From the NCBI RefSeq assembly GCF_003583365.1, contig NZ_QXED01000005.1, forward strand, positions 372,001-436,000: a stretch of DNA of 64,000 nucleotides, written 5' to 3'. Source of the DNA: Fibrisoma montanum. Its GTDB lineage: Bacteria > Bacteroidota > Bacteroidia > Cytophagales > Spirosomataceae. The position numbers and the translations under genes are program-made. Below the pieces are notes generated by a model, which saw only the letters and a list, made by a program, of their open reading frames with translations, was not told the DNA's origin and made no database searches. Shown here one piece after another: positions 1-64,000 of this stretch. Each line of letters starts with the position of its first letter. Within the stretch, counting starts at the first letter, position 1.

Positions 1-1243
1 ATTCGTGCAGATCATAATGCGCCTTCACCATTGCGCCGGTCGTTGCCTGCCGAACCGACATATTCAGCACATCGTAATACCTGCCGATCTTACCGACCGC
101 GACGATGGCTTTATAGTCATTCTTCTTGGTGTCTTTGAATGACGGGTCGTTATAGGTGACGATGTGATCGTAGACGTAGAGCTTGGCGGGTTTGGTCCAC
201 AGGATATGTTCGTTCTTGAAAATCCGGCCGACCTGAATGTGCTTATGGAAGTATTCGCGTTGGCTGGAGAGATAGCCGATCTTACCGAATAGTTCTTCCA
301 GATCAGTACGGGCGAAATTTTCCTTCCAGGCCGGAACACCCTTTTCGCTCTGATCTTCCTTATGGGTCTTCGGGTTCTCCAGCGCGAATACTTTGAGATG
401 ATAGATGCTGGGGTTGACAACATCGGTGTCTTCGACATCACCCACTAGATGCGCCAATATGGAAGCCCGGTGTATCCGGTTGCCGACAATGACCATACGA
501 CTCCGTTTCCCATCGAAACAACCATATAAATCTTCTCGCACCCAGTCAACCGCTTCAGTAACCCGGTCCTGATTCTTGACGATCTCCTTGTCGTCAATAT
601 CGTCAACGACGATGTAATCGGGCCGCTTTTCTCCTCTACGAGTTCCACGAGGGCTTTGCCCCCGACCGAATGCCCAGAAGCCAATACCGTCCTGGGTAGC
701 GAATTGGCCTTCCGCCCAGTCACCATGCGAGTACTGTTCCCCGTAATCGGCAATGTAACGGGCATTGCCCTCCAGTTCCAGTTGAATGTCGATCAGTAGT
801 CCAACGGCTTTTGCGTAGTTGTTAGATACGACGATCATGCCGTTCAGCTCACCCTTTGCCTTCAGATATAAGGGAAGCATCACGTTCGCAAAAACTGATT
901 TTGCGTGAGCGCGTGGCCATTCCAGAACCGCCATGATACGGCAATCAGCCGTTATTTTTTTGGCCGCTTGTTTGTGGAACCAGCCGAAGGGCGACTTGCA
1001 ATATTTGGGAAAGTAATACTGACAGAACTCGCTGAAGTTTCCTTTCAGCCGTTCGATCCGGGCAAGCCGCTGTTCGGTTGACTCGTTGAGGTCAGCGGTC
1101 GCGGAGTCACTGACGATCTTCTTTCGGAGATCGTAGTAGTCTTGAAGTTCCTGACGCTCTTTAAAGTTCAGTCGGCTCATGCCGGTACCGGCAAGCTGAG
1201 CATCTTCTTTCTTCTGGTTGCGGGCTTTGTCTAACTGGCTCAT
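1..1243 (-). CDS. terL: Phage terminase large subunit (partial, runs off left edge)
   Basis: The frame is open from an ATG at 1243 to the window edge, 414 codons, with no stop. It is the DNA-packaging motor ATPase and nuclease. A Walker A-type loop (PRAHAKS) lies near residues 110-116, preceded by a conserved aromatic stretch (FGWFH), and a Walker B (YIVVDDIDD) lies near 210-218. The start of the RNase H-like nuclease domain is visible as YNDPSFK near residue 375. The ATG overlaps the stop of the small-subunit gene in an ATGA arrangement, so the two are probably translationally coupled. The C-terminal part of the nuclease domain is outside the window. Portal is expected next to the left. Confidence 0.9.
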   Translation of the reverse strand, partial: MSQLDKARNQKKEDAQLAGTGMSRLNFKERQELQDYYDLRKKIVSDSATADLNESTEQRLARIERLKGNFSEFCQYYFPKYCKSPFGWFHKQAAKKITADCRIMAVLEWPRAHAKSVFANVMLPLYLKAKGELNGMIVVSNNYAKAVGLLIDIQLELEGNARYIADYGEQYSHGDWAEGQFATQDGIGFWAFGRGQSPRGTRRGEKRPDYIVVDDIDDKEIVKNQDRVTEAVDWVREDLYGCFDGKRSRMVIVGNRIHRASILAHLVGDVEDTDVVNPSIYHLKVFALENPKTHKEDQSEKGVPAWKENFARTDLEELFGKIGYLSSQREYFHKHIQVGRIFKNEHILWTKPAKLYVYDHIVTYNDPSFKDTKKNDYKAIVAVGKIGRYYDVLNMSVRQATTGAMVKAHYDLHE

Positions 1244-1716
1244 TGTTGCATGACTTCGCGTTTAGTGACCAGATAGTCGTCCGAATAAGGGACAATAGCC
1301 TTTGCCAAATCAGGCGACTTGGCATTGATGAACTCAACTAATTCCCGCACGATGCCGACGATATTGGCCCAGCTCAGTTCCTTTCCTTTGATGGTGGCGA
1401 ACATCTTGGCCAGGGCGTCTACTTCGCCTTTGTCGATGAGGACCAGAGCAGCTTCGGGATCGTCGGTAATAGCCTGTCGATTGGCTTTAACCCGTTGGTG
1501 CATGGCTTCGAGCTGATAGTCGATCAGATCGCCCATTAAGTCCATACGGTTGCGCTTGCGGGAAATAGCGCCAGCCCGCTCTTCGTGCCAGCCTTCCGCT
1601 GTCGTCCAGTTTGAAACGGTCGTTGCCGATACGTCCAGAATCCGGGCGATCTCGTTGGCCGGAATCTTTATCATGAAGAGTTCCTTCCCGATCTCCTTCT
1701 TGTCGCGATTGCTCAT
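1240..1716 (-). CDS. Putative phage terminase small subunit
   Basis: A protein of about 158 residues with a helix-turn-helix near its N terminus (IPANEIARILDVSATTVSNW), followed by a helical, charged region, as in DNA-recognising terminase small subunits. It sits directly upstream of terL with an ATGA overlap. The frame extends further upstream to an ATG at 1860, but that extra 48-residue stretch is low in recognisable structure and overlaps a set of spaced ACCAGT sequences. I therefore prefer the ATG at 1716, which opens with MSNRDKKE just before the HTH. Assignment rests on HTH plus position; it could alternatively be a DNA-binding regulator. Confidence 0.7.
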   Translation of the reverse strand: MSNRDKKEIGKELFMIKIPANEIARILDVSATTVSNWTTAEGWHEERAGAISRKRNRMDLMGDLIDYQLEAMHQRVKANRQAITDDPEAALVLIDKGEVDALAKMFATIKGKELSWANIVGIVRELVEFINAKSPDLAKAIVPYSDDYLVTKREVMQQ

Positions 1717-1787
1717 ATAAGTACGGTGGTGGGCGTTGACTGCCTGACCAAAGTTGGTCGGTAGCGGGGGAATTGGGAAAAGTGATC

Positions 1788-1842
1788 CTAACTGGTTATC
1801 GGAAAAAGCGTGACCAGTATCGGATGTCGCGTAACCAGTTAG
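1788..1842. promoter_or_regulatory. Three spaced ACCAGT half-sites in the terS/protease divergent region
   Basis: ACTGGT lies at 1791-1796, ACCAGT at 1813-1818 and ACCAGT at 1834-1839, starts 22 and 21 bp apart, about two helical turns. The outer two belong to a perfect 11-bp inverted repeat (1788-1798 and 1832-1842, CTAACTGGTTA / TAACCAGTTAG). They lie between the leftward terminase genes and the rightward structural operon if terS starts at 1716. A regulator binding region is inferred; no binding protein is identified. Confidence 0.4.
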
Positions 1843-1949
1843 AGACGGTTTTGCGACCATCGGCCGGGCTTCTCAACTTTCGGTCCTAAAGCACGACGCG
1901 GTTCCCCGCCGGGACCCGGCCGTACACGATCAGTACCCACCGTACACAC

Positions 1950-2936
1950 ATGAGCAAAACCGCGAAGTCAAAGACCTTCCTGGCCAGTGATGAAAGCATC
2001 AACTGTTATGGCCTTCGTATCCTGACTGATGGGATCGACACCACCGCTTTCGAGAGCAATCCTGTGATGCTGTATATGCACCAGCGAGGAAAGGTTTTTG
2101 GTTCGTGGGAAAACCTGACCAAGAAAGACGGTAAGTTCTACGCTGATGCCGTCTTCGATCTGGACGATCCGGACGAGGTGGTTCAATCGGTAGCCGGTAA
2201 AGTGGAGCGCGGTCATATCCGGGCCTGTTCCATCGGCATTGAACCCGACTGGTCGAAGGTGGTCCGTAACGACGACCTGAACTGTTACGACTGCCCGGTA
2301 TCGGTGCTGACTGAGATCAGTATTGTAGACATCGGCGGCAACCGGAATGCTTTGAAGCTGTATCGGAACGGCGAATTGTTAGGCGACGACATCAAACTAT
2401 CGGCCGTCCTGGAAGAGTACAAACCAATCGAAACCAATACCCCCCAAACTGTACAGACTATGAATCTTGCAGCCATCGCTACGGCCCTGGGCCTAGCAGC
2501 TACGGCTACTGAACAGGACGTTCAGGGAGCTATCATTAACCTGAAGGCCGAAAGCGGCTACAAAGAGAAGTTTGAGCAGTTGCAGGCTGCTGTCACCAAA
2601 GCCAAGAAAGACGATGCTGTAAAGCTGGTCGATGCGGCTGTTGCGGACAAGCGGATCACGGCGGCTCAGAAAGAAGACTATCTGGCCTTGTTCGATCTGA
2701 ACTTCGACCTGACGGCGAAGACGCTGGCTAGTCTGACTAAACCCCAGGACCTGGTACAACTGGCCAACCAGGGCGCGGCTGCTACGGCCACGACGGTTGC
2801 CCTGCCCGACGCTAAAGCGAAGGAAGACTGGGATGCACACGACAAAGCCGGAACGCTGATTCAGCTTAAGGCGAAGCAACCCGAAGAATACGCCCGTCTG
2901 TTTGAAGCCAAGTTTGGCCGCAAACCGACTGCCTAA
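1950..2936 (+). CDS. Phage prohead protease fused to scaffold
   Basis: 328 residues. The first 150 or so resemble the HK97/Mu-type prohead serine protease fold: a His in MYMHQRG (residue 44) and a Ser in RACSIGIEPDW (residue 94) are the likely catalytic pair, followed by the conserved TEISIVDIG strand near residue 120. The C-terminal half is Ala/Lys/Glu-rich and helical, as in scaffolding domains. An in-frame ATG at 2460 (codon 171, MNLAAIATALGL) stands exactly at the domain border and could give a separate scaffold protein, as in the Mu I/Z arrangement. It is the first rightward gene and lies directly before the capsid gene. Cleavage of scaffold during head maturation is the expected role. 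Confidence 0.85.
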   Translation: MSKTAKSKTFLASDESINCYGLRILTDGIDTTAFESNPVMLYMHQRGKVFGSWENLTKKDGKFYADAVFDLDDPDEVVQSVAGKVERGHIRACSIGIEPDWSKVVRNDDLNCYDCPVSVLTEISIVDIGGNRNALKLYRNGELLGDDIKLSAVLEEYKPIETNTPQTVQTMNLAAIATALGLAATATEQDVQGAIINLKAESGYKEKFEQLQAAVTKAKKDDAVKLVDAAVADKRITAAQKEDYLALFDLNFDLTAKTLASLTKPQDLVQLANQGAAATATTVALPDAKAKEDWDAHDKAGTLIQLKAKQPEEYARLFEAKFGRKPTA

Positions 2937-2970
2937 AATAACCGACCCGCGAATAAGAGCCAGACAGAAG

Positions 2971-2996
2971 GGAGCCGCCCGCAACCGGGCGGCTCC
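2971..2996 (+). other. Perfect 11-bp hairpin between protease and capsid genes
   Basis: The arms GGAGCCGCCCG and CGGGCGGCTCC flank a CAAC tetraloop, with no T-run after it. It is GC-rich and stable but not a classic intrinsic terminator. It could be a partial terminator, an RNA-processing site or a stabiliser of the capsid message. Confidence 0.6.
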
Positions 2997-3053
2997 TGCA
3001 CAGGGGCTTCAACGTCGGTCCAATCTTTATCCAACTATTTATCCATCGTAACA

Positions 3054-3962
3054 ATGGCACTTGAAAAGGAAATCTGGCAACAGGACATCGTGAAGGGTCT
3101 CTACAAAGAGAACGAGTTCCTGAACTATGCTACCAACGAAGATCAATATGTGCTGGCCGGGAAGGTCGTTCACATTCCGCAGGCTGGAACTGCTTCAGGC
3201 GTAGTAAAGAACCGCACAACGCTACCCGCAACGGTCAATAAGCGGTCGGATACAGAGGTGACGTATGTACTTGATGAGTACACGTCAAACCCGACGCTGA
3301 TCCCCAACCTCGACACGATTCAGCTATCCTACGATAAGCGGGCGTCGGTCATGGAAGAGAACATGAACTATCTCCGTGAAGCGGTAGCCGAATGGATGCT
3401 TCGAGTTTGGGCACCATCTGTAGCGGCTCAATACATCCGTACTACGGGCACCGCTACACTCGGTAAAGCTCCTGGTGCAACGGGCGACCGGAAAGGCTTC
3501 CGGAAAGAAGACTTGAAGCGGGCGCGTACCATCCTGAATAACCAGAACGTGCCGAAGCAAGGGCGGGTTGCACTTATCCCTGGTGACATGATGGAATACT
3601 TGTTGGATGATGAGGACCTGAAAAAGCGGGATAGCTCATTAGAATTGGATATGAAAGCTGGTGTCGTTTCGCGGCTCTACGGTTTCGATCTGATGGAACG
3701 TCCAACCACCGTATCTTATACGGCGGCTACTACGCCCGTCCCGAAAGACCCGGATGCAGCTACGGCGGCCACCGACAACGCGTCTGTCATGTGCTGGCAT
3801 CCTTCGGCCGTTGCCCGCGCAATGGGTACGATTGATATGTTTGAGAACATTGGCGATCCAACTTATTTCGGCGACATCTATTCCTTCCTGGTAATGATGG
3901 GTGGTCGCCAGCGCCGGGCCGATGGTAAAGGCATCGTGTCGATCATCGAAGCGGCTGCTTAA
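3054..3962 (+). CDS. Phage major capsid protein
   Basis: 302 residues, placed directly after the protease-scaffold gene. The sequence is even in composition, with no signal or membrane segment. The N-terminal half has the pattern of an HK97-type capsid (ENEFLNYATNED, VVHIPQAG, an early KNRTTLPA stretch). The C-terminal part has a DLMERPTTVSY strand and ends in a glycine-rich segment (VMMGGRQRRADGKG). The family assignment rests mainly on size, order and overall look. The start ATG follows ATCGTAACA, a version of the leader motif found before several phage genes. Strong expression is expected, with hairpins on both sides of the gene. Confidence 0.85.
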   Translation: MALEKEIWQQDIVKGLYKENEFLNYATNEDQYVLAGKVVHIPQAGTASGVVKNRTTLPATVNKRSDTEVTYVLDEYTSNPTLIPNLDTIQLSYDKRASVMEENMNYLREAVAEWMLRVWAPSVAAQYIRTTGTATLGKAPGATGDRKGFRKEDLKRARTILNNQNVPKQGRVALIPGDMMEYLLDDEDLKKRDSSLELDMKAGVVSRLYGFDLMERPTTVSYTAATTPVPKDPDAATAATDNASVMCWHPSAVARAMGTIDMFENIGDPTYFGDIYSFLVMMGGRQRRADGKGIVSIIEAAA

Positions 3963-3989
3963 TCCATTCACTCTTTCACCTATCGGTTC

Positions 3990-4021
3990 ATAGGCTTGCC
4001 CGTTGGTTCGGGCAAGCCTAT
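3990..4021 (+). other. Perfect 13-bp hairpin between capsid and sheath genes
   Basis: Arms at 3990-4002 (ATAGGCTTGCCCG) and 4009-4021 pair perfectly around a 6-nt loop. No T-run follows. It occupies the same relative place as the hairpin before the capsid gene, which suggests a shared role in tuning or processing the late transcript. Confidence 0.6.
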
Positions 4022-4040
4022 ACCACAACCGTAACTTCAC

Positions 4041-5234
4041 ATGGCACTACCTAAAGTAAGTGTAACCTTAAAGAACGGCGGGCTGGGCCAGGTGGCTCCG
4101 TCCGACGATGCCGTCTTCGGGATGATCCTGAACGGTCTCGGTACGAACAATACGCCGTTCCTGCAACCGCGCCAACTCTTCTCACCCGACGACTTTGAAG
4201 CCTGGGTAACGGAAGCGGGTATGACAACCGGGCCGTATGTGGCTGAAGCTCGTCGTCAGATCAAAGACTTCTATTTGCTGGCTGGCAATGGGGCCGAACT
4301 GTTTGTGATGTTCGTTGACGGGGTTGCGACCACGACCCAACTGTTTGTCGATGGTCATGCCGCTTCGCTGATGCAGGCGTCACAGGGCCGTATTCGACTG
4401 ATCGGGGTTACGCGCTTCCTGGCGGCTGAACCGGCCGAACCGACGCTGGTCGAAGGGATCGACGCGGCCACGGCCAACGCCATCGACGAAGCGCATGCCT
4501 TCGCTCAGAGCTACGCCAATCAGAACTTACCCCTTCGTGTGTTGCTGGAAGCGAAGTATTTCGATGGTACGGCTGCTACGCTTCGCAACCTGAAGGGATT
4601 GACCTTTAACCGGGTTGGTCTGGTATTGGCCCGTAATTCGACGGCCGCTACTTCCTGCATGGGTCTGTTACTGGGTCGGCTTGCTTCGATTCCCGTTAAC
4701 CGCTCTATCGGACGGGTGAAGGACGGGCCGGTGATCGGCGTAGACGAAGCCTATCTGGGGCCTGCCGCTGTCAAGACGTTGAACGATGGCTACCTGGGCG
4801 CAATCCACGATAAGGGCTATATCTTCCTGCGTAAGCATCTGGGCCGGGGTGGGTTCTACTTCAATGCCGACCCGATGGCGACCGCCGACACAGATGACTA
4901 CAACCGACTGAACCGGGGCCGGGTGATCGACAAGGCGCATCGGATTGCCTACGATACGTTCCTGAACGAATTGCTGGACGAAGTGCTGGTCGATGAGGAC
5001 ACAGGTAAGATCGTGCCGACTACGATCAAACAGTACCAGGCGCGAATCGAACGGGCGATTGATCTGTCGATGACCGCCAACGGTGAGATCAGCGGAGTAC
5101 AGGCGTTCGTTGATCCGGATCAGGACATCTTAGGGACCAACACCCTGAACGTTGACCTTCGGATCACGCCAACCGGCTCGAATGAGCAGATCAAAATTAC
5201 GCTGGGACTCTTCAACCCACAGGCAGCCGTTTAA
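4041..5234 (+). CDS. Contractile tail sheath protein (DUF2586-like)
   Basis: 397 residues, resembling the DUF2586 family, which serves as tail sheath in Bacteroidota and Mu-like phages. Visible features are the N-terminal MALPKVSVTLKNGGLG strand and an internal region with GVTRFLAAEPAEPT. The C-terminal core has DYNRLNRGRVIDKAHRIAYD followed by helical segments and VDLRITPTGS, the type of C-terminal domain that packs on the tail tube in contractile systems. It is followed directly by the tube gene, as in other contractile phages. No membrane segment is present. The ATG follows ACCGTAACTTCAC. Confidence 0.85.
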   Translation: MALPKVSVTLKNGGLGQVAPSDDAVFGMILNGLGTNNTPFLQPRQLFSPDDFEAWVTEAGMTTGPYVAEARRQIKDFYLLAGNGAELFVMFVDGVATTTQLFVDGHAASLMQASQGRIRLIGVTRFLAAEPAEPTLVEGIDAATANAIDEAHAFAQSYANQNLPLRVLLEAKYFDGTAATLRNLKGLTFNRVGLVLARNSTAATSCMGLLLGRLASIPVNRSIGRVKDGPVIGVDEAYLGPAAVKTLNDGYLGAIHDKGYIFLRKHLGRGGFYFNADPMATADTDDYNRLNRGRVIDKAHRIAYDTFLNELLDEVLVDEDTGKIVPTTIKQYQARIERAIDLSMTANGEISGVQAFVDPDQDILGTNTLNVDLRITPTGSNEQIKITLGLFNPQAAV

Positions 5235-5246
5235 GCATCCATTCGA

Positions 5247-5271
5247 CCTACCGGCTTTCAGAGTCGGTAGG
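5247..5271 (+). other. Hairpin between sheath and tube genes
   Basis: CCTACCG (5247-5253) pairs with CGGTAGG (5265-5271) across an 11-nt loop. The same CCTACCG word returns at 5278-5284 just before the tube start, so alternative pairing with the start region is possible. Confidence 0.45.
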
Positions 5272-5294
5272 CTCATACCTACCGTACTAACATC

Positions 5295-5711
5295 ATGCCA
5301 GCATCATTCAATTCAGAGCAATACCAGTACAGCGACGTGTCGGTCCAGATCGGCGACCGCGTGTTGGTTGGCTTGCGGGGCGTAAAGTATATGTCCGAGC
5401 AAGAGAAGGAACCCGTCTATGGCAAGGGTAATCAACCCCTGGCTATTCAACGCGGCAATAAGAAATACGAAGGCGAGATCAAGATACTCCAGGGTGAACT
5501 GGAACTGCTGATCGACAAGGCTCCCAACAAGGATATAATCGACTACCGCAACCTGACCATTACGGTTGCCTACTCGAACGGGGCCGGTCTAACGACTGAT
5601 AACCTGGTCGGTGTCGAGTTTAAGCAATCGCCGAAGGAGATGAACCAGAACGATAAGTTCATGGAAGTTACGCTTCCGATCCTCTTCCTGAAGTTGAAGC
5701 AAGGCGTATAG
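5295..5711 (+). CDS. Contractile tail tube protein
   Basis: 138 residues, beta-rich, beginning MPASFNSEQYQYSDV and containing VSVQIGDRVLVGLRGV and a KKYEGEIKILQGELE stretch, the look of phage tail tube proteins that line the inner tail channel. It follows the sheath gene, the standard order. It ends with TLPILFLKLKQGV. No signal peptide or membrane segment. Assignment rests on size, position and predicted beta content, not on a diagnostic motif. Confidence 0.75.
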   Translation: MPASFNSEQYQYSDVSVQIGDRVLVGLRGVKYMSEQEKEPVYGKGNQPLAIQRGNKKYEGEIKILQGELELLIDKAPNKDIIDYRNLTITVAYSNGAGLTTDNLVGVEFKQSPKEMNQNDKFMEVTLPILFLKLKQGV

Positions 5712-5713
5712 GG

Positions 5714-6013
5714 ATGATCGCGCAAATTAGCTCCGAAACGGTGGTCAGTTTGACGCTTAGTCAACTGATCGCCGTCCTGGTGTCACTGGGTACGCTGATA
5801 ACGTTTCTGGTTGCCGCCACTCGCTATGTGGAGCGTTACCGGATTCAGCTTACCCAGAACCAGGCCGATATTTCTGAGCTGACGCGGGTAGTTAAAGCGC
5901 AGCAAGAACAGATCGGCCGGCTGTCGGAGCAGGTAGCGACATTCTTTAAGATGTTCCAGTCGAAGTCAAAGACAACCCCTACCCGTCGCCCTGGTGACAA
6001 ACCCAATGTTTAA
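5714..6013 (+). CDS. Small membrane protein with coiled coil, probable lysis accessory
   Basis: 99 residues. One strong membrane segment (LIAVLVSLGTLITFLVAA, about residues 18-35) is followed by a heptad-rich helix (QNQADISELTRVVKAQQEQ, about 50-68) and a basic, Pro/Thr-rich tail. The start lies two bases after the tube stop, and the end overlaps the next small membrane gene. Together with the endolysin gene after it, this suggests the lysis cassette. It could be a holin, a spanin-like protein or a phage-encoded membrane anchor; no family motif settles it. Confidence 0.6.
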   Translation: MIAQISSETVVSLTLSQLIAVLVSLGTLITFLVAATRYVERYRIQLTQNQADISELTRVVKAQQEQIGRLSEQVATFFKMFQSKSKTTPTRRPGDKPNV

Positions 6014-6245
6014 ACACTTTTTCGAGAACCTGCCGCCAAAGATCAAGGTGCTGGTACATGCGCTCGACATGGCGATTCCGGCCGCGTATATGGCCGCTGT
6101 TGCCCTCAAACGTGATCTGTTGCACGACGTGCTTCAGCAAAAGCCTGAACTGGCTATCCTGTACATCGTCCTGGTTGCATTGGTTCGCTTCCTGGTCGAG
6201 CTGACGTTTGGACAAACCCCTAAATCACCGACCGATGCCCAGTAG
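6006..6245 (+). CDS. Putative holin
   Basis: 79 residues from the ATG at 6006; an upstream in-frame GTG at 5994 is possible. Two hydrophobic segments (about residues 17-33, ALDMAIPAAYMAAVAL, and 47-64, LAILYIVLVALVRFLVEL) are separated by a short polar turn, and the C terminus is polar. This size and topology fit a class II holin. The gene overlaps the coiled-coil membrane gene before it and the endolysin gene after it. Role inferred from topology and the adjacent endolysin. Confidence 0.6.
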   Translation: MFKHFFENLPPKIKVLVHALDMAIPAAYMAAVALKRDLLHDVLQQKPELAILYIVLVALVRFLVELTFGQTPKSPTDAQ

Positions 6246-6708
6246 CCGAAACATTGCCGATGCCGTCGTGACCCTGCAACGCGCCTGGTTATTTCTGAAG
6301 CAGGAGTACAACAGCCGCTACCCAAGCGACCCGGTTGTGATGCTGACGGAAGTACACCGTCCGGCTGAAGTGCAGCGGGCTTACTACGCCCAGGGACGCC
6401 AAAAGCTGTCCATCGTGAATCGGCTCCGTCAAGGGGCGGGGCTGTCGGTGATCTCGGAAGCGGAGAACCGCCGGAAGGTCACCTTCAAGCAACCTGGTAC
6501 CAGTAAGCACGAGAAGATGCCTAGTCAGGCGTTCGACATCGCCTTCCGCAATCCGGACGGTACGCTGAACTGGGACGAGAAGTATTTCGACCGGGCCGCC
6601 CGCATCATCCGGGAACGCTTTCCGAACGTGACCTGGGGCGCTGACTGGGACCGCGACGGTCGGAGCGATGACGAAAAGTTCGTGGATCGCCCTCATTTTG
6701 AAGTGTAA
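6235..6708 (+). CDS. Phage endolysin, M15-type D-Ala/L-Ala peptidase
   Basis: 157 residues from ATG 6235 (MPSSRNIADAV); the frame opens earlier with a TTG at 6208, but the ATG overlapping the holin stop fits better. The fold looks like the VanY/T5-endolysin M15 metallopeptidases. A SKHEKMPSQAFDIAF segment supplies the first zinc ligands (His and Asp), and the C-terminal DRPHFEV supplies the last His. An early EVHRPAEVQRAYYAQGR helix matches the family substrate-side segment. It would cut peptide bonds in peptidoglycan stems to release progeny. There is no signal peptide, so the adjacent holin is expected to give access to the wall. Confidence 0.85.
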   Translation: MPSSRNIADAVVTLQRAWLFLKQEYNSRYPSDPVVMLTEVHRPAEVQRAYYAQGRQKLSIVNRLRQGAGLSVISEAENRRKVTFKQPGTSKHEKMPSQAFDIAFRNPDGTLNWDEKYFDRAARIIRERFPNVTWGADWDRDGRSDDEKFVDRPHFEV

Positions 6709-6749
6709 GTAAAACCCATTTAAACAGTATTTAAACGCACATTTCACGC

Positions 6750-6842
6750 ATGACAACTGTAACTGATAAGCAAATCGCCGTTGCCGCCGATCAACTTCCC
6801 GCTGGCGTTACTGGAATGACAACTGTAACCGATAAGCAAATC
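6750..6842 (+). repeat. 27-bp in-frame duplication of the chaperone start
   Basis: The block 6750-6776 recurs at 6816-6842 with one difference in 27 bases (CTGATAAG versus CCGATAAG). Both copies begin with ATG ACA ACT GTA AC and keep the same frame, so the gene has two nested starts 66 bp apart. Confidence 0.9.
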
Positions 6843-7121
6843 AATGATTGGAAAGAGAAACACGGCGAAATCTTCGCTATAGATTTTGAGGGCGAAGACA
6901 ATCAGACCATTGTTGGCTACTTCCGTAAGCCTAACCGTGTTGAGATGAACTACATCAGTACGTTTCACAACCAACCCTTCAAGATGCAGGAACAATTAGT
7001 TAAAGCCTGCTTTTTGGGTGGCGACACCCGAATCCTACATGTGGATGGTTTTATGTTGGGCGCGGCTCAGGCGCTCAATGAACTACTGGAGGTTAAGCGG
7101 GGTGAGCTAAAAAAGTTATAG
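6750..7121 (+). CDS. Tail assembly chaperone, short (zero-frame) form
   Basis: 123 residues with no membrane segment. It lies just before the tape measure gene, where contractile and siphovirus phages encode the tail assembly chaperone (lambda G, P2 E type). The core KPNRVEMNYISTFHN...LVKACFLGGD resembles chaperone proteins annotated upstream of tape measures. The zero-frame product ends at a TAG seven bases after an A-AAA-AAG slippery heptamer. The first 27 bases of the gene are duplicated 66 bp downstream in the same frame, giving a second possible start at 6816 (101-residue product). Confidence 0.75.
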   Translation: MTTVTDKQIAVAADQLPAGVTGMTTVTDKQINDWKEKHGEIFAIDFEGEDNQTIVGYFRKPNRVEMNYISTFHNQPFKMQEQLVKACFLGGDTRILHVDGFMLGAAQALNELLEVKRGELKKL

Positions 7122-7297
7122 AGGAGACCCCAGAACTGACAGGTACTGTCGAGTTGATGGATCTCCCCGAAATCAACGCCTTACTTCGCTACTTCTTTCA
7201 CATTGACCCGGACGCTTTGTCCGATGAAGACTTCGCCCTTCGCTGGCGTGAACTACAATGGGTGCTTAAGCTAACCCGACCCTTCTCAAAAGACTGA
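6750..7297 (+). CDS. Tail assembly chaperone, -1 frameshifted long form
   Basis: If ribosomes slip back one base at 7109-7115, reading continues as VIEETPELTG... for 60 codons to a TGA at 7295-7297, giving a product of about 182 residues. The extension is acidic at first and then helical with many aromatic residues (LLRYFFHIDPDAL, LRWRELQWVLKL), and has no stop. It ends overlapping the tape-measure ATG (TGATG). This matches the G/GT (E/E+E') logic known in lambda and P2, where the long form binds the tape measure. The extension has no own start in the first 14 codons; an ATG at 7157 exists. Confidence 0.7.
7109..7150 (+). promoter_or_regulatory. Programmed -1 frameshift site with downstream hairpin
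   Basis: The heptamer A-AAA-AAG at 7109-7115 is in the correct phase (CTA AAA AAG). A GGAGG sequence at 7088-7092 lies 16 bases upstream and could act as an internal stimulator. A perfect GACAG-GTA-CTGTC hairpin at 7138-7150 lies 22 bases downstream. The zero-frame stop is at 7119-7121. The site type is well known from dnaX and phage G/T genes; its use here is inferred. Confidence 0.7.
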
Positions 7298-10035
7298 TGC
7301 GTTACGGCTGGGATTTATATGTAAACGACCTGATGAGTTCGCCCCTGATGAAGATGGCGAACCTGTATCAATCCACGGTCTCTACATTGACCAGAGGGGC
7401 GTCGGCGATGGCTGGGTCGTTACAGCCGGTCGCTCGTCAGGTGGACAACCTGAACGGGCGGCTGGATCAGTTGCGCCGTCAGCGTAATCTATCGGTCAAT
7501 ACCGACGAGGTAGAGCAGGCCGAAGCAGAGATCGGACGGCTGGAACGTCGGATCGATCAACTGAATCGACCGGCTTCTATCAACATCACAGAACCGCCGT
7601 TGGCCAGGGCCTTTCGTCCGACAACGGTGGTTCCTCATGCACCAACGGCCGGATGGTCTACCCGGCAATTATCGTTTGACCAGGGCGCGGCCAGTCCAGT
7701 TGCGCCCCTTGCTACGGGGCGTCCAAGCTGGTCCGCTCCGATGCCCGAACGACAGCCGGTCGCTCCGATTCCCAGTCCCCAACCATCGCGGAACTTTACC
7801 GACGTTGTGAGGGGCTGGGCGTCGGCGTTCGTGCCCGCTCGTCAGTCGGCGGAAGGTCTTCAGGCTCGGTTAGATGATCTGGTCAGACGCCGGGCGCTGG
7901 CTGTGGACTGGGAAGCCGCTTCCCGGATCGACCGCGACATTGCCCGGACGGAAAGCCAGTTGACCAGGCTCCAGGAGCGGGCGAACCGTCCAGCGCGGGG
8001 CTTTGTCGATTCGGTCGTGTCGGGTATGGGTCGGCTGTCGGGATCGTTTGGGCCGGTACGTCAGGATGCTGATGAGCTGAATGCCCGGTTAGATGACCTT
8101 CGTCAGCGCCGGGCACTCATGGTCGATGCCAGCCAGATCGGACGGGCTGATCGTGACATCGCCCGGATGGAACGGCAACTGGCCAGAGTGCAGGAACGGG
8201 CGAACCGACCCGCGCCGTCTGGCTTCTTTGGTTCGTTGCGGAATAACGTCAACCGTTTTGTTGGGGCGCTGATGCCTGCCGGTGTGCAGTTGGCAACGCT
8301 CCGTCAGCAACTCGAACGGGCGACCGAACGCCGGGAGCTGGCGATTGGTACGACCGCGATCCGGAACGCCCAACGCGAAGTCGAACGGCTCCAGCGTCAG
8401 ATCAATCAACTGGAGGGCAATGGGGGCGGTGAGCAGAAAGAAGGTATGTTCTCGTCGCTACGGTCGTCGGCCCTGGGCTACATTGCTGGTGCTGGGTTGC
8501 TAGCCGGGGCGGGTGCGTTCTTTAGTTCTGGAATGCAGCGCGAACAGACCCAGGTTGCCTATGAGCAATTCTTGGGTAAGGACACGAAGCCGGTGATGAG
8601 TCAGTTGGATGTATTTGCCAACAAGACGCCGTTCGAGAATGACCAGGTGTACAAGGGCGGCCAAAGTCTCCTGTCGGTTGGCTTTACCGGGCAACAGTTG
8701 ATCCCTGAAATGACGGGGATCGGCAACATGGCAGCCGGTGCCCAAAAGGACTTCAATGAACTGACGGCCGCTTACGCCAAGATCAAAGCAAAGGGCTTTA
8801 TCGACGGCGGTGAGTTACACCAGGAGTTCGGCGGTACCAGGCTCATGGACCAACTGAAAGCGAACCTGGGCGTTAACGGCGAGGAACTGTTTAAGCTGGC
8901 AGAGCAACGTAAGATTAAGTTCGAGGATGTCCAAAAAGCCATTGGTGATTTATCGTCTCCAGGAGGGGCATACGGTGGTGCAATGGATAAGCAAAGCCAA
9001 ACGGCCTTTGGTAAGTTCTCAACCTTCCTGGGTACGCTGAAGCTGAAGTTCTCAACTTGGGCGGCTGGCTTCAATGATTCATTAGGGAAGTTGTTCGATT
9101 TCGGTACGGCGTTGATCGATCAGATTGATCCGTTCTTAGCCAAACTTCAGCCGGTGTTTCAGGTGGTCGTAACCGGCATGGGGCAACTGTGGACGGCTAC
9201 GGAGCCAGTACGCACCCTGATCGGCGACCTGCTTACGTGGGTGGTCAACCTGTGGACCGGCTTCGGTGGGTTGGGGGGAGCCACCAGCGGCCTGTCGGTC
9301 ATCTTTGACGTACTGGCGTCGGTGGTCTGGACAATCAGCACTGCGCTTCAGTTCGTCGGTAACATCGTCTTATGGCTGGCCAGTAGTCCGTATGTCCAAC
9401 TGATCGCCATTATCTACGGGGCCGTTCGAGCGGCCATGATGCTAAACGCGGCAATGATGGCGAACCCGGTCGGCTTTATCGTCGGTGGGATCATGGCCGT
9501 AGTTGCCGCTATCAAGTACCTGTGGGATAACGTGGACGGCTTCCGGCAAACCCTCATGAAGTTGTGGGAAGTAGCCAAGTCAATTTTCGGCCGGATCGGT
9601 GCCATCGCCAAAGCCGCCTTCACCTTCGACTTCGCGGAGCTGGCCAGGCAGTTAGGAGCCGCCTGGACGGAAGGGACCAGCAACGGCCAGAAGCGGTTCG
9701 ATGACGACAAGAAACGGCGGGAATCGGAGAAGGCGGGCGCAAAGCCTAAGCCCATCGCTGGTCCTAATTCGGCCTTCGCCAATAACCCCTTCGCCAAAAC
9801 GCCGGGGCTGGCCAGCGCAGGCAATGCCGCTGATAAGGATAAGAAGTCGGGTATTCAGTCAGGCGTGACCGGAGCCAAGTCCACCAACATCACGATCAAT
9901 CTTAAGAGTCTGGTCGATGGGGGTGTTCACGTGCATAGTACAACCTTAACCGAAGGGTTAGGCGACATAGAAAGGAAAGTAAAGGAGGTGCTTTTGAGTG
10001 TCCTTAATTCAGCTAGTTCAATCGAGACAGTGTAA
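7297..10035 (+). CDS. Tape measure protein
   Basis: 912 residues. It sets tail length and is a membrane-interacting injection protein. The N-terminal 370 residues hold four copies of a 45-50 residue coiled-coil unit (see repeat entry) with Pro-rich linkers. Then come a Gly/Ala membrane-like stretch near 390-410 (LGYIAGAGLLAGAGAFF) and a central domain of tape-measure type (LDVFANKTPFENDQVYKGGQ). Several hydrophobic segments follow between residues 610 and 740. The C terminus is Lys/Asp-rich. The ATG overlaps the stop of the frameshifted chaperone. At about 0.15 nm per residue it predicts a tail near 135 nm (inference). Confidence 0.9.
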   Translation: MRYGWDLYVNDLMSSPLMKMANLYQSTVSTLTRGASAMAGSLQPVARQVDNLNGRLDQLRRQRNLSVNTDEVEQAEAEIGRLERRIDQLNRPASINITEPPLARAFRPTTVVPHAPTAGWSTRQLSFDQGAASPVAPLATGRPSWSAPMPERQPVAPIPSPQPSRNFTDVVRGWASAFVPARQSAEGLQARLDDLVRRRALAVDWEAASRIDRDIARTESQLTRLQERANRPARGFVDSVVSGMGRLSGSFGPVRQDADELNARLDDLRQRRALMVDASQIGRADRDIARMERQLARVQERANRPAPSGFFGSLRNNVNRFVGALMPAGVQLATLRQQLERATERRELAIGTTAIRNAQREVERLQRQINQLEGNGGGEQKEGMFSSLRSSALGYIAGAGLLAGAGAFFSSGMQREQTQVAYEQFLGKDTKPVMSQLDVFANKTPFENDQVYKGGQSLLSVGFTGQQLIPEMTGIGNMAAGAQKDFNELTAAYAKIKAKGFIDGGELHQEFGGTRLMDQLKANLGVNGEELFKLAEQRKIKFEDVQKAIGDLSSPGGAYGGAMDKQSQTAFGKFSTFLGTLKLKFSTWAAGFNDSLGKLFDFGTALIDQIDPFLAKLQPVFQVVVTGMGQLWTATEPVRTLIGDLLTWVVNLWTGFGGLGGATSGLSVIFDVLASVVWTISTALQFVGNIVLWLASSPYVQLIAIIYGAVRAAMMLNAAMMANPVGFIVGGIMAVVAAIKYLWDNVDGFRQTLMKLWEVAKSIFGRIGAIAKAAFTFDFAELARQLGAAWTEGTSNGQKRFDDDKKRRESEKAGAKPKPIAGPNSAFANNPFAKTPGLASAGNAADKDKKSGIQSGVTGAKSTNITINLKSLVDGGVHVHSTTLTEGLGDIERKVKEVLLSVLNSASSIETV
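7423..8418 (+). repeat. Four coiled-coil units within the tape measure
   Basis: Units at about residues 43-92, 181-232, 255-306 and 330-374 share the scheme LxxRLDDLRxRRAL-x(10-15)-DRDIARxExQLxRxQERANRPA. Units two and three are nearly identical over 45 residues; one and four are more diverged. Unit spacing is uneven because of Pro-rich inserts. Confidence 0.85.
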
Positions 10036-10037
10036 CG

Positions 10038-10550
10038 ATGGCAGATGCAACTACAGGTGGATTAAGTCTTACTGCGTCATCGGCTGATCTGGCTGGGGCG
10101 GGTGGTCTAGTGTCCGTTGAAGTAACGGGGGGCTTGACCATGATGTGTCCGGTGTATCTGGGTCTGAGTCGCGCCCAAAATGATTTGTACCTGTTCCCGC
10201 TGGAGCCGCTGATTTCAGTGAAAGGTAGGAACGTAATCACCGAACGTCAGATTGCCAAAAATCGGGGCGTCGGTTCAGTTAAAGAACAGTTTGGCACGGG
10301 CGACTATACGATTGAAATCCGGGGTATGCTTCAGAATAAAGAAGGTACCTATCCCGAAAGCGATATAACTAAGCTGACCAAGCTATTCACGGCGGGTAAG
10401 TCGCTGGTCATTGTCAGTCAGCTAACCAGTATTTGTAACATCGAATTGATGTGCGTAACCGAATGGGAATTTCCCGAAACGCCTGGTCTGGAGAATCAAG
10501 CGTTCGTGATCCGGGGGGTGTCGGATGAGGATTTTCAACTGCTAACCTAA
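10038..10550 (+). CDS. Baseplate/tail protein, DUF6046-like
   Basis: 170 residues between the tape measure and the hub gene. It has no membrane segment. The middle (VKGRNVITERQIAKNRGVGSVKE, FGTGDYTIEIRGMLQN) looks like proteins annotated as DUF6046 in Bacteroidota prophages. The place suggests a baseplate part in the position of Mu gp43 or P2 gpU. The start ATG overlaps the GTGTAACG run at the tape-measure stop by two bases' spacing. Exact role unknown. Confidence 0.6.
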   Translation: MADATTGGLSLTASSADLAGAGGLVSVEVTGGLTMMCPVYLGLSRAQNDLYLFPLEPLISVKGRNVITERQIAKNRGVGSVKEQFGTGDYTIEIRGMLQNKEGTYPESDITKLTKLFTAGKSLVIVSQLTSICNIELMCVTEWEFPETPGLENQAFVIRGVSDEDFQLLT

Positions 10551-10564
10551 ACGGCGTTTAAACG

Positions 10565-11566
10565 ATGTTTAAAATGGATTTCGAGGTAAAGGTTGGCAAC
10601 TACCGCATTAATGGCATTGAGTCGATTACTATTGAATCGTCGGTTGATCTGTTGTCGGATAAATGCACGATTACCTTTCCGGGGGCGCTCTATAATAAGC
10701 CCTGGCAGGTTGAAGATAAGCTCAAGCGGGGCGATAAGGTGACGGTTAAACTGGGCTACAACGTAAAGGATAATCCGGCTAATCTGCATACGGAATTCGT
10801 CGGCTACCTGCGTTCGTTCGGGCCGAACCTGCCGATGAAGCTCGAATGTGAAGACGCGGCCTACCTGCTGAGAAAGCCAATACCCGACCGGCACTTCAAG
10901 AAAACGACGGCCGTAGAAGTGATTCGCTACATCGTCGGTGAAGTCAATAAGCAGCTTACCGGGGACTCGATTCAGTTCGTGACTAATCTGAAGGGCTTGG
11001 ACTATGAAAAGTTTACCCTGATCCGGGCCAATGGCTACGAAGCTCTACAGAAGATTAAGGACGACTTCGGTATAGCGATCTATTGCCGAACCAATGCGGC
11101 CGGTAAGCCCGAACTGCATTGCCATCTGGCCTATACCGAAAAGCGGGGCGAAGTGAAGTATGACTTCATGAAGAACGTCGAAGAGTCGGACGATCTGAAG
11201 TACATCAAAAAGGATGATGTTCGATTTCGGGCGAAAGTGATTGGCCATCAAAAGAATGGCAAGACAATTCAGATTGAGGTAGGCGACAAAGGGGGGGACT
11301 TGCGGACGATCCACTTGCCGAACGTGTCCAGTAAAGAGTCGCTGGAGAAAGCCGGAAAGGAACACTTAAAGCGGTTGACCTATGACGGATACAAAGGGTC
11401 GCTCAAAGGATGGCTTATCCCCGTCTGTGAGATTGGCTATTACGCGACTGTAGTCGATAAAGAGTACCCCGAACGAGAAGGCAAGTACTTTGTCAATGCC
11501 GTTAAAACGGAGTTCAATAAATCAGGTGGTTGTCGGACGGTGACGCTTGGCGTTAAGCTATCCTAA
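10565..11566 (+). CDS. Baseplate hub protein, gpD/gp44-like
   Basis: 333 residues, without signal or membrane segment. It starts MFKMDFEVKVGNYRINGIESITIES and has two repeated tube-like domains and a charged middle (KYDFMKNVEESDDLKYIKK), as in late-control protein D / Mu gp44 / T4 gp27 hub proteins. The hub sits on the tail tube and carries the spike; the next gene is spike-like, in line with this. Family assignment follows from order and overall composition. Confidence 0.75.
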   Translation: MFKMDFEVKVGNYRINGIESITIESSVDLLSDKCTITFPGALYNKPWQVEDKLKRGDKVTVKLGYNVKDNPANLHTEFVGYLRSFGPNLPMKLECEDAAYLLRKPIPDRHFKKTTAVEVIRYIVGEVNKQLTGDSIQFVTNLKGLDYEKFTLIRANGYEALQKIKDDFGIAIYCRTNAAGKPELHCHLAYTEKRGEVKYDFMKNVEESDDLKYIKKDDVRFRAKVIGHQKNGKTIQIEVGDKGGDLRTIHLPNVSSKESLEKAGKEHLKRLTYDGYKGSLKGWLIPVCEIGYYATVVDKEYPEREGKYFVNAVKTEFNKSGGCRTVTLGVKLS

Positions 11567-11620
11567 CAAAACAATCTTCCGTTTCTCAGCTGTAAGCGCA
11601 GCAGCAGTTCAAAATATTCT

Positions 11621-12325
11621 ATGGATTTAGACGCACAAATAGTAGCGGGATTAAAAAATAGTCAATCCCCCCCGCCCATTCAGGTTTGGCCCGCTACCGT
11701 CAAGTCGGTGGAGGGCCTGACCTGTACGGTAAACCTGCTGAATACGGGGCTTCAGGGTGACGCGGCCATACCAGGCGTGAACCTACGGGCGAACGACGAA
11801 GCAAAGGAAGGCGTGTTGCTCGTACCCCGAAAAGATTCGGTTGTCTTCGTGGCAGCCGTCGAAAACGACATGAACAATATGTTCGTCGTCTTTGTGTCGG
11901 AGGTCGATAAGGTCGAATGCATCATCGACAAGATGAAGGTATCGGTCGATAAGGACGTGCTGAAGGCCGAACGGGAAAAGGTATCACTTCAGCTTGATAC
12001 GAAGCTGACAGCCGCCAACGATAAAGTTAGCCTGGTCCTGGAGCCGTCGAAGCTGACAGCCGCCAACGACGGCAAGGTAACGATGACGCTCGAAGCCAGC
12101 AAAGCGACCATGAAGCAGGAAGCGGCCGTGATTGAACTGTCGGCTGGTAAGATCAGCATCAAGAACGGGTCTACGTCGCTGAAGCAGGTCCTGGATCAAC
12201 TGCTGACGACCCTAATCGGCTTCAAGGTGATTTGCGCGGCTCCTGGGTCGCCCTCGGCTCCGTTCCCGGCCGACGTGACGGCCTTCACCAACCTGAAGGC
12301 AACGCTAAACAACTTACTCCAATGA
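11621..12325 (+). CDS. Baseplate spike protein, gpV/gp45-like
   Basis: 234 residues. The N-terminal 100 residues fit an OB-fold domain (VWPATVKSVEGLTCTVNLLN, DAAIPGVNL, EGVLLVPRKDSVVFVA). Then comes a series of short repeats (KLTAANDKVSLVLEPS, KLTAANDGKVTMTLEAS, KISIKNGSTS) typical of a trimeric beta-helix needle. A 21-bp DNA word, GAAGCTGACAGCC..., is repeated at 12001 and 12049. The C terminus is a helical tail. The stop overlaps the next start in ATGA. It should pierce the outer membrane of the host. Confidence 0.75.
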   Translation: MDLDAQIVAGLKNSQSPPPIQVWPATVKSVEGLTCTVNLLNTGLQGDAAIPGVNLRANDEAKEGVLLVPRKDSVVFVAAVENDMNNMFVVFVSEVDKVECIIDKMKVSVDKDVLKAEREKVSLQLDTKLTAANDKVSLVLEPSKLTAANDGKVTMTLEASKATMKQEAAVIELSAGKISIKNGSTSLKQVLDQLLTTLIGFKVICAAPGSPSAPFPADVTAFTNLKATLNNLLQ

Positions 12326-12636
12326 CGACACCTATCGACATCATATCGACGCCCGAAGGCGACTTGCTGGAGAAGTTCGGCGATCTGGTACTGGGCAACG
12401 CGACGGAGCTACACCAGTACGACATCGTGATCGCACACAAAGCCTGGCACCACTGGGAGCCGACCGTTGGGGTAGGTATTCGTGACTACCTGTTGGACGA
12501 ACGTGACGGGGCGGTCCTGAACGGGATCGTTCGTAAGGAGCTGACCCGCGACGGCCTGGTTGTGCAGTCGCTTACGGTTAATCGGGGGGAGGTGTTTATA
12601 GATGGCTATTACGATGAAAACTTACTCAGTACGTGA
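12322..12636 (+). CDS. Baseplate wedge protein, gp25/gp46-like
   Basis: 104 residues starting at the ATG that overlaps the spike stop; the reading frame is open further upstream but only inside the spike gene. The segment WEPTVGVGIRDYLLDERD near residue 50, followed by NGIVRKELTRDGLVVQSL, resembles small baseplate wedge proteins of the T4 gp25 / P2 W / Mu gp46 group. It overlaps the LysM-type gene by 35 bp. The family assignment is moderate. Confidence 0.65.
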   Translation: MTTPIDIISTPEGDLLEKFGDLVLGNATELHQYDIVIAHKAWHHWEPTVGVGIRDYLLDERDGAVLNGIVRKELTRDGLVVQSLTVNRGEVFIDGYYDENLLST

Positions 12637-12898
12637 CGGGCAAAGCCTGTGGGATATAGCCGTCGAAGTGTATGGTGACGTGGAAGCGGTGTACTGGCTG
12701 CTGGATGACAACCGCAGTCAGATACAGGGTATCACGGATCGGCTGTATCCGGGTATGCTCCTGACCATTCGGGACGTACCAAAGAACACCAGGGTAGCGA
12801 CCTACCTAAAAGACTTTGCGCCTTTTCAAACCATTGATGAGGGAGACCGACCGGAAGGGGTCGGCTACTGGTATTTGAGTGAATATGTAGTGCAATAA
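12602..12898 (+). CDS. LysM-domain tail protein, gpX-like
   Basis: 98 residues with one LysM domain: YSVRDGQSLWDIAVEVYGDVEAVYWLLDDNR, then GITDRLYPGMLLTIRDV. Phage tail proteins of this type (P2 gpX, T4 gp53) bind in the baseplate near the hub. The start overlaps the preceding wedge gene, and a TATAG sequence comes just before it. No signal peptide, so it is not a secreted cell-wall enzyme. Confidence 0.8.
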   Translation: MAITMKTYSVRDGQSLWDIAVEVYGDVEAVYWLLDDNRSQIQGITDRLYPGMLLTIRDVPKNTRVATYLKDFAPFQTIDEGDRPEGVGYWYLSEYVVQ

Positions 12899-12919
12899 CT
12901 AAACGAGTACCCAACCGTA

Positions 12920-13726
12920 ATGAGAACACTAGAAGAAATTAAAACGGAGATGGACGCGGTTCAGTCGACCATTCCCGAAGCGGCTAAATTAACCAGTAAG
13001 TCGAAGGTGTCGGTCTTTGGGACGCTTCGCAATATCTGGGCGCTGTTTGTCCAGACGCTCGAACACCAGTTCGATGTCATGACGACAGACCTGCAAACCG
13101 CTTATGATGCCAAACAGATCGGAACCGTTGGCTGGTATGCTGACCAGGTGCGAAACTTTCAGTATGGCGACCGCCTGACGTTCGTTAATGGCCGTCCGGG
13201 GTATGCCGTCATCGATGATGCCAAGCGGATCGTTCGTCAGGTATCGGTTACGGAAGTGGGTAATAGCCGACTATTGATTAAGGCCGCTAAGCCTGATGGC
13301 TTGTACATGAAGGAGTTGTCCAATGACGAGCTGAACGCCCTACGTGCCTACGTTCGTAACATCAAGTATGCCGGGGTGAAGACCGATGTTGTGAGCCTGC
13401 CTGCTGACGAACTACGCATTCGAGCGGTGGCAAAGATTGACCCTCAGATCATGAATCCGGACGGTATGGCCTTAGATGGTAGCGGGCGTAAACTTGTCCA
13501 TGAAGCAATCATTATTTACGCCCGTTCATTGCCCTTCGATGGCGTCTTTTCATGGACTGGCTTAACCGACGTTTGTCAGACCTATTTAGGTATTAAAGAC
13601 TTCGTGGTGCGGGAAACGTCATGGCGTCCGGCTGGTTCCCCCAACTGGCAGCCGTTCGAGCGTGAGTTAGTGTCTCCAGCGGGGCACATGAAGGCGATTG
13701 AGTTTCAGATTGAATACATCTTCTAA
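12920..13726 (+). CDS. Baseplate protein, gpJ-like
   Basis: 268 residues. The C-terminal two thirds (LNALRAYVRNIKYAGVKTDVVSLPADELRIRAVAKIDP, HEAIIIYARSLPFDGVFSWTGLTDVCQTYLGIKDF) have the arrangement of baseplate J proteins, which form wedge-linking parts. The N-terminal part is helical. It is followed by a gpI-like gene, the normal J-I order. The ATG comes directly after CCAACCGTA. Confidence 0.7.
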   Translation: MRTLEEIKTEMDAVQSTIPEAAKLTSKSKVSVFGTLRNIWALFVQTLEHQFDVMTTDLQTAYDAKQIGTVGWYADQVRNFQYGDRLTFVNGRPGYAVIDDAKRIVRQVSVTEVGNSRLLIKAAKPDGLYMKELSNDELNALRAYVRNIKYAGVKTDVVSLPADELRIRAVAKIDPQIMNPDGMALDGSGRKLVHEAIIIYARSLPFDGVFSWTGLTDVCQTYLGIKDFVVRETSWRPAGSPNWQPFERELVSPAGHMKAIEFQIEYIF

Positions 13727-13734
13727 TCACGACC

Positions 13735-15375
13735 ATGTTCGATCTGGATAGTTTCATTCGCCAACTGTTGCCCCCGCACCGTCGCCAACCGCTGACGGTT
13801 GCCCTGCTTAAAATCCTGTTCGGCCCGGCTCGTCTGGTCATGCAGGCGGTGTTTGACGCCCGCGCCCGGATGCTGGAAGACCTCCAGACCACGGGTCAGG
13901 TGATGACGCTCGAATACCTGCTGAACCGCGAATGTGCCAGCCGATGTTCAGGCCGCTTTCGCATTGAAGACGGCGACGATACCGGCTACACGTTCTACGT
14001 GATCTTTCCAAAAGACCTCGAAAACGTTGATGTGAATGGGATCGCGGGCCGGTCGATGAACGACATCATTGATCGGTACCGGCTGGCTGGTAAGAACTAC
14101 TTCGTGACCACGGCTGGTAACTTTGTGCCCCCTACGACGCCGGTACTGGACTGGCAGGAGGGCTACCCCTTCCGGGATCGAACCCTGTTGGCCTGGGGGG
14201 TTAAAACATATGGATCATACCGGACGAAGATTACGACGGGCACGACCATCGTACTGGATACAACGCTGGAATACGACGGGCCGTCTGACGTGCGTAGGCT
14301 GACGATTGATCCGACCAAAGAGTACATGATTGAAGTGGACTTTTTGAAAGTCACGCTTCCAGCAACCCAACAGCCGAACCCTGATCCCGACCCTGATCCC
14401 GATCCGGGGCCTGACCCCGATCCGGAGCTGATCGACATCGAAGCGGCTCTGGAGTGGAAGCCGCAGCAAAACCGACTGCTGTTCATCGGCGTGATCGCTA
14501 ACGCCCTGCCGACCGTTCGGCTGTCGGGTCCGGTTGCAGTGAATAAACCCGCCATTAACTTCGGTGTGAGCTTTTCGGGTGTGTACTATCCCTTCCGCTT
14601 TGATCGGGATACCCTGCCGAATGGTCGCTACATCGTAACCATCGAAGACGGTAAGGTGCCCAATTTCGTCGGCTGGTTCGACCTGACCGACGCCAACGGT
14701 GGTCAGGCTCCGATTCAGGAAGGTCCCCCGCCCGCGACGAACCAGGCACCCACTGTTCAGAACCAGATACCCGACCAGACGGGCAAGGTAGGCATATCGT
14801 TAAGCTACCAGATACCGAATAACACCTTTGCCGATTCGGACGGTCAGATCGTACAAATCGGGGTGAACGGTATTCCGCTGGGCCTATCCTGGAATGAGCC
14901 GGTTCGGGTGATTTCAGGGATTCCACAGATGCCGGGCACGTTCGTGGTGATTGTGACCGCGATGGACGACAAAGGGGCGACCGTCGAAGATCGGTTTAAC
15001 TTCGTGATCGCGCCGGACCAGACCAACCCCGAAAACCCGCCCCCCACGTCAGGGTATCAGAATACGTTCGTGGACGTGCCGCCCGATCCGGACATTCTGG
15101 ACTTGCGCTATAGCTGGTCGAACATCAACGGCGAACTCTTGGCGCATATCACCAACGCGGCCCCGACGCCGACGCCCCAACCAGGCGAACGCAACATGTG
15201 GTGGATTTCGGGCTATGATGAGCCGTTCTACGACAACTTCCCGAATGACCTTTACGTGCCGGAAGATACCTGGCTGAATGTGTATTTTGGTCAGGGACCC
15301 CGTAAGGAGGTGTACAATCAAGGGTACATCAATAAGTCGAATCAAACCATGTATATCGGCAAAGCCAACACGTAG
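13735..15375 (+). CDS. Baseplate gpI-like protein fused to Ig-like module
   Basis: 546 residues with a mosaic build. Residues 1-125 (FDLDSFIRQLLPPHRRQPL, MTLEYLLNRE) look like Bacteroidota gpI-type tail proteins. Residues 205-228 are a Pro-Asp linker. Residues 345-430 form a cadherin/He_PIG-like domain (NQAPTVQNQIPDQTGKVGISLSYQ, FADSDGQI, ISGIPQMPGTFVVIVTAMDDKGA). The C-terminal 110 residues are not recognised and end in a Trp/Tyr-rich segment. The Ig-like part probably works as a stalk or adhesion domain exposed at the baseplate rim. Fusion of a baseplate part and a cell-surface-type domain is notable. Confidence 0.65.
   Translation: MFDLDSFIRQLLPPHRRQPLTVALLKILFGPARLVMQAVFDARARMLEDLQTTGQVMTLEYLLNRECASRCSGRFRIEDGDDTGYTFYVIFPKDLENVDVNGIAGRSMNDIIDRYRLAGKNYFVTTAGNFVPPTTPVLDWQEGYPFRDRTLLAWGVKTYGSYRTKITTGTTIVLDTTLEYDGPSDVRRLTIDPTKEYMIEVDFLKVTLPATQQPNPDPDPDPDPGPDPDPELIDIEAALEWKPQQNRLLFIGVIANALPTVRLSGPVAVNKPAINFGVSFSGVYYPFRFDRDTLPNGRYIVTIEDGKVPNFVGWFDLTDANGGQAPIQEGPPPATNQAPTVQNQIPDQTGKVGISLSYQIPNNTFADSDGQIVQIGVNGIPLGLSWNEPVRVISGIPQMPGTFVVIVTAMDDKGATVEDRFNFVIAPDQTNPENPPPTSGYQNTFVDVPPDPDILDLRYSWSNINGELLAHITNAAPTPTPQPGERNMWWISGYDEPFYDNFPNDLYVPEDTWLNVYFGQGPRKEVYNQGYINKSNQTMYIGKANT
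14372..14428 (+). repeat. Pro-Asp linker repeat
   Basis: A run of CCTGAT/CCCGAC-type hexamers encodes alternating Pro and Asp residues (PDPDPDPGPDPDP) between the gpI-like part and the beta-rich part of the protein. Such acidic Pro-rich linkers separate folded domains. Confidence 0.85.
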
Positions 15376-15377
15376 CC

Positions 15378-16775
15378 ATGCCAGAAATTGAGAAACCTGC
15401 ATTTTTAGATTATTCGACCTTCTTGCCCAATGCGGTAGCCAGCGGGCCGGTCTTTACCATGCCGGACGGTCGAACGTCAGCAACGACCATTCAGCGGGCC
15501 GACGTGAACGCCGGTAGCGCGGCTGGTCGGGGTGGGATGCACTTCTTCCGGAACGGCGAAGCGCCCCTATCGAATCGGCTTCGGTGGATGGAGTCGAAGG
15601 AGATGTTTCCGGGCGTGGGTGGTCCATCGTTCCCCCTGGGCTACGCCAAGTCGCCCCAGGAGTGGGAAAACCGGGCTACGCAGGAACCGCTTTATGGGAT
15701 CGAGATTGACGAGTTCATGGAAGGCGAATGGAACCTGGAGACCGAGAATGAACGCTACACGCGGTTCAAGGCGAAGCGAAAGCAGATGTACGCTGACGCT
15801 GGCATTCAGAACCCTCGTCTGTTTTTGAACTACGGGGCGTTCTGTTGCGCACAGGCGCGAAACTGGCAACGGGACGGCATAACCCTAAAGCCGACCCATG
15901 ACTACTTCCTGAACACGCTCCAGTCGCAACAGGCAGCCCGAAACCGGATGTCCACCTACTTCGCTGTTCACTTTGGTACATCGTGGCCGAACGTCAAGTA
16001 CTACCCGGAAGGGCCTGGTACCAGCGGTGAATTTTACATGCGACTGTATGAAATGACGCTTTCGATGTTGGCCCTGGGCGACGGTGGTCAGTGTGCCTAC
16101 GTAACGAGTGACCTGATTGAGTCGCTTCCGGGTACGGTATCGCGCCCGGAAGGTGCTACCCACGGCCTGATTAGACAGGCGCGACGGGTAGCCAACCCGC
16201 CCGGCAAAGTCACCGTAACGGGTGGCCATGCCGATTGGGATTTGGATCAGCACTTGGCGAGCTTTTTCATTATTGGCCTGGTCGTAGGTACCTGTAACAT
16301 CTTCTGGAAGGTTGGCCGGTATGGTACCAACCCCAACACGATCTACGGCCCGCCCCATCCGGACGAAGTGCAAATCTCGAACTGGTCGCCGGATCAGCCG
16401 GGAACGCCCCCGCCCTGGGGCGATCCGGGCTTCCCGCAGCTTCGTTGTACGTCCGAAGACAAGATGGCTGAAGCCAATTTTTACTATTGGAAGTGCAGCC
16501 GGACGGCCGGACAGAAGTGGAAATACTTGCGCTTTCGGATCAATGATGGTGCCTGGATCGAACCCCGTCAGGATGCCGCCGATGTGCTGTTTCGGGGAGA
16601 GTTGAAGCAAGGTATTTGCCTGGGTCGAACGCTGGGCAATGCCGCCGACTACTGTTATTATAATCCATCGCTACCGAAATGGCGTAAGGAGAAGGTGACA
16701 GTCGAGATCGGCGGTCGTCAGTTTAGCTCTATCGTCTGGGGCGGTCGGCTGAAGGTATTTAACGAAGATTTGTAA
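15378..16775 (+). CDS. Unknown large tail protein, possibly enzyme-like receptor-binding
   Basis: 465 residues, not recognised as a family. It starts two bases after the stop of the gpI-like gene and is followed by a fibre gene, which suggests a surface-exposed tail part. The N-terminal 90 residues are polar and glycine-rich. The middle (residues 100-320) has alternating strand/helix segments with GIEIDEFMEGEW, RLFLNYGAFCCAQ, GQCAYVTSDL and FWKVGRYGTN, reminiscent of a TIM-barrel glycosidase, and acidic residues at strand ends (DEF, GEW) could be catalytic. The C-terminal 90 residues look beta-rich (KYLRFRINDGAW, EKVTVEIGGRQFSSIVWG). It may be a glycan-binding or glycan-cleaving spike; this is inference from pattern only. 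Confidence 0.45.
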   Translation: MPEIEKPAFLDYSTFLPNAVASGPVFTMPDGRTSATTIQRADVNAGSAAGRGGMHFFRNGEAPLSNRLRWMESKEMFPGVGGPSFPLGYAKSPQEWENRATQEPLYGIEIDEFMEGEWNLETENERYTRFKAKRKQMYADAGIQNPRLFLNYGAFCCAQARNWQRDGITLKPTHDYFLNTLQSQQAARNRMSTYFAVHFGTSWPNVKYYPEGPGTSGEFYMRLYEMTLSMLALGDGGQCAYVTSDLIESLPGTVSRPEGATHGLIRQARRVANPPGKVTVTGGHADWDLDQHLASFFIIGLVVGTCNIFWKVGRYGTNPNTIYGPPHPDEVQISNWSPDQPGTPPPWGDPGFPQLRCTSEDKMAEANFYYWKCSRTAGQKWKYLRFRINDGAWIEPRQDAADVLFRGELKQGICLGRTLGNAADYCYYNPSLPKWRKEKVTVEIGGRQFSSIVWGGRLKVFNEDL

Positions 16776-16786
16776 ACCCACGTAAC

Positions 16787-17347
16787 ATGGCTATACGAGT
16801 ATTAGCGGTCCTGAAGGGTTACTTCATGACGGGCCGCAAACCGACCGAGGGCGACTATCACGATATGTTGGATAGCCTGGTCCACAAGAACGATTTGCAA
16901 GCGGCCAATGAACAGGCCGTTCAGGAAGCGATAACCGCGTATGACACCTCGCAGAAGACGATCAATAACAACGGCATTATTGAGAACATCGGCGAAGTGT
17001 TGCAGTATTTGACGGGCTTAGCCGATACCGCCAGGCTGAAGGCGACGTTGGACCTGCTGACATCGCGGGCGACATGGGGCGGTTTGCCGGGTAAGCCTTC
17101 ATCGGTACCGCTGGCCTGGAACGATCAGGTGATCGACACATCGACAGCAACTTTAAATCCACGGCCAGGCGCTCCCAACAGTACGCCCGTCAACCCAGTG
17201 CAACGCTGGTTAGTATCGGAGTTCATTGGCATAACCGGGCCAATCGTGGATATTAAGGTAGAACGGTATTGGTACGAAACAGGTCAGTTTTACGTCGAAC
17301 ATATCGTATTGGTGAAGGTCGCGGTTCAAACTAAAGTCAATTTGTAA
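16787..17347 (+). CDS. Tail fibre-type protein
   Basis: 186 residues. The N terminus has YFMTGRKPTEGDYHDMLDSLVHKND, a motif shared by many Bacteroidota phage tail-fibre proteins (KTGxxPTxxqFxDxIDSfxHK). The middle is helical (LQYLTGLADTARLKATLDLL) and the C-terminal half is beta-rich with Trp and Tyr, ending in KVAVQTKVNL. It lacks the long repetitive shaft of a classic fibre, so it may be a short fibre or an adaptor. The ATG follows CACGTAAC. Confidence 0.65.
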   Translation: MAIRVLAVLKGYFMTGRKPTEGDYHDMLDSLVHKNDLQAANEQAVQEAITAYDTSQKTINNNGIIENIGEVLQYLTGLADTARLKATLDLLTSRATWGGLPGKPSSVPLAWNDQVIDTSTATLNPRPGAPNSTPVNPVQRWLVSEFIGITGPIVDIKVERYWYETGQFYVEHIVLVKVAVQTKVNL

Positions 17348-17348
17348 G

Positions 17349-17600
17349 ATGTATAAGCTCATTGTCAATCATAGCGGCCTGCTGTCGGCCTGTCCAACGA
17401 ATAGGCAGTATCTGTCGGGTGGCTATATCGGCGAGCCCCATATGAAGGTCTTCAGCGTGAGTATCGACAATGCCACGTACAACGACCTATACACCAATCG
17501 GGACCGGGCGTATGTGCTGGGTGATGGCCTGCCAGCCATGCAGGAGTTGCCCGGACGAGTCTATTATCAGGTCGAAGTCGGTGTTTTAACGAAGGTTTAA
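17349..17600 (+). CDS. Small phage protein of unknown function
   Basis: 83 residues, starting one base after the stop of the fibre gene, so certainly in the same operon. It is polar with a glycine-rich middle (YLSGGYIGEPHMKVFSVSID) and no membrane segment or signal. I do not recognise it. It is the last rightward gene before the terminator, so a fibre accessory or chaperone is possible. Confidence 0.6.
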   Translation: MYKLIVNHSGLLSACPTNRQYLSGGYIGEPHMKVFSVSIDNATYNDLYTNRDRAYVLGDGLPAMQELPGRVYYQVEVGVLTKV

Positions 17601-17627
17601 ATAGAAGTTAAGTTACGCTAGTTGTGT

Positions 17628-17657
17628 AAAAGCCGGGGTTTGTGATCCCGGCTTTTT
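17628..17657 (+). terminator. Terminator of the phage late operon
   Basis: AAAAGCCGGG pairs perfectly with CCCGGCTTTT (17647-17656) across a 9-nt loop and is followed by T. It lies 27 bases after the last structural stop codon. Confidence 0.9.
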
Positions 17658-17680
17658 AGTGGTGTCTTATGTTGAATCTT

Positions 17681-17786
17681 GTACAAAAAAAATCAGTATT
17701 ATACATATGGCTACTGTTGAGATTAAAATTTAATTATCAATAAGTTATGCCATTTTGTACAGAAAAAGTCAACATTATACATATGG
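17681..17786 (+). repeat. Twin 30-bp repeat after the late operon
   Basis: Copies at 17681-17710 and 17757-17786 share GTACA-n-AAAAA-n-TCA-nn-ATTATACATATGG with starts 76 bp apart. Each copy joins a TTGTACA-like and a TATACAT-like box 14-15 bases apart, which could be paired promoters or operators. No coding product is supported; the ATG in each copy opens only very short frames. Confidence 0.7.
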
Positions 17787-17825
17787 TTGTCAGTGAACTG
17801 AGTCACTACCGCTTTTTTGCGTTGG

Positions 17826-18017
17826 TTAGATAGGCGTCAGCCAGCTTGCGGCATAGTAAAGATTGTCGTCAAGTAGGATGCCTTGCGGTTCGACTCGCAC
17901 TACCTTTCTGACCTCATTAACCGCGATTGGCCAACGTTTGCCCCACATAAAGATATGCCTGATTACTCTAGTTCTGACCTGTTGACCTGGTTTGAAATCG
18001 TGAAGTCTTACCGTCAT
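17826..18017 (-). CDS. Small leftward protein of unknown function
   Basis: 63 residues from ATG 18017 (MTVRLHDFKPGQQV); an upstream in-frame ATG at 18038 adds seven residues. It is basic at the N-terminal end and has a beta-strand look (RVIRHIFMWGKRWP, NEVRKVVRVEPQGILLDDN). No homolog is recognised. It is at the phage right end and on the opposite strand, so a regulator or moron is possible, but it could also be non-coding. Confidence 0.4.
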   Translation of the reverse strand: MTVRLHDFKPGQQVRTRVIRHIFMWGKRWPIAVNEVRKVVRVEPQGILLDDNLYYAASWLTPI

Positions 18018-18038
18018 GACTTTATTATTTAAGTACAA

Positions 18039-18271
18039 TTTTGGGGTAGCAGCAATCTTTACATTTGGAAATGTTGAAATTCACTTTTCGTTTTGTGATT
18101 AATACGTGCCCAAGGCCCTCCGCCCCAAACACCGTGCGTTAGCCGCTACCTTGCATTACCTACTATCATTGAAAACATACATCCATCAAACCCCGGGGCC
18201 ATTCTTCTATTCCTGATTGGGCAGAAATAGGCGTTGGCGTAGGTTTACATCGGTTTTAGACCCTATTAGCC
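18039..18271. other. Phage/host junction region, nothing recognised
   Basis: I see no ORF, tRNA, strong hairpin or recognisable promoter in these 233 bases. The prophage right end must lie here or in the preceding 0.4 kb. Confidence 0.4.
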
Positions 18272-18745
18272 ATGAACAATCAATTGGGTAGCACTCCGCT
18301 AGAACGCATCCCTGGTGAAGCCATGATCGGGGGCGTTGCGGCCGGGTTGGCCCGCCACTTTGGATGGAACCGGACGGTTGTCCGCCTGATTTTTATTGCC
18401 GGTATTTTTCTGCCGCACTTTCCCGCGTTGCTTATCTACATTATTTTGTGGATCGCTATGCCGAAGCAAGCATTCGGCACTTCTCTTAACCAGGTAACCG
18501 TTTATTCAAACCCAGTCTTTTCTATGCAACCTTACAATCCCAACAACCCTACTTCGTCCAACGGCAGCGTCGTCGGTGGTATCGTCCTGATTGTGCTCGG
18601 TGTTCTGTTCCTGCTCGACCGCTGGTTCGACATTGACTTTGGCGATCTGTGGCCGTTTATCCTGATTGCGGTGGGTCTGTGGTTGATTTTCCGCGACCGG
18701 ATGAAAACGCCCTACGACTCCAATAACACCAACAATCCTCTGTAA
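18272..18745 (+). CDS. PspC-domain membrane protein
   Basis: 157 residues. The N-terminal half is a PspC domain (ERIPGEAMIGGVAAGLARHFGWNRTVVRLIFIA followed by a membrane segment ending LLIYIILWIAMPKQ). The C-terminal half has further hydrophobic segments (VVGGIVLIVLGVLFLLDRWFD, LWPFILIAVGLWLIF) as in DUF5668/LiaI-type proteins. It probably acts in membrane-stress sensing at the inner membrane. The next gene is a LiaF-like protein sharing the same type of transmembrane pair, which suggests one operon. Confidence 0.85.
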   Translation: MNNQLGSTPLERIPGEAMIGGVAAGLARHFGWNRTVVRLIFIAGIFLPHFPALLIYIILWIAMPKQAFGTSLNQVTVYSNPVFSMQPYNPNNPTSSNGSVVGGIVLIVLGVLFLLDRWFDIDFGDLWPFILIAVGLWLIFRDRMKTPYDSNNTNNPL

Positions 18746-18750
18746 CCGAC

Positions 18751-18804
18751 GTATGAGATGCGGGGTATGGCATAGCCTGCTACGTCATACCCCGCATCCC
18801 ATAC
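18751..18804. repeat. 24-nt inverted repeat between pspC-like and liaF-like genes
   Basis: The arms 18751-18774 and 18781-18804 match at 21 of 24 positions around a 6-nt loop (GCCTGC). They are built from the words GTATGAG/ATGCGGGGTATG. There is no T-run, so it is not a simple terminator. Confidence 0.8.
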
Positions 18805-18829
18805 CGCACATAACTTAACCTTCTGTACC

Positions 18830-19834
18830 ATGCAACGTAGACGAAATAATGGATTATTCTGGGGCATAGCGCTGATTACGTTCGGCCTGCTGATCGTTGC
18901 GCGTCGTGCCGACTGGATTGATTTTGACTGGCACTCCCTGGCCAACTTCTGGCCGGTGCTGCTCATCCTGGCGGGTGTCAATCTGATTCTCGAACGGCGG
19001 GGCAATGCTGCGTCGCTCGTCACAACGGTTCTGCTGGCCGTAGCCGTTCCGTTTACCCTGTTTGGGCTCTTCAGCCGGGACCGGGACGACAGCCGCTACG
19101 AGTTTCGCTGGAACGACCACGATGATGATGATGATAACAAGGCCGGTCAAACTGACGACGATGATGACAACGCATCGGATTCCGATCAGGGCAAAGTACG
19201 CAGCAGTACGTTTACGGAAGTGATGGAGCCTGATACCCGCGAAGCTGTGCTGAAACTGGCGGGTGGTGCCGGGCGCTTCACCATCAGTGAGCCAACGGCG
19301 GAGCTGATTAAGGCCGATACCCGGCAGACGATCGGTAATTACTCTATGACGGTGGAACGGGACCCGACGACCCGAATTCCTACCATTGAACTCAAGCCCG
19401 CCGAGGAAAATCAAAAGATTCGACTGAAGGACGGTGATTTCGAGAACCGAGTCGACGTGCATCTGAATGATAAGCCCCTCTGGACGATCGACGTTGGTCT
19501 GGGGGCCGGTGATGCCGATCTGGACTTGAGTCAGTACGCCATCAAGGAGTTGAAAGTAGGGGTCGGGGCTTCGGATCTGGATCTGAAACTGGGGGCGAAG
19601 GCTAACCAGATGGATGTGAAACTGGACGCCGGTGTAGCGTCCGTTACTGTAGAGGTGCCCAAGGAGGTAGGCTGCCGCATCAAAAAAGACGGAGCGCTGA
19701 ATGTTAACCAGCTCGAAGGCTTCACCGAAACCGCCGACGGCGAATTCGTAAGTCCCGGCTACGATACGGCCACCAAGAAAATCAACATCCGGTTCGACGG
19801 GGGCGTGTCGAGTTTTACGGTGAAGCGTTACTAA
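18830..19834 (+). CDS. LiaF-like membrane protein with beta-rich extracytoplasmic domain
   Basis: 334 residues. The N-terminal 85 residues hold three hydrophobic segments (FWGIALITFGLLIVA, FWPVLLILAGVNLIL, TTVLLAVAVPFTLFGLF). An Asp-rich acidic stretch follows (HDDDDDNKAGQTDDDDDN, residues 97-116), then a long beta-rich domain with repeated DLDL/VDVH strands and a regular glycine pattern (GAGDADLDLSQY, GASDLDLKLGAK), the type found in LiaF/toast-rack proteins. The domain would stay outside the cytoplasm or fold on the membrane surface. Role in envelope stress is by family similarity. It ends before a terminator. Confidence 0.8.
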   Translation: MQRRRNNGLFWGIALITFGLLIVARRADWIDFDWHSLANFWPVLLILAGVNLILERRGNAASLVTTVLLAVAVPFTLFGLFSRDRDDSRYEFRWNDHDDDDDNKAGQTDDDDDNASDSDQGKVRSSTFTEVMEPDTREAVLKLAGGAGRFTISEPTAELIKADTRQTIGNYSMTVERDPTTRIPTIELKPAEENQKIRLKDGDFENRVDVHLNDKPLWTIDVGLGAGDADLDLSQYAIKELKVGVGASDLDLKLGAKANQMDVKLDAGVASVTVEVPKEVGCRIKKDGALNVNQLEGFTETADGEFVSPGYDTATKKINIRFDGGVSSFTVKRY

Positions 19835-19859
19835 GTTTCCCGTATGGTTCAGATACAAA

Positions 19860-19895
19860 AAATCCCGGCTGCAAGCGCGGCCGGGGTTTCTTTTT
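19860..19895 (+). terminator. Terminator after the liaF-like gene
   Basis: AAATCCCGGC (19860-19869) pairs with GCCGGGGTTT (19880-19889, one T-G wobble) across a 10-nt loop, followed by TTTTT. Confidence 0.85.
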
Positions 19896-19939
19896 CCATA
19901 GGTTTATTTAAAAACGTTCGGAACGGTCGATGGAGGGTG

Positions 19940-20368
19940 TCATTGTCGCGGACTACCCAATCGGTTCAATAACATCTTGTTAAACTCCCGCTCGCTGCTA
20001 TACAACTCGCGCAGCTGCTGGGGTGATATCACTTTCAGAAAGCGGCTCATGTACTCGTCGTCCAGATCCGCGATCTTTTGCTTGGTCGAGTTAATTTCCT
20101 TCAGGTCGGCGAGTGCGTTCGACTCGGTCAGACCGGGGCGGGTCGGATCACCGCTGAGCTGACGCAGCCGGCGGTTAAGCTCCTGCTTGCGCCCGTTATA
20201 CTCATTGTAGACTGCCCAGAATTGGGGAGCCTGCTCCGTGGTCAGGTTTAATCGGTTGGTGATGTAAGCGATTCGGGCCGATTCGATCCGTTGCCGCCCA
20301 TCCTGCGCAAAAGCAACGCCCGTTGTCAGCATCAACATCAGCAACCAACTATATAATACGTGTTTCAT
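19940..20368 (-). CDS. Spy/CpxP-like periplasmic protein
   Basis: 142 residues. A signal peptide ends near AFAQ, residues 1-22. The mature part is all-helical and charged, with LTTEQAPQFWAVYNEYNGRKQELNRRLRQL and LKEINSTKQKIADLDDEYMSRFLKVISPQQL, which matches the Spy/CpxP and CnrX-type fold. It is the third gene of a leftward set: ECF sigma, membrane anti-sigma-like, then this protein 22 bases further on. In Cnr-type systems a Spy-like protein senses periplasmic conditions for the anti-sigma factor, so a sensor or chaperone role is inferred. Confidence 0.75.
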   Translation of the reverse strand: MKHVLYSWLLMLMLTTGVAFAQDGRQRIESARIAYITNRLNLTTEQAPQFWAVYNEYNGRKQELNRRLRQLSGDPTRPGLTESNALADLKEINSTKQKIADLDDEYMSRFLKVISPQQLRELYSSEREFNKMLLNRLGSPRQ

Positions 20369-20390
20369 TAGTATAGAGTAAACTGTTTGT

Positions 20391-20864
20391 CTAGGAATTA
20401 ACCGGTTCGCTGCCTGAAGTTCCCGAATAGCCTTCTTCGTCCATGTAGCGCTGGATATCCGCGGGGTTTACGTCCAGGTATTGGATTATGGTCGAATCCG
20501 TCCCAAACGACGACTGAATATCCTGCTGTTCGGCTAATTCATAGGGGTTCACACCCTGTTCTTCCAGGTAGCTGGCAATGGCCGAATCACTTACGCCCTC
20601 CAGCGTATCGGCTCCGAGCGACTCCTGCCGTTGGGGCAGCGTTTGCCATACCAGCACGGCAATCAGACTCGCGCCGGCCAGCGTGGCGGCTGTCCGCTGC
20701 CATGACCAACTGATGCTGAAGCCGGGCTTCTTCCGGGTTACCCGTGCCTGCACCCGCGAAGGCAAGGCGTCAAAGTAGCCCTCCGGCACAGAAAACGGCT
20801 GCTGTCGCAGCGGATGCTCCCGCGCTAATTCCTCGATCCGTATAGGTTTTTTATCGTTCATCAT
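20391..20864 (-). CDS. Putative membrane anti-sigma factor
   Basis: 157 residues. The first 60 residues are cytoplasmic and basic (ELAREHPLRQQPFSVPEGYFDALPSRVQARV). A membrane segment follows (TAATLAGASLIAVLVWQTL, about 60-78). The periplasmic part is acidic and Ser/Glu-rich with repeated VNPxE/D-type blocks (EEQGVNPYELAEQQDI, DVNPADIQRYMDEEG). It lies 63 bases after the ECF sigma gene and before the Spy-like gene. No classical zinc-binding anti-sigma motif is visible, so the role rests on topology and context. Confidence 0.65.
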   Translation of the reverse strand: MMNDKKPIRIEELAREHPLRQQPFSVPEGYFDALPSRVQARVTRKKPGFSISWSWQRTAATLAGASLIAVLVWQTLPQRQESLGADTLEGVSDSAIASYLEEQGVNPYELAEQQDIQSSFGTDSTIIQYLDVNPADIQRYMDEEGYSGTSGSEPVNS

Positions 20865-20927
20865 CGTTGTAGCCAGTGACCCGTTCCGGGCTACGTTTAG
20901 TATTGGACAGCCGCCAGCGGCCGTGGT

Positions 20928-21500
20928 TTAATCAGTAGAATCAGAATTATGTATATAATCTTCAATTTTTTTGACTGCCAGGTGGTACGATGCTTTCAAG
21001 GCCCCGACCGATGTACCCGTAATTTCGGCAATTTCTTCGTACTTCATGTCGTCGAAGTACTTCATATTAAATACCAGCCGTTGCTTATCGGGTAGTTTCA
21101 ACAATGCTTTCTGGAGTTTCAGCTGAACCTCTTCACCGCTGGGTTCCGTTCCTGACGTAACGTAGTCGGAATTGGCTTCCAGCTTTTCCATTAATTCGCC
21201 CTCCACATCGCCAATGGGCAGAAAGAAGCGCCGGCGTTTCTTGTTCAGAAAGTTAAGGCACTCGTTGGTGGCGATGCGGTATATCCACGTATATAACTGA
21301 CTGTCGCCCCGAAACTGTTCCAGACTATTCCAAACTTTGATGAACGTTTCCTGCACCAAATCATCAGCGTCGTCGTGGTCAATAACCATCTTTCGGATAT
21401 GCCAATAAATCTTCTGCTGATACTTGCGTACCAGCAGATTAAAGGCATAATTCCGGCTCGACGGATCGCGGTATTTAGCTAGGAGTTCCTCGTCAGTCAT
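20928..21500 (-). CDS. ECF-type RNA polymerase sigma factor
   Basis: 190 residues. Region 2 is clear (YQQKIYWHIRKMVIDHDDADDLVQETFIKVWNSLEQFRGDSQLYTWIYRIATNECLNFL) and region 4 ends with a helix-turn-helix (MKYEEIAEITGTSVGALKASYHLAVKKIEDY). No C-terminal extension is present. It is first in a leftward operon with a membrane anti-sigma-like and a Spy-like gene. Its upstream flank holds a large inverted repeat. A role in envelope stress is inferred from the neighbours. Confidence 0.95.
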   Translation of the reverse strand: MTDEELLAKYRDPSSRNYAFNLLVRKYQQKIYWHIRKMVIDHDDADDLVQETFIKVWNSLEQFRGDSQLYTWIYRIATNECLNFLNKKRRRFFLPIGDVEGELMEKLEANSDYVTSGTEPSGEEVQLKLQKALLKLPDKQRLVFNMKYFDDMKYEEIAEITGTSVGALKASYHLAVKKIEDYIHNSDSTD

Positions 21501-21512
21501 TCGTTGATAGCT

Positions 21513-21597
21513 GTAGTTTGTGGTTTGTAGTTAGTGGTTGGCTGATGAAAGAGAACACTATGTATCAGCCAGTCACTAACTACAAACCACAAACTAC
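21513..21597. repeat. 34-nt inverted repeat between transketolase and sigma genes
   Basis: The arms 21513-21546 and 21564-21597 match at 32 of 34 positions around a 17-nt loop. The arm is itself repetitive (GTAGTTTG, TGGTTTGTAG, TTAGTGG). It fills almost the whole gap between the transketolase stop (21602) and the sigma start (21500), both leftward. Confidence 0.9.
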
Positions 21598-21601
21598 GAA
21601 C

Positions 21602-22555
21602 TTATTTTCTTGCCATCACTTTCTTCACCTGCTCAACAATCTTGTCGGCGGTGAGGCCGTATTTCTGCATGAGCTGATCGGGCGTACCGCTCTCGCCGAA
21701 CGTATCATGTACGCCAACATATTCCAGCGGGGCGGGGTAGTTGCGGGCCAGTACCTGCGCAACGCTGTCGCCCAGGCCGCCGTTAATCATGTGCTCTTCG
21801 GCCGATACGGCGCAGCCGGTTTTCTTCACCGACGCCAGAATGGCTTCCTCATCCAGCGGCTTAATGGTGTGAATATTGATGATATCCGCTTCAATACCCT
21901 GCTCCGACAGCATTTCACCCGCCTTGATGGCTTCCCAGACGAGGTGGCCCGTACAGAAGATAGAAACGGCGTCGCCTTCGTTCACATGCCATGCCTTACC
22001 GATTTCAAACTTCTGATCGGCGGGCGTAAAGATAGGAATGACCGGCCGACCAAATCGCAGGTACACCGGCCCGACGTGGTCGGCAATGGCGATGGTTGCG
22101 GCTTTCGTCTGGTTGTAATCGCAGGGGTTGATGACCGTCATGTTGGGCAGCATCTTCATCATGCCCAGGTCCTCCAGAATCTGGTGGGTAGCACCGTCTT
22201 CGCCGAGCGTCAGGCCCGCGTGGGAAGCACAGATTTTGACGTTCTTATTCGAATACGCGATGGACTGCCGGATCTGGTCATATACCCGACCCGTAGCAAA
22301 GTTGGCAAACGTGGTCGCATACGGAATTTTACCACCTATCGTTAACCCCGCCGAAACGCCCATCATGTTTGCTTCGGCAATACCACACTGGATAAACCGA
22401 TCCGGAAACTCTTTAATGAACGCTTCCAGTTTGAGCGATCCGGCCAGGTCGGCCGTCAGGGCGATAACATTGGGATGTGTCTTGCCTAGTTCGGCAATGC
22501 CCGCACCGAAGCCCGAGCGCGTGTCTTTCTTGTCGGTGTATTCGTATTTTTTCAT
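21602..22555 (-). CDS. Transketolase, C-terminal subunit
   Basis: 317 residues, covering the pyrimidine-binding and C-terminal domains of transketolase in split form. Typical parts are RSGFGAGIAELGKTHPNVIALTADLAGS, FIQCGIAEANMMGVSAGLT, the SHAGLTLGEDGATHQ block and a C-terminal LRFGRPVIP segment. It pairs with the N-terminal subunit encoded just upstream, 147 bases away. The enzyme moves two-carbon units in the pentose phosphate pathway in the cytoplasm and uses thiamine diphosphate bound between the subunits. Confidence 0.95.
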   Translation of the reverse strand: MKKYEYTDKKDTRSGFGAGIAELGKTHPNVIALTADLAGSLKLEAFIKEFPDRFIQCGIAEANMMGVSAGLTIGGKIPYATTFANFATGRVYDQIRQSIAYSNKNVKICASHAGLTLGEDGATHQILEDLGMMKMLPNMTVINPCDYNQTKAATIAIADHVGPVYLRFGRPVIPIFTPADQKFEIGKAWHVNEGDAVSIFCTGHLVWEAIKAGEMLSEQGIEADIINIHTIKPLDEEAILASVKKTGCAVSAEEHMINGGLGDSVAQVLARNYPAPLEYVGVHDTFGESGTPDQLMQKYGLTADKIVEQVKKVMARK

Positions 22556-22608
22556 TGGCTGCTCTTAATTCGCTGTAGCGAAAGTTTGATTTTCATGATT
22601 ATGACTGT

Positions 22609-22680
22609 TGTAGAGACGCAACATCTGGCGTCTCTACATCTGGCGTCTCTACATCTGGTGTCTCTGCAACTGGCGTTTCT
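22609..22680. repeat. Palindrome and 15-bp tandem repeat between transketolase halves
   Basis: TGTAGAGACGC (22609-22619) and GCGTCTCTACA (22628-22638) form a perfect 11-bp inverted repeat with an 8-nt loop. It runs into four 15-bp tandem units (ACATCTGGCGTCTCT-type) at 22621-22680, the first two identical, the third with one change and the fourth with four. This 'TAGAGACGC' palindrome type is common as an intergenic repeat in Bacteroidota. Confidence 0.85.
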
Positions 22681-22702
22681 ACCTCGTGCAGGGTACATCA
22701 AA

Positions 22703-23560
22703 TCAATAATCCGTCGTTCCTACCGACAGGGGCAGACCGTTCAGGGCCTGCTGTAGCTGGTCGGCATTCGGTGCCGTGCCGTGCCACTTGTAATTGCCGA
22801 CCATGTAATCGACACCGTATCCCATTTCGGTATGCATGAGAATCAATGTCGGTACGTCCGGATCTTCCTGGGCTTTGCGGAGCGTCCGGATAACCTCTTC
22901 CATGTCGTTGCCGTTCATTTCCTCAACGAACCAGCCGAAGGCCCGGTATTTGGCACCCAGGTCGCGGTTATCGTTCACGTTGTCGGTCGTACCGTCAATC
23001 TGCGCGTGGTTGAGGTCGATGATGGCCGTCAGGTTGCCAAGCTTCTTGTTCGGCGCGAACTGAGCCGCTTCCCAAATCTGTCCTTCCTGCTGTTCACCAT
23101 CGCCCATCAGCACATACACGTGCTTGTCGTCGCCGTTGAGTTTTTTGGCATAGGCCGCACCGCTGGCTACCGACAGCCCCTGGCCCAGTGAGCCCGAGGC
23201 TATGCGCACGCCGGGAATGTGTTCGGCCGTGGCGGGGTGCCCCTGCAGTCGGCTGTCAAGCTTACGGAACGTTTTCAGTTCTTCGAGTGGGAAATAACCG
23301 GCCCGTGCCAGCACAGAATACCAGACCGGCGAAATGTGACCATTCGACAGGAAGAAAAGATCCTCGTCGTGACCGTCCATGTCAAAAATCGGATTGCCAT
23401 TTTCGTCTGTCTTCCGGCGCATAATGTCAAAATAAAGCGCAACGAAAAAGTCAGTACAGCCAAGCGAGCCGCCGGGGTGGCCGGAGTTTACGGCTGCAAC
23501 CATGCGCAGAATATCGCGCCGGACGGCGGTGGCAATGCCTTCGAGTTTTTCTAGTTCCAT
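22703..23560 (-). CDS. Transketolase, N-terminal subunit
   Basis: 285 residues from ATG 23560 (MELEKLEGIATAVRR); the frame reaches back to 23578, but the first six residues are not conserved-looking. It has the thiamine-diphosphate-binding domain: NSGHPGGSLGCTDFF, the GDGEQQEGQIWEAAQFAPNKK stretch holding the GDG...N motif, and DLNHAQIDG. It is followed by the gene for the C-terminal half. The two subunits form one active transketolase in the split-gene type. Confidence 0.95.
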   Translation of the reverse strand: MELEKLEGIATAVRRDILRMVAAVNSGHPGGSLGCTDFFVALYFDIMRRKTDENGNPIFDMDGHDEDLFFLSNGHISPVWYSVLARAGYFPLEELKTFRKLDSRLQGHPATAEHIPGVRIASGSLGQGLSVASGAAYAKKLNGDDKHVYVLMGDGEQQEGQIWEAAQFAPNKKLGNLTAIIDLNHAQIDGTTDNVNDNRDLGAKYRAFGWFVEEMNGNDMEEVIRTLRKAQEDPDVPTLILMHTEMGYGVDYMVGNYKWHGTAPNADQLQQALNGLPLSVGTTDY

Positions 23561-23668
23561 AGTTTGGAGGTTAAACATTAGACGATTTAGCTATTGGACT
23601 ATCCACTAAAACTGGTTGGGCTGGTTCGCCGACGTGGGTCCAATAACCATCGTCCGACGTCCAGGGGT

Positions 23669-24118
23669 TTATTTTAAAATTTGTTCCGTATGTTGTTTCG
23701 TGTCAACTTTCCCGATGATGTCGGTAATGACGCCGGTCTCATCGATGACGAATGTGGTGCGTGTCGTTCCCATAAACGTCCGGCCGTACATTGACTTTTC
23801 CTGCCAGACACCGTACGCTTCCACGATCTGCTTATCCGTATCGGCGACTAAAGTAAACGGTAACTGGTATTTAGCAATAAATTTCTGGTGCGATTTCTCG
23901 TCGTCGACGCTTACGCCCAGCACCTCGTAGCCCGCTGCCTGCAGGCTGGTGTAGTTGTCGCGCAGGTTACAGGCCTGCGCCGTGCAGCCCGGCGTATCAT
24001 CTTTCGGATAAAAATACATCACCACTTTCCGGCCGCGGTAGTCCGACAGCTTAATGGGCTTGCCGGTCTGATCCGTGGCGGTAAAATCGGGTGCCTGATC
24101 GCCGATGTTGAGTTTCAT
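23669..24118 (-). CDS. bcp: Thiol peroxidase, Bcp-type peroxiredoxin
   Basis: 149 residues, the common length. The core has VVMYFYPKDDTPGCTAQACNLRD, where the first Cys is the peroxidatic one and the second, five residues on, is the likely resolving Cys of the atypical two-Cys Bcp class. The thioredoxin fold ends in GTTRTTFVIDETG. It reduces hydroperoxides with thioredoxin in the cytoplasm. It lies alone between the transketolase genes and an M23 peptidase. Confidence 0.93.
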   Translation of the reverse strand: MKLNIGDQAPDFTATDQTGKPIKLSDYRGRKVVMYFYPKDDTPGCTAQACNLRDNYTSLQAAGYEVLGVSVDDEKSHQKFIAKYQLPFTLVADTDKQIVEAYGVWQEKSMYGRTFMGTTRTTFVIDETGVITDIIGKVDTKQHTEQILK

Positions 24119-24238
24119 GCTGTTTAGTGGTTTACGCTTTTCAGTTTTCGGCGGTCGCCGATCCTGTCTTCAATTTAATGACTCGGTCTAGAGCCAAACT
24201 TCCTCAGTACTCCCCCTAAGCCGAAGCCAGAAAACCGG

Positions 24239-26332
24239 TTATCGCTTCCGCCCGCGTCGTTTGGTCGTCGCTTTCTTTCGCACGACCGGACGCGGGGTTT
24301 CAATGGTAATGCTGTCGGAGCCGATGTTGCCGGCGTTATCTTTTACCTGAACCAGTACCTCCGAACCTTCGGCAAACGGTTCGTCGGGGTTGAGCTTGTC
24401 CGACCACAGCAGAGCCCGTTTGTAATCGTACTGCATCAGCACCCATTCGCCATTGACAAGCGCCCGGAACTGGTTGATTCCCGACAGATCGTCGCGGATT
24501 TTGGCGGTGATACCCTTGGGCGTTGCCGACAGGATTTGTACCGTTGGCGGCTGCGTGTCCGTGAACAGCTGAAACTGCCCTAAATCACGCGTTTTAAACT
24601 CGATCCTGCCGTTGCGCCACGTGCCCCCCAGAAATTTACGACGGCCGCCACTGGTCATGTACGCTTTCGTACGCATGGTGTCGATCGCAATCGGGTACGT
24701 CGGGGTGTGTTGAACAGCCAGGTAATCATTCAGCGGAATCGTATGCTGGTTAATTTCCAGGCCGCCACCGGGGAGCTGCCGCATAGCCAGGTGCAGGGTA
24801 TCAAACAGCGTGGCCGGACTGAATTCCAGCCGGGTTCCGCCCTCGGAAAAAACATCTTTCCGACCCGGCAGGATGCGTTTCTTCAGGTTCGTTCGCACGA
24901 TGCCATTACCGATCTGAACCGAATCAGGTAGTATTTTCCGCAGGTCGATCACGTACACCGCTACGTTTCCTCGCACGTAACTTACCGGCGTTTCCGTCGA
25001 GTTCCTTCCTGCAAATAACCGGGCTTGGGGTGGATTGGTTATCGATACATTCCGAACGGTCAGTTTCAGAATGTTCTCGTCGTTGGTGATCGTGGCGGTC
25101 GGGGTGCTGGCCGTGCCGCTTTCATCAGCGTCCAGTTCATCCGGCGTAAAGGTCGCGGGCCGGGCCCGGAATGAATCGCGGGCCGGGCCATTGGCCTGCG
25201 TCGTATCGGGTAAAACGGTGAACCGCAGTTGGGCCGACTGATCGAATACGTCGTAAATCGTAACGGTCACTTCGTGCGGCTGACCGTCCAGCAGCGGAAG
25301 CCGCCCCCGGTACTGAGCGTTGTTGGCCAGTTTATACAGACTCAGGGCGTTGCCGTCGGCAATGTAGCCGCGATGATACCGCTGCCCGGTCAGCTGCTCA
25401 ACCTCATAGTTCATGTGTACGTTGATAAACCGCGTCTGCTCGTGCGGAAACGTATTCATGTTATAGGCAAAAACCTCCCGGCCATCGAGCTTGAGTTCCA
25501 GACAATTGATACCGTTGCGGTAGGGCGATCCGCTGGTTTTGTCGTAAGCCAGCACTTCCAGTCCAAGCAGGCCGGAGGCTGTTATGGGTTTGTTCAGGAC
25601 GTAGGAGCCGTCGGCCTGACGTACGGGAACCAGGGTCAGGCGCTGGTACTCGCCGTTGATCCGCGACGTAGGTGTCATGGTCTTCAGGGCAATCCGCTCA
25701 AAGTAGGGCGGTACGTTGTCCTGTAGTTCATTGAAGCCGTAGAGTAACGGATTGATCAGATTGTCGCCGGCGTCGCGCACTTCAAAATGCAGGTGAGGGC
25801 CGCCCGACCCACCCGTGTTGCCCGACAGCGCGATGATGTCGCCCTTTCGAACCGGAAACTGATTGGGTTGAGGGCGCAGATCGATCTCAAAGGTTCTTTT
25901 CTCGTACTGCTGTTGCCGCAGGTACGTGCCCAACGTATCGTTGAGCGTTTTGAGGTGCCCATACACGGTGGTTAGTCCGTTGGGGTGTTTGATGAAAATC
26001 ACATTCCCGTAGCCGCCGGTAAACACCGCAATCCGTGATACGTAGCCGTCGGCGGCTGCGTAAACGTTCAGGCCTTCGCGCCCCTGCGTGCGAATGTCAA
26101 GCCCCGCGTGGAAGTGATTGCCGCGCAGGTCGCCCAGTCCACCCGACAGTGAATTTTCGCCCCCCGGCATGATCGGGAACATAAAGTAACCGGGCGCCAC
26201 GGCTCCCAGCGCCAGATTACCGGCCCCGCGACCTGTTGCCGCGCCCGGCTCGCTGGGTCGGCCGGCCTGCCCCAATGCGGCTGTCGTACTGAGCAGTCCG
26301 ATAAGTCCGGCTATAAAAAGGTATGTTCTCAA
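24239..26332 (-). CDS. M23 family (LytM-type) metallopeptidase
   Basis: 697 residues with a signal peptide (LFIAGLIGLLSTTAALGQA). The M23 domain is near the N terminus, about residues 65-200: GNHFHAGLDIRTQ gives the first zinc ligands (His, Asp) and GGPHLHFEVRD the last His, both matching the family. The long C-terminal part (about 480 residues) is beta-rich and not recognised, and ends in a very basic tail (RKKATTKRRGRKR). It probably cuts or regulates peptidoglycan in the periplasm. It follows an FAH-family gene by 21 bases in the same operon. Confidence 0.9.
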   Translation of the reverse strand: MRTYLFIAGLIGLLSTTAALGQAGRPSEPGAATGRGAGNLALGAVAPGYFMFPIMPGGENSLSGGLGDLRGNHFHAGLDIRTQGREGLNVYAAADGYVSRIAVFTGGYGNVIFIKHPNGLTTVYGHLKTLNDTLGTYLRQQQYEKRTFEIDLRPQPNQFPVRKGDIIALSGNTGGSGGPHLHFEVRDAGDNLINPLLYGFNELQDNVPPYFERIALKTMTPTSRINGEYQRLTLVPVRQADGSYVLNKPITASGLLGLEVLAYDKTSGSPYRNGINCLELKLDGREVFAYNMNTFPHEQTRFINVHMNYEVEQLTGQRYHRGYIADGNALSLYKLANNAQYRGRLPLLDGQPHEVTVTIYDVFDQSAQLRFTVLPDTTQANGPARDSFRARPATFTPDELDADESGTASTPTATITNDENILKLTVRNVSITNPPQARLFAGRNSTETPVSYVRGNVAVYVIDLRKILPDSVQIGNGIVRTNLKKRILPGRKDVFSEGGTRLEFSPATLFDTLHLAMRQLPGGGLEINQHTIPLNDYLAVQHTPTYPIAIDTMRTKAYMTSGGRRKFLGGTWRNGRIEFKTRDLGQFQLFTDTQPPTVQILSATPKGITAKIRDDLSGINQFRALVNGEWVLMQYDYKRALLWSDKLNPDEPFAEGSEVLVQVKDNAGNIGSDSITIETPRPVVRKKATTKRRGRKR

Positions 26333-26353
26333 CTCGTTCTGAAACTTACTCGG

Positions 26354-26965
26354 TTATTTAACGTCAAATTCGAGCATGTTGCGGTCTTCAAGGTAGGCCG
26401 TCAGACGGTCGCCAACCTGAACCGGTCCTACGCCTTTGGGTGTACCCGTGAACAGGATGTCGCCCTGCTGCAGAAGGAAATACCGCGACACGAACGAGAT
26501 GAGGTAATCAAATTTGAACAGCATCAGGCTCGTGTTGCCCTGCTGGCGGGTTTCGCCGTTGATATCGAGCCGGAAGTTGAGATTCTGGAGATCGGCGAAC
26601 TCGGTCTTAGGAACAAAGGGGGAGATCGGTGCCGAGCCGTTGAAGCCTTTGGCCAGATCCCAGGGGAGGCCTTTGGCTTTCAGTTTCGATTGCAGGTCGC
26701 GGGCGGTGAAATCAATACCAATGCCGATTTCATCGTAGTATTTATGGGCGAACTTTTCGTCGATGTTTTTGCCGGTTCGGCTGATTTTCACCAGAATTTC
26801 TACTTCGTAGTGGACGTCAGTCGAGAAGTCAGGGAAATAAAACGGTTCGTTTGTACGTAATATAGCCGTTTCGGGCTTTGTAAAGATGACCGGATCGTCG
26901 GGTTGTTCGTTATTGAGTTCTTTGATGTGTTCGGCGTAATTGCGCCCGACGGCAATAATTTTCAT
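26354..26965 (-). CDS. Fumarylacetoacetate hydrolase-family protein
   Basis: 203 residues, the size of the small FAH-domain enzymes (acylpyruvase/FAHD1 type). It begins MKIIAVGRNYAEH, has FTKPETAI, a metal-binding block HYEVEILVKI, and a GIGIDFTARDLQ-SKLKAKGLPW-LAKGFNGSAP stretch, and ends with the ILFTGTPKGVGPVQVGD motif. It probably hydrolyses or decarboxylates a 2-oxo acid derivative with a divalent metal. Substrate cannot be told from sequence. It starts the operon of the M23 peptidase. Confidence 0.9.
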   Translation of the reverse strand: MKIIAVGRNYAEHIKELNNEQPDDPVIFTKPETAILRTNEPFYFPDFSTDVHYEVEILVKISRTGKNIDEKFAHKYYDEIGIGIDFTARDLQSKLKAKGLPWDLAKGFNGSAPISPFVPKTEFADLQNLNFRLDINGETRQQGNTSLMLFKFDYLISFVSRYFLLQQGDILFTGTPKGVGPVQVGDRLTAYLEDRNMLEFDVK

Positions 26966-27177
26966 ATGGCAAATTCAGATCAATGCTTCCTGGAAGCTTC
27001 AGGAAACCTTTGTTTCAGACTGAGGTCTTCAGCACGGCCTTAATTGACAGGCAGACCTGCAAATCTAAGGAGTAATGATAACCTGACCACGACCATTCTG
27101 AAATATTTGGAACAAATACGGCCTCTTGCGGGTCATATACTGTCAGAATAATCACTTGTTTAAAATCAGATAGACCA

Positions 27178-28002
27178 ATGAAAAGAGGATTGATTGCTAT
27201 GCTGCTGATCGGGCTGGCTATTGGGTGCCAGAAAGTACCCATCACAGGGCGTAATCAACTTAAACTTATTTCGAGCGATGAGTTGCTGGCGCTGAGCGCC
27301 CAGAATTACCGTGAGGTGCTGGATACGAGCCAGGTCATTCGCGGAAATAACCAGGCCGAGCTCGTACGTCAGGTCGGCAATCGCCTGAAAGACGCTATGG
27401 AAACGTATTTGAAAGCTAACAATTATGGGAGCCGGATCAATGGGTTTCAATGGGAGTTCAATCTGATTCAAAGTCCGCAGGTAAACGCGTGGTGTATGCC
27501 GGGCGGGAAGGTGGCCGTTTACACGGGCATCCTGCCCTACACCCAGAATGAAGCGGGTATGGCCACCGTGATGGGACACGAAATTTCGCACGCTCTGGCC
27601 GAGCACAGCGCCGAACGGTTGAGCGAATCGCTCATTGCAACCAACGTTATCCAGGCGGGGCAGGTCTATACCGGGGCCGTGGCTCAGAACAGCCGTAGCC
27701 AGGTAAATTCGCTGCTGCTACAGGCCGTTGGGGCTACGTTGCCGGTGGCCTACCAGGTTGGACGGGCCTTGCCTCATAGCCGTAAACAGGAGTTGGAGGC
27801 CGACCGTTTAGGCTTGATTTTCATGGCGATGGCGGGGTATAATCCGCAGGAAGCCGTTAATTTCTGGAGCCGGATGGCGCAGGCCGGCGGTGGTCGGAAA
27901 CCACCCGAGTTTTTGTCGACGCACCCGTCGGATCAGCGCCGGATCAACGACCTCAAAAAACTCATTCCGGAGGCCATGAAGTACTATAAAAGCGGCCGGT
28001 AA
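27178..28002 (+). CDS. M48 family zinc peptidase, lipoprotein
   Basis: 274 residues. A lipoprotein signal is visible (LLIGLAIGC, Cys at residue 17). The peptidase domain has VNAWCMPGGKVAVYTGIL and the zinc motif GHEISHALAEHSAER, followed by a third ligand region (RKQELEADRLGLIFMAMAGY). The C terminus has the ...FLSTHPSDQRRI signature of the Oma1/LoiP-like M48B/C group. It probably degrades misfolded envelope proteins. It is divergent from the FAH gene and ends before a strong hairpin. Confidence 0.92.
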   Translation: MKRGLIAMLLIGLAIGCQKVPITGRNQLKLISSDELLALSAQNYREVLDTSQVIRGNNQAELVRQVGNRLKDAMETYLKANNYGSRINGFQWEFNLIQSPQVNAWCMPGGKVAVYTGILPYTQNEAGMATVMGHEISHALAEHSAERLSESLIATNVIQAGQVYTGAVAQNSRSQVNSLLLQAVGATLPVAYQVGRALPHSRKQELEADRLGLIFMAMAGYNPQEAVNFWSRMAQAGGGRKPPEFLSTHPSDQRRINDLKKLIPEAMKYYKSGR

Positions 28003-28030
28003 ACTAGCTGTCAGCGGCTTTTTTTATAAG

Positions 28031-28066
28031 AAAGGGCATCCGTGCTTTCTCGCACGGATGCCCTTT
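28031..28066 (+). terminator. Perfect 15-bp hairpin after the M48 gene
   Basis: Arms 28031-28045 (AAAGGGCATCCGTGC) and 28052-28066 pair perfectly with a 6-nt loop. It starts with A-rich and ends with T-rich sides, so it can work on both strands. It lies 29 bases after the stop of the M48 gene. Confidence 0.8.
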
Positions 28067-28463
28067 CCTGTTTATACAGCTACATTACGTATAAGTGAAT
28101 GCGTAGTGTGTTTTGAGCCGTAAATCAATTCGAAACAACTTGGTATTAGACGTATGCGGTAACACAGAGCCAGTTTAAGTCATTGATTAAGCGGATCCGC
28201 AAGTTGGTTCATAATGAGTTATTACTTAGTTTTACATTAATAAGTAACAAATCTACCCTCTGGACGGTGTTTTACCTGACGCCTGTTTTGTTTATCGACA
28301 TAAGCTACTCATTAGCTTTTTCAACGTAGTAAATTTCTGATGAAGGGGGGGATTTGCTTGCTTTCAGTCGATTGGCTGAAATAAACCGCAAGGGCTAATT
28401 GAAAAACAAACCAGTTAAGTATATAGTCTAAATTTACCAGCGTTACAGAGAACTTGTCGCAGT
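28067..28463. other. AT-rich intergenic stretch before the degenerate sigma gene
   Basis: No gene is supported. One weak TAnnTTTG-like sequence (TAAATTTA, 28429-28436) lies 28 bases before the next start. A leftward frame overlapping 28321-28557 has no recognisable content. Confidence 0.4.
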
Positions 28464-28916
28464 ATGAATGAATGGGAACGACCCGGCGGACGAGTAGCAT
28501 CACAGGCGATTGCAAAACCTGCTGAGCAGCTCGCGCTTTATGATCGCTACGGCTCAATGGCCTACGGAATTATCCTTCAGATACTTCCTCAGGCTCAGCA
28601 AGCGCAGGAGGTATTGGTCGATATGTTTTCGTCGCCGGAATTGCAGCAGTATGTGAATTATCCCGGCAATACGGCCGTGGCCATTGTTCGGTTGGCCCGG
28701 GCGAAAGCGCTGGAAGCCAAAGCCCGGCTGCAGGGACCTCTTCCGCAGCCGATAGAGCCCGGAACGGCCGCAAAAGGAAGTTTGCCGGAGGTGGTGTTTG
28801 AACTGGCATTCCGTCAGAGTTGTTCTATTGATACGATCGCCGAAAAGCTTCAATTACAGAAGGCCGATGTGCTGAAAGCGATTCACGATTACTTTGTATC
28901 TTTTCGTCAGGCGTAA
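28464..28916 (+). CDS. Degenerate ECF-like sigma factor
   Basis: 150 residues, shorter than a normal ECF sigma. Residues 22-55 (EQLALYDRYGSMAYGIILQILPQAQQAQEVLVDMF) recall region 2.1-2.2, but the DNA-melting and -10-recognition residues of region 2 are not obvious. Residues 112-145 (LAFRQSCSIDTIAEKLQLQKADVLKAIHDYF) recall a region 4 helix-turn-helix. The next gene is an anti-sigma-like protein, 20 bases on. It is either a divergent working sigma factor or a sigma-like decoy. I infer the class from pattern only. Confidence 0.6.
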   Translation: MNEWERPGGRVASQAIAKPAEQLALYDRYGSMAYGIILQILPQAQQAQEVLVDMFSSPELQQYVNYPGNTAVAIVRLARAKALEAKARLQGPLPQPIEPGTAAKGSLPEVVFELAFRQSCSIDTIAEKLQLQKADVLKAIHDYFVSFRQA

Positions 28917-28936
28917 CCGTAAAACCGTAACCACTT

Positions 28937-29437
28937 TTGAAAACAGAGGACTATATATCGAGTGGCCTGCTGGAGGCTTATGTGCTGGGGTTGGTTTCTG
29001 ACCAGGACAAGCGGGAGGTGGAGCACATGGTGGCTACGCATCCGGAAATTGGCCTGTATCTCGACAAACTGGAAGTTAAACTGGAAAGTCAGTTTCTGCA
29101 GGGCGCTGTTCCGCCCCCACCGGCTCTGCGCGAACGGATTGAGTTGCGGGCTACTCAACAGGAGGTAAAACCTTACGAAGCGCCCTACCAGCATCAATAT
29201 CAACCGACCGACGAACCGGCTGCCGACCGCTCCGGTTACGTTGATGTACAGGTCAGCAATACCCACATTCAGGTGCACAAATACTGGCGCCCTGCTTTCA
29301 TCGCCGTATTTATTCTGTCAAAGATATTTCTCGTGTTTGGGCTGTATTACTATTTCAAAGCACAAACGCAGGAACAGGAGATCAACCGGTTGACTAAACA
29401 GGTTCACCAAACAGCACCCCGGGCAGGGACGCCGTAA
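28937..29437 (+). CDS. RskA/ChrR-type anti-sigma-like membrane protein
   Basis: 166 residues. The start is a TTG (TTG AAA ACA GAG); no ATG fits at the N terminus. Residues 8-45 (SGLLEAYVLGLVSDQDKREVEHMVATHPE) match the N-terminal anti-sigma helix block of RskA/ChrR proteins. A single membrane segment (FIAVFILSKIFLVFGLYYYF, about 116-135) follows, and the short C-terminal part is helical and polar. It is paired with the degenerate sigma-like gene before it. Confidence 0.7.
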   Translation: MKTEDYISSGLLEAYVLGLVSDQDKREVEHMVATHPEIGLYLDKLEVKLESQFLQGAVPPPPALRERIELRATQQEVKPYEAPYQHQYQPTDEPAADRSGYVDVQVSNTHIQVHKYWRPAFIAVFILSKIFLVFGLYYYFKAQTQEQEINRLTKQVHQTAPRAGTP

Positions 29438-29452
29438 TGAGCATAAACCAAC

Positions 29453-29484
29453 AAAAAAGGAGCGTTCTGCAACGCTCCTTTTTT
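29453..29484 (+). terminator. Terminator after the anti-sigma-like gene
   Basis: AAAAAAGGAGCGTT pairs perfectly with AACGCTCCTTTTTT across a CTGC loop. It is a 14-bp intrinsic terminator that can work on both strands. Confidence 0.95.
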
Positions 29485-29485
29485 G

Positions 29486-29672
29486 TTTTCGATCAACTTG
29501 AGCCGGACTGAAAATACTCCCGACTAATGATAGTTAACCCCCAGGCCCTGCCAGATAAGCGTACCAGCTTATGCCGGTTTGGTTGGGGCGAGGTTCCGGA
29601 GTGTAAGGTTATTACAAACGCCGTACGGCGAAGTAGCGGAAGAAACACAGCGATGTTGAGGTAACTCAACAT
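29486..29672. other. Intergenic stretch with short palindrome
   Basis: No ORF is supported between the terminators. One perfect hairpin, ATGTTGAG-GTAA-CTCAACAT, lies at 29653-29672. The remaining sequence shows nothing recognisable. Confidence 0.5.
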
Positions 29673-29716
29673 GAAAAAAGCAGGAAGCCGCGTGCAGGAC
29701 TAGCTGACGCGGCTTC
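29673..29716 (-). terminator. Terminator of sucC
   Basis: Read leftward, GAAGCCGCGT (29716-29707) pairs with ACGCGGCTTC (29693-29684) with a 13-nt loop and is followed by CTGCTTTTTT (the run complements 29674-29679). It lies 50 bases after the sucC stop. Confidence 0.9.
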
Positions 29717-29766
29717 TTGGTGACTGGCTATCGACTGTGCCGACGGCGGAAAGTGATTGCGTTCTG

Positions 29767-30990
29767 TTACAGGCCCATTTCCTGAACAACATTCCGCACT
29801 TTTTCAGCGGCTTCTTTTAACTCAACCGCCGACTGTACTTTCAGGCCGGACTCGTCGATGATCTTGGCGCCTTCGGCTGCGTTGGTACCCTGCAAACGCA
29901 CAATGATTGGTACCGGAATGTCGCCGATGGCTTTGTAGGCCTCTACCACACCCGTTGCAACGCGGTCGCAGCGAACGATACCACCGAAAATATTGATCAG
30001 GATAGCTTTTACGTTCGGGTCTTTCAGGATGATCCGGAAGCCGGCTTCTACCGTCTTGGCATTGGCACCACCGCCTACGTCGAGGAAGTTGGCCGGCTCG
30101 CCACCCGACAGTTTGATGATGTCCATCGTTGCCATAGCCAGGCCTGCACCGTTTACCATACAGCCCACGTTGCCATCCAGCTTAACGTAGTTGAGGTCGT
30201 TGGCCGATGCTTCGACTTCGAGGGGGTCTTCCTCCGTGATGTCGCGCAGATTGGCCAGGTCAGGATGGCGGTACAGCGCGTTGTCGTCGAGGTTTACCTT
30301 CGCGTCAACGGCCAGAATTTTGTTATCCGAGGTTTTCAGTACGGGGTTGATTTCGAACATCGATGCGTCGGTATCAACGTACGCCTTGTACAGAGCCGTC
30401 ACGAATTTTACCATCTCTTTGAAGGCTTCACCTTCCAGACCCAGGCCAAACGCAATTTTGCGGGCCTGGAACGGCTGGAGACCAACGGCCGGATCGATCC
30501 ACTCCTTTACGATCTTCTCGGGCGTGCTGGCTGCTACTTCTTCAATGTCCATACCGCCCTCGGTGCTGGCCATGATTACGTTGCAGGCCTTGCTCCGGTC
30601 GAGCAGGATACTGATGTACATCTCTTTCGGCTCAGAAGCACCGGGGTAGAACACATCCTGAGCGACGAGCACCTTGTTGACTTTCTTGCCTTCGGGACCA
30701 GTCTGGTGGGTAACCAGTACGTTACCAATGAGGTTTTTAGCAATGTCGCGTACTTCGTCGACCGATTTGGCGACGGCCACACCCCGCTGCTCCATACCGC
30801 GAATGCGGCCCTTACCGCGACCACCGGCGTGAATCTGTGACTTCACGACGACGTACTTGGAACCGGACTGCGCCATAATCTGCTTGGCGGCTTCGACGGC
30901 TTTCTCGGGCGATTCGGCCACAATGCCTTCCTGAATACGGACGCCGTAGCGTTTGAGGATGTCTTTCCCCTGGTACTCGTGTATATTCAT
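29767..30990 (-). CDS. sucC: Succinyl-CoA ligase, beta subunit
   Basis: 407 residues, the normal length. It starts MNIHEYQGKDILKRYGV, the standard ATP-grasp N terminus, and has the KSQIHAGGRGKG block and a C-terminal region with the ligase signature NFLDVGGGANAK, GCMVNGAGLAMATMD and NIFGGIVRCD. It makes succinate and ATP (or GTP) from succinyl-CoA in the citric acid cycle, paired with SucD, which is not in this window. It is monocistronic here, with its own terminator. Confidence 0.97.
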   Translation of the reverse strand: MNIHEYQGKDILKRYGVRIQEGIVAESPEKAVEAAKQIMAQSGSKYVVVKSQIHAGGRGKGRIRGMEQRGVAVAKSVDEVRDIAKNLIGNVLVTHQTGPEGKKVNKVLVAQDVFYPGASEPKEMYISILLDRSKACNVIMASTEGGMDIEEVAASTPEKIVKEWIDPAVGLQPFQARKIAFGLGLEGEAFKEMVKFVTALYKAYVDTDASMFEINPVLKTSDNKILAVDAKVNLDDNALYRHPDLANLRDITEEDPLEVEASANDLNYVKLDGNVGCMVNGAGLAMATMDIIKLSGGEPANFLDVGGGANAKTVEAGFRIILKDPNVKAILINIFGGIVRCDRVATGVVEAYKAIGDIPVPIIVRLQGTNAAEGAKIIDESGLKVQSAVELKEAAEKVRNVVQEMGL

Positions 30991-31067
30991 GACAACTGCA
31001 ACAAGGATTGTTGGAAATCGTATTTTTGCGAGGCAAGTTAGCCAGAAAAACGAGTTTTCCGTTTACG

Positions 31068-31168
31068 GGCTTACGGTTTTCGGTTCAGAGCTCCCGGTTG
31101 CCAGGTAGGGTAGAATCATCCACCAGAGGAATCAACCGCCGACTGTCCCGGGCCGAAAACCGTAAGCC
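31068..31168. repeat. 16-bp inverted repeat between sucC and an ABC gene
   Basis: GGCTTACGGTTTTCGG (31068-31083) and its exact complement at 31153-31168 are separated by 69 bases. The gap holds a sucC upstream region and no ORF. The arms consist of TTACGG/TTTCGG words. Confidence 0.85.
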
Positions 31169-31188
31169 GAAACCCATACGCTTAGCAA

Positions 31189-31845
31189 ATGCCCCTTCTC
31201 CAAACCACCGACATACGCCGGTCATACGGCAGCTTACCCGTTCTAAAAGGCATTAACCTGGCCATTGAGCCGGGCGAAGTAGTATCGATCGTTGGGGCCT
31301 CGGGGGCCGGCAAAACCACCCTCCTGCACATCCTGGGTACGTTGGATCGGCCCGATTCCGGCGACTTGACCATTGATGGCGAGAACGTATCCAGGCTGAA
31401 CGATCGGCAACTGGCCCGGTTTCGCAATGAGCGCATCGGATTCGTCTTTCAGTTTAATAACCTGTTGCCCGAATTTTCGGCGCTCGAGAATGTTTGTCTG
31501 CCGGGTTTTATTGCCGGAAAAGACGAAAAAGAGGTTCGGCAGCGGGCGCAGTCGCTGCTGGATACGCTCGGTCTGCGCGACCGGCTCAACCACCTGCCTT
31601 CTCAACTGTCGGGAGGGGAACAGCAGCGAACGGCCGTGGCCCGGGCGCTGATCAATCAACCCGCTATCGTTTTCGCCGACGAACCCAGCGGAAACCTCGA
31701 CTCGCGCAACGCCGAGGACCTGCACCAGTTGTTTTTCCGGCTTCGCTCGGACCTGGGGCAAACCTTCATTATCGTAACCCACAACGAAGCACTGGCCGGT
31801 ATGGCCGACCGGACACTCACGATCCGCGATGGGCTGATTGAATAA
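31189..31845 (+). CDS. LolD-like ABC transporter ATP-binding protein
   Basis: 218 residues. Walker A is GASGAGKTT (near residue 37), the signature is [15 protein letters not shown] and Walker B is [12 protein letters not shown]. The length and the [48 protein letters not shown] stretch match the LolD/MacB-ATPase subfamily. No permease gene follows; it ends 4 bases from the leftward efflux permease gene (31850), so it is convergent. It may serve a permease encoded elsewhere. Confidence 0.93.
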
Positions 31846-31849
31846 CCGC

Positions 31850-32965
31850 TCATACCGTTTTGCGGTAGCGCCATGACGCCAGTCCAATCAGCGAGCTGGC
31901 TATGATGAGCAGGGCGAAAAACTGCGTCTGCACATCCCGGAACGAGCTGCCCTTCAGCATGACGTTGCGGCCTACTTCGATGATATACCGAAGTGGGTTG
32001 ACAAGATTCACGTACTGTGCCCACTGCGGCATGTTTTCGGTTGATGAGAACAGACCGCTCAGCAGAATAAACAGCACCAGGCAGAAAAACACGGCGAACA
32101 TGGCCTGTTGCTGCGTGTCCGAAATGGCCGAGATCAGCAGGCCAAGTCCTACACAAAGCAGCAGAAACAGAAAGGCAAAACCGTACATCAGCATAATGCT
32201 GCCTTCGGCCGGAATCCTGAACAGGAAAATACCAACCAGCAGTCCCATTGTAAACTGAACCAGCCCAATCAGGACAAAGGGTGTTAGTTTGCCGAGGATA
32301 AACTCGTGCTTTTTGATGGGCGTTACGTTCAGCTGTTCCTGCGTGCCGATTTCCTTCTCGCGCACAATGTTCAAGGCGGCAATCATTCCGCCAACCAGAA
32401 TCAGTAACTCGAACAGAATACCCGGCACCATAAAGGTTTTGTACTCGAGTCGGGGGTTGTACCAGTATTGGTTCTCAACGTTGAGTACAGGCCGGCTGCC
32501 GGGTTCGATACTGACGATTTCGGCGCGGATGTCGTCGTTAAAATTGCGGATAATAGTTTGCGCATAGCCGGTTGCAATGCCTGCCTTTGAGCCATCGATA
32601 GCGCTGACCAGCAGTTGCAGCGACGCCCCATTTTGTTTGCCAAGGTCTCGCTCAAAATGGGGTGGAATCACCAAAACAAGGTCAGCTCGCCCTGCTAACA
32701 ACTCCCGGTACGCCGACTTGTAGGCCGGGAGGTACCCTAAAAACTGGAAATTATCGATGTAGCGAAACTTGCCGGTCAGCCGTTGAGCGTAGGTGGTGTG
32801 GTCGCCATCGACGACGGCTATAGTCAGGTTTTTGACCTCGAAGTTGGCCGCGTACGTGAGCAGAATAAGTTGCAGGACAGGTGCCGCAATCATCATCCGG
32901 AGCAGGACGCTATTGCGGAAAATCTGCTTGAATTCTTTTTCGATGAGAAATAAGGTGCGGTTCAT
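31850..32965 (-). CDS. ABC-2 type efflux permease
   Basis: 371 residues. One N-terminal membrane segment, a large extracytoplasmic domain to about residue 170 and five or six C-terminal segments (GILFELLILVGGMIAALNIV, IGLVQFTMGLLVGIFLF, YGFAFLFLLLCVGLGLLISAI) match the ABC-2/YhhJ-YbhR family. It pairs with the neighbouring permease (32967) to form the membrane part of a drug-type exporter. The gap to the neighbour is two bases, so translation is coupled. It is last in the leftward operon. Confidence 0.9.
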   Translation of the reverse strand: MNRTLFLIEKEFKQIFRNSVLLRMMIAAPVLQLILLTYAANFEVKNLTIAVVDGDHTTYAQRLTGKFRYIDNFQFLGYLPAYKSAYRELLAGRADLVLVIPPHFERDLGKQNGASLQLLVSAIDGSKAGIATGYAQTIIRNFNDDIRAEIVSIEPGSRPVLNVENQYWYNPRLEYKTFMVPGILFELLILVGGMIAALNIVREKEIGTQEQLNVTPIKKHEFILGKLTPFVLIGLVQFTMGLLVGIFLFRIPAEGSIMLMYGFAFLFLLLCVGLGLLISAISDTQQQAMFAVFFCLVLFILLSGLFSSTENMPQWAQYVNLVNPLRYIIEVGRNVMLKGSSFRDVQTQFFALLIIASSLIGLASWRYRKTV

Positions 32966-32966
32966 G

Positions 32967-34091
32967 TCAGCTGAGTCTTGATTTCAGATTGCGTAAACTG
33001 ATGGCCGTAAATACACCCGACATGCCGATGAGTACCAGCGTTTCTTTCCACAAATTGCCCAACCCGACGCCCTTGATCATGATGCCTTTCACGATTGAAA
33101 TGAAGTACTTCGCCGGAATTACGTTAGAAATAATTTGCAGTGGCGCGGGCATGCTTTCGATGGGGAAAATGAAGCCCGACAGGAAGATGGTTGGCATGAG
33201 CATAATCAGCAGCGACGCAAACATGGCCACCAGTTGCGTGTCGGCAATGGTGGAGATGAGGATGCCGATGGAGAGAGCGAGAAAGATAAACAGCAGCGTT
33301 TCGACCAGCAGTAATGCCAGGCTCCCGTTAAGGGGAATTCCCAGCAGAAACACGCCCAGTGCAATAATCAGGCAGCCGTTCAGGAACGAAAGCAACAAAT
33401 ACGGCAGCACTTTACCGAACAGAATTTGCGGCTGAGTCAGGGGCGATACCATCAGCACCTCCATGGTGCCAGTTTCTTTCTCGCGGGCAATGGTGACCGA
33501 CGTCATCAGGGCCGACACCAGCAACAGGACCATGGCCATTACACCGGGTACGAACACAAAGGCACCTTTCAGTTCTGGGTTGAACACCATCCGTGGCTCT
33601 ACGTTAATCTGGGCGACAGGCTGGCTGCCACTTGGATTCTGTTCGTTAGCGTAGCCCTGAATAATGTTTGTGGCGTAGTTAGTCAGGCTGATGGCGGTGT
33701 TCTGCTCCGACGCGTCGGCCAGTAGCTGTACCTGAGCCTGCTGACCATGTACGTAGTCGTTGCTGAAGTTGGGCGGAAAGACCACCACCAGCCTGACTTC
33801 ACCCCGCCGGAACGTAGCTTCAATACCCTCGTATGAGCGCACATTCTCCACCAATCTGAAATAGCCCGACGATAACAGCCGGTTCGTAATCTGCTGGCTG
33901 TGCAGACCATGATCGAAGTCGAGCAGGGCGATTTTGGCGTTCTTGATTTCGTTCGTCAGCGCAAAGCCGAACAGCGCGACCATCACCAGCGGCATGCCAA
34001 ACAGAATCAGCAGCGTTCGCCGGTCGCGCAGAATGTGGAAGAACTCCTTTTTGACAAAAGCGAGGAATCGGTTCATATTTTTAGGGGGCAA
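32967..34091 (-). CDS. ABC-2 type efflux permease
   Basis: 374 residues with the same layout as its neighbour: one N-terminal membrane segment (LILFGMPLVMVALFGFAL), a loop domain with NIQGYANEQN, and C-terminal segments (VPGVMAMVLLLVSALMTSVTIAREKETG, LLLSFLNGCLIIALGVFLLGI). The EKETGTMEVLMVSPL loop is typical of ABC-2 permeases of the YbhS/R kind. It probably forms a heterodimer with the 31850-32965 product. Operon position: after a flavin monooxygenase gene. Confidence 0.9.
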   Translation of the reverse strand: MPPKNMNRFLAFVKKEFFHILRDRRTLLILFGMPLVMVALFGFALTNEIKNAKIALLDFDHGLHSQQITNRLLSSGYFRLVENVRSYEGIEATFRRGEVRLVVVFPPNFSNDYVHGQQAQVQLLADASEQNTAISLTNYATNIIQGYANEQNPSGSQPVAQINVEPRMVFNPELKGAFVFVPGVMAMVLLLVSALMTSVTIAREKETGTMEVLMVSPLTQPQILFGKVLPYLLLSFLNGCLIIALGVFLLGIPLNGSLALLLVETLLFIFLALSIGILISTIADTQLVAMFASLLIMLMPTIFLSGFIFPIESMPAPLQIISNVIPAKYFISIVKGIMIKGVGLGNLWKETLVLIGMSGVFTAISLRNLKSRLS

Positions 34092-34155
34092 GGAGAGGAA
34101 GAAGGGGAGTAGAACAAATTATTTGTCCTTTACTCCCTTTCTCCTTACTTCCTTC
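34088..34155. repeat. Imperfect inverted repeat between permease and monooxygenase genes
   Basis: A purine-rich left arm (AGGAGAGGAAGAAGGGGAGT) faces a pyrimidine-rich right arm around AACAAATTATTTGT near 34114-34127. About 26 of 32 positions match. It fills the 67-base space between the two leftward genes. Confidence 0.7.
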
Positions 34156-34158
34156 TTT

Positions 34159-35880
34159 TCAGGCAATCGCTTCAATTCGATCACCCAATGCGAAGATGTG
34201 ATTCAGGTACTCGCTGAAATCGTCGGACATAACCGGCTGACTTCGGTAGCCAATAAACCCGTCGGGCCGGATCAGGTACAGGCATTCGTGTCTGGCTCCG
34301 TAGCGGTCGTGTAACTGGCCCACCGTGTCGATGAGCAGCTTGGAATCATTCAGCGATGCTTCGGGCTGGTGTCGTAATACGAGCAGCGGTCGCAGCCAGT
34401 CGCCATGCTGTTTGGTGAGTTGCATAGCGTATTGGTACAGTCGCGTATACCGTTCCAGACTAAGATGGTCGCCCCCGAACAGTAGCAGCCGATGCCGGAA
34501 ATCGCCCGCCAGGTGAGTAAGCAACCGTTGAGGTGGTTGTCCATTGGCCGAGATACCCGTAGCATCCGGGGCCCGAACGCCGGGTGCCGGACCACCCGCA
34601 AAGGCCAGATCGTCGGCCGGATTAGGGTGCAGAATGCCATGGACGATGTTGCTGAAGTACTCGCCCGGCGTTTGGGTGCGCTGCCGAAGAATTGGGTTGG
34701 ATGCATACGCTCGTGTGGCACCCGAGAAAAGCTCACGCAGCACCGGCTGGGCCGCATCGAGATTGGTAACGAACCCCATGACGCTGTTCCGGGCGGCCAA
34801 CAGCATCGGGTGCGACCAGAACAGCACTTTACTCATCAGGGCCGTATCGTTCAGTACGTCGGCAATCAGCGGACCACGTTCCGCTTGATAGGTGTCCAAC
34901 AGGTCCTGTCCCGCCTTCCCCTGAAGGTGGTAGGCCAGTTTCCAGGCCAGATTCAGGGCATCCTGCATGCCTTCGTTCATACCCTGACCACCCATTGGAC
35001 TGTGGATATGGGCCGCATCGCCCGCTAGAAGTACGCGTCCATGCCGAAACTGACTCACCATGCGGGTGCTGATGCGAAACGAGGAAGTCCAGCGGGGTGA
35101 GTGTATCCAGCATTTAATACCGTGTTTGTCGGCCGTTAGTTGTAGCTGCTTCACAATGTCGTCGGGGCTAGCCTCCGGAGAGAAGCCGTCGGGCGCAATG
35201 GAGGCTACTTTCCAATAGCCATCGGCTAGTTGGCCAAACAGTAGCAGCGGGTCGAGAAACAGATGCAGGTCTCCATTGAGCGGTTCATCGGCAAAGTCAA
35301 TCGATACGTCGGCGAGTACAAATTGGCTGGGGTTCGACTGACCGTCGAACTGGGCGTTTAGCTGGCGCCGGACTGTGCTTCGGCCGCCATCGCAGGCCAC
35401 CATAAACCGAGCCTGCACCGTCTCGATCTCGCCATTGGGCCGTTGCAGGCGGACGTTCACGTGGTCGTCGTCCTGCGTGAAGTCGAGAAACGCGAGTGGT
35501 CGCTCAACCTGGCCGCCGTGCCGTTCAAGGTTCTGCGCAAGCAGTTGCTCGACGTGGCCTTGTTGCAGAATGATTGGGTTCGGGTGCGATAGGCCCGTTT
35601 CCCGAAAATCAATTTTGCCTAGAACACGCCCCTCCGCGTACAGGGTAGCTGCCAGTAGTGGACGAGCGAGGGCAAAGGCCTCTTCGGCAAAACCGAGCTG
35701 TTCAAAGAGTTCCTGCGTCCGAATGTGAACGCCCTCCGCCCGCGACTCAACCACTGGCCGCGGAGGCACCTGGTCGATAAGGCGATAGCGTACGCCGTGG
35801 CGGTGCAATAGGTTGGCCAGCGTAAGTCCGACTGGTCCGGCACCCACCACTAATACCTCTGTTTGCGCTGTAGTGTCCAT
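34159..35880 (-). CDS. FAD-dependent monooxygenase, class A
   Basis: 573 residues. The N-terminal Rossmann motif is VGAGPVGLTLANLL (residues 12-25). The second FAD motif is CDGGRSTVRRQL, and the third is GRVLLAGDAAHIHSPMGGQGMNEGMQDALNLAWKL with the usual GD motif. The C-terminal part carries a thioredoxin-like domain as in phenol hydroxylase/PheA-TfdB and Rox-type monooxygenases (LRPLLVLRHQPE...LYLIRPDGFIGYRSQP). It would hydroxylate an aromatic or antibiotic substrate with NADPH and oxygen. It sits inside the efflux operon, between the ATPases and the permeases, which suggests a shared substrate class. Confidence 0.9.
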   Translation of the reverse strand: MDTTAQTEVLVVGAGPVGLTLANLLHRHGVRYRLIDQVPPRPVVESRAEGVHIRTQELFEQLGFAEEAFALARPLLAATLYAEGRVLGKIDFRETGLSHPNPIILQQGHVEQLLAQNLERHGGQVERPLAFLDFTQDDDHVNVRLQRPNGEIETVQARFMVACDGGRSTVRRQLNAQFDGQSNPSQFVLADVSIDFADEPLNGDLHLFLDPLLLFGQLADGYWKVASIAPDGFSPEASPDDIVKQLQLTADKHGIKCWIHSPRWTSSFRISTRMVSQFRHGRVLLAGDAAHIHSPMGGQGMNEGMQDALNLAWKLAYHLQGKAGQDLLDTYQAERGPLIADVLNDTALMSKVLFWSHPMLLAARNSVMGFVTNLDAAQPVLRELFSGATRAYASNPILRQRTQTPGEYFSNIVHGILHPNPADDLAFAGGPAPGVRAPDATGISANGQPPQRLLTHLAGDFRHRLLLFGGDHLSLERYTRLYQYAMQLTKQHGDWLRPLLVLRHQPEASLNDSKLLIDTVGQLHDRYGARHECLYLIRPDGFIGYRSQPVMSDDFSEYLNHIFALGDRIEAIA

Positions 35881-35912
35881 ACTTGATTGGCTTTTTAGCG
35901 TTGATTAATGTG

Positions 35913-36647
35913 TCATTTTGTTGATGTACCGCGTGCCAGAATCTGAAAAACACCGTCCATCGAATCAACGTCGAATGAGCGTTTCAGCTGGTTGGGTGTA
36001 TCGAGCGCTTTGATGCGACCGTCGACCATGATTGACACGCGGTTGCAGTATTCGGCCTCGTCCATGTAGTGGGTCGTTACGAAAATGGTAGTACCCCGGT
36101 CGGCGGCTTCGTAGATCATATCCCAGAACTGCCGACGCGTAATTGGGTCGACGCCACCCGTTGGCTCGTCCAGAAACACAATCTTTGGATTATGTATTAG
36201 CGCTACCGAAAAGGCCAGCCGCTGTTTCCAGCCAAGGGGCAGGTCAACGACCAGTTTGTCGGCTACGCTGCCCAGGTTCAGTTGCTCAATAATCTGCTGG
36301 GATTTGGCTTTCAGATCGGCACGGCTCAGTCCGTAAATACCGCCATAAAAGCGGATATTTTCCCGAACGGTCAAGTCTTCGTAAAGCGAGAACCGCTGGC
36401 TCATGTAGCCAATGACCTGCTTGATCTGTTCGGTCTGGCGGTATACGTCGAATCCGGCAATCCGGGCCTCGCCCGACGATGGTTTCAGTAAACCGCACAG
36501 CATCCGAATCGCCGTGGTTTTTCCGGCTCCGTTGGCCCCCAGAAACCCAAAGATTTCGCCCTGCGCAACCTCGAACGTGATCTCGTTGGTAGCCACAAAA
36601 TTGCCGAAGCGTTTGGTTAATTTATTAGTGACGACGGCCTTATCCAT
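35913..36647 (-). CDS. ABC transporter ATP-binding protein
   Basis: 244 residues. It has Walker A GANGAGKTT, signature region LPLGWKQRLAFSVALIHNPK (the usual LSGG is replaced by LPLG) and Walker B VFLDEPTGGVDP. The DRGTTIFVTTHYMDEAEYCNRV stretch is a typical ABCA/YbhF exporter feature. It overlaps the preceding ATPase gene by 8 bases. In YbhF-type systems these two ATPase domains are one chain; here they are two genes. The altered signature motif could mean an asymmetric pair. Confidence 0.92.
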   Translation of the reverse strand: MDKAVVTNKLTKRFGNFVATNEITFEVAQGEIFGFLGANGAGKTTAIRMLCGLLKPSSGEARIAGFDVYRQTEQIKQVIGYMSQRFSLYEDLTVRENIRFYGGIYGLSRADLKAKSQQIIEQLNLGSVADKLVVDLPLGWKQRLAFSVALIHNPKIVFLDEPTGGVDPITRRQFWDMIYEAADRGTTIFVTTHYMDEAEYCNRVSIMVDGRIKALDTPNQLKRSFDVDSMDGVFQILARGTSTK

Positions 36648-37548
36648 GTTGCATCAGTGCCATAAAACTATCTTCGATACCCGCCTGAATTGGTTTTACC
36701 TCACTGTGCTGATGTTGATGCATTATGAGGTAGCGATTAACGGTTTCGGGCGTGACACCCGCGTGGGTGGTCAGGTGCAGGTATTCGCCGAACGCGTAAC
36801 AGGTTTCCGTGAACGGAGCCCGCCGTAAGTCCTGAATCAGCTGGTACGTTTCAGTGGCTTTGACAGCGAACAGCGGTTTATCGAACAACTGCTCGACGCC
36901 CGTTGGCGTGTCAATCGCCAGAATCTGGCCGGTTTGCATCAGCGCAATCCGGTCGCACTGGTTAGCCTCGTCCATGTAGGGGGTTGAAACAAGCATCGTC
37001 AGCCCGTGTATCTTGAGTCGTTGCAGCATCTCCCAGAACTCCTTCCGCGATACGGCATCGACACCCGTGGTCGGCTCGTCCAGAAACAGCACGTCGGGTT
37101 TATGAATCAGGGCGCAGCACAACGCCAGCTTCTGCTTCATACCACCCGATAACGCCCCTGCCCGGCGGTTTTTGAACGGTTCCAGCTGCACGTAGATATC
37201 ACGAATCAGGTTGTAGTTAGCGGAAATGGTTGTGCCGAAAACCGTCGCGAAAAAAGTCAGGTTTTCCTCAACGCTCAGGTCCGGGTAGAGAGAGAACCGG
37301 CCCGGCATATAACCAATCATTGTCCGCAGTCGGCGGTAATCCTTCACCACGTCGAAACCCGCTACGGTCGCCTGGCCCGCGTCCGGACGAAGCAGCGTGA
37401 CGAGTATCTTGAACAGGGTCGTTTTACCGGCACCATCCGGCCCGATCAGCCCGAACAGTTCGCCGGTTTTCACGGACATCGATACGTCGTTCACCGCTTT
37501 GGTTTCGCCAAACGATTTTGATATACGCTCAATGACAATCGCATCCAT
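36640..37548 (-). CDS. ABC transporter ATP-binding protein
   Basis: 302 residues from ATG 37548 (MDAIVIERISKSFG); the frame extends to 37605 but with a poor-looking N terminus. It has Walker A GPDGAGKTT, signature LSGGMKQKLALCCAL and Walker B VLFLDEPTTGVDA. A C-terminal extension of about 80 residues (FAVKATETYQLIQDLRRAP...YLIMHQHQHSEVKPI) is typical of YbhF-type ATPases. It works with the neighbouring ATPase and permeases in the same exporter. The gene follows the HlyD-type adaptor gene. Confidence 0.92.
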   Translation of the reverse strand: MDAIVIERISKSFGETKAVNDVSMSVKTGELFGLIGPDGAGKTTLFKILVTLLRPDAGQATVAGFDVVKDYRRLRTMIGYMPGRFSLYPDLSVEENLTFFATVFGTTISANYNLIRDIYVQLEPFKNRRAGALSGGMKQKLALCCALIHKPDVLFLDEPTTGVDAVSRKEFWEMLQRLKIHGLTMLVSTPYMDEANQCDRIALMQTGQILAIDTPTGVEQLFDKPLFAVKATETYQLIQDLRRAPFTETCYAFGEYLHLTTHAGVTPETVNRYLIMHQHQHSEVKPIQAGIEDSFMALMQHG

Positions 37549-37573
37549 ACGCGTTGTTGGACAGTAGTGATGA

Positions 37574-38509
37574 TTATTTCCACCGTACTTCGCCGGGCAT
37601 GCCAATCTTGAGCGCCCCGTCGTTTCTGACGCGGATCTTCATGGCATAGACCAGATTGACACGTTCGTCTTTCGTCTGGATAACCTTCGGCGTAAACTCC
37701 GCCTTGCTCGAAATCCAGGTGACGGTGCCTTCGTAGGGCTTCAGCTGGCCGTTGGGTGCATCAACGTACACCTTCACTTTCTGGCCTGTTTTTACATTCA
37801 CCAACTGATCGCCACCTACATAAGCCCGGAGCGTGATGTTGTCCAGGGCGGCTACCTTGTAGAGCGGCTTTCCGTAGCTGACCACTTCACCCGGCTCGGC
37901 ATATTTCACCGTCACGGTCCCGCCAATCGGGTTCACGACCGATGATTTCTGAATCTGATCGTCGATCTGTTTTACCTGCTGAACCAGCGGAGCCGTTTCG
38001 GCCACCGTACCGCTGCGTTGCGTACCCAGCGCCGATGCCTGAGCCGCCCGCTGTTTCTGAATCAGGGCAATCTGCCGTTCGATAACAGCCATTTGCGCCA
38101 CAATGTCGTCGAGTTGTTTGGTCGGCGCGGCCCCGGCAGCAATCAGGTTCTGCGACCGTTCCTTTTCTCGTTCGAGGGTACGTAGCTGTTGCTGCTGAAC
38201 GGCAATCTGCTGTTCGTAGGCAGCCAGCTGAGCAGCTACATCCGGCGTTCGGCTGCGAACGGCCTGCTCGCTGGCGACGAGCTGCGCTTTCCGAAGCTGG
38301 AGTTGGGTCGTTTCAATCTGCCCAACGGTCTGCCCGGCTTTCAGGGGCTGGCCTTCTTCCACGGCAAACTGCTGGAGCGCACCTGTGGCTTCGGCGGAGA
38401 CAATGGTTTCAACGGCCTCAAAATTGCCGTACGCGTCGGCCTTGTCGTCGTCAGACTGGCAGGCCATTTGTACCAGACTACAGAGCAGCGGGATAAGGAG
38501 TCGTTTCAT
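37574..38509 (-). CDS. HlyD-family membrane fusion protein
   Basis: 311 residues with a lipoprotein-type signal (LIPLLCSLVQMACQSDDD, Cys about residue 18). A lipoyl/barrel-sandwich N-terminal strand (ATGALQQFAVEEGQPLKAGQTVGQI) is followed by a long coiled-coil hairpin (KAQLVASEQAVRSRTPDVAAQLAAYEQQIAVQQQQLRTLEREKE) and the return strand (NPIGGTVTVKYAEPGEVVSYGKPLYKV). It would link the permease to the TolC-type channel across the periplasm, in the YbhG style. Confidence 0.92.
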   Translation of the reverse strand: MKRLLIPLLCSLVQMACQSDDDKADAYGNFEAVETIVSAEATGALQQFAVEEGQPLKAGQTVGQIETTQLQLRKAQLVASEQAVRSRTPDVAAQLAAYEQQIAVQQQQLRTLEREKERSQNLIAAGAAPTKQLDDIVAQMAVIERQIALIQKQRAAQASALGTQRSGTVAETAPLVQQVKQIDDQIQKSSVVNPIGGTVTVKYAEPGEVVSYGKPLYKVAALDNITLRAYVGGDQLVNVKTGQKVKVYVDAPNGQLKPYEGTVTWISSKAEFTPKVIQTKDERVNLVYAMKIRVRNDGALKIGMPGEVRWK

Positions 38510-38512
38510 AGC

Positions 38513-39778
38513 TTAATTGCCGGTTAATGTTTGGTATTGAATGCGGGCCTGGAGCAGTTGCAGTTCATGGAGTTTCTGGTTCAGCAGGGCCTGGTTTTCG
38601 TTATTCAGTTCGGTCGTATAGTCGCGGGCGGCAATCACGCCGTTATCGAGCTGGACGGCCGCGGCCTGTCTGACTCGGGAACGCAGGGCAACGATAGCCG
38701 CATCCTGATCGAGCTGGCTCTGGAGCCGGTCGATGTCGGTTTGCTGTTGCCGGAGTTGCAAGGCCAGGTTTTTCTCAAACGTAGCTTGCTGTACATCAAT
38801 CGTTTGCTGGTTGAGCCGGAGCGTTTGCCGTTCGTTGCCGAGGGTGTAGGCGGCCGATAGATTCCAGTTCAACCGTAGGCCGCCGATGAAGAAGCCTTTG
38901 AACGTATTGTCCAGAAAATTCAGGGCCGGTCGACCAAAACCACCCTGGGCAAACAGGCTGAAGCGCGGTTTCAGGCGATTGTCGGCCAGACGTAGCTGGG
39001 CGTCGTAAAGCGACCGCTGCGATTGGTATAAAGCTAGCTCGGGGCGGTTCAGGGGCAGATTGGCGACGGGTTGCACTGGGGGCTCGGCTACTACCAGTTC
39101 GGTACTATCCGTAATGGTCAGATTCGTCAGAATTTGAAGGGCGTCGCGCAGGCCCCGACGGGTAGCAGTCAGGTCGGCGAGTCGCTGCTGGGCGCGGAGC
39201 ACCTCGGCCTGTAACCCGTCGACGTTCATCTGGGCCGCCGTGCCAAATCGGACACTGGCCTGTAGCTTCTCAATCCGGTTGCGGAGGTCGGTCATCAGCG
39301 TCTGCGTAAGCCGCAGGTTTTCGTCGGTGAGCAGGGCGGTCAGGAAAAAGCCATTGACCTGATCCTTCAGCCGGTTCAGTTCCACTTCGATCTGCTGCTG
39401 GGCAGCGACCGTGCCGGCACGCTGCACATCGGTCTGGAGCCGGGTCAGGTTGCCGTCGTATAGCAGATAACTGGCATCGAGCGTCAGTTTATACTGGTCC
39501 TTGCTCAACACCGGAACCGCTACGTTAGGCAGTTCAATCGGCAGACGGGTAACGTCCGATTGCCACGAAGCCTGCCCGTTGACGGCTACCTGCGGCAACT
39601 GACGATTGGTGTTCAGCGTAGCAATCGCCAGGTTCTTAGTTTGCTCCAGAATGGCTGACTGTCGCAACAAAGGGTAGTTGGCTCGGGCAGCTTCGTAGCA
39701 TTGCCGGAGCGTTAGGGTGGGTTGCCCGGCAAGTGGTAGCCCAAGCAGCCAGAGGAATCCTGTTACGTAAGCTTTCAT
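38513..39778 (-). CDS. TolC-family outer membrane efflux protein
   Basis: 421 residues from ATG 39778; an ATG three codons earlier is also possible. A signal peptide (FLWLLGLPLAGQPTL) precedes two long coiled-coil halves (LRQCYEAARANYPLLRQSAI...; DQYKLTLDASYLLYDGNLTRLQTDVQRAGTV), the standard TolC repeat pattern. It forms the outer-membrane duct for the adaptor and transporter encoded downstream. The two palindromic TetR-type sites lie just upstream of its start. Confidence 0.92.
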   Translation of the reverse strand: MKAYVTGFLWLLGLPLAGQPTLTLRQCYEAARANYPLLRQSAILEQTKNLAIATLNTNRQLPQVAVNGQASWQSDVTRLPIELPNVAVPVLSKDQYKLTLDASYLLYDGNLTRLQTDVQRAGTVAAQQQIEVELNRLKDQVNGFFLTALLTDENLRLTQTLMTDLRNRIEKLQASVRFGTAAQMNVDGLQAEVLRAQQRLADLTATRRGLRDALQILTNLTITDSTELVVAEPPVQPVANLPLNRPELALYQSQRSLYDAQLRLADNRLKPRFSLFAQGGFGRPALNFLDNTFKGFFIGGLRLNWNLSAAYTLGNERQTLRLNQQTIDVQQATFEKNLALQLRQQQTDIDRLQSQLDQDAAIVALRSRVRQAAAVQLDNGVIAARDYTTELNNENQALLNQKLHELQLLQARIQYQTLTGN

Positions 39779-39785
39779 AGTCTCC

Positions 39786-39811
39786 AAACATGTGTTCTAA
39801 ACATCTGTTTA
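39786..39811. promoter_or_regulatory. Likely TetR operator pair at the efflux promoter
   Basis: TAAACATCTGTTTA (39798-39811) is a perfect TAAACA-NN-TGTTTA palindrome, and AAACATGTGTTC (39786-39797) is a near copy directly beside it. They lie just upstream of the TolC start (39778). The same palindrome stands in front of tetR. Confidence 0.7.
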
Positions 39812-39829
39812 ATAAACGGGTAAAAAAAT

Positions 39830-40441
39830 TTAAGTCTGTCGCAGATACGCCATAATCATTTCCGGAACGATCTGCTTGCGGGTTTCCATAAATTGCCTGA
39901 AACCGGCTTCATCAAACGCGCCAACGTACGATACGATTGGCTTTGCCATCACCGGAAAAATGACACTGCTCATGATTGTAATGATTACCTGCAACGGTTC
40001 CACAGTCCGGATGGTGCCTTTTTCGGCTTCTTCAAGGAGTTGTTTTCTAAAGAATGAGTTCTCAATAATACCTTTGATATTCAGTTCTTTAAAGATGGGC
40101 ACTCCTTCCTGCCGCTGTTCAGACAGCACAAACATTGGTAGCAATGGATTTTCCAGAATAAAGTCAGTATACCGGTCGATGATCTTCCAGATTTTTACTT
40201 CCAGCGGGGTTTGTTCATTGAGCATCATCACCATACGGCCCAGGAATTCACGAAACGTATCGATATATATGCTTTTGAATAACAGCTCTTTGCTACGGAA
40301 GTAATAGTTAACCATAGCCAGGTTTACGCCGGCTTCGTCGGCGATCTGCCGAATCTTGGCTCCTTCGTATCCCTGCTCCAGGAATATTTTCCGGGCGGCA
40401 TTCTTAATCTTCTGTTCAGTATCCTGTACGTCCTCTGCCAT
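39830..40441 (-). CDS. TetR-family transcriptional regulator
   Basis: 203 residues. The N-terminal TetR DNA-binding domain is clear: IKNAARKIFLEQGYEGAKIRQIADEAGVNLAMVNYYFRSKELLFKSIY. The C-terminal ligand-binding domain is helical, ending FMETRKQIVPEMIMAYL. It is transcribed leftward into the efflux operon; its stop is 52 bases before the TolC start, with two operator-like palindromes in between. It is probably a repressor that releases the operon when a ligand binds; the ligand is unknown. Confidence 0.95.
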   Translation of the reverse strand: MAEDVQDTEQKIKNAARKIFLEQGYEGAKIRQIADEAGVNLAMVNYYFRSKELLFKSIYIDTFREFLGRMVMMLNEQTPLEVKIWKIIDRYTDFILENPLLPMFVLSEQRQEGVPIFKELNIKGIIENSFFRKQLLEEAEKGTIRTVEPLQVIITIMSSVIFPVMAKPIVSYVGAFDEAGFRQFMETRKQIVPEMIMAYLRQT

Positions 40442-40483
40442 GTTGCTGATAACTACTGCAAAGGTAAGGATGTTTGCGTCAAT

Positions 40484-40497
40484 TAAACAAGTGTTTA
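40484..40497. promoter_or_regulatory. Likely TetR operator before tetR
   Basis: TAAACAAGTGTTTA at 40484-40497 is a perfect TAAACA-NN-TGTTTA palindrome 43 bases upstream of the tetR start, identical in its arms to the site at 39798-39811. Autoregulation is inferred. Confidence 0.7.
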
Positions 40498-40537
40498 GTT
40501 TCTGTTTGTCAAAATTTCTTTGACAATCCGGCTGACT

Positions 40538-41308
40538 TTAACTCTGCTCAAACCACTTTCGGAAAGCGGGAGCCTTGTCTTTGCTGATGGTGATTTCCAG
40601 CGAGGTGGGCTGGCGAAGGGTAAGCAATAGTTTGCCACTGTAGTGTGGCTGATAACCGGTGATGGCTTCCAGATGGACGAGGTACTGGCGATTGGCCCGG
40701 AAAAAAGCGGCCGGATCTACCAGGTCTTCCAGTTCGTCCAGCGTAACGTAGTCTGTAATCAGTTTCTGGCCGGTCAGCGTATGTAGATAAATCACCTCGT
40801 CGCGGCAGAAGCAGGCCACCTGCTCCTGCGGCACCGATACGATCTGGCGAAGGTAGTGGGCCGTAAACCGACGTTTGTAGGTTTTTTGGGTAGAATGGCC
40901 GGTCATATCAGTCAGAAATGCCCGGAACTGCTGCTGAAAATTATCGCCGTCGGGCTGCCACCGGTGAAATTTGGCGAGGGCCGTCTGCATGTCGTCAGGA
41001 TCGATGGGTTTGAGCAGGTAGTCCAGGCTATTGAGCTTAAACGCCCGAATGGCATACTCGTCGTAGGCCGTCGTAAAAATAATAGGGCAGGAAACGTCCA
41101 GCCGACCGAATACGTCGAAACTAACCCCATCGGAGAGTTGAATATCGGAGATGATGAGATCGGGCCGCGGATTATTCTGCAGGTAATCCGCAACCTGCTC
41201 CACGCTGGGGAGCGGCCCGGCGATAGTTGCCTGCGGTTCAAGCTGGCGGACCAGTTTTTCCAGTTGACGGGCAACCACCGGCTCGTCTTCGATTAGCAGA
41301 ATGGTCAT
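40538..41308 (-). CDS. LytTR-type response regulator
   Basis: 256 residues. The receiver domain has TILLIEDEPVVARQLEKLV, the phosphorylatable Asp in DLIISDIQLSDG, and a Lys in LDYLLKPIDPDD. The C-terminal LytTR domain has RFTAHYLRQIVSVPQEQVACF, ADYVTL-ELEDLV and FFRANRQYLVHLEAI. It overlaps the kinase gene by 4 bases and is last in the leftward operon. It would bind promoter repeats when phosphorylated by the neighbouring kinase. Confidence 0.95.
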   Translation of the reverse strand: MTILLIEDEPVVARQLEKLVRQLEPQATIAGPLPSVEQVADYLQNNPRPDLIISDIQLSDGVSFDVFGRLDVSCPIIFTTAYDEYAIRAFKLNSLDYLLKPIDPDDMQTALAKFHRWQPDGDNFQQQFRAFLTDMTGHSTQKTYKRRFTAHYLRQIVSVPQEQVACFCRDEVIYLHTLTGQKLITDYVTLDELEDLVDPAAFFRANRQYLVHLEAITGYQPHYSGKLLLTLRQPTSLEITISKDKAPAFRKWFEQS

Positions 41309-42435
41309 ACGATTGGCGTTGGCTTGGCAGCATTCGATCCGGACAGCCGGGTTACATCCATCGACAGCAGCGGAATCCGGACGGAAAACAACTGCTGGGT
41401 TTCGGCAATGGTAACTGGGAGCGGACTTAGATATTGATACAGCATTTTGAGGTTATTCAGGCCCTGTCCGTTCGACGTAGCGACCTGCCGCTTCCGCTGC
41501 ACCGGATTTGCTACGGTCAGGAATCCCTCGGCCGCAGTGATGCTGATCGTGAGTGGGTTGGCTTCGTTGATGGTGTTATGCTTGATGGCATTTTCGATCA
41601 GTACCTGGAGGGTAACCGGTACAATGGCCTGCTCCAGGGCATCGTCGGCAATCAGCACCGTAACCTCCAGCGCGCCGTCGTAGCGGGTTTTGAGCAGCGA
41701 TACGTAATTTTTGATAAACGTCAGTTCCGTTTCGAGCGGTACCAGTTCCTTTTCTTTATGCTGAAGTACGTACCGAAATACGCGTGATAACTGTTGCAGA
41801 AACTTACGGGCCAGCGCCGGATCTTCGTCGATCAGGCCATCGAGCGACGACAGGCTGTTGAACAGAAAATGCGGATTGAGCTGGTTTTTTAAATTTTCAT
41901 ACTGGGCATTGAGCCGTTGTTTTTGCAGTACGGCTTTCTCTTTCTCCCACTTTTCTTTCTCGACAAGGTTGTTTTTCCACTTCTCGAAGAAGTAAAAGCC
42001 AAAATAGGCCGTGTTGACGGACACAACTATAAAAATGTTTAGCCCAAACGACGCTACCTTGATGGCGTTGGCGAACTGAATTGGGAAGTATTCGCTGTAA
42101 TAGCGCTCAACGTAAATGGTTACACTCGTCTGAATGACAATCAATACGATCAGGCAGGTACCGGTCTGAACGAAGAATCGCCTTAATACGCCTTTCTCAA
42201 ACGGCAATCGGTGGTTTAGGTAGGCATTGAAGGCGTTGACGCTTTCCCACATGATGATTACGAACGCGAAGCTGATAGTTGAAATAAACAGGCGTTCATC
42301 ACCATCAAATTGCGGGAAATACAGGAATATGAGCCCGTAGCGGATCAGGCTCATCAGGAGCGCGGCAGCGTACACATACCGACGCGGAGGGCGCAGGAAT
42401 CTACGGATTTTTGTGTTCAGAGATAATGCTGCCAT
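41305..42435 (-). CDS. LytS/YehU-type sensor histidine kinase
   Basis: 376 residues with four membrane segments in the first 160 residues (YVYAAALLMSLIRYGLIFLYF, ISFAFVIIMWESVN, FVQTGTCLIVLIVIQTSVTIY, FGLNIFIVVSVNTAYFGFYF). The kinase motif of the His_kinase (PF06580) family is NQLNPHFLFNSLSSLDG, with the His as phosphorylation site. A short HATPase domain follows (VTLQVLIENAIKHN, SNGQGLNNLK). No extracellular sensor domain is seen, so it is likely to sense membrane or ligand signals. It overlaps the upstream ABC ATPase gene by 35 bases. Confidence 0.93.
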   Translation of the reverse strand: MAALSLNTKIRRFLRPPRRYVYAAALLMSLIRYGLIFLYFPQFDGDERLFISTISFAFVIIMWESVNAFNAYLNHRLPFEKGVLRRFFVQTGTCLIVLIVIQTSVTIYVERYYSEYFPIQFANAIKVASFGLNIFIVVSVNTAYFGFYFFEKWKNNLVEKEKWEKEKAVLQKQRLNAQYENLKNQLNPHFLFNSLSSLDGLIDEDPALARKFLQQLSRVFRYVLQHKEKELVPLETELTFIKNYVSLLKTRYDGALEVTVLIADDALEQAIVPVTLQVLIENAIKHNTINEANPLTISITAAEGFLTVANPVQRKRQVATSNGQGLNNLKMLYQYLSPLPVTIAETQQLFSVRIPLLSMDVTRLSGSNAAKPTPIV

Positions 42436-43087
42436 CGCTCATTTCAATAATACGGTCGGTGCCGGCGGCAAAGTCAGGATCGTGCGTAACGGCAATGATG
42501 GTCTGTCCTTTATCCGCCAGCTCGTGGAAAATTTCGAATACGTTTTCGGTGTTGGCTTTATCCAGGTTGCCGGTCGGTTCGTCACCCATGATAATCGTCG
42601 GGTCGTTGATCAGCGCCCGGGCAATGGCGACTCGCTGCTGCTGCCCACCCGAGAGCTTGCTGGCTGGTTTGCGGGCGTGTTCGGCCATGCCGATCAGCCG
42701 AAGTTTTTCCATCGCCCGGTCTTCTACCTCTTTTTCCGGATACTTCCCCAGTTTTAGCCCCGGCAGCATCACGTTTTGCAGCGTGGTAAACTCCGGCAGC
42801 AGGAAGTGAAACTGAAACACAAAACCCAGATGTTCATTGCGGAAGTGGGCAAGAAAGTCCTGATTGCGGCCTTTCAGCGTAACCCCCGCCATTTCGATAG
42901 CGCCTTCGTAGTCCGTATCCATCGTCGAGAGCAGATACAACAGCGTCGATTTGCCGCAGCCCGATTTTCCTACAATGGACAGAAATTCACCTTTCTGTAC
43001 CTCGAAGGTAATGTCTTTCAGGACCTGAAACGTCTCTGGGTCGTAAAAGTATTTATTAACGTGTTGGGCTTTTAGAACAGTGCTCAT
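42401..43087 (-). CDS. LolD-like ABC transporter ATP-binding protein
   Basis: 228 residues from ATG 43087 (MSTVLKAQHVNKYF); the frame extends to 43189 without a better start. Walker A is GKSGCGKST, signature LSGGQQQRVAIARAL and Walker B IIMGDEPTGNLDK. It is the ATPase partner of the FtsX/MacB-type permease encoded next upstream (43217-44467). Its 3' end overlaps the start of the sensor-kinase gene, so the regulatory pair and the exporter are one transcript. Confidence 0.95.
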   Translation of the reverse strand: MSTVLKAQHVNKYFYDPETFQVLKDITFEVQKGEFLSIVGKSGCGKSTLLYLLSTMDTDYEGAIEMAGVTLKGRNQDFLAHFRNEHLGFVFQFHFLLPEFTTLQNVMLPGLKLGKYPEKEVEDRAMEKLRLIGMAEHARKPASKLSGGQQQRVAIARALINDPTIIMGDEPTGNLDKANTENVFEIFHELADKGQTIIAVTHDPDFAAGTDRIIEMSDGSIISEHKNP

Positions 43088-43113
43088 TGGGTTAAGAATT
43101 GTCTGATTAACAA

Positions 43114-43206
43114 ATTGACTTGTGGAATGGGGTGCCTGAGCAATGAGTAGACGTAAAAACAGTCCTGACCATCTAATTCGACGACTCAATCATTCCTCAA
43201 GTCAAT
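43114..43206. repeat. 16-bp inverted repeat between permease and ATPase genes
   Basis: ATTGACTTGTGGAATG (43114-43129) matches the complement of 43191-43206 at 15 of 16 positions, with a 61-base loop. It fills most of the 129-base gap between the two leftward genes. Confidence 0.75.
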
Positions 43207-43216
43207 CCTCCGGTAA

Positions 43217-44467
43217 TTACCCTCTCAAAATCGACACCGGATCTACTTTGGCTGCTTTCCGGGACGGAAAATACCCCGCCAGCACGGTCGTTACGACGCC
43301 AAACACAAGGCCCATCGCGTAGTACGTACCCGAAAAAATGACCGGAAATGTTTTGATGCTCAGAAAATCCCCTGCCTCAAATGGCGTGATTGACAACAGG
43401 TAACTCAGGCTGAAACCGATGCCCAAGCCCAGTAATCCACCCGACAGACCGATAAACATGGCCTGTAGCAGAAAGATGGCCACAATGTCTTTGCCGTCGA
43501 AACCGGTCGCTTTCAGGATGGCGATGTCCTTGATCTTGTTGATAACGGTCATATTCATGATGTTGTAGATGCCAAATCCGGCCACGACGAGCAGCGTTAT
43601 GGATACGACGTAGGTGAGCATATTCCGGATTTGCTCGCCCGCCAGAATGGCCTGGTTGGCCGTAGCCCAGTCTTCGGTGTAGTAGCCATATTCGGCCCGA
43701 AGCTGCCTGCCGAACGGAAGGGCCTGCAACGGGTCGAACATCTTGATGTGAATGTCGGTGATGTAGCTCGGGTCTTTCTGTAAGATCTCCTGCACCGTCG
43801 ACAAGTTGGCGTAACTTTTCGTGTTGTCGACCGTACCGACGCCAAAGCCAAACGTACCGACCACCCGCAGGATGCGTGTGCCCCCACCGGGCGTTGTAAT
43901 GGTCACTTTGTCGCCGGTGCGGACGTTTAGTTTTCGAGCCAGCGTTGAGCCCATGATCAACCCGTCGGGGTTGGTCCGCAGGGCGTTGATACTGCCCGAC
44001 TTCAGCCGGGATGTCAGGGTATACAGCCGGTTTTCGCGCTCGATATCCACGCCGGAGATGGTACCCGACAATTGAATAGGGCCGTTGTTGTAGAACACCT
44101 GGGTAGCTACCTGGGGCGAAACGCCCAGCACACCGGGTTCTTTCGCAATTCGGTCGGCAATGGCCAGCCCATTTTTGAGCCGTGCCAGTTCATCTTTCGG
44201 TTTCTGGTGGTACACGACGTTGAAACCGCCGGGATTTAACTGCTCGATCAGGCTTGGTCGCTGGGTGTTTACCTCGTTGTACATCCGGACGTGCGGACTG
44301 GCGTCCAGTGCCGAATCTTCCAGAAACTGGTTGACGCCCTGCATGAACGAGATCATGGTGATAAACATGGCAATTCCGAACGTAACGCCGAGCATGGCCA
44401 CGAGGGTCTGGCGTTTCTTGGCCAGCAGGTGTGTCTGCGCAATCTGCGCGGCTATTCGAATATTCAT
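43217..44467 (-). CDS. MacB/FtsX-type ABC transporter permease
   Basis: 416 residues. One N-terminal membrane segment (QTLVAMLGVTFGIAMFITMISF), a periplasmic domain of about 250 residues and three C-terminal segments (LTYVVSITLLVVAGFGIYNIM, VAIFLLQAMFIGLSGGLLGLG, YAMGLVFGVVTTVLAGYF) with a conserved KDIAILKATGFDGKDI loop. This is the MacB/LolC type without a fused ATPase; the LolD-like protein next door supplies it. It would act with the MacA-type adaptor and TolC-type channel. Confidence 0.93.
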   Translation of the reverse strand: MNIRIAAQIAQTHLLAKKRQTLVAMLGVTFGIAMFITMISFMQGVNQFLEDSALDASPHVRMYNEVNTQRPSLIEQLNPGGFNVVYHQKPKDELARLKNGLAIADRIAKEPGVLGVSPQVATQVFYNNGPIQLSGTISGVDIERENRLYTLTSRLKSGSINALRTNPDGLIMGSTLARKLNVRTGDKVTITTPGGGTRILRVVGTFGFGVGTVDNTKSYANLSTVQEILQKDPSYITDIHIKMFDPLQALPFGRQLRAEYGYYTEDWATANQAILAGEQIRNMLTYVVSITLLVVAGFGIYNIMNMTVINKIKDIAILKATGFDGKDIVAIFLLQAMFIGLSGGLLGLGIGFSLSYLLSITPFEAGDFLSIKTFPVIFSGTYYAMGLVFGVVTTVLAGYFPSRKAAKVDPVSILRG

Positions 44468-44475
44468 AATTTAAA

Positions 44476-44579
44476 GAGCGAAAGAGTGAATGAGCGAAAG
44501 AGCGAATGAGTGAAAGAGAGACTAGCTGACGCATCTGAACGTTCACCGGGCGGACCCGTCGCTTTTTCACTCATTCGCA
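44476..44579. repeat. Purine-word tandem repeats with inverted repeat
   Basis: Two 16-bp tandem units GAGCGAAAGAGTGAAT/GAGCGAAAGAGCGAAT (44476-44507) and a partial third follow the MacB-type start. GCGAATGAGTGAAA (44502-44515) then pairs perfectly with TTTCACTCATTCGC at 44566-44579, which overlaps the last codons of the MacA-type gene. Confidence 0.85.
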
Positions 44580-45727
44580 AGTAGTTTTGTCTGCTCGTTC
44601 AGGCCACTTTTTACTTCCACCAGGTCAAAGTTTTCGGCTCCTTTCACAAAGCGAATTTTCTGCTTCTGGCCATTTTGCTCTATCCACACGCTGTCGTTGC
44701 CGAATACGTACGACTTGGGAATGGTCAGTACCCGCTGTTTCTGACTGACGATGATGTTGGCTTCGACCGTCAGGCCGTAGTAAGCATCGGGTTTTTCGCC
44801 CGTAAACTCAGCATCGACCCGGAACGACTGATCCGTGCGGTTGAGCTTGGGGTACACTTTCGTGACGCGGGCGTTGAAAACCTTATCGGCGTACACGTCG
44901 GTTTTGATCACCACCGGCTGACCAACCCGGATTTTACCAAAGTCACTTTCATCGACGGCCAGTTGCGCGTAGATCTGGTTGCCGCTGCCTACCAGGGCCA
45001 GCTGATCGCCCGGCCGAACGACTTCTCCGGGGTCTTTATAGACTTCATACACCTTACCATCGACCAGACTACGAACGCGGGTGCTTCGGCCGGCTTCGAC
45101 CGTCGACACCAACTGGCTGCGGTTGTTCGCTACGTCCAGCCGAAGCTGGTCGCGGGTTCGGGCGAGTGAGTTGAGCTGGGCCCGGAGGTTGTTGCGCGAG
45201 AGCGTATAGTTCAGTTCGGCCCGCTCCAGTTCGGCCCGCGACGTAGCATTCTGCCGGTACAGGTCCTGGAACCGGGCGTAGTTGATGGAGTCGTTAGCCA
45301 GCCGCACGCGGGCGTTGCGGACCTGGGCTTCCAGTTCGGCCAGCACCGGCGAGTTCCCCTGCAGGTTTGCCTGCGACTGCCGGAGGGCCGTAGCCGCAGC
45401 GGCTCGTCGGGCATCTTCGGTGGCGCTTTCCAGCACAAACAGGAGTTGATCCTGGCGAATGGTATCGCCCTCGTTAACAAGCCGCTGTTTCAGAATACCG
45501 TTGGCATCGGCTGTTACGGTGTATTCATTGCGGGGGTACACATTTCCCGACGCATAAACGGCTTCGGTCAGGTCCCGGTACGTCGGTGAAATACCCTCCG
45601 CGTTGCGGTTGCAGGTAACAACCACCGATGCCGTCAGAACGAGCAGGCCCAGCGCCATCCACTTATTCGGGTACGTACGTAAGGCGACGGACAACGTTGA
45701 TCGCCCGCTGATGTACTTATTTTCCAT
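44567..45727 (-). CDS. MacA-type periplasmic adaptor protein
   Basis: 386 residues. An N-terminal membrane or lipoprotein-type segment (MALGLLVLTASVVVTCNRN) is followed by a barrel-sandwich strand (ANGILKQRLVNEGDTIRQDQLLFVLE), a coiled-coil hairpin (RRAAAATALRQSQANLQGNSPVLAELEAQVRNARVRL) and a return strand (VRSLVDGKVYEVYKDPGEVVRPGDQLALV). It overlaps the TolC-type stop by 11 bases (ATGGAAAATAA). It links the MacB-type permease to the outer membrane channel. Confidence 0.92.
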   Translation of the reverse strand: MENKYISGRSTLSVALRTYPNKWMALGLLVLTASVVVTCNRNAEGISPTYRDLTEAVYASGNVYPRNEYTVTADANGILKQRLVNEGDTIRQDQLLFVLESATEDARRAAAATALRQSQANLQGNSPVLAELEAQVRNARVRLANDSINYARFQDLYRQNATSRAELERAELNYTLSRNNLRAQLNSLARTRDQLRLDVANNRSQLVSTVEAGRSTRVRSLVDGKVYEVYKDPGEVVRPGDQLALVGSGNQIYAQLAVDESDFGKIRVGQPVVIKTDVYADKVFNARVTKVYPKLNRTDQSFRVDAEFTGEKPDAYYGLTVEANIIVSQKQRVLTIPKSYVFGNDSVWIEQNGQKQKIRFVKGAENFDLVEVKSGLNEQTKLLANE

Positions 45728-47033
45728 TGCGAATCTGTAAAATCGTTTGGTTGATAAACACGTTCGAGAGGTTGTAGAGAAACCGATTCTGGGCCGTCAG
45801 CGATTCATTGAATACGTTCAGGTATTGGTCGTAGGCAAACAGCCCCGATCGGTACTTTACCAGCGCAATCTGAACGTTCTGGGCGTTGAGTTCGTAGTTC
45901 TGCCGGTTCAGATCCAGCGACTGAACCGCCTGGTTATACGTATTGCGAACATCGTCATTGTCAAGCTGCTGTTGGTTACGCTCGTAGGCCAGTTCCGCTT
46001 CGTCGAGCCTGAGTTGTAATCTGGCCCGGGCAATGTTGCTGTTACGCAACCCCCCCGAATAAAGCGGAAGGTTGAACTGCAGGCCCGCCACCCCAATGGT
46101 GAACCAGCGCTGGTCTACATTGAAAAAGTTAAACTGATTTCGCTGGGCCTGCTGCGAGTAACGTATGTAGCCTGAAACGGTAGGCCAGCGCGTCAGACGT
46201 TCCCGCTCTATCTGCATCTTGGCCAGCTCGACCTGAGCCTGACGGAGCGTTATCTGCGGGCGTTCGGCTGCCGTCAGCGCCTGAATTCCGGCCAACCCTT
46301 CAATGGGCCGGTTCGCGAGGTTTTCCATTAGGATCAGACTGTCGGCTGGAGCCAGGCCGAGCAGCAGTTTGAGCTGGTTCAGGTTGCGCTCGTACGACAG
46401 TTGATTCTGGTACAACACATCGGCCGTGGTGAGTTGTACGGATCGAATGCGGTTGTACTCCAGCGGTTCAATCTGGCCTTTGTCCAGCCGGGCCTTTGCG
46501 ATCTGGGTCAGGGTATCGGCCGCCGACAGATTGCGCCGGGTGATGTCAATGGCGGCCCGGGTCAGCAACGTAGCATGATAGACCCGGGCGGTTTGTGTAG
46601 AGACTTCATCCTGCAGCACCAGATTCTGAATATCCAGGATGTGCAGGTTCTTATTCGTAATAGCTATATCAGCGCGGGCGGGCCGGTTGACGACCGGAAT
46701 TGTGGCCTCGCCGGTTGCCGTCAGGAACCAGGGCAGGCCAAAACGCAGTGTCTGGAACTCGCCGGGACGTCCTCCCAAAAATTCAGCCGGGACGAGCTGC
46801 ACGGGTAAGGCATAGTTGTAGTCGAGGTTGCCATACAGCCGGGCCTGGGGGAGGAGAGCCGCTCGTACGGCGGTCTTCTGCTGTTCCTGCACAACCAGAT
46901 TCTGACGGGCATTAACCAGTTCCGGATTGCTGCGTCGGGCAAGAGCCAACGCTTCCTGAACAGTGGCTACGGTAGTTTGTGCCTTTAGGTTCGATGATAG
47001 CCCCCATAAAAAAAGTAGTACCAGCCGCTTCAT
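45717..47033 (-). CDS. TolC-family outer membrane efflux protein
   Basis: 438 residues with a signal peptide (LVLLFLWGLSSNLKAQ). Two TolC-type helical halves are visible (VQEALALARRSNPELVNARQNLVVQ; TLRQAQVELAKMQIERERLTRWPTVSGYIRY, and NTYNQAVQSLDLNRQNYELNAQNVQIALVKYRSGLFAYDQYLNVFNE). It is first in the leftward operon TolC-MacA-MacB-LolD-LytS-LytTR and opens it. Sequence differs from the other TolC-type protein in the window. Confidence 0.92.
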   Translation of the reverse strand: MKRLVLLFLWGLSSNLKAQTTVATVQEALALARRSNPELVNARQNLVVQEQQKTAVRAALLPQARLYGNLDYNYALPVQLVPAEFLGGRPGEFQTLRFGLPWFLTATGEATIPVVNRPARADIAITNKNLHILDIQNLVLQDEVSTQTARVYHATLLTRAAIDITRRNLSAADTLTQIAKARLDKGQIEPLEYNRIRSVQLTTADVLYQNQLSYERNLNQLKLLLGLAPADSLILMENLANRPIEGLAGIQALTAAERPQITLRQAQVELAKMQIERERLTRWPTVSGYIRYSQQAQRNQFNFFNVDQRWFTIGVAGLQFNLPLYSGGLRNSNIARARLQLRLDEAELAYERNQQQLDNDDVRNTYNQAVQSLDLNRQNYELNAQNVQIALVKYRSGLFAYDQYLNVFNESLTAQNRFLYNLSNVFINQTILQIRNGK

Positions 47034-47361
47034 ACATCATGCTAAATTGGATGCTCAAAGAAAAGAAGGCCAAATTGAGCCCAGAAACTTTTCTCGACCA
47101 AGCTTCCAAAATCAGCTACGAAACTGCCCGCCGGCAAACGAGTCAATCCTCCGGTGGTAATTTCATTGCCTGGGAGTTTCATTGCCTGTTTCTGAGAACG
47201 GCCTCCGGATTTTCTTATCAAAAGAACTATCGCTTAGGAAATAACCTTAGTGGTTTTCCTGAAATTGCCTGCGTATAAGTACTTAATTACGATTCGATCT
47301 AATTGATTTGATAAGGAGGTATCTTACTGTTAGTGAGACCGTTATATGAGTTGTTAAATTT

Positions 47362-47397
47362 TTTTTTGGAAAACAGAACCTTTATTTGCTACTTTTG
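47362..47397 (+). promoter_or_regulatory. Candidate Bacteroidota promoter
   Basis: TACTTTTG (47390-47397) matches the -7 element TAnnTTTG exactly. TTTG from the T-rich run at 47362-47368 can serve as the -33 element about 20 bases earlier. The expected transcript would start near 47404. Confidence 0.6.
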
Positions 47398-47403
47398 TTC
47401 TAT

Positions 47404-47482
47404 AATTGCGTCGAAAAGAAAAGTTTTTCATAACGTTGAGTAAATCAGAAAGCCAAGAGAGTGTCTCGCTTGGCTTTTTTGT
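47404..47482 (+). ncRNA. Candidate small RNA upstream of susC
   Basis: About 80 bases lie between the promoter box at 47390 and an intrinsic terminator at 47450-47480, with no ORF of meaningful length. The terminator arms AAGCCAAG and CTTGGCTT pair, with an inner GAG/CTC after a mismatch, followed by six T. The transcript is inferred from promoter and terminator alone. Confidence 0.5.
47450..47480 (+). terminator. Intrinsic terminator of the candidate small RNA
   Basis: AAGCCAAG (47450-47457) pairs with CTTGGCTT (47469-47476), then T's to 47480. It lies far from any coding stop codon, so it does not end a known gene on this strand. Confidence 0.85.
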
Positions 47483-47946
47483 TTTTAGGCCTCCTCAACT
47501 CACACCTGTAGCCAAACCTACGTTCACACGCTCCTGTCTTTTTTTCAGCATGTCCTGCCAATAAGGGTGGGATTTTTTGTTTCCGGTAGTCTCTGAATCC
47601 AGCCGGTCAATCAATCAAATACTGTCAATGCCGGGCAAGCCAGGTAGCGGTTGTTCAGGCTGTGTTGTCTCACTAAATACAGATGGTTTTAGTCTCGGGC
47701 TTCTATACTACGTCAAAAAAACAAACGATACGTTCAGGTATGACTTATATTGTTTTTCCAGGCTGACAATTTTTTACTCTATCTAAAATATAGGAGTGAG
47801 TTGTTGTAGAATCTATGTTAAAAACACTAAAAGTTAGTATTTTATATTGCTCTCAAGGGATTTTAAGAATTTTATAATAGGTCGATGCCAGTCAATAAGA
47901 ATTAATTAAATATCTTGCGAGCTAATTCTACTTCATAATCTAAACT

Positions 47947-50900
47947 ATGAGAAAGTTTCTACAAATCCTCTGTTTTTTGCTTGTGGGTTTGTGTAGTCAG
48001 GTTGCACTGGCTCAGGACCGAACCGTGACAGGAACCGTGACGGCCGATGATGGCTCTTCAATTCCTGGTGCTACTGTTGTGCTAAAAGGCACGAAACGTG
48101 GAACCTACACCAACGCTGAGGGTAAATTTCGGATTGAAGCCCCGGCCGATGGACGACTGGTAATCAGTTTTGTCGGGTATGCAACCCAGGAACTTGCAGT
48201 GGGTAATCAGACAAACATTTCAGTTCAGCTGGCGTCGGATGCCGCTAATCTGGAGGAAGTGATTGTAACGACGTTTGGTACGGCCAAACGGGCTTCGTTT
48301 ACCGGTTCGGCGGGGGTAATCTCGGCAGAACGGCTCAAAGAGCGTCCGATTACGAACTTTGCTCAGGCCCTGGCGGGTTCAGCTCCCGGTATCCAGACAA
48401 CAGCGGGGAGTGGCCAGCCCGGTACAGCCCCAGCCATCCGGATTCGGGGTTTTGGTTCGATCTCCTCGGGTAATGATCCGCTTTATGTCGTCGATGGTGT
48501 ACCCTACACGGCCAACATCGCTAACCTGAACCCGCAGGATATTGAAAGCATCACCGTACTTAAAGACGCAGCCTCTACGGCACTGTATGGCTCACGTGCC
48601 GCCAACGGGGTAGTAGTTGTTACCACCAAAAGAGGTCAAAAGGACCGGAACAGTATTTCGGTCAACGTGACCAAAGGGGTCAATACCCGGGCTATTCCGG
48701 AATACGACCGCGTTGGTCCGGATCAGTATTACCCATTGATGTGGGAGCAAAACCGGAACAGCCTTGCCTATCGGGCAACCAATCCATTGTCGCTTTCGGC
48801 TGCCAGCCTCAGCGCAACGAACAGCCTGAGCAGCCTGGTTGGCTATAACGTATATGACGTACCGTTCAACCAGCTGGTCAACACGGACGGGCAGATGAAC
48901 CCCAATGCCAGACTGATCTATTCGCCTGAAGATCTGGATTGGGCCAAGCCTTTAATGCGGCAGGGCAACCGTGATGAAGTGAATGTAAGCTTCGCCGGCG
49001 GTCAGGACAAATCAGACTATTTTCTATCGGCGGGTTATCTGAGCGATAAGGGCTTTTTGATCCGTTCTGACTACAAACGATACACAGCCCGTTTGAATGT
49101 AAACTCACAGGTGAAACCCTGGTTCAGAGCCGGCGCTAACCTGTCGACCACCATCATCCGGTCGAATCAGGCCGATGTGCCTGCCGACGGTGGTACTACG
49201 TTCGTAAACCCGTTCTTCTTCTCAAGAACAATGGGCCCGATCTTCCCGGTTTATGCCTACGATCCGCAGAATCCAGGCCAGTTCCTGACCCTGCCAAACG
49301 GCCAGCGCCGGTGGGATTATGGTAACCTGACCAGCCTGGGCTTGCCTTCGCGGCCGCAGTACGGTGGTCGGCACGCCATCGCCGAAACGCTCCTGAACCA
49401 AAACAACTTCCGGCGGAATACGTTTGGTGCCCGTGGTTTTGCCGAAGTTACGTTCCTGAAGGATTTTAAATTCTCGGCAAATATCGGTGCTGACCTGACC
49501 AATACGAACACAGTCACGTTTGGTAACCCCGAGATTGGGGACGGTGCGCCCGCCGGTCGGTCGACCCATGAATTTGAGAACATCACGAGCTATAACCTGA
49601 ACCAGTTGCTGAACTACAATAAATCGTTTGGTCCGCACACGATCGACGTTTTATTGGGTCATGAGAACTTCCAGGTGAACGACAATTACCTCACCGGCTC
49701 ACGGTCGCAGCAGATTCTGGACGGTAACGTCGAGCTGATCAACTTTACCACGACAACGAACCTGAATTCAGTGTACAATGTCCGCCGGGTTGAAGGTTTC
49801 TTCTCACGGTTCAACTACGACTACAATCAGAAATACTTCCTGTCCGGCTCAGTTCGTCGCGATGGTTCCAGTAAGTTCTTCCGCGATGTGCGCTGGGGTA
49901 ACTTCTACTCGGTGAGTGGTGCGTGGCGTCTGGATCAGGAAGCCTTCATCCAGGCTATTCCGACCATCAATGTGTTGAAACTGCGGAGTTCGTACGGACA
50001 GACAGGTAACGACGGTGGTGGCAATACGGCCGATGGAGCAGCCATCAGTTATTACGCCTGGCAACCGCTGTATGCGTTAAGCTGGAACAACGCATCGGAG
50101 GCTGGTATTCTGCAAAGCAGTCTGGGTAACTCCGGGCTGGTGTGGGAAAAGAACAGCCAGTTTGACGTAGCGCTGGAGTTCGGCCTGTTCAGAAATCGGG
50201 TTTCCGGTACGGTAGAATACTTCAATCGTCAATCGTCGAACCTGATTTTTGCTGTACCGCTGCCCCTGTCGACCGGTATTCAGACCGTCACCCGGAACAT
50301 CGGAACAATGTACAACCGCGGAATTGAAGTAGAATTAGGAGTTGAGCCGGTTCGTACGAAAGATTTCACCTGGCGCATCGATGTGAATGCAACAAGGCTT
50401 CAGAACCGGATCACGAAGATGCCGGAAGAAAACCCCGAAATCATTGATGGAACCAAGAAACTTAAAGTGGGTACGTCTATCTATGATTTCTGGCTGCGTG
50501 ACTACCAGGGCGTAAATCCGGCAACGGGAGAGGTGCTTTACCGGGCTAATGCCTACATAGCCTCAAACTCAATCATCACTGAAGCCGGTGATACGCTGAC
50601 AAACAACGTGAATAACGCCCGCTTCACCTACCACGGCAGTTCAATCCCGAAACTGACGGGCGGTATCACGAACACGTTCACCTTCAAAGGTATTACGCTG
50701 TCCGGCCTGCTGGTGTATCAGATCGGTGGTAAAGTATATGATGGTGCCTACGCAGCTCTGATGAGCGCGGGGGGATATGGTAGCGCCAAGAGTGTGGACA
50801 TTCTGAGACGCTGGCAGAAACCAGGTGACGTAACCGACGTACCCAGAATGGACGCCGGAAGAACGGCTGACTTTGATGCCGCTTCAAGCCGCTGGTTGAT

Positions 50901-51129
50901 TGATGGGAGTTACCTGAACATACGGACAGTTACGCTGTCGTATGGCTTACCGAGCACACTGGCCCGTAAGCTGTTCCTCACCAACGCGCAGGTTTACCTT
51001 AGCGGTGAGAACTTCCTCATCCTGTCGCGCCGGAAGGGCATGAACGCTCAGCAGAACTTTGGCGGTACAACCGGTAACGTATTCAGTTCAGCCAAGAGCC
51101 TGGTTCTGGGTCTATCCTTATCGCTCTAA
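47947..51129 (+). CDS. SusC/RagA-type TonB-linked outer membrane protein
   Basis: 1060 residues. A signal peptide (ILCFLLVGLCSQVALAQ) is followed by the carboxypeptidase-like module (RTVTGTVTADDGSSIPGATVVLKGTKRGTYTNAEGKF), the TonB box (LEEVIVTTFGT), the plug domain (GSAPGIQTTAGSG, IRIRGFGSISSGNDPLYVVDG, TVLKDAASTALYGSRAANGVVVV) and a barrel ending KSLVLGLSLSL. It imports a glycan or other ligand in the outer membrane with TonB energy. The SusD-type gene follows 17 bases later. No glycoside hydrolase lies beside the pair, so the substrate cannot be predicted. Confidence 0.97.
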   Translation: MRKFLQILCFLLVGLCSQVALAQDRTVTGTVTADDGSSIPGATVVLKGTKRGTYTNAEGKFRIEAPADGRLVISFVGYATQELAVGNQTNISVQLASDAANLEEVIVTTFGTAKRASFTGSAGVISAERLKERPITNFAQALAGSAPGIQTTAGSGQPGTAPAIRIRGFGSISSGNDPLYVVDGVPYTANIANLNPQDIESITVLKDAASTALYGSRAANGVVVVTTKRGQKDRNSISVNVTKGVNTRAIPEYDRVGPDQYYPLMWEQNRNSLAYRATNPLSLSAASLSATNSLSSLVGYNVYDVPFNQLVNTDGQMNPNARLIYSPEDLDWAKPLMRQGNRDEVNVSFAGGQDKSDYFLSAGYLSDKGFLIRSDYKRYTARLNVNSQVKPWFRAGANLSTTIIRSNQADVPADGGTTFVNPFFFSRTMGPIFPVYAYDPQNPGQFLTLPNGQRRWDYGNLTSLGLPSRPQYGGRHAIAETLLNQNNFRRNTFGARGFAEVTFLKDFKFSANIGADLTNTNTVTFGNPEIGDGAPAGRSTHEFENITSYNLNQLLNYNKSFGPHTIDVLLGHENFQVNDNYLTGSRSQQILDGNVELINFTTTTNLNSVYNVRRVEGFFSRFNYDYNQKYFLSGSVRRDGSSKFFRDVRWGNFYSVSGAWRLDQEAFIQAIPTINVLKLRSSYGQTGNDGGGNTADGAAISYYAWQPLYALSWNNASEAGILQSSLGNSGLVWEKNSQFDVALEFGLFRNRVSGTVEYFNRQSSNLIFAVPLPLSTGIQTVTRNIGTMYNRGIEVELGVEPVRTKDFTWRIDVNATRLQNRITKMPEENPEIIDGTKKLKVGTSIYDFWLRDYQGVNPATGEVLYRANAYIASNSIITEAGDTLTNNVNNARFTYHGSSIPKLTGGITNTFTFKGITLSGLLVYQIGGKVYDGAYAALMSAGGYGSAKSVDILRRWQKPGDVTDVPRMDAGRTADFDAASSRWLIDGSYLNIRTVTLSYGLPSTLARKLFLTNAQVYLSGENFLILSRRKGMNAQQNFGGTTGNVFSSAKSLVLGLSLSL

Positions 51130-51146
51130 AAACTTCAGACAAACCA

Positions 51147-52625
51147 ATGAAAACAAGACTGTTAACTATATTTATTGCGCTGGGGTTACTGTCAACTTCA
51201 TGCAGCGAAGAGTATCTGGAGACTTCTCCAACGGGTAGCGTTGATGCTGCCGCAGCTTACTCTACCACTAAAAACGCATCAGCCGCCATCAATGGCATTT
51301 ACCGGGCCATGGTTGTGCGTTATCTTGGCTCGCAGGGGCACTTTGGGCATCCGGCCATGATGATCATCATGGATGTCATGGGCGAAGATCTGGTGTTCAG
51401 TAACCCGTCAAATAACTGGCATTTTGGTGAACAGCGCTGGACAAGTCACCGCTCCGATGTTGGAACCATGTCTGAATTTGCGTATTTGCTCTATTACCGG
51501 CTCATCGGCAATGCCAACATTGCCGTCGCTAATATTGACAATGCGGCCGGTACAGATGCTGAGCGGAAACAATTGAAAGGCGAAGCGCTGGCACTGCGGG
51601 CGTTTTCATACTTTAACCTGGTTCAGCTTTACGGTATACGGTATAATGGAGCGGCCAAACCAAACAGCCAGCTTGCTGTGCCCCTCGTTTTAACCCCGAC
51701 AACGGAAGGGCTTCCCCGGGCTACGGTTGAGGATGTGTACACGCAGATCAACAAGGACCTGACCGAAGCAGCTGGGTTGCTGACCACGTCGCGTTCGTTC
51801 AAGTCGCACATCAACATCGATGTGGTAAAAGGCTTCCAGGCACGCGTAGCGCTTACCCAGCAGAACTGGGCTGACGCGGCCAGATTCGCGGCTGAGGCTC
51901 GTAAGAGTTACGCATTGATGACTGTAGCACAGTACCAGGAAGGTTTCTCGGATATTGCCAATTCGGAATGGATGTGGGGCTTTGACCACCTCGAAGATCA
52001 GTCGGAGTTTTTTGGGGCGTATCATTCATACATCTCTTCCAACTTCAACTCTACTAACATTCGGGCAACGCCTAAACTGATCAATAACCTGCTATACGAT
52101 CAGATTCCGTCAACGGACGTACGGTCGAAGATGTGGGTGAAAACGCCTACTGCCGCTAATTCAGTCGTGCCGCCGGGAGGTATTCGTGCTCCGTACATGA
52201 ACCAGAAATTCCGGTTGCCGGGCACACCGTCGACCAGTACCATGGGGGATATTCCGTACATGCGGTCGGCTGAAATGTACCTGATCGAAGCCGAAGCACT
52301 GGCTCGTCAGGGTAAGGACGCCGATGCAGCCAAGGTACTGTTTGATCTGGTCAGCAAGCGTGATCCGTCGTACAAGCAGTCGACCAGCACCGGCACCAAG
52401 CTCATCGACGAGATCCTGTTCAACCGTCGTATTGAGCTATGGGGCGAAGGGTTCCGGTTCCTCGATCTGAAGCGGCTGAACCTGCCCCTGAACCGCAACG
52501 GCGCCAACCACAACTCGGCTGTAGCCGTATTGTTCGACGTACCGGCCGGCGATAAGCAGTGGGAGTTCCTGATCCCACGCCGTGAAATCAACGCCAACAA
52601 GGCGATCGAGCAGAATCCGTTGTAA
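51147..52625 (+). CDS. SusD/RagB-type surface lipoprotein
   Basis: 492 residues with a lipoprotein signal (FIALGLLSTSCSEEY, Cys at about 19). It has SusD-type TPR helices (LKGEALALRAFSYFNLVQLYG) and the C-terminal family block (RSAEMYLIEAEALARQG, LIDEILFNRRIELWGEGFRFLDLKRLNLPL). It covers the SusC-type channel and binds the ligand at the cell surface. It ends before a 22-bp hairpin. Confidence 0.96.
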   Translation: MKTRLLTIFIALGLLSTSCSEEYLETSPTGSVDAAAAYSTTKNASAAINGIYRAMVVRYLGSQGHFGHPAMMIIMDVMGEDLVFSNPSNNWHFGEQRWTSHRSDVGTMSEFAYLLYYRLIGNANIAVANIDNAAGTDAERKQLKGEALALRAFSYFNLVQLYGIRYNGAAKPNSQLAVPLVLTPTTEGLPRATVEDVYTQINKDLTEAAGLLTTSRSFKSHINIDVVKGFQARVALTQQNWADAARFAAEARKSYALMTVAQYQEGFSDIANSEWMWGFDHLEDQSEFFGAYHSYISSNFNSTNIRATPKLINNLLYDQIPSTDVRSKMWVKTPTAANSVVPPGGIRAPYMNQKFRLPGTPSTSTMGDIPYMRSAEMYLIEAEALARQGKDADAAKVLFDLVSKRDPSYKQSTSTGTKLIDEILFNRRIELWGEGFRFLDLKRLNLPLNRNGANHNSAVAVLFDVPAGDKQWEFLIPRREINANKAIEQNPL

Positions 52626-52639
52626 GCAATTGCAAGACG

Positions 52640-52687
52640 TTCAAACAAACATGCCGGACCAATCCTGGTCCGGCATGTTTGTTTGAA
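52640..52687 (+). terminator. 22-bp hairpin after the SusD gene
   Basis: The arms 52640-52661 and 52666-52687 pair perfectly around an ATCC loop, with core CATGCCGGACCA. The right arm contains TTTGTTTG, so it can end the susCD transcript. Confidence 0.9.
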
Positions 52688-52764
52688 CAGATTTATTCGT
52701 GAGCTGAGCCAACCGGGCTTACTCTGTTTTTACTGTCTATGTTGTACGTACACGACACGGTCGG

Positions 52765-52812
52765 GTTATACGAAAAAGCCCCAGCCATCAGGCTGGGGCT
52801 TTTTCGTATAAC
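52765..52812. terminator. 22-bp bidirectional terminator between susD and groEL
   Basis: A perfect 22-bp inverted repeat, 52765-52786 and 52791-52812, around an ATCA loop. Its GC core (GCCCCAGCC) is flanked by A/T runs on both sides, which suits termination of susCD (+) and groEL (-). Confidence 0.95.
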
Positions 52813-52823
52813 AAGGGGCAAGA

Positions 52824-54473
<1,650 letters not shown>

Positions 54474-54543
54474 TTAGTTAAGGAACTAAATCGGGTCGCC
54501 GAAGCGAACGTTTACCGTTTCAGGTACCTGAAACGTGGGTGAA

Positions 54544-54840
54544 TTAGAGAATAGCAAAGATGTCTGATTCGCGCATGATCAGGTACTCCTTGCCGTCGAC
54601 AGTGATCTCCGTACCGGCATACTTGCCGTACAGGACTGTGTCGCCAACCTGTACCGTCAGGGGCTCATCTTTCTTGCCAGGTCCTACAGCGACAACTGTA
54701 CCGCGCTGGGGTTTTTCTTTGGCCGTGTCAGGGATGATAATCCCGAACGAGGTCTTTTCTTCGGCCGGGGCGGCTTCTACCAGAACCCGGTCTGCCAGCG
54801 GTCTCACGTTCACTTTAACGCTTTCCGTTTCTGCTACCAT
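54544..54840 (-). CDS. groS: Co-chaperonin GroES
   Basis: 98 residues. It has [35 protein letters not shown], the mobile loop region, and [26 protein letters not shown]. It caps the GroEL ring. It is first in the groESL operon. I saw no CIRCE element in its upstream region, but a direct repeat with some likeness to a sigma-54 promoter is present. Confidence 0.98.
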
Positions 54841-54902
54841 GATAATGAGATGATTAAGGTTAATAAATTGTTTGTGTGCAACATTAAGTGACGCTTTCCG
54901 CC

Positions 54903-54920
54903 TGCCAACTTCTGTGCCAA
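54903..54920 (-). promoter_or_regulatory. TTGGCA direct repeat before groES
   Basis: Leftward, TTGGCACAGAAGTTGGCA spans 54920-54903, 63 bases before the groES start. The first part (TGGCAC) is the -24 element of sigma-54 promoters; the -12 GC is off by one base (GG at the expected place). It could be a poor sigma-54 site or a repeat-binding operator. Confidence 0.3.
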
Positions 54921-55091
54921 ACCGTTAAACTGTCAATTTTTCAGTAGCCAGCCTGACATCTGGTCAATCCCCGCTGTCAGCTACCGTTTCTAAGGTACTT
55001 TCCATATTCCGGCAAATAGAATTTGGGAAAATCAGAAACTCTTATTAGTTTACTGATAGAGTACACTTAGTTGAATACGCTTTTTTGGCTT

Positions 55092-55799
55092 ATGAAACAG
55101 TTACAGCCTGACTGGTTTGCGCAAGGCTGGATCGATGCCGAGTATCAGAAATATGTCGTCTTGGCATACCTTCAAGCGGTCCAGCGAAATTTTACTGACA
55201 AAAAACTGTGCCCTGATCTGCCAGAATTACGCCGGCACTATGACAATGGACTTCGTTTTTCGCGGGGCAAAGGTACGTTAAATGCTGCGTTCCCCAAACG
55301 AATCAGCCGAATAACCGGCCGCCCCCCCCGAATTGAGTATGAATCTGAGGTAACGGACGATGAGTACATGGCTGAAATGGACGCGATTATGAACTTTGCC
55401 CTGCCTCGCTTTCAGGCCACCCTGACCGAAGGCGAACAGATCTGGGCCGACATCGCCACCTCGTTGACCTTGACGCCCATTGGTTTGCTGCCGCTACGTC
55501 CGGAAGAAGGGTACCTTTTCCTGCACGCAACGAATCAATCCGAAACGCAGGTGTATTATTTCTGCCTGACGCTATATTCCGATCAGGAGCCGGGTGGTCG
55601 AATGGTGCGGTTGCGGTTCCTGGAGGTAATACGTAAGAGTCTGGTCAATACGTTCGAGAACGTCAAGCTCGACCTGATCCGGCGACACCGGGCGCTGCCC
55701 AACCCGGCTACGTTTATGCTCGAAAGCCAGCGGCACTACCCAGTGCAGGAGACCCTGTTACCAATTGCCCGTCAACTCCTGGCTCAGGCCGTTGCGTAG
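55092..55799 (+). CDS. Conserved protein of unknown function
   Basis: 235 residues from ATG 55092 (MKQLQPDWFAQGWIDAEYQKYVVLAYL); a TTG seven codons earlier is possible. It is soluble, with no signal or membrane segment. It has an Arg-rich central helix (RRHYDNGLRFSRGKGTLNAAFPKRI) and a C-terminal half with EGYLFLHATNQSETQVYYFCLTLY and VRLRFLEVIRKSLVNTFENVKLDLIRRH. I do not recognise a family. It is divergent from groES and precedes secG on the other strand, so it stands alone. Confidence 0.7.
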   Translation: MKQLQPDWFAQGWIDAEYQKYVVLAYLQAVQRNFTDKKLCPDLPELRRHYDNGLRFSRGKGTLNAAFPKRISRITGRPPRIEYESEVTDDEYMAEMDAIMNFALPRFQATLTEGEQIWADIATSLTLTPIGLLPLRPEEGYLFLHATNQSETQVYYFCLTLYSDQEPGGRMVRLRFLEVIRKSLVNTFENVKLDLIRRHRALPNPATFMLESQRHYPVQETLLPIARQLLAQAVA

Positions 55800-55835
55800 C
55801 CAAAGGGCGATAACCAACTTTTTGGCCGTGGCTAC

Positions 55836-55871
55836 ACGAAAAAAGCCGACTGTCAAGCCGGCTTTTTTCGT
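55836..55871. terminator. Bidirectional terminator between the unknown gene and secG
   Basis: ACGAAAAAAGCCG (55836-55848) pairs perfectly with CGGCTTTTTTCGT (55859-55871) across a 10-nt loop. A/T runs on both sides serve both converging genes. Confidence 0.95.
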
Positions 55872-55886
55872 AACAAAAGACTATGC

Positions 55887-56285
55887 TTATCGCTGGGGAG
55901 TCAGTGCTGAAGTCGATGCACCCGGTGTAGCAGCACCCGGTGCGGCCTGACTAGGTGCAGCTCCCGGAGCCGGCTGCGTGTTTGGCGCTGCGGCACCCGG
56001 AAGGGTCTGCGTCTGAGCGCGGTCAACGTTGACACTGTTGATACCTGCGTTCTCGCCTTTATCGATCATGATGTACGACGCCAAAGTCAATACCATTACA
56101 CCGATACCGAGTCCCCACGTAATCTGTTCCAGCAGGTCGGTTGTTTTCTTGACGCCCATTAACTGGTTGGAACCCAGCCCGCCGAATTCGCCGGCCAGTC
56201 CGCCACCTTTTGAGTTTTGGATCAACACAATCAGGATCAACAGGACAGTCAGAATACAAGTCAAAATAACAATTGCCGTTACCAT
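55887..56285 (-). CDS. secG: Protein translocase subunit SecG
   Basis: 132 residues. Two membrane segments (ILTCILTVLLILIVLIQ; GLGIGVMVLTLASYIMI) frame the family loop NSKGGGLAGEFGGLG-QLMGVKKTTDLLEQITW. The C-terminal 50 residues are an Ala/Pro/Gly-rich tail (AAPNTQPAPGAAPSQAAPG), longer than in the basic family. It assists SecYE in protein export. It follows the gene of the repeat-type unknown in a leftward row. Confidence 0.93.
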   Translation of the reverse strand: MVTAIVILTCILTVLLILIVLIQNSKGGGLAGEFGGLGSNQLMGVKKTTDLLEQITWGLGIGVMVLTLASYIMIDKGENAGINSVNVDRAQTQTLPGAAAPNTQPAPGAAPSQAAPGAATPGASTSALTPQR

Positions 56286-56341
56286 GTACGAAGTTTACAG
56301 TTTTCTATTAGTTAGTTTCCAGTTCTATTGAAAAGCGCAAA

Positions 56342-57217
56342 CTACTCGTTTGATGTAACTTGGCTTCCGGTAAGTTCACTGATTTTTGCCGCAAAGTACG
56401 CTTTTTTCTGGGGATTTTTCAAGATAAGCTGCTGGTAGATTTCAACGGCTTTATCAATCTTGCCCTGTTTCTGCAGAATAATCGCAAAAGCTTCGGTCAC
56501 CAGTCCACCCTTGGAGGCTAACTGACTGCGTTTGGTCAGGTCCTCCTGCGGCTCGTTCGAATCCATCACTTTGTTCCGGATGCGCGGAATTTGCGGTTCG
56601 TTCTGAATGAAGCTGTCAATCAGGTCTTGCTGCCGCTGCCGTTCGGGATCTACCAGAGACGTAACGGGCTCGATAGCCGAATCGGGGTTCTTTTGAGCCA
56701 GATCGTGTTGTAAATTGGTTTCAACCAGTGTTGGATCGTCTGGAGTGGGAGTCGTAACCGCCGGCTCCTGCGCTGTATGACTGCCATTGGTCTTGTCAAA
56801 TGAACCAGGTTCGGGCAGGCGAATGAGCGACATTTTGGGAAAACCGTTGCTCAGTCCGGCTTTCGATTTGAACAGAGCGTAACTTTCCTGCTGATAATCT
56901 TCAGGAATCGGTACGTGCCGCGCCGACAATTCGTTCAGTTTCGTCAACAGGTTATCCGACCACTGGAATTCATTATCAATCAGTTTGCGTAACGCATTGC
57001 GGCTAAGCGCATACGCAGCCGCCTGCCGTACGTACGTGATCGTCTGCGCGGTCTGGCCTTTCTGATGCACTGAGGCTGCTTTGGCGGCCAGTGTATGAAG
57101 CGCCTGGCAATAAGGAAACGTTTGCAGAGTTTCTTTCATCTGCGCAAAGTCAGTAGGCGTCAGGTCGTCCGGATGAGTGACCCAATACGAAAAGGTTTCC
57201 TTATCAAGTGCTTGCAT
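56342..57217 (-). CDS. Unknown protein with TPR-like C terminus
   Basis: 291 residues from ATG 57217 (MQALDKETFSYWVTHPDDLT); the frame reaches 57382 but overlaps the lptE region and looks wrong there. The N-terminal half is helical (MKETLQTFPYCQALHTLAAKAASVHQKG). The middle is Thr/Pro/Asp-rich and probably unstructured. The C-terminal 50 residues (LVTEAFAIILQKQGKIDKAVEIYQQLILKNPQKKAYFAAKIS) are one TPR pair. It probably takes part in a protein complex; function unknown. It sits between lptE and secG. Confidence 0.75.
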   Translation of the reverse strand: MQALDKETFSYWVTHPDDLTPTDFAQMKETLQTFPYCQALHTLAAKAASVHQKGQTAQTITYVRQAAAYALSRNALRKLIDNEFQWSDNLLTKLNELSARHVPIPEDYQQESYALFKSKAGLSNGFPKMSLIRLPEPGSFDKTNGSHTAQEPAVTTPTPDDPTLVETNLQHDLAQKNPDSAIEPVTSLVDPERQRQQDLIDSFIQNEPQIPRIRNKVMDSNEPQEDLTKRSQLASKGGLVTEAFAIILQKQGKIDKAVEIYQQLILKNPQKKAYFAAKISELTGSQVTSNE

Positions 57218-57341
57218 GGAGTAGAGAGGACTGTGTCGTACGTAAAGCCGAAAGTACGAAATTAACCGCGTCCGACAATAGGAAAAGCGGGTTGTCGTAG
57301 CGTTACACCACAAATGAGCCGGATCGGCACCAGTAGCAAAA

Positions 57342-57944
57342 TTACCAGTCGGCGGCCGTTTTGTTGAAAATATCGAGGACAATCTGATCCAGAATTCGGG
57401 GAATCAGCCGGCTTTCGTTCTGGCTCAGGGTCTGGTTCTGCGGGAAATCCTGGTAGAACGAAAAGGATTGTTCAAAGTTTTTGCTTTCGTCCTTGTTGTT
57501 GTAGAAACGAACCAGCACCGTAATCTGAAGGCGATTGACGCCGGCCTGGTCCTGAGCCGTGGGGGCTACGGCCAGCAGGTCATAGCCCGTAATGCTGCCC
57601 TCCAGCACCAGGTCGCCGTTGCTAGGCACTACTTTCAGGTTCGTATACCGCTGGTAGTACTCCCGTAGTCGCTCGTTGAACGTAAGGGGCAGATTGGCCG
57701 GGCCACCTGCCGTGGCCAGCGTGAAATTGTTGATAGTGATGCTTTTAACATCCGGCGACAGGGTCGACCCGGTGAAGGAATAGAGTCGGCAACCGGTAGT
57801 TGTCAGGCAAAAAAAGAGGAGCAGCACGAACGCGTTCAGGGTTTGGTTTCCTGATAACCTGCCGTATTGGACCAGCCGATCTGCTCCCCGGCCTGGAACG
57901 GAATGCAGAAAACCGTACGTAAAAACCTTGTGTTTATTCCTCAT
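57342..57944 (-). CDS. lptE: LptE-type outer membrane lipoprotein
   Basis: 200 residues from ATG 57944, which overlaps the sigma-54 activator stop by 11 bases. A late lipobox (LLFFCLTTTGC, Cys at about residue 50 from this start) is followed by YSFTGSTLSPDVKSITINNFT, LTFNERLREYYQRYTNLKVV and DLVLEGSITGYDLLAV, the LptE-family (LPS-assembly) pattern of Bacteroidota. It would support LptD in lipopolysaccharide export. The long stretch before the lipobox is unusual, so the start could lie further in, but no ATG is available. Confidence 0.8.
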   Translation of the reverse strand: MRNKHKVFTYGFLHSVPGRGADRLVQYGRLSGNQTLNAFVLLLFFCLTTTGCRLYSFTGSTLSPDVKSITINNFTLATAGGPANLPLTFNERLREYYQRYTNLKVVPSNGDLVLEGSITGYDLLAVAPTAQDQAGVNRLQITVLVRFYNNKDESKNFEQSFSFYQDFPQNQTLSQNESRLIPRILDQIVLDIFNKTAADW

Positions 57945-59295
57945 CAATCTGATACTGTTTGATTTTCCGGTACAGCGTACGCTCGGAAATGCCGAGCGCC
58001 TGTGCGGCATATTTGCGCTTGTTGTTGTTCCGCCGGAGGGCCTTCACAATCATTTCTTTTTCCTGCCGCTCGAGCGAAAGCGAATCGTCGTCTTCAGTCT
58101 CGTGGGTAACGTCTTCAATGGCTACGTCGTTGATATCCTCGTCTACATCATCGAAAATCTGCACGGGTGGGTGATACGATTCGGTAGGCGAGGGGGGCGG
58201 CCCGTCGGGGCGGTCGGTGCGGGTCAGCGAAGGCAGGTACCGCGGCTCGCCGTCGTTCGTTCCGGGCAGCGGACGGCCGTCGCTCTCAGGAATGGAGTCG
58301 AAGAGCTCTTTGTGGTTGTTCAGGACCTGCCGACCGTACTGCTCGTTGCCCAGCATGTCGCGCACGAGTCGCTTGAGGTCGTTCATGTCCCGGCGCATGT
58401 CGAACAGCACTTTGTACAGCAGTTCGCGTTCTGAAAAATTATCACCGGTGGCATTGCCCGACTGGGGCGACAGCATCGGCATACGGGTGGTAGTCTTCTG
58501 GGGCTGGGGCAGATACCGGTCCAGCGTTTCGGGACCGATCGGTTGCTCCTGATTGGATTCAAGAATTGAAATCTGTTCGGCAATGTTTTTCAACTGCCGG
58601 ATGTTGCCCGGAAACGGGTAACTAAGCAGCATCTGTTTGGCCGCATCGGTCAGTTGAATCGGGTTGATCCGGTACCGCTCGGCGAAGTCGGTGGTGAACT
58701 TACGGAACAGCAATTCAATATCGGTACCCCGCTCGCGGAGGGGCGGTACGTAAATAGGTACCGTATTGAGCCGGTAATACAGGTCTTCACGAAACTTACC
58801 GTTGTCGACCGCAGCCAGGAGGTTAACGTTTGTTGCTGCGACAACGCGAACGTCGGTTTTCTGGACTTTTGAGGAGCCGACCCGGATAAATTCTCCGTTT
58901 TCGAGCACCCGCAGCAGCCGGGCCTGGGTGCCCATGGGCATCTCGCCGATCTCGTCGAGAAAGATGGTGCCACCATTGGTGGTTTCAAAATAGCCCTTCC
59001 GCTGATCAACGGCCCCGGTAAATGAGCCTTTTTCGTGACCAAATAATTCGGAATCGATGGTTCCCTCTGGAATGGCGCCACAGTTGATGGCAATAAACTG
59101 ACCGTGTTTCCGGGCGCTCAGGCTGTGGATGATCTTGGAAAATGATTCTTTACCACTACCACTTTCGCCCGTAATGAGCACGGTCAGGTCAGTAGCCGAC
59201 ACCTGCATGGCTACGTTGATGGCGTAGTTCAGGGCAGGTGCGTTACCAATTATACCGAAGCGTTGTTTGACACTCTGAATTTCTTGTAAGTTCAT
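57934..59295 (-). CDS. Sigma-54-dependent transcriptional activator
   Basis: 453 residues from ATG 59295 (MNLQEIQSVKQRFG). No receiver or GAF domain precedes the AAA+ domain, so the regulatory input is not visible. Walker A is GESGSGKES, the sigma-54 contact loop is KGSFTGAVDQRKG (GSFTGA in place of GAFTGA), and Walker B is GGTIFLDEIGEMP. The C-terminal Fis-type helix-turn-helix is KRKYAAQALGISERTLYRKIKQY. It is followed by lptE, overlapping by 11 bases, and preceded by miaB. It may control envelope genes with sigma-54. Confidence 0.95.
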   Translation of the reverse strand: MNLQEIQSVKQRFGIIGNAPALNYAINVAMQVSATDLTVLITGESGSGKESFSKIIHSLSARKHGQFIAINCGAIPEGTIDSELFGHEKGSFTGAVDQRKGYFETTNGGTIFLDEIGEMPMGTQARLLRVLENGEFIRVGSSKVQKTDVRVVAATNVNLLAAVDNGKFREDLYYRLNTVPIYVPPLRERGTDIELLFRKFTTDFAERYRINPIQLTDAAKQMLLSYPFPGNIRQLKNIAEQISILESNQEQPIGPETLDRYLPQPQKTTTRMPMLSPQSGNATGDNFSERELLYKVLFDMRRDMNDLKRLVRDMLGNEQYGRQVLNNHKELFDSIPESDGRPLPGTNDGEPRYLPSLTRTDRPDGPPPSPTESYHPPVQIFDDVDEDINDVAIEDVTHETEDDDSLSLERQEKEMIVKALRRNNNKRKYAAQALGISERTLYRKIKQYQIDEE

Positions 59296-59299
59296 TGAA

Positions 59300-59393
59300 T
59301 TTGAGGTTTGTAGCTCGTAGTTTGTCGATTGAGGTCTGTTTCGGGCAGCTGCTTTGCAAGCCCACCTACAAACGTCAAACGACAAACCTCAAA
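59300..59393. repeat. Inverted repeat between miaB and sigma-54 activator genes
   Basis: TTTGAGGTTTGT (59300-59311) pairs perfectly with ACAAACCTCAAA (59382-59393); weaker GTAGTTTGT-type words continue inward. It exactly fills the gap from miaB stop (59394) to activator start (59295), similar in word type to the repeat at 21513. Confidence 0.8.
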
Positions 59394-60821
59394 CTAACCC
59401 ACCACTTCGCCCAGCAGCGTGGCGGCTGTGCAGTCCGTCACCAGTACGTCGACATACTGACCTTTCTGCAAATTACCTTTAGGAAATACGACCATTTTGT
59501 TCTGGTCGTTGCGGCCACACAGGAAGTCGTCGGAGCGTTTGGACGTACCTTCAATCAAAACCCGCTGGACTTTACCCACGTGCCGGCGGTTGCGCTCGGC
59601 CGAGTGCTGCTGCTGCAAGGCGATAATCTCGTTTAGCCGCCGTTTTTTTACGTCCTCCGGAATGTCGTCGGTGTATTTTTTAGCCGCCAGCGTACCGGGC
59701 CGCTCCGAATAGGCGAACATGTAGGCGTAGTCGTACCGAACGTAGTTCATCAACGACAGCGTTTCCTGGTGCTCTTCTTCCGTTTCGGTGCAGAAGCCGG
59801 AAATCATGTCGGTCGAGATGCCGCAGTCATCACCCAGAATCCGGCGGATACTATTGATTTTTTCAATGTACCACGGCCGGTCATACGTCCGGTTCATCAG
59901 CTTCAGTACCCGGCTGTTGCCACTTTGGGCGGGCAGATGGATGTATTTGCAGATGTTGTCATACCGCGCCATCGTGTACAGCACCTCGTCGGTGATGTCC
60001 TTGGGATGCGACGTAGAGAAACGAACGCGCAGCTCAGGGCTGATTAACGCAACCCGCTCCAGTAACTGCGCAAAATTGACCGTTTCGGTGCCGTTTTCAT
60101 CGGCCCATTTATAACTGTCAACGTTCTGTCCCAGCAGGGTAACTTCTTTATACCCATCCGCCAGGAGCGCTTGGGCTTCACGAACGATGCTGTGCGGGTC
60201 GCGGCTCCGCTCGCGGCCGCGCGTGAACGGCACCACGCAGAAGCTGCACATGTTGTCGCAGCCACGCATGATCGAAACGAAAGCTGATACGCCATTGGAA
60301 TTGAGTCGGATCGGCGCGATGTCGGCGTACGTTTCTTCACGCGACAGGAAAACATTCACGGCTTTCTGACCGGATTCGGCTTCCTCGACCAGTTTCGGAA
60401 TGTCGCGGTAGGCGTCGGGACCAGCCACAATGTCGACCACTTTTTCTTCTTCCAGCAACCTGGTTTTCAGTCGTTCGGCCATGCAGCCGAGCATACCGAC
60501 CAGCAGCTCGGGTTTCCGGCGCTTGAGCGCGTTGAGGTGCTGGAGCCGGTTGCGCACCTTCTGCTCGGCATTCTCACGAATGGCGCAGGTATTCAGAAAA
60601 ATCAAATCCGCTTCTTCGGCCGATGAGGTCGTAGCGAAGCCGGCATTGCGCATCACGGCGGCCACAATTTCGCTGTCGGCAAAATTCATCTGGCAACCAT
60701 AGCTCTCAATGTACAGGCGTTTTTTGCCCGTGGCCAGTTCGTCCTCCGACGTCCGGGGCAGATCGATGGCTTCTTTATCCTCTGGCTGGAGTATAGTGAG
60801 TGTCTCGGCGACTCGTTCCAT
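59394..60821 (-). CDS. miaB: tRNA-2-methylthio-N6-dimethylallyladenosine synthase
   Basis: 475 residues. An N-terminal UPF0004 domain ([46 protein letters not shown] with the cluster Cys residues), the radical SAM motif in [22 protein letters not shown] (CxxxCxxC), and a C-terminal TRAM domain ([38 protein letters not shown]) are all clear. It adds a methylthio group to i6A37 of tRNAs with two iron-sulfur clusters. It is upstream of the sigma-54 activator. Confidence 0.98.
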
Positions 60822-61064
60822 GCTTCACAAATAAAATTCACGTGTCAGATCCAGGAGGCCGGGCGATAGCCTACAGAAACACACCCTGAGCCGACCGGCA
60901 GCCTGGTTGAAACGTGAAACAAATCAATAATTAGTATCGTGCCCTAAAATTACGAAAAATTAACGAAAATCTGCCAATTTGTCAGAGTGTGTTGAGGCAG
61001 TTTACCTGCGTTTCATACGTATCATGCAGATCCACAAAGCCATTAGAAGTACGTGCTGCGCGGG

Positions 61065-63704
61065 TTAGAACGGATAGCCGATGCCGAAATTCAGGACCAG
61101 GGGGTTTGGGCCTTTGGTCAGCTGACGTAGTGAGAATTTGGGAAGTAAGAAGCGCTCATCGACCAGTCTATTATCATTTGCGAGGTACCGCCGGGCTGGA
61201 TCCCAGACCTTGATGCCGCCGTCAAACCGGATCACAAAAAAGGAGAAATCGATACGGAGACCAACTCCGGTGCCAACCGCAATCTGTGGGACGAAGGTAT
61301 TGAACCGAAATTGTTCGCCAAATCGCCGGTTGTTGTTCCGGATTGTCCAGACGTTTCCGGCATCAATGAAGAAAGCGCCGTTGATGTCGGCGAGCAGGCG
61401 AAACAGATGACCGCGTAATTCAGCTGACCCTTCGATGAGCATATCGCCGGGCTTTTCGAAGGTATAGGCGAACTGCTCATCCCGGCCATCCCGGTTATCG
61501 AAAACAGGCACCCGCTGAGCACCGTCGCGGGCCTGAGGTAATTCAGCCCCGGGACCTAAACGGCGAAGGGGCCAGGCCCGAATGCTGTTGCTGCCGCCTG
61601 CAAAAAATAACTTTTCGTAAGGAGCAGTTCGGTTAGAACCATATCCGTATACCAAACCGGTATTGAACCGAAACGCAAGCGTAGTACGCGGCCGAAGCGG
61701 GATGTAATGTCGGAAATCAACGTTGAGCCGCAAATACTTAAAATACTGTAAACCTGTCGAATCGGTCAGATTGAAAATTTGACGTAACTGCGACTCCCGG
61801 AAAAAATTCAGTGTAGTGCCGCCTGATTCGACCACGGCCCGTAAAAAGTTTGCCCGCCGGTTTTGGCCGGGTGTGTTTGTGTTGTAGGTGTAGGCAAAGC
61901 TGATGCTGGAACTGATCGACCGACGGAAACTCTGCTTGATCGTACTACCCAGACTGGCCAGCGAATCCAACTGCTTTTCAAAGGCAGCACCAAACTGCGT
62001 GTTGAAGTTGGCGTTAATCAGGTTGACGTCGGCGATCAGGAAACTGAATTGTTTGGCCGGGGTTGTCTGCCAGTTATAGGCCATTGTCGACCGGAGAGTT
62101 GACCGCCTGTAATCGGGCCGAATCGAATTGGTAAAGCCCAAACTGACCTGCGTGCGCGGATTGTACGGATTAAACTGAAACCGCATCCGCCCCGGAAAGA
62201 GGATCTGAGGAAATATGAATGAACTGGTTATGCCTATTTCCTGCGCAAAATAGACTCTTGAGCGATTGGTTGTAGAGTCAATGGCGAAGCCGGTCTGTGC
62301 TTCAAAACCATAGCGTACGGATGTTTCAAGCGTTTCAAGGCCACCGAAGAGGTTACGGGCTCTGAATGACAGGTTAGCAAATGGACCGGGATAGCCCTGT
62401 CCCTGATACAGAACAAATAAGCCGCCTTCAAATGTATATTCGTATTTATCGACGGGAGCGGCCGTAATGAGCGTCCGTAGCTGCCGCCGGGTCGAATCCG
62501 TAATGTTGAGGTTAATAAACTTAAACTGATTGAGCAGGAAGAGCTGCCGCTGGGTGTCGCGGTACTTCGTCTGGCTGTAGGGCTGGCCGGGCCGCATAAA
62601 AATTTTCGAGTCCAGCAGGCGCGACGAGATGTTGCTTCCGCCAAGCAGGTACGTAATGCCATTTCGGCGAACGGTGTCCAGCTGAACGCTGCTGCCGGGA
62701 ACACCGGTTTCGTCGCGGGTGATCTGGAACTGAACATCCCCAACGTAGTAAACCGGGTGCGCTGATTGCCCGGGCGGGTTGGTGATCTGCATATACAGAT
62801 CGAGGTTGCGCCGGAGCGAATCGTCGGCAAGCCGCCGGGTGGAGTCGACTTCCCAGCCGATGTACGCCCGGCTGAACGCGTAGTAACCCTGATCGCGCAG
62901 CAGGCTTTCAATACGTACCTTTTCGGCCGAAACGTTGTCGAGGTCGAAGCGGTCGCCGACGCGCACCACCGAATTTTTCTGCGACTGCCGAACGAGCGAA
63001 TCGACCCGTGGGTCAGCTATTTCATACGTTACGTTACGCAGGAAGAAGCCGGGGTTTTCGTTTACGAGGTAATTGACCCGGATCTGTCGTGCGCGCAACG
63101 TATCAAGTCGGTATGCCGTTCCGGCATTGAAAAACCCTTTGCCTACCAGGTATTTCTGCATTTTGCCGGCGTTGACCTGGGCGTCGCGTTCGTAGAAGTA
63201 GGTCGGCGGTTCGCCGAGGTTGCGCATGATCCAGTTGCCTTCCTCAGCTTTCCGGCGCAGTCGTTTGAGCCGACGTTCGTAGTGCCGGTTCAGCTTCCGG
63301 AGGGCGGCCGGCTGGCCGGCCAGTTGCTGACTTTGCTGCTCAAATTCATTAGTTTTGTCCTGGAGGGCTTTCACGGCCGCTGCCTGATTGAACCGGCGCG
63401 AACCGAGCTGATAGAACCATAAGGCGGGGGTAATGGGTAAAGCCAGAATCCGGCGGTTAGGCTTCTGGGGGATCAGACTTTCCAGTTCTTCGCGCGTTAC
63501 GGAGCGGTTGCCCCGGACGGTCTGTGATGTAAGCAGGTACTCTCTACGCCCTCCTGTTGAGGTCAGGCAGCCCGATAAGCTGACTGTCAACAGCAGGCAG
63601 GTGGCCCAGATAAGGTATTTATATGTATGACGTATGCTGTATGATGTAGAGCTATTCGAAAGCCGATCATCCATCATACTTCGTAAAGCATACATTTTGT
63701 TCAT
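61065..63704 (-). CDS. tamL: TamL-type BamA-family outer membrane lipoprotein
   Basis: 879 residues from the first ATG, but the start is uncertain. The ATG at 63704 overlaps the rightward start at 63703, and ATGs at 63677/63674 are the better options. The lipobox is LTVSLSGC, about residues 41-48. POTRA-type domains follow (GNRSVTREELESLIPQKPNRRI...). The C-terminal half is a BamA/TamA barrel, ending PLVLNFGIGYPF with the terminal Phe. The lipid anchor fits TamL of Bacteroidota. It is expected to act with TamB in outer membrane or lipid transport. Confidence 0.92.
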   Translation of the reverse strand: MNKMYALRSMMDDRLSNSSTSYSIRHTYKYLIWATCLLLTVSLSGCLTSTGGRREYLLTSQTVRGNRSVTREELESLIPQKPNRRILALPITPALWFYQLGSRRFNQAAAVKALQDKTNEFEQQSQQLAGQPAALRKLNRHYERRLKRLRRKAEEGNWIMRNLGEPPTYFYERDAQVNAGKMQKYLVGKGFFNAGTAYRLDTLRARQIRVNYLVNENPGFFLRNVTYEIADPRVDSLVRQSQKNSVVRVGDRFDLDNVSAEKVRIESLLRDQGYYAFSRAYIGWEVDSTRRLADDSLRRNLDLYMQITNPPGQSAHPVYYVGDVQFQITRDETGVPGSSVQLDTVRRNGITYLLGGSNISSRLLDSKIFMRPGQPYSQTKYRDTQRQLFLLNQFKFINLNITDSTRRQLRTLITAAPVDKYEYTFEGGLFVLYQGQGYPGPFANLSFRARNLFGGLETLETSVRYGFEAQTGFAIDSTTNRSRVYFAQEIGITSSFIFPQILFPGRMRFQFNPYNPRTQVSLGFTNSIRPDYRRSTLRSTMAYNWQTTPAKQFSFLIADVNLINANFNTQFGAAFEKQLDSLASLGSTIKQSFRRSISSSISFAYTYNTNTPGQNRRANFLRAVVESGGTTLNFFRESQLRQIFNLTDSTGLQYFKYLRLNVDFRHYIPLRPRTTLAFRFNTGLVYGYGSNRTAPYEKLFFAGGSNSIRAWPLRRLGPGAELPQARDGAQRVPVFDNRDGRDEQFAYTFEKPGDMLIEGSAELRGHLFRLLADINGAFFIDAGNVWTIRNNNRRFGEQFRFNTFVPQIAVGTGVGLRIDFSFFVIRFDGGIKVWDPARRYLANDNRLVDERFLLPKFSLRQLTKGPNPLVLNFGIGYPF

Positions 63705-64000
63705 GCTGTCTAAAAATCAAATCAAGTATATTCAGTCACTCCACCAGAAAAAGTACCGTCAACAGCATGGCGCGTTTCTGGTCGAAGGGGCCAAGAGTGT
63801 ACAGGAAGTTTTACAGTCTACATTCCGGGTCAGTCTGCTGGTGGCGACGGAAGCATTTTACAAAGAAAACGCCCACCTGACAGACCGCCAACGAATACCG
63901 GTCGAAATTGCGTCACCGGCCGAGCTGGAACGTATCGGCACCCTCGAAAGCAATAACGCAGCACTGGCCGTTGTCAGTACGATGGAGAACCAGCCGTTGC
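63703..64000 (+). CDS. SpoU/TrmH-family RNA methyltransferase (partial)
   Basis: The frame opens at 63703 and runs off the right edge, 99 codons visible. The N-terminal part MLSKNQIKYIQSLHQKKYRQQHGAFLVEGAKSV is the typical substrate-binding domain of SpoU-family rRNA 2'-O-methyltransferases, followed by VLQSTFRVSLLVATEAF and LERIGTLESNNAALAVV. The catalytic knot domain lies outside the window. The start overlaps the first ATG of the divergent tamL gene by two bases. Confidence 0.88.
   Translation, partial: MLSKNQIKYIQSLHQKKYRQQHGAFLVEGAKSVQEVLQSTFRVSLLVATEAFYKENAHLTDRQRIPVEIASPAELERIGTLESNNAALAVVSTMENQPL

Follow-up and report, generated by a model that had tools for sequence, protein, structure and literature searches.

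Does the tail assembly chaperone-type gene of a Mu-like prophage in a Cytophagales host encode one product or two? The gene lies in a 64,000-nucleotide (nt) stretch of DNA that we analysed as a whole and refer to as the window (positions 372001–436000 of contig C35 in a 7.8-Mb genome), where it occupies 6750..7121 on the plus strand and ends with the codons CTA AAA AAG TTA TAG. An initial annotation, made from the letters of the window, had placed an in-phase A_AAA_AAG slippery heptamer near the end of this gene, and the heptamer is found base for base at 7109..7115 (+), where it encodes Lys-Lys in the 0 frame; the 0-frame stop TAG (7119..7121, +) follows one sense codon past the slip site. 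The −1 frame holds no stop across 7106–7297 and, counted from 7115, provides a C-terminal (T-like) domain of 60 codons (7115..7297, +) ending with a TGA (7295–7297) that has one base in common with the tape measure ATG at 7297, exactly as annotated. A shift would yield a product of 122 + 60 = 182 amino acids (aa) from the ATG at 6750, a computed length that agrees with the size given in that annotation. The first 27 nt of the gene, ATG included, are repeated in the same frame from 6816 with a single mismatch, which leaves the true start uncertain and makes a 160-aa shifted form possible too; the 0-frame (G-like) product is 123 aa long from ATG 6750 or 101 aa from ATG 6816, the direct repeat standing at both ATGs.

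Taken by itself, the layout of the window is within chance. The window contains 57 non-overlapping ORFs of 100 aa or more. An in-phase canonical heptamer (X_XXY_YYZ, where Y is A or T) lies in the overlap near the end of 3 of them, a −1 extension of 50 codons or more follows 15, and one, the chaperone gene, has both features; one gene that ends with heptamer and −1 extension is thus seen against approximately 0.8 expected under independence. It is the comparison with relatives that makes the frameshift convincing. To that end, 200 loci from IMG/VR, a genome collection, further genomes and phage records were assembled (the viral scan covering the best 80 of 166 relatives and the genome-collection scan the best 80 of 81) and reduced to 166 distinct sequences and then to 147 representatives with less than 90% identity over 250 nt. 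Pieces shorter than 200 nt were left out, including L032, L099, L192 and L200, whose contigs end soon past the 0-frame stop; L005 and L023, which are further copies of the window, stand outside the analysis, and a seven-member alignment (A1), too diverse for the collection scans, was set aside.

The initial annotation had suggested looking for homologs with the same −1 overlap, and the −1 frame extends past the 0-frame stop in 140 of the 147 non-redundant relatives. The counts given below exclude the other seven (L015–L017, L019, L020, L025 and L026), which are without a matching −1 block. A profile of the C-terminal domain matched the −1 frame of 136 of the 140 relatives at E 0.001 (130 of 134 once the profile-building rows are removed) and, at the same threshold, matched the 0 or +1 frame in none of the 140. 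The four relatives short of the cut-off are L013 (E 0.0088, on a contig that ends early), L171 (0.023), L178 (0.061) and L179 (1.7). Substitutions in the −1 frame fall mostly at third codon positions, with 358, 190 and 880 at the first, second and third positions across 57 close pairs of relatives, and 8, 10 and 25 between the window and a second copy of the gene in the same genome. This frame thus stays open, is conserved among the relatives and evolves under purifying selection, as in a G/GT-type gene pair. A sequencing error or the decay of one fused gene could be read from L025 and L026, where the block seems by eye to be fused in frame, but the recurrence of the layout in the 140 relatives, drawn from many records, and the third-position bias of their −1 frame render this reading extremely improbable.

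A Bacteroidota taxon stands in the title of 74 of the 80 genome-collection loci (the best 80 of 81); by title, the six exceptions are L127, L133 and L144, without assignment, and metagenome-assembled genomes (MAGs) labelled Chlorobiaceae (L147), Clostridium (L162) and Lachnospiraceae (L176), of which L162 and L176 are possibly misbinned. The records of the loci, which are of phage or prophage type, name Bacteroidales, Flavobacteriales, Cytophagales, Sphingobacteriales and Chitinophagales, and Flavobacterium phage fF4 (Winoviridae) is among the relatives, with the site G_GGA_AAG. The five Flavobacterium-type homologs without a matching −1 extension (L015–L017, L019 and L020) may come from a different contractile system. 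The genomes of L025 and L026 (G377 and G299), in which the C-terminal block seems to lie in a single frame with the rest, each also hold one of these block-less homologs (L019 and L020), approximately 16 and 8 kb away.

A canonical heptamer is present in the register of the window in 64 of the 140 relatives, elsewhere in the overlap in 7 and nowhere in the overlap in 69. Register-based counts were made on 134 relatives, without L003, L009, L014, L037, L094 and L146, whose canonical heptamer lies elsewhere in the overlap; L127, which combines GGAAAAG with a canonical heptamer at another place, stays among the 134. All 64 in-register heptamers have AAA as the P-site codon, followed in the A site by AAG (36), AAC (19), AAA (7) or AAT (2). 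The 70 relatives without AAA in the P site have G_GAA_AAR (16), N_GTA_AAG (21), G_GTA_AAC (8), G_GGG_GAR (8), ACA, GCA or TCA followed by AAR (10), or others (7), the non-heptamer sites being assigned by register and not by motif alone. The base before P-site AAA is A in 64 of 64 cases (18.1 expected), the base before P-site GAA is G in 17 of 17 (5.8 expected), and Val in the P site is encoded by GTA in 29 of 30 (10.4 expected). Slip-codon choice is far from neutral, with the reservation that the representatives are still related, so the codon-choice probabilities overstate independence. At GTA_AAG sites the preceding base is free (G 12, C 6, A 2 and T 1), as single-tRNA slipping would allow, and the relatives without a canonical heptamer appear to carry sites that are constrained though relaxed. 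A quick tree of the 134 rows, many of whose branches are weak (29 of 131 starred), calls for a minimum of 51 changes of heptamer, 28 of P codon and 24 of A codon.

Two other ways of expressing the −1 frame were weighed. Transcriptional slippage on the A6 run of the window, or on the longer A runs of L014 and L018, would yield a shifted mRNA from the same layout. A6 is short for transcriptional slippage, and many relatives keep the arrangement with a longest run of three, in sites such as GGTAAAG, GGTAAAC, CGTAAAG and AACAAAG, so that, arguing for the window from its relatives, we regard slippage of the polymerase as very unlikely. Alternatively, the −1 frame could be a separate small gene, with its own start or coupled at the 0-frame stop: an in-frame ATG of the window (7157–7159) would give a 46-aa product that includes the conserved block, the fF4 record annotates a separate 47-aa ORF at the −1 block, and ATG, GTG or TTG occurs before the last 36 codons in 83 of the 139 relatives with a complete −1 frame. 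Yet such a start is missing from 56 of the 139 and ATG occurs in no more than 39, the second copy has no Met at that position (ESCDLAGI), and independent starts would leave the slip-codon constraint unexplained; a gene of its own is in our judgement improbable. Conservation among the relatives strongly supports the initial annotation in its proposal of programmed −1 frameshifting by the ribosome in a tail assembly chaperone-type gene, here one that belongs to a contractile-tail prophage of Mu-like kind, and we consider such frameshifting highly probable.

Slipping on an A_AAG tetramer is covered in passages of a review of frameshifting (PMC5009743), and GGGGGAA appears among annotated actinobacteriophage frameshift sites in an excerpt of PMC10885494. 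Some of the sites without a canonical heptamer in our relatives are of these kinds, A_AAG-like or G_GGG_GAR.

The surroundings of the gene fit such a reading. By family matches, its neighbours are capsid, sheath, tube-like, tape measure and baseplate-hub genes, including a tail sheath (DUF2586; phrog_907) at 4041..5234 (+), a tail-tube-like protein at 5295..5711 (+) and a 912-aa tape measure protein at 7297..10035 (+; phrog_991, 1.8e-25; PF20155, 2.3e-9, below the curated cut-off). The product of 5295..5711 matches the phrog_4579 tail protein (1.4e-14) and best matches phrog_9206 (7e-29), which is labelled major head protein; we call it tube-like from its position after the sheath. The order of tube-like gene, three ORFs (5714–6708), chaperone and tape measure gene is the position expected of a G/GT-type gene. 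Approximately 26 kb upstream of the window start, matches to a transposase (phrog_310, 1.7e-21) and a DNA transposition protein (phrog_296, 1.2e-34) mark the prophage element as Mu-like. Elsewhere, the long downstream ORF is a tape-measure family match in 8 of the 8 loci scanned besides L009, which has hub-like genes there, and 110 of the 126 loci with flanks have a downstream open frame of 400 codons or more. Flavobacterium phage fF4 has hub-like genes downstream of the chaperone, and in Chryseobacterium and two Flavobacteriaceae loci the downstream ORFs have a size like that of the hub-like genes of fF4.

The second chaperone copy lies approximately 18 kb away on the opposite strand and is 66–68% identical to that of the window in the 0 frame and 75% identical in the −1 frame at the amino acid level, with the same heptamer at the same place. 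There the tape measure gene is upstream of the chaperone gene and the frameshift layout is still present, and for this reason we reject the reading of the −1 frame as leader sequence for the tape measure gene. The junction with the tape measure ATG, to which the initial annotation had drawn attention, accordingly holds for the window and is no conserved trait. The second tape measure and chaperone module, in reversed order and on the opposite strand of the same prophage region, spans C35:353926–363884, outside the window (L233 and L234). The stretch between the two tail modules includes an IS605-type OrfB/TnpB gene (PF01385, 1.9e-32; L234:6452–7654, equal to C35:366452–367654).

The short form belongs to phrog_19076, a family of unknown function (E 1.2e-21 for the window gene; 50 of 50 members scanned match), and the profile of this family stops at the end of the short form (101 of 101 positions). 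For the −1 block, no Pfam or PHROG family was matched at E 0.001 in the 49 members scanned. Neither part bears a tail assembly chaperone label in the family libraries scanned, in which the short form has no Pfam match above chance. An AlphaFold2 model of the short form (pLDDT 90) was compared with known structures by Foldseek, which returned 3fgx (E 1.4e-4, TM 0.61) and, weakly, the HK97 chaperone 2ob9 (E 0.41, probability 0.54); among viral models, the top hits were uncharacterised proteins (E as low as 4.7e-6), and entries named "tail assembly chaperone" ranked lower, at E 0.012 and 0.033. When solved structures were searched with a sequence profile, the lowest E-value was 0.15 (3fgx). Sequence identities to 2ob9 and 3fgx (RBSTP2171, titled uncharacterised) are 9% and 19%, respectively, and the structural matches hint at no more than a modest resemblance to the chaperone fold.

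Two well-known systems invite comparison. The slip site of lambda gpG/gpGT is G_GGA_AAG, and the heptamer of Escherichia coli dnaX is A_AAA_AAG. Unlike lambda, the window has the site A_AAA_AAG (fF4 has the lambda one) and belongs to a contractile, Mu-like phage, and its short form and −1 block have no sequence match to any named chaperone family. The likeness to lambda is one of layout; with dnaX and IS-type −1 sites, which act on A_AAG tetramers, our loci share the kinds of stimulator, an upstream Shine–Dalgarno (SD) sequence and a downstream structure, and the relatives use A_AAG-like sites, as far as the relevant passages of the review set these systems out (PMC5009743). In contrast to dnaX and IS-type systems, the hosts here are Bacteroidia, in which the anti-SD is described as sequestered (PMC9976891, in part).

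Upstream of the slip site, the initial annotation had singled out a GGAGG. It is present at 7088..7092 (+), 16 nt before the heptamer, and is the strongest SD-like run of the window (−10.5 kcal/mol), but the second copy does not preserve it (−4.1 kcal/mol at that place) and instead shares the weaker GGGGTGA (7099..7105, +; −9.3 kcal/mol in both copies), near the family-wide position. These pairing energies use the general bacterial anti-SD, since a search of the host assembly, rated 99.98% complete, turned up no 16S rRNA gene; that search also missed 5 of 14 control genomes. Across the family, Glu at codon −4 is encoded by GAG in 49 of 72 cases (24.2 expected), and in 10 of 13 after clustering at 50% identity (31 rows; 3.7 expected), while Glu codons elsewhere in the chaperone gene are GAG in 182 of 501 (175.3 expected). 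No enrichment is seen for AAG at codon −5, a codon that would extend the SD-like run (23 of 50 with 18.5 expected; z 1.4). Of the 134 loci, 47 have GAGG 7 nt upstream of the heptamer and 15 have it 16 nt upstream; for GGAGG the numbers are 22 at 7 nt and 3 at 16 nt, the arrangement of the window. Against synonymous resampling (133 of 134 loci), anti-SD complementarity is in clearest excess beside the site (z −5.5 to −6.5) and in weaker excess elsewhere (to z −2.8, 29–35 nt upstream). The 7-nt spacing of the family run and the 16-nt spacing of the window GGAGG compare with 9–14 nt reviewed for −1 sites in the section concerned of PMC5009743.

Downstream, a GACAG/CTGTC hairpin had been annotated, and its two arms are found at 7138–7142 and 7146–7150, 22 nt after the site; the complete element is larger, the hairpin being the tip (7138–7150) of a predicted 44-nt stem-loop of 16 bp (7123..7166, +) that starts 7 nt after the heptamer. 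The 60 nt folded give −18.6 kcal/mol (z −2.51) in the window, and the second copy has a stem-loop at the same place (−22.5 kcal/mol, z −2.31). Between the two copies, 3 of the 16 pairs are changed on both sides and 4 are broken, and 75 of 500 shuffles do as well; with two sequences only, the covariation is suggestive. Family-wide, the 60 nt downstream of the site have a mean z of −1.23 (n = 134) against −0.08, −0.48 and −0.57 for controls, and the first predicted helix begins 5–8 nt past the site in 57 of 134 loci and 0–3 nt past it in 45. For seven A_AAA_AAC loci 17 pairs are predicted, of which 6 show changes on both sides and 7 are disrupted in one or more of the sequences. The SD-like GAG accompanies A_AAA_AAG (19 of 20) and G_GAA_AAR (9 of 9), and strong downstream folding (mean −21.3 kcal/mol) accompanies A_AAA_AAC sites, a link between site type and stimulator type that is confounded by clade.

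GAGG is absent in 6 of the 8 Weeksellaceae rows listed, among which we count Apibacter; some rows are duplicates, and they are too few to conclude. Bacteroidia ribosomes are reported not to recognise SD sequences, the 16S tail being sequestered (PMC9976891, in part), and prfB frameshifting is reported in 523 of 726 genomes of such bacteria and as absent in Weeksellaceae (PMC8710568, in part). With the anti-SD hidden during initiation, SD-like pairing would need it to be free at an elongation pause. Tentatively, and with somewhat more doubt than confidence, we propose that Bacteroidota phages drive −1 frameshifting by internal SD-like pairing despite an anti-SD hidden at initiation, and that two types of stimulator may be interchangeable: SD-like runs at A_AAA_AAG and G_GAA_AAR, and strong stem-loops at A_AAA_AAC.

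The tRNA set of the host is consistent with slipping on A_AAA_AAG. Scoring 150 of 227 candidates yielded 40 host tRNA genes; the 30 that were read include two for tRNA-Lys, both with the anticodon UUU, and the remaining 10 measure 82–89 nt, the size of Leu, Ser and Tyr tRNAs. A tRNA-Lys(CUU) pattern is absent from the host genome, which has two occurrences of the UUU pattern; AAG therefore appears to be decoded by the UUU tRNA, like in E. coli. Such reading seems to favour slipping on A_AAA_AAG. A tRNA-Lys(CUU) was considered as a cause of the A-site codon choice and set aside: its pattern, searched in exact form so that counts are lower bounds, is present in 10 of 73 genomes of the same class or nearer and in 0 of 12 of the same order or nearer. 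Among genomes labelled as the same phylum it occurs in 131 of 223, against 10 of 73 of the same class or nearer.

What the analysis shows is the layout of the sequence, the conservation of both frames, selection on the slip codons, a predicted stem-loop and the tRNA-Lys set of the host; from these features we infer that shifting occurs, how efficient it would be, which stimulators would act and what the two products would do. The majority of ribosomes would read the short chaperone and stop at 7119–7121. A minority would be delayed on A_AAA_AAG with the stem-loop 7 nt ahead, probably aided by the SD-like run behind, and tRNA-Lys(UUU) would slip from AAA-AAG to AAA-AAA, adding the 60-aa C-terminal domain. 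If the lambda G/GT scheme is taken as the model, binding of the tape measure protein would fall to the short form, and the long form would deliver tail-tube subunits to this protein.

In the main text of open-access articles, we found no description of such a frameshift in Bacteroidota phages. A genome-wide frameshift survey that included 22 Bacteroidetes genomes tested an HK97-like chaperone cluster, with 6–7% shifting, and names no such case in the sections concerned (PMC3711429); the pertinent portions of PMC4615864 and PMC7886860 likewise hold no description of a chaperone frameshift in a Bacteroidota phage. The initial annotation had called sites of this kind seldom described in Bacteroidota, which agrees with our search; the sites themselves are not rare and look like the rule in this chaperone family. 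The mechanism is thus of a known kind, in a chaperone family for which no frameshift description was found, and we judge the frameshift very likely to be real. With it, a function is suggested for phrog_19076 and a conserved C-terminal domain absent from Pfam and PHROGs is recovered. The relatives offer about 140 natural frameshift sites, with much slip-codon turnover, in bacteria with an occluded anti-SD, and how internal SD-like runs act where the anti-SD is occluded, an issue raised for prfB (PMC8710568, in part), becomes directly testable.
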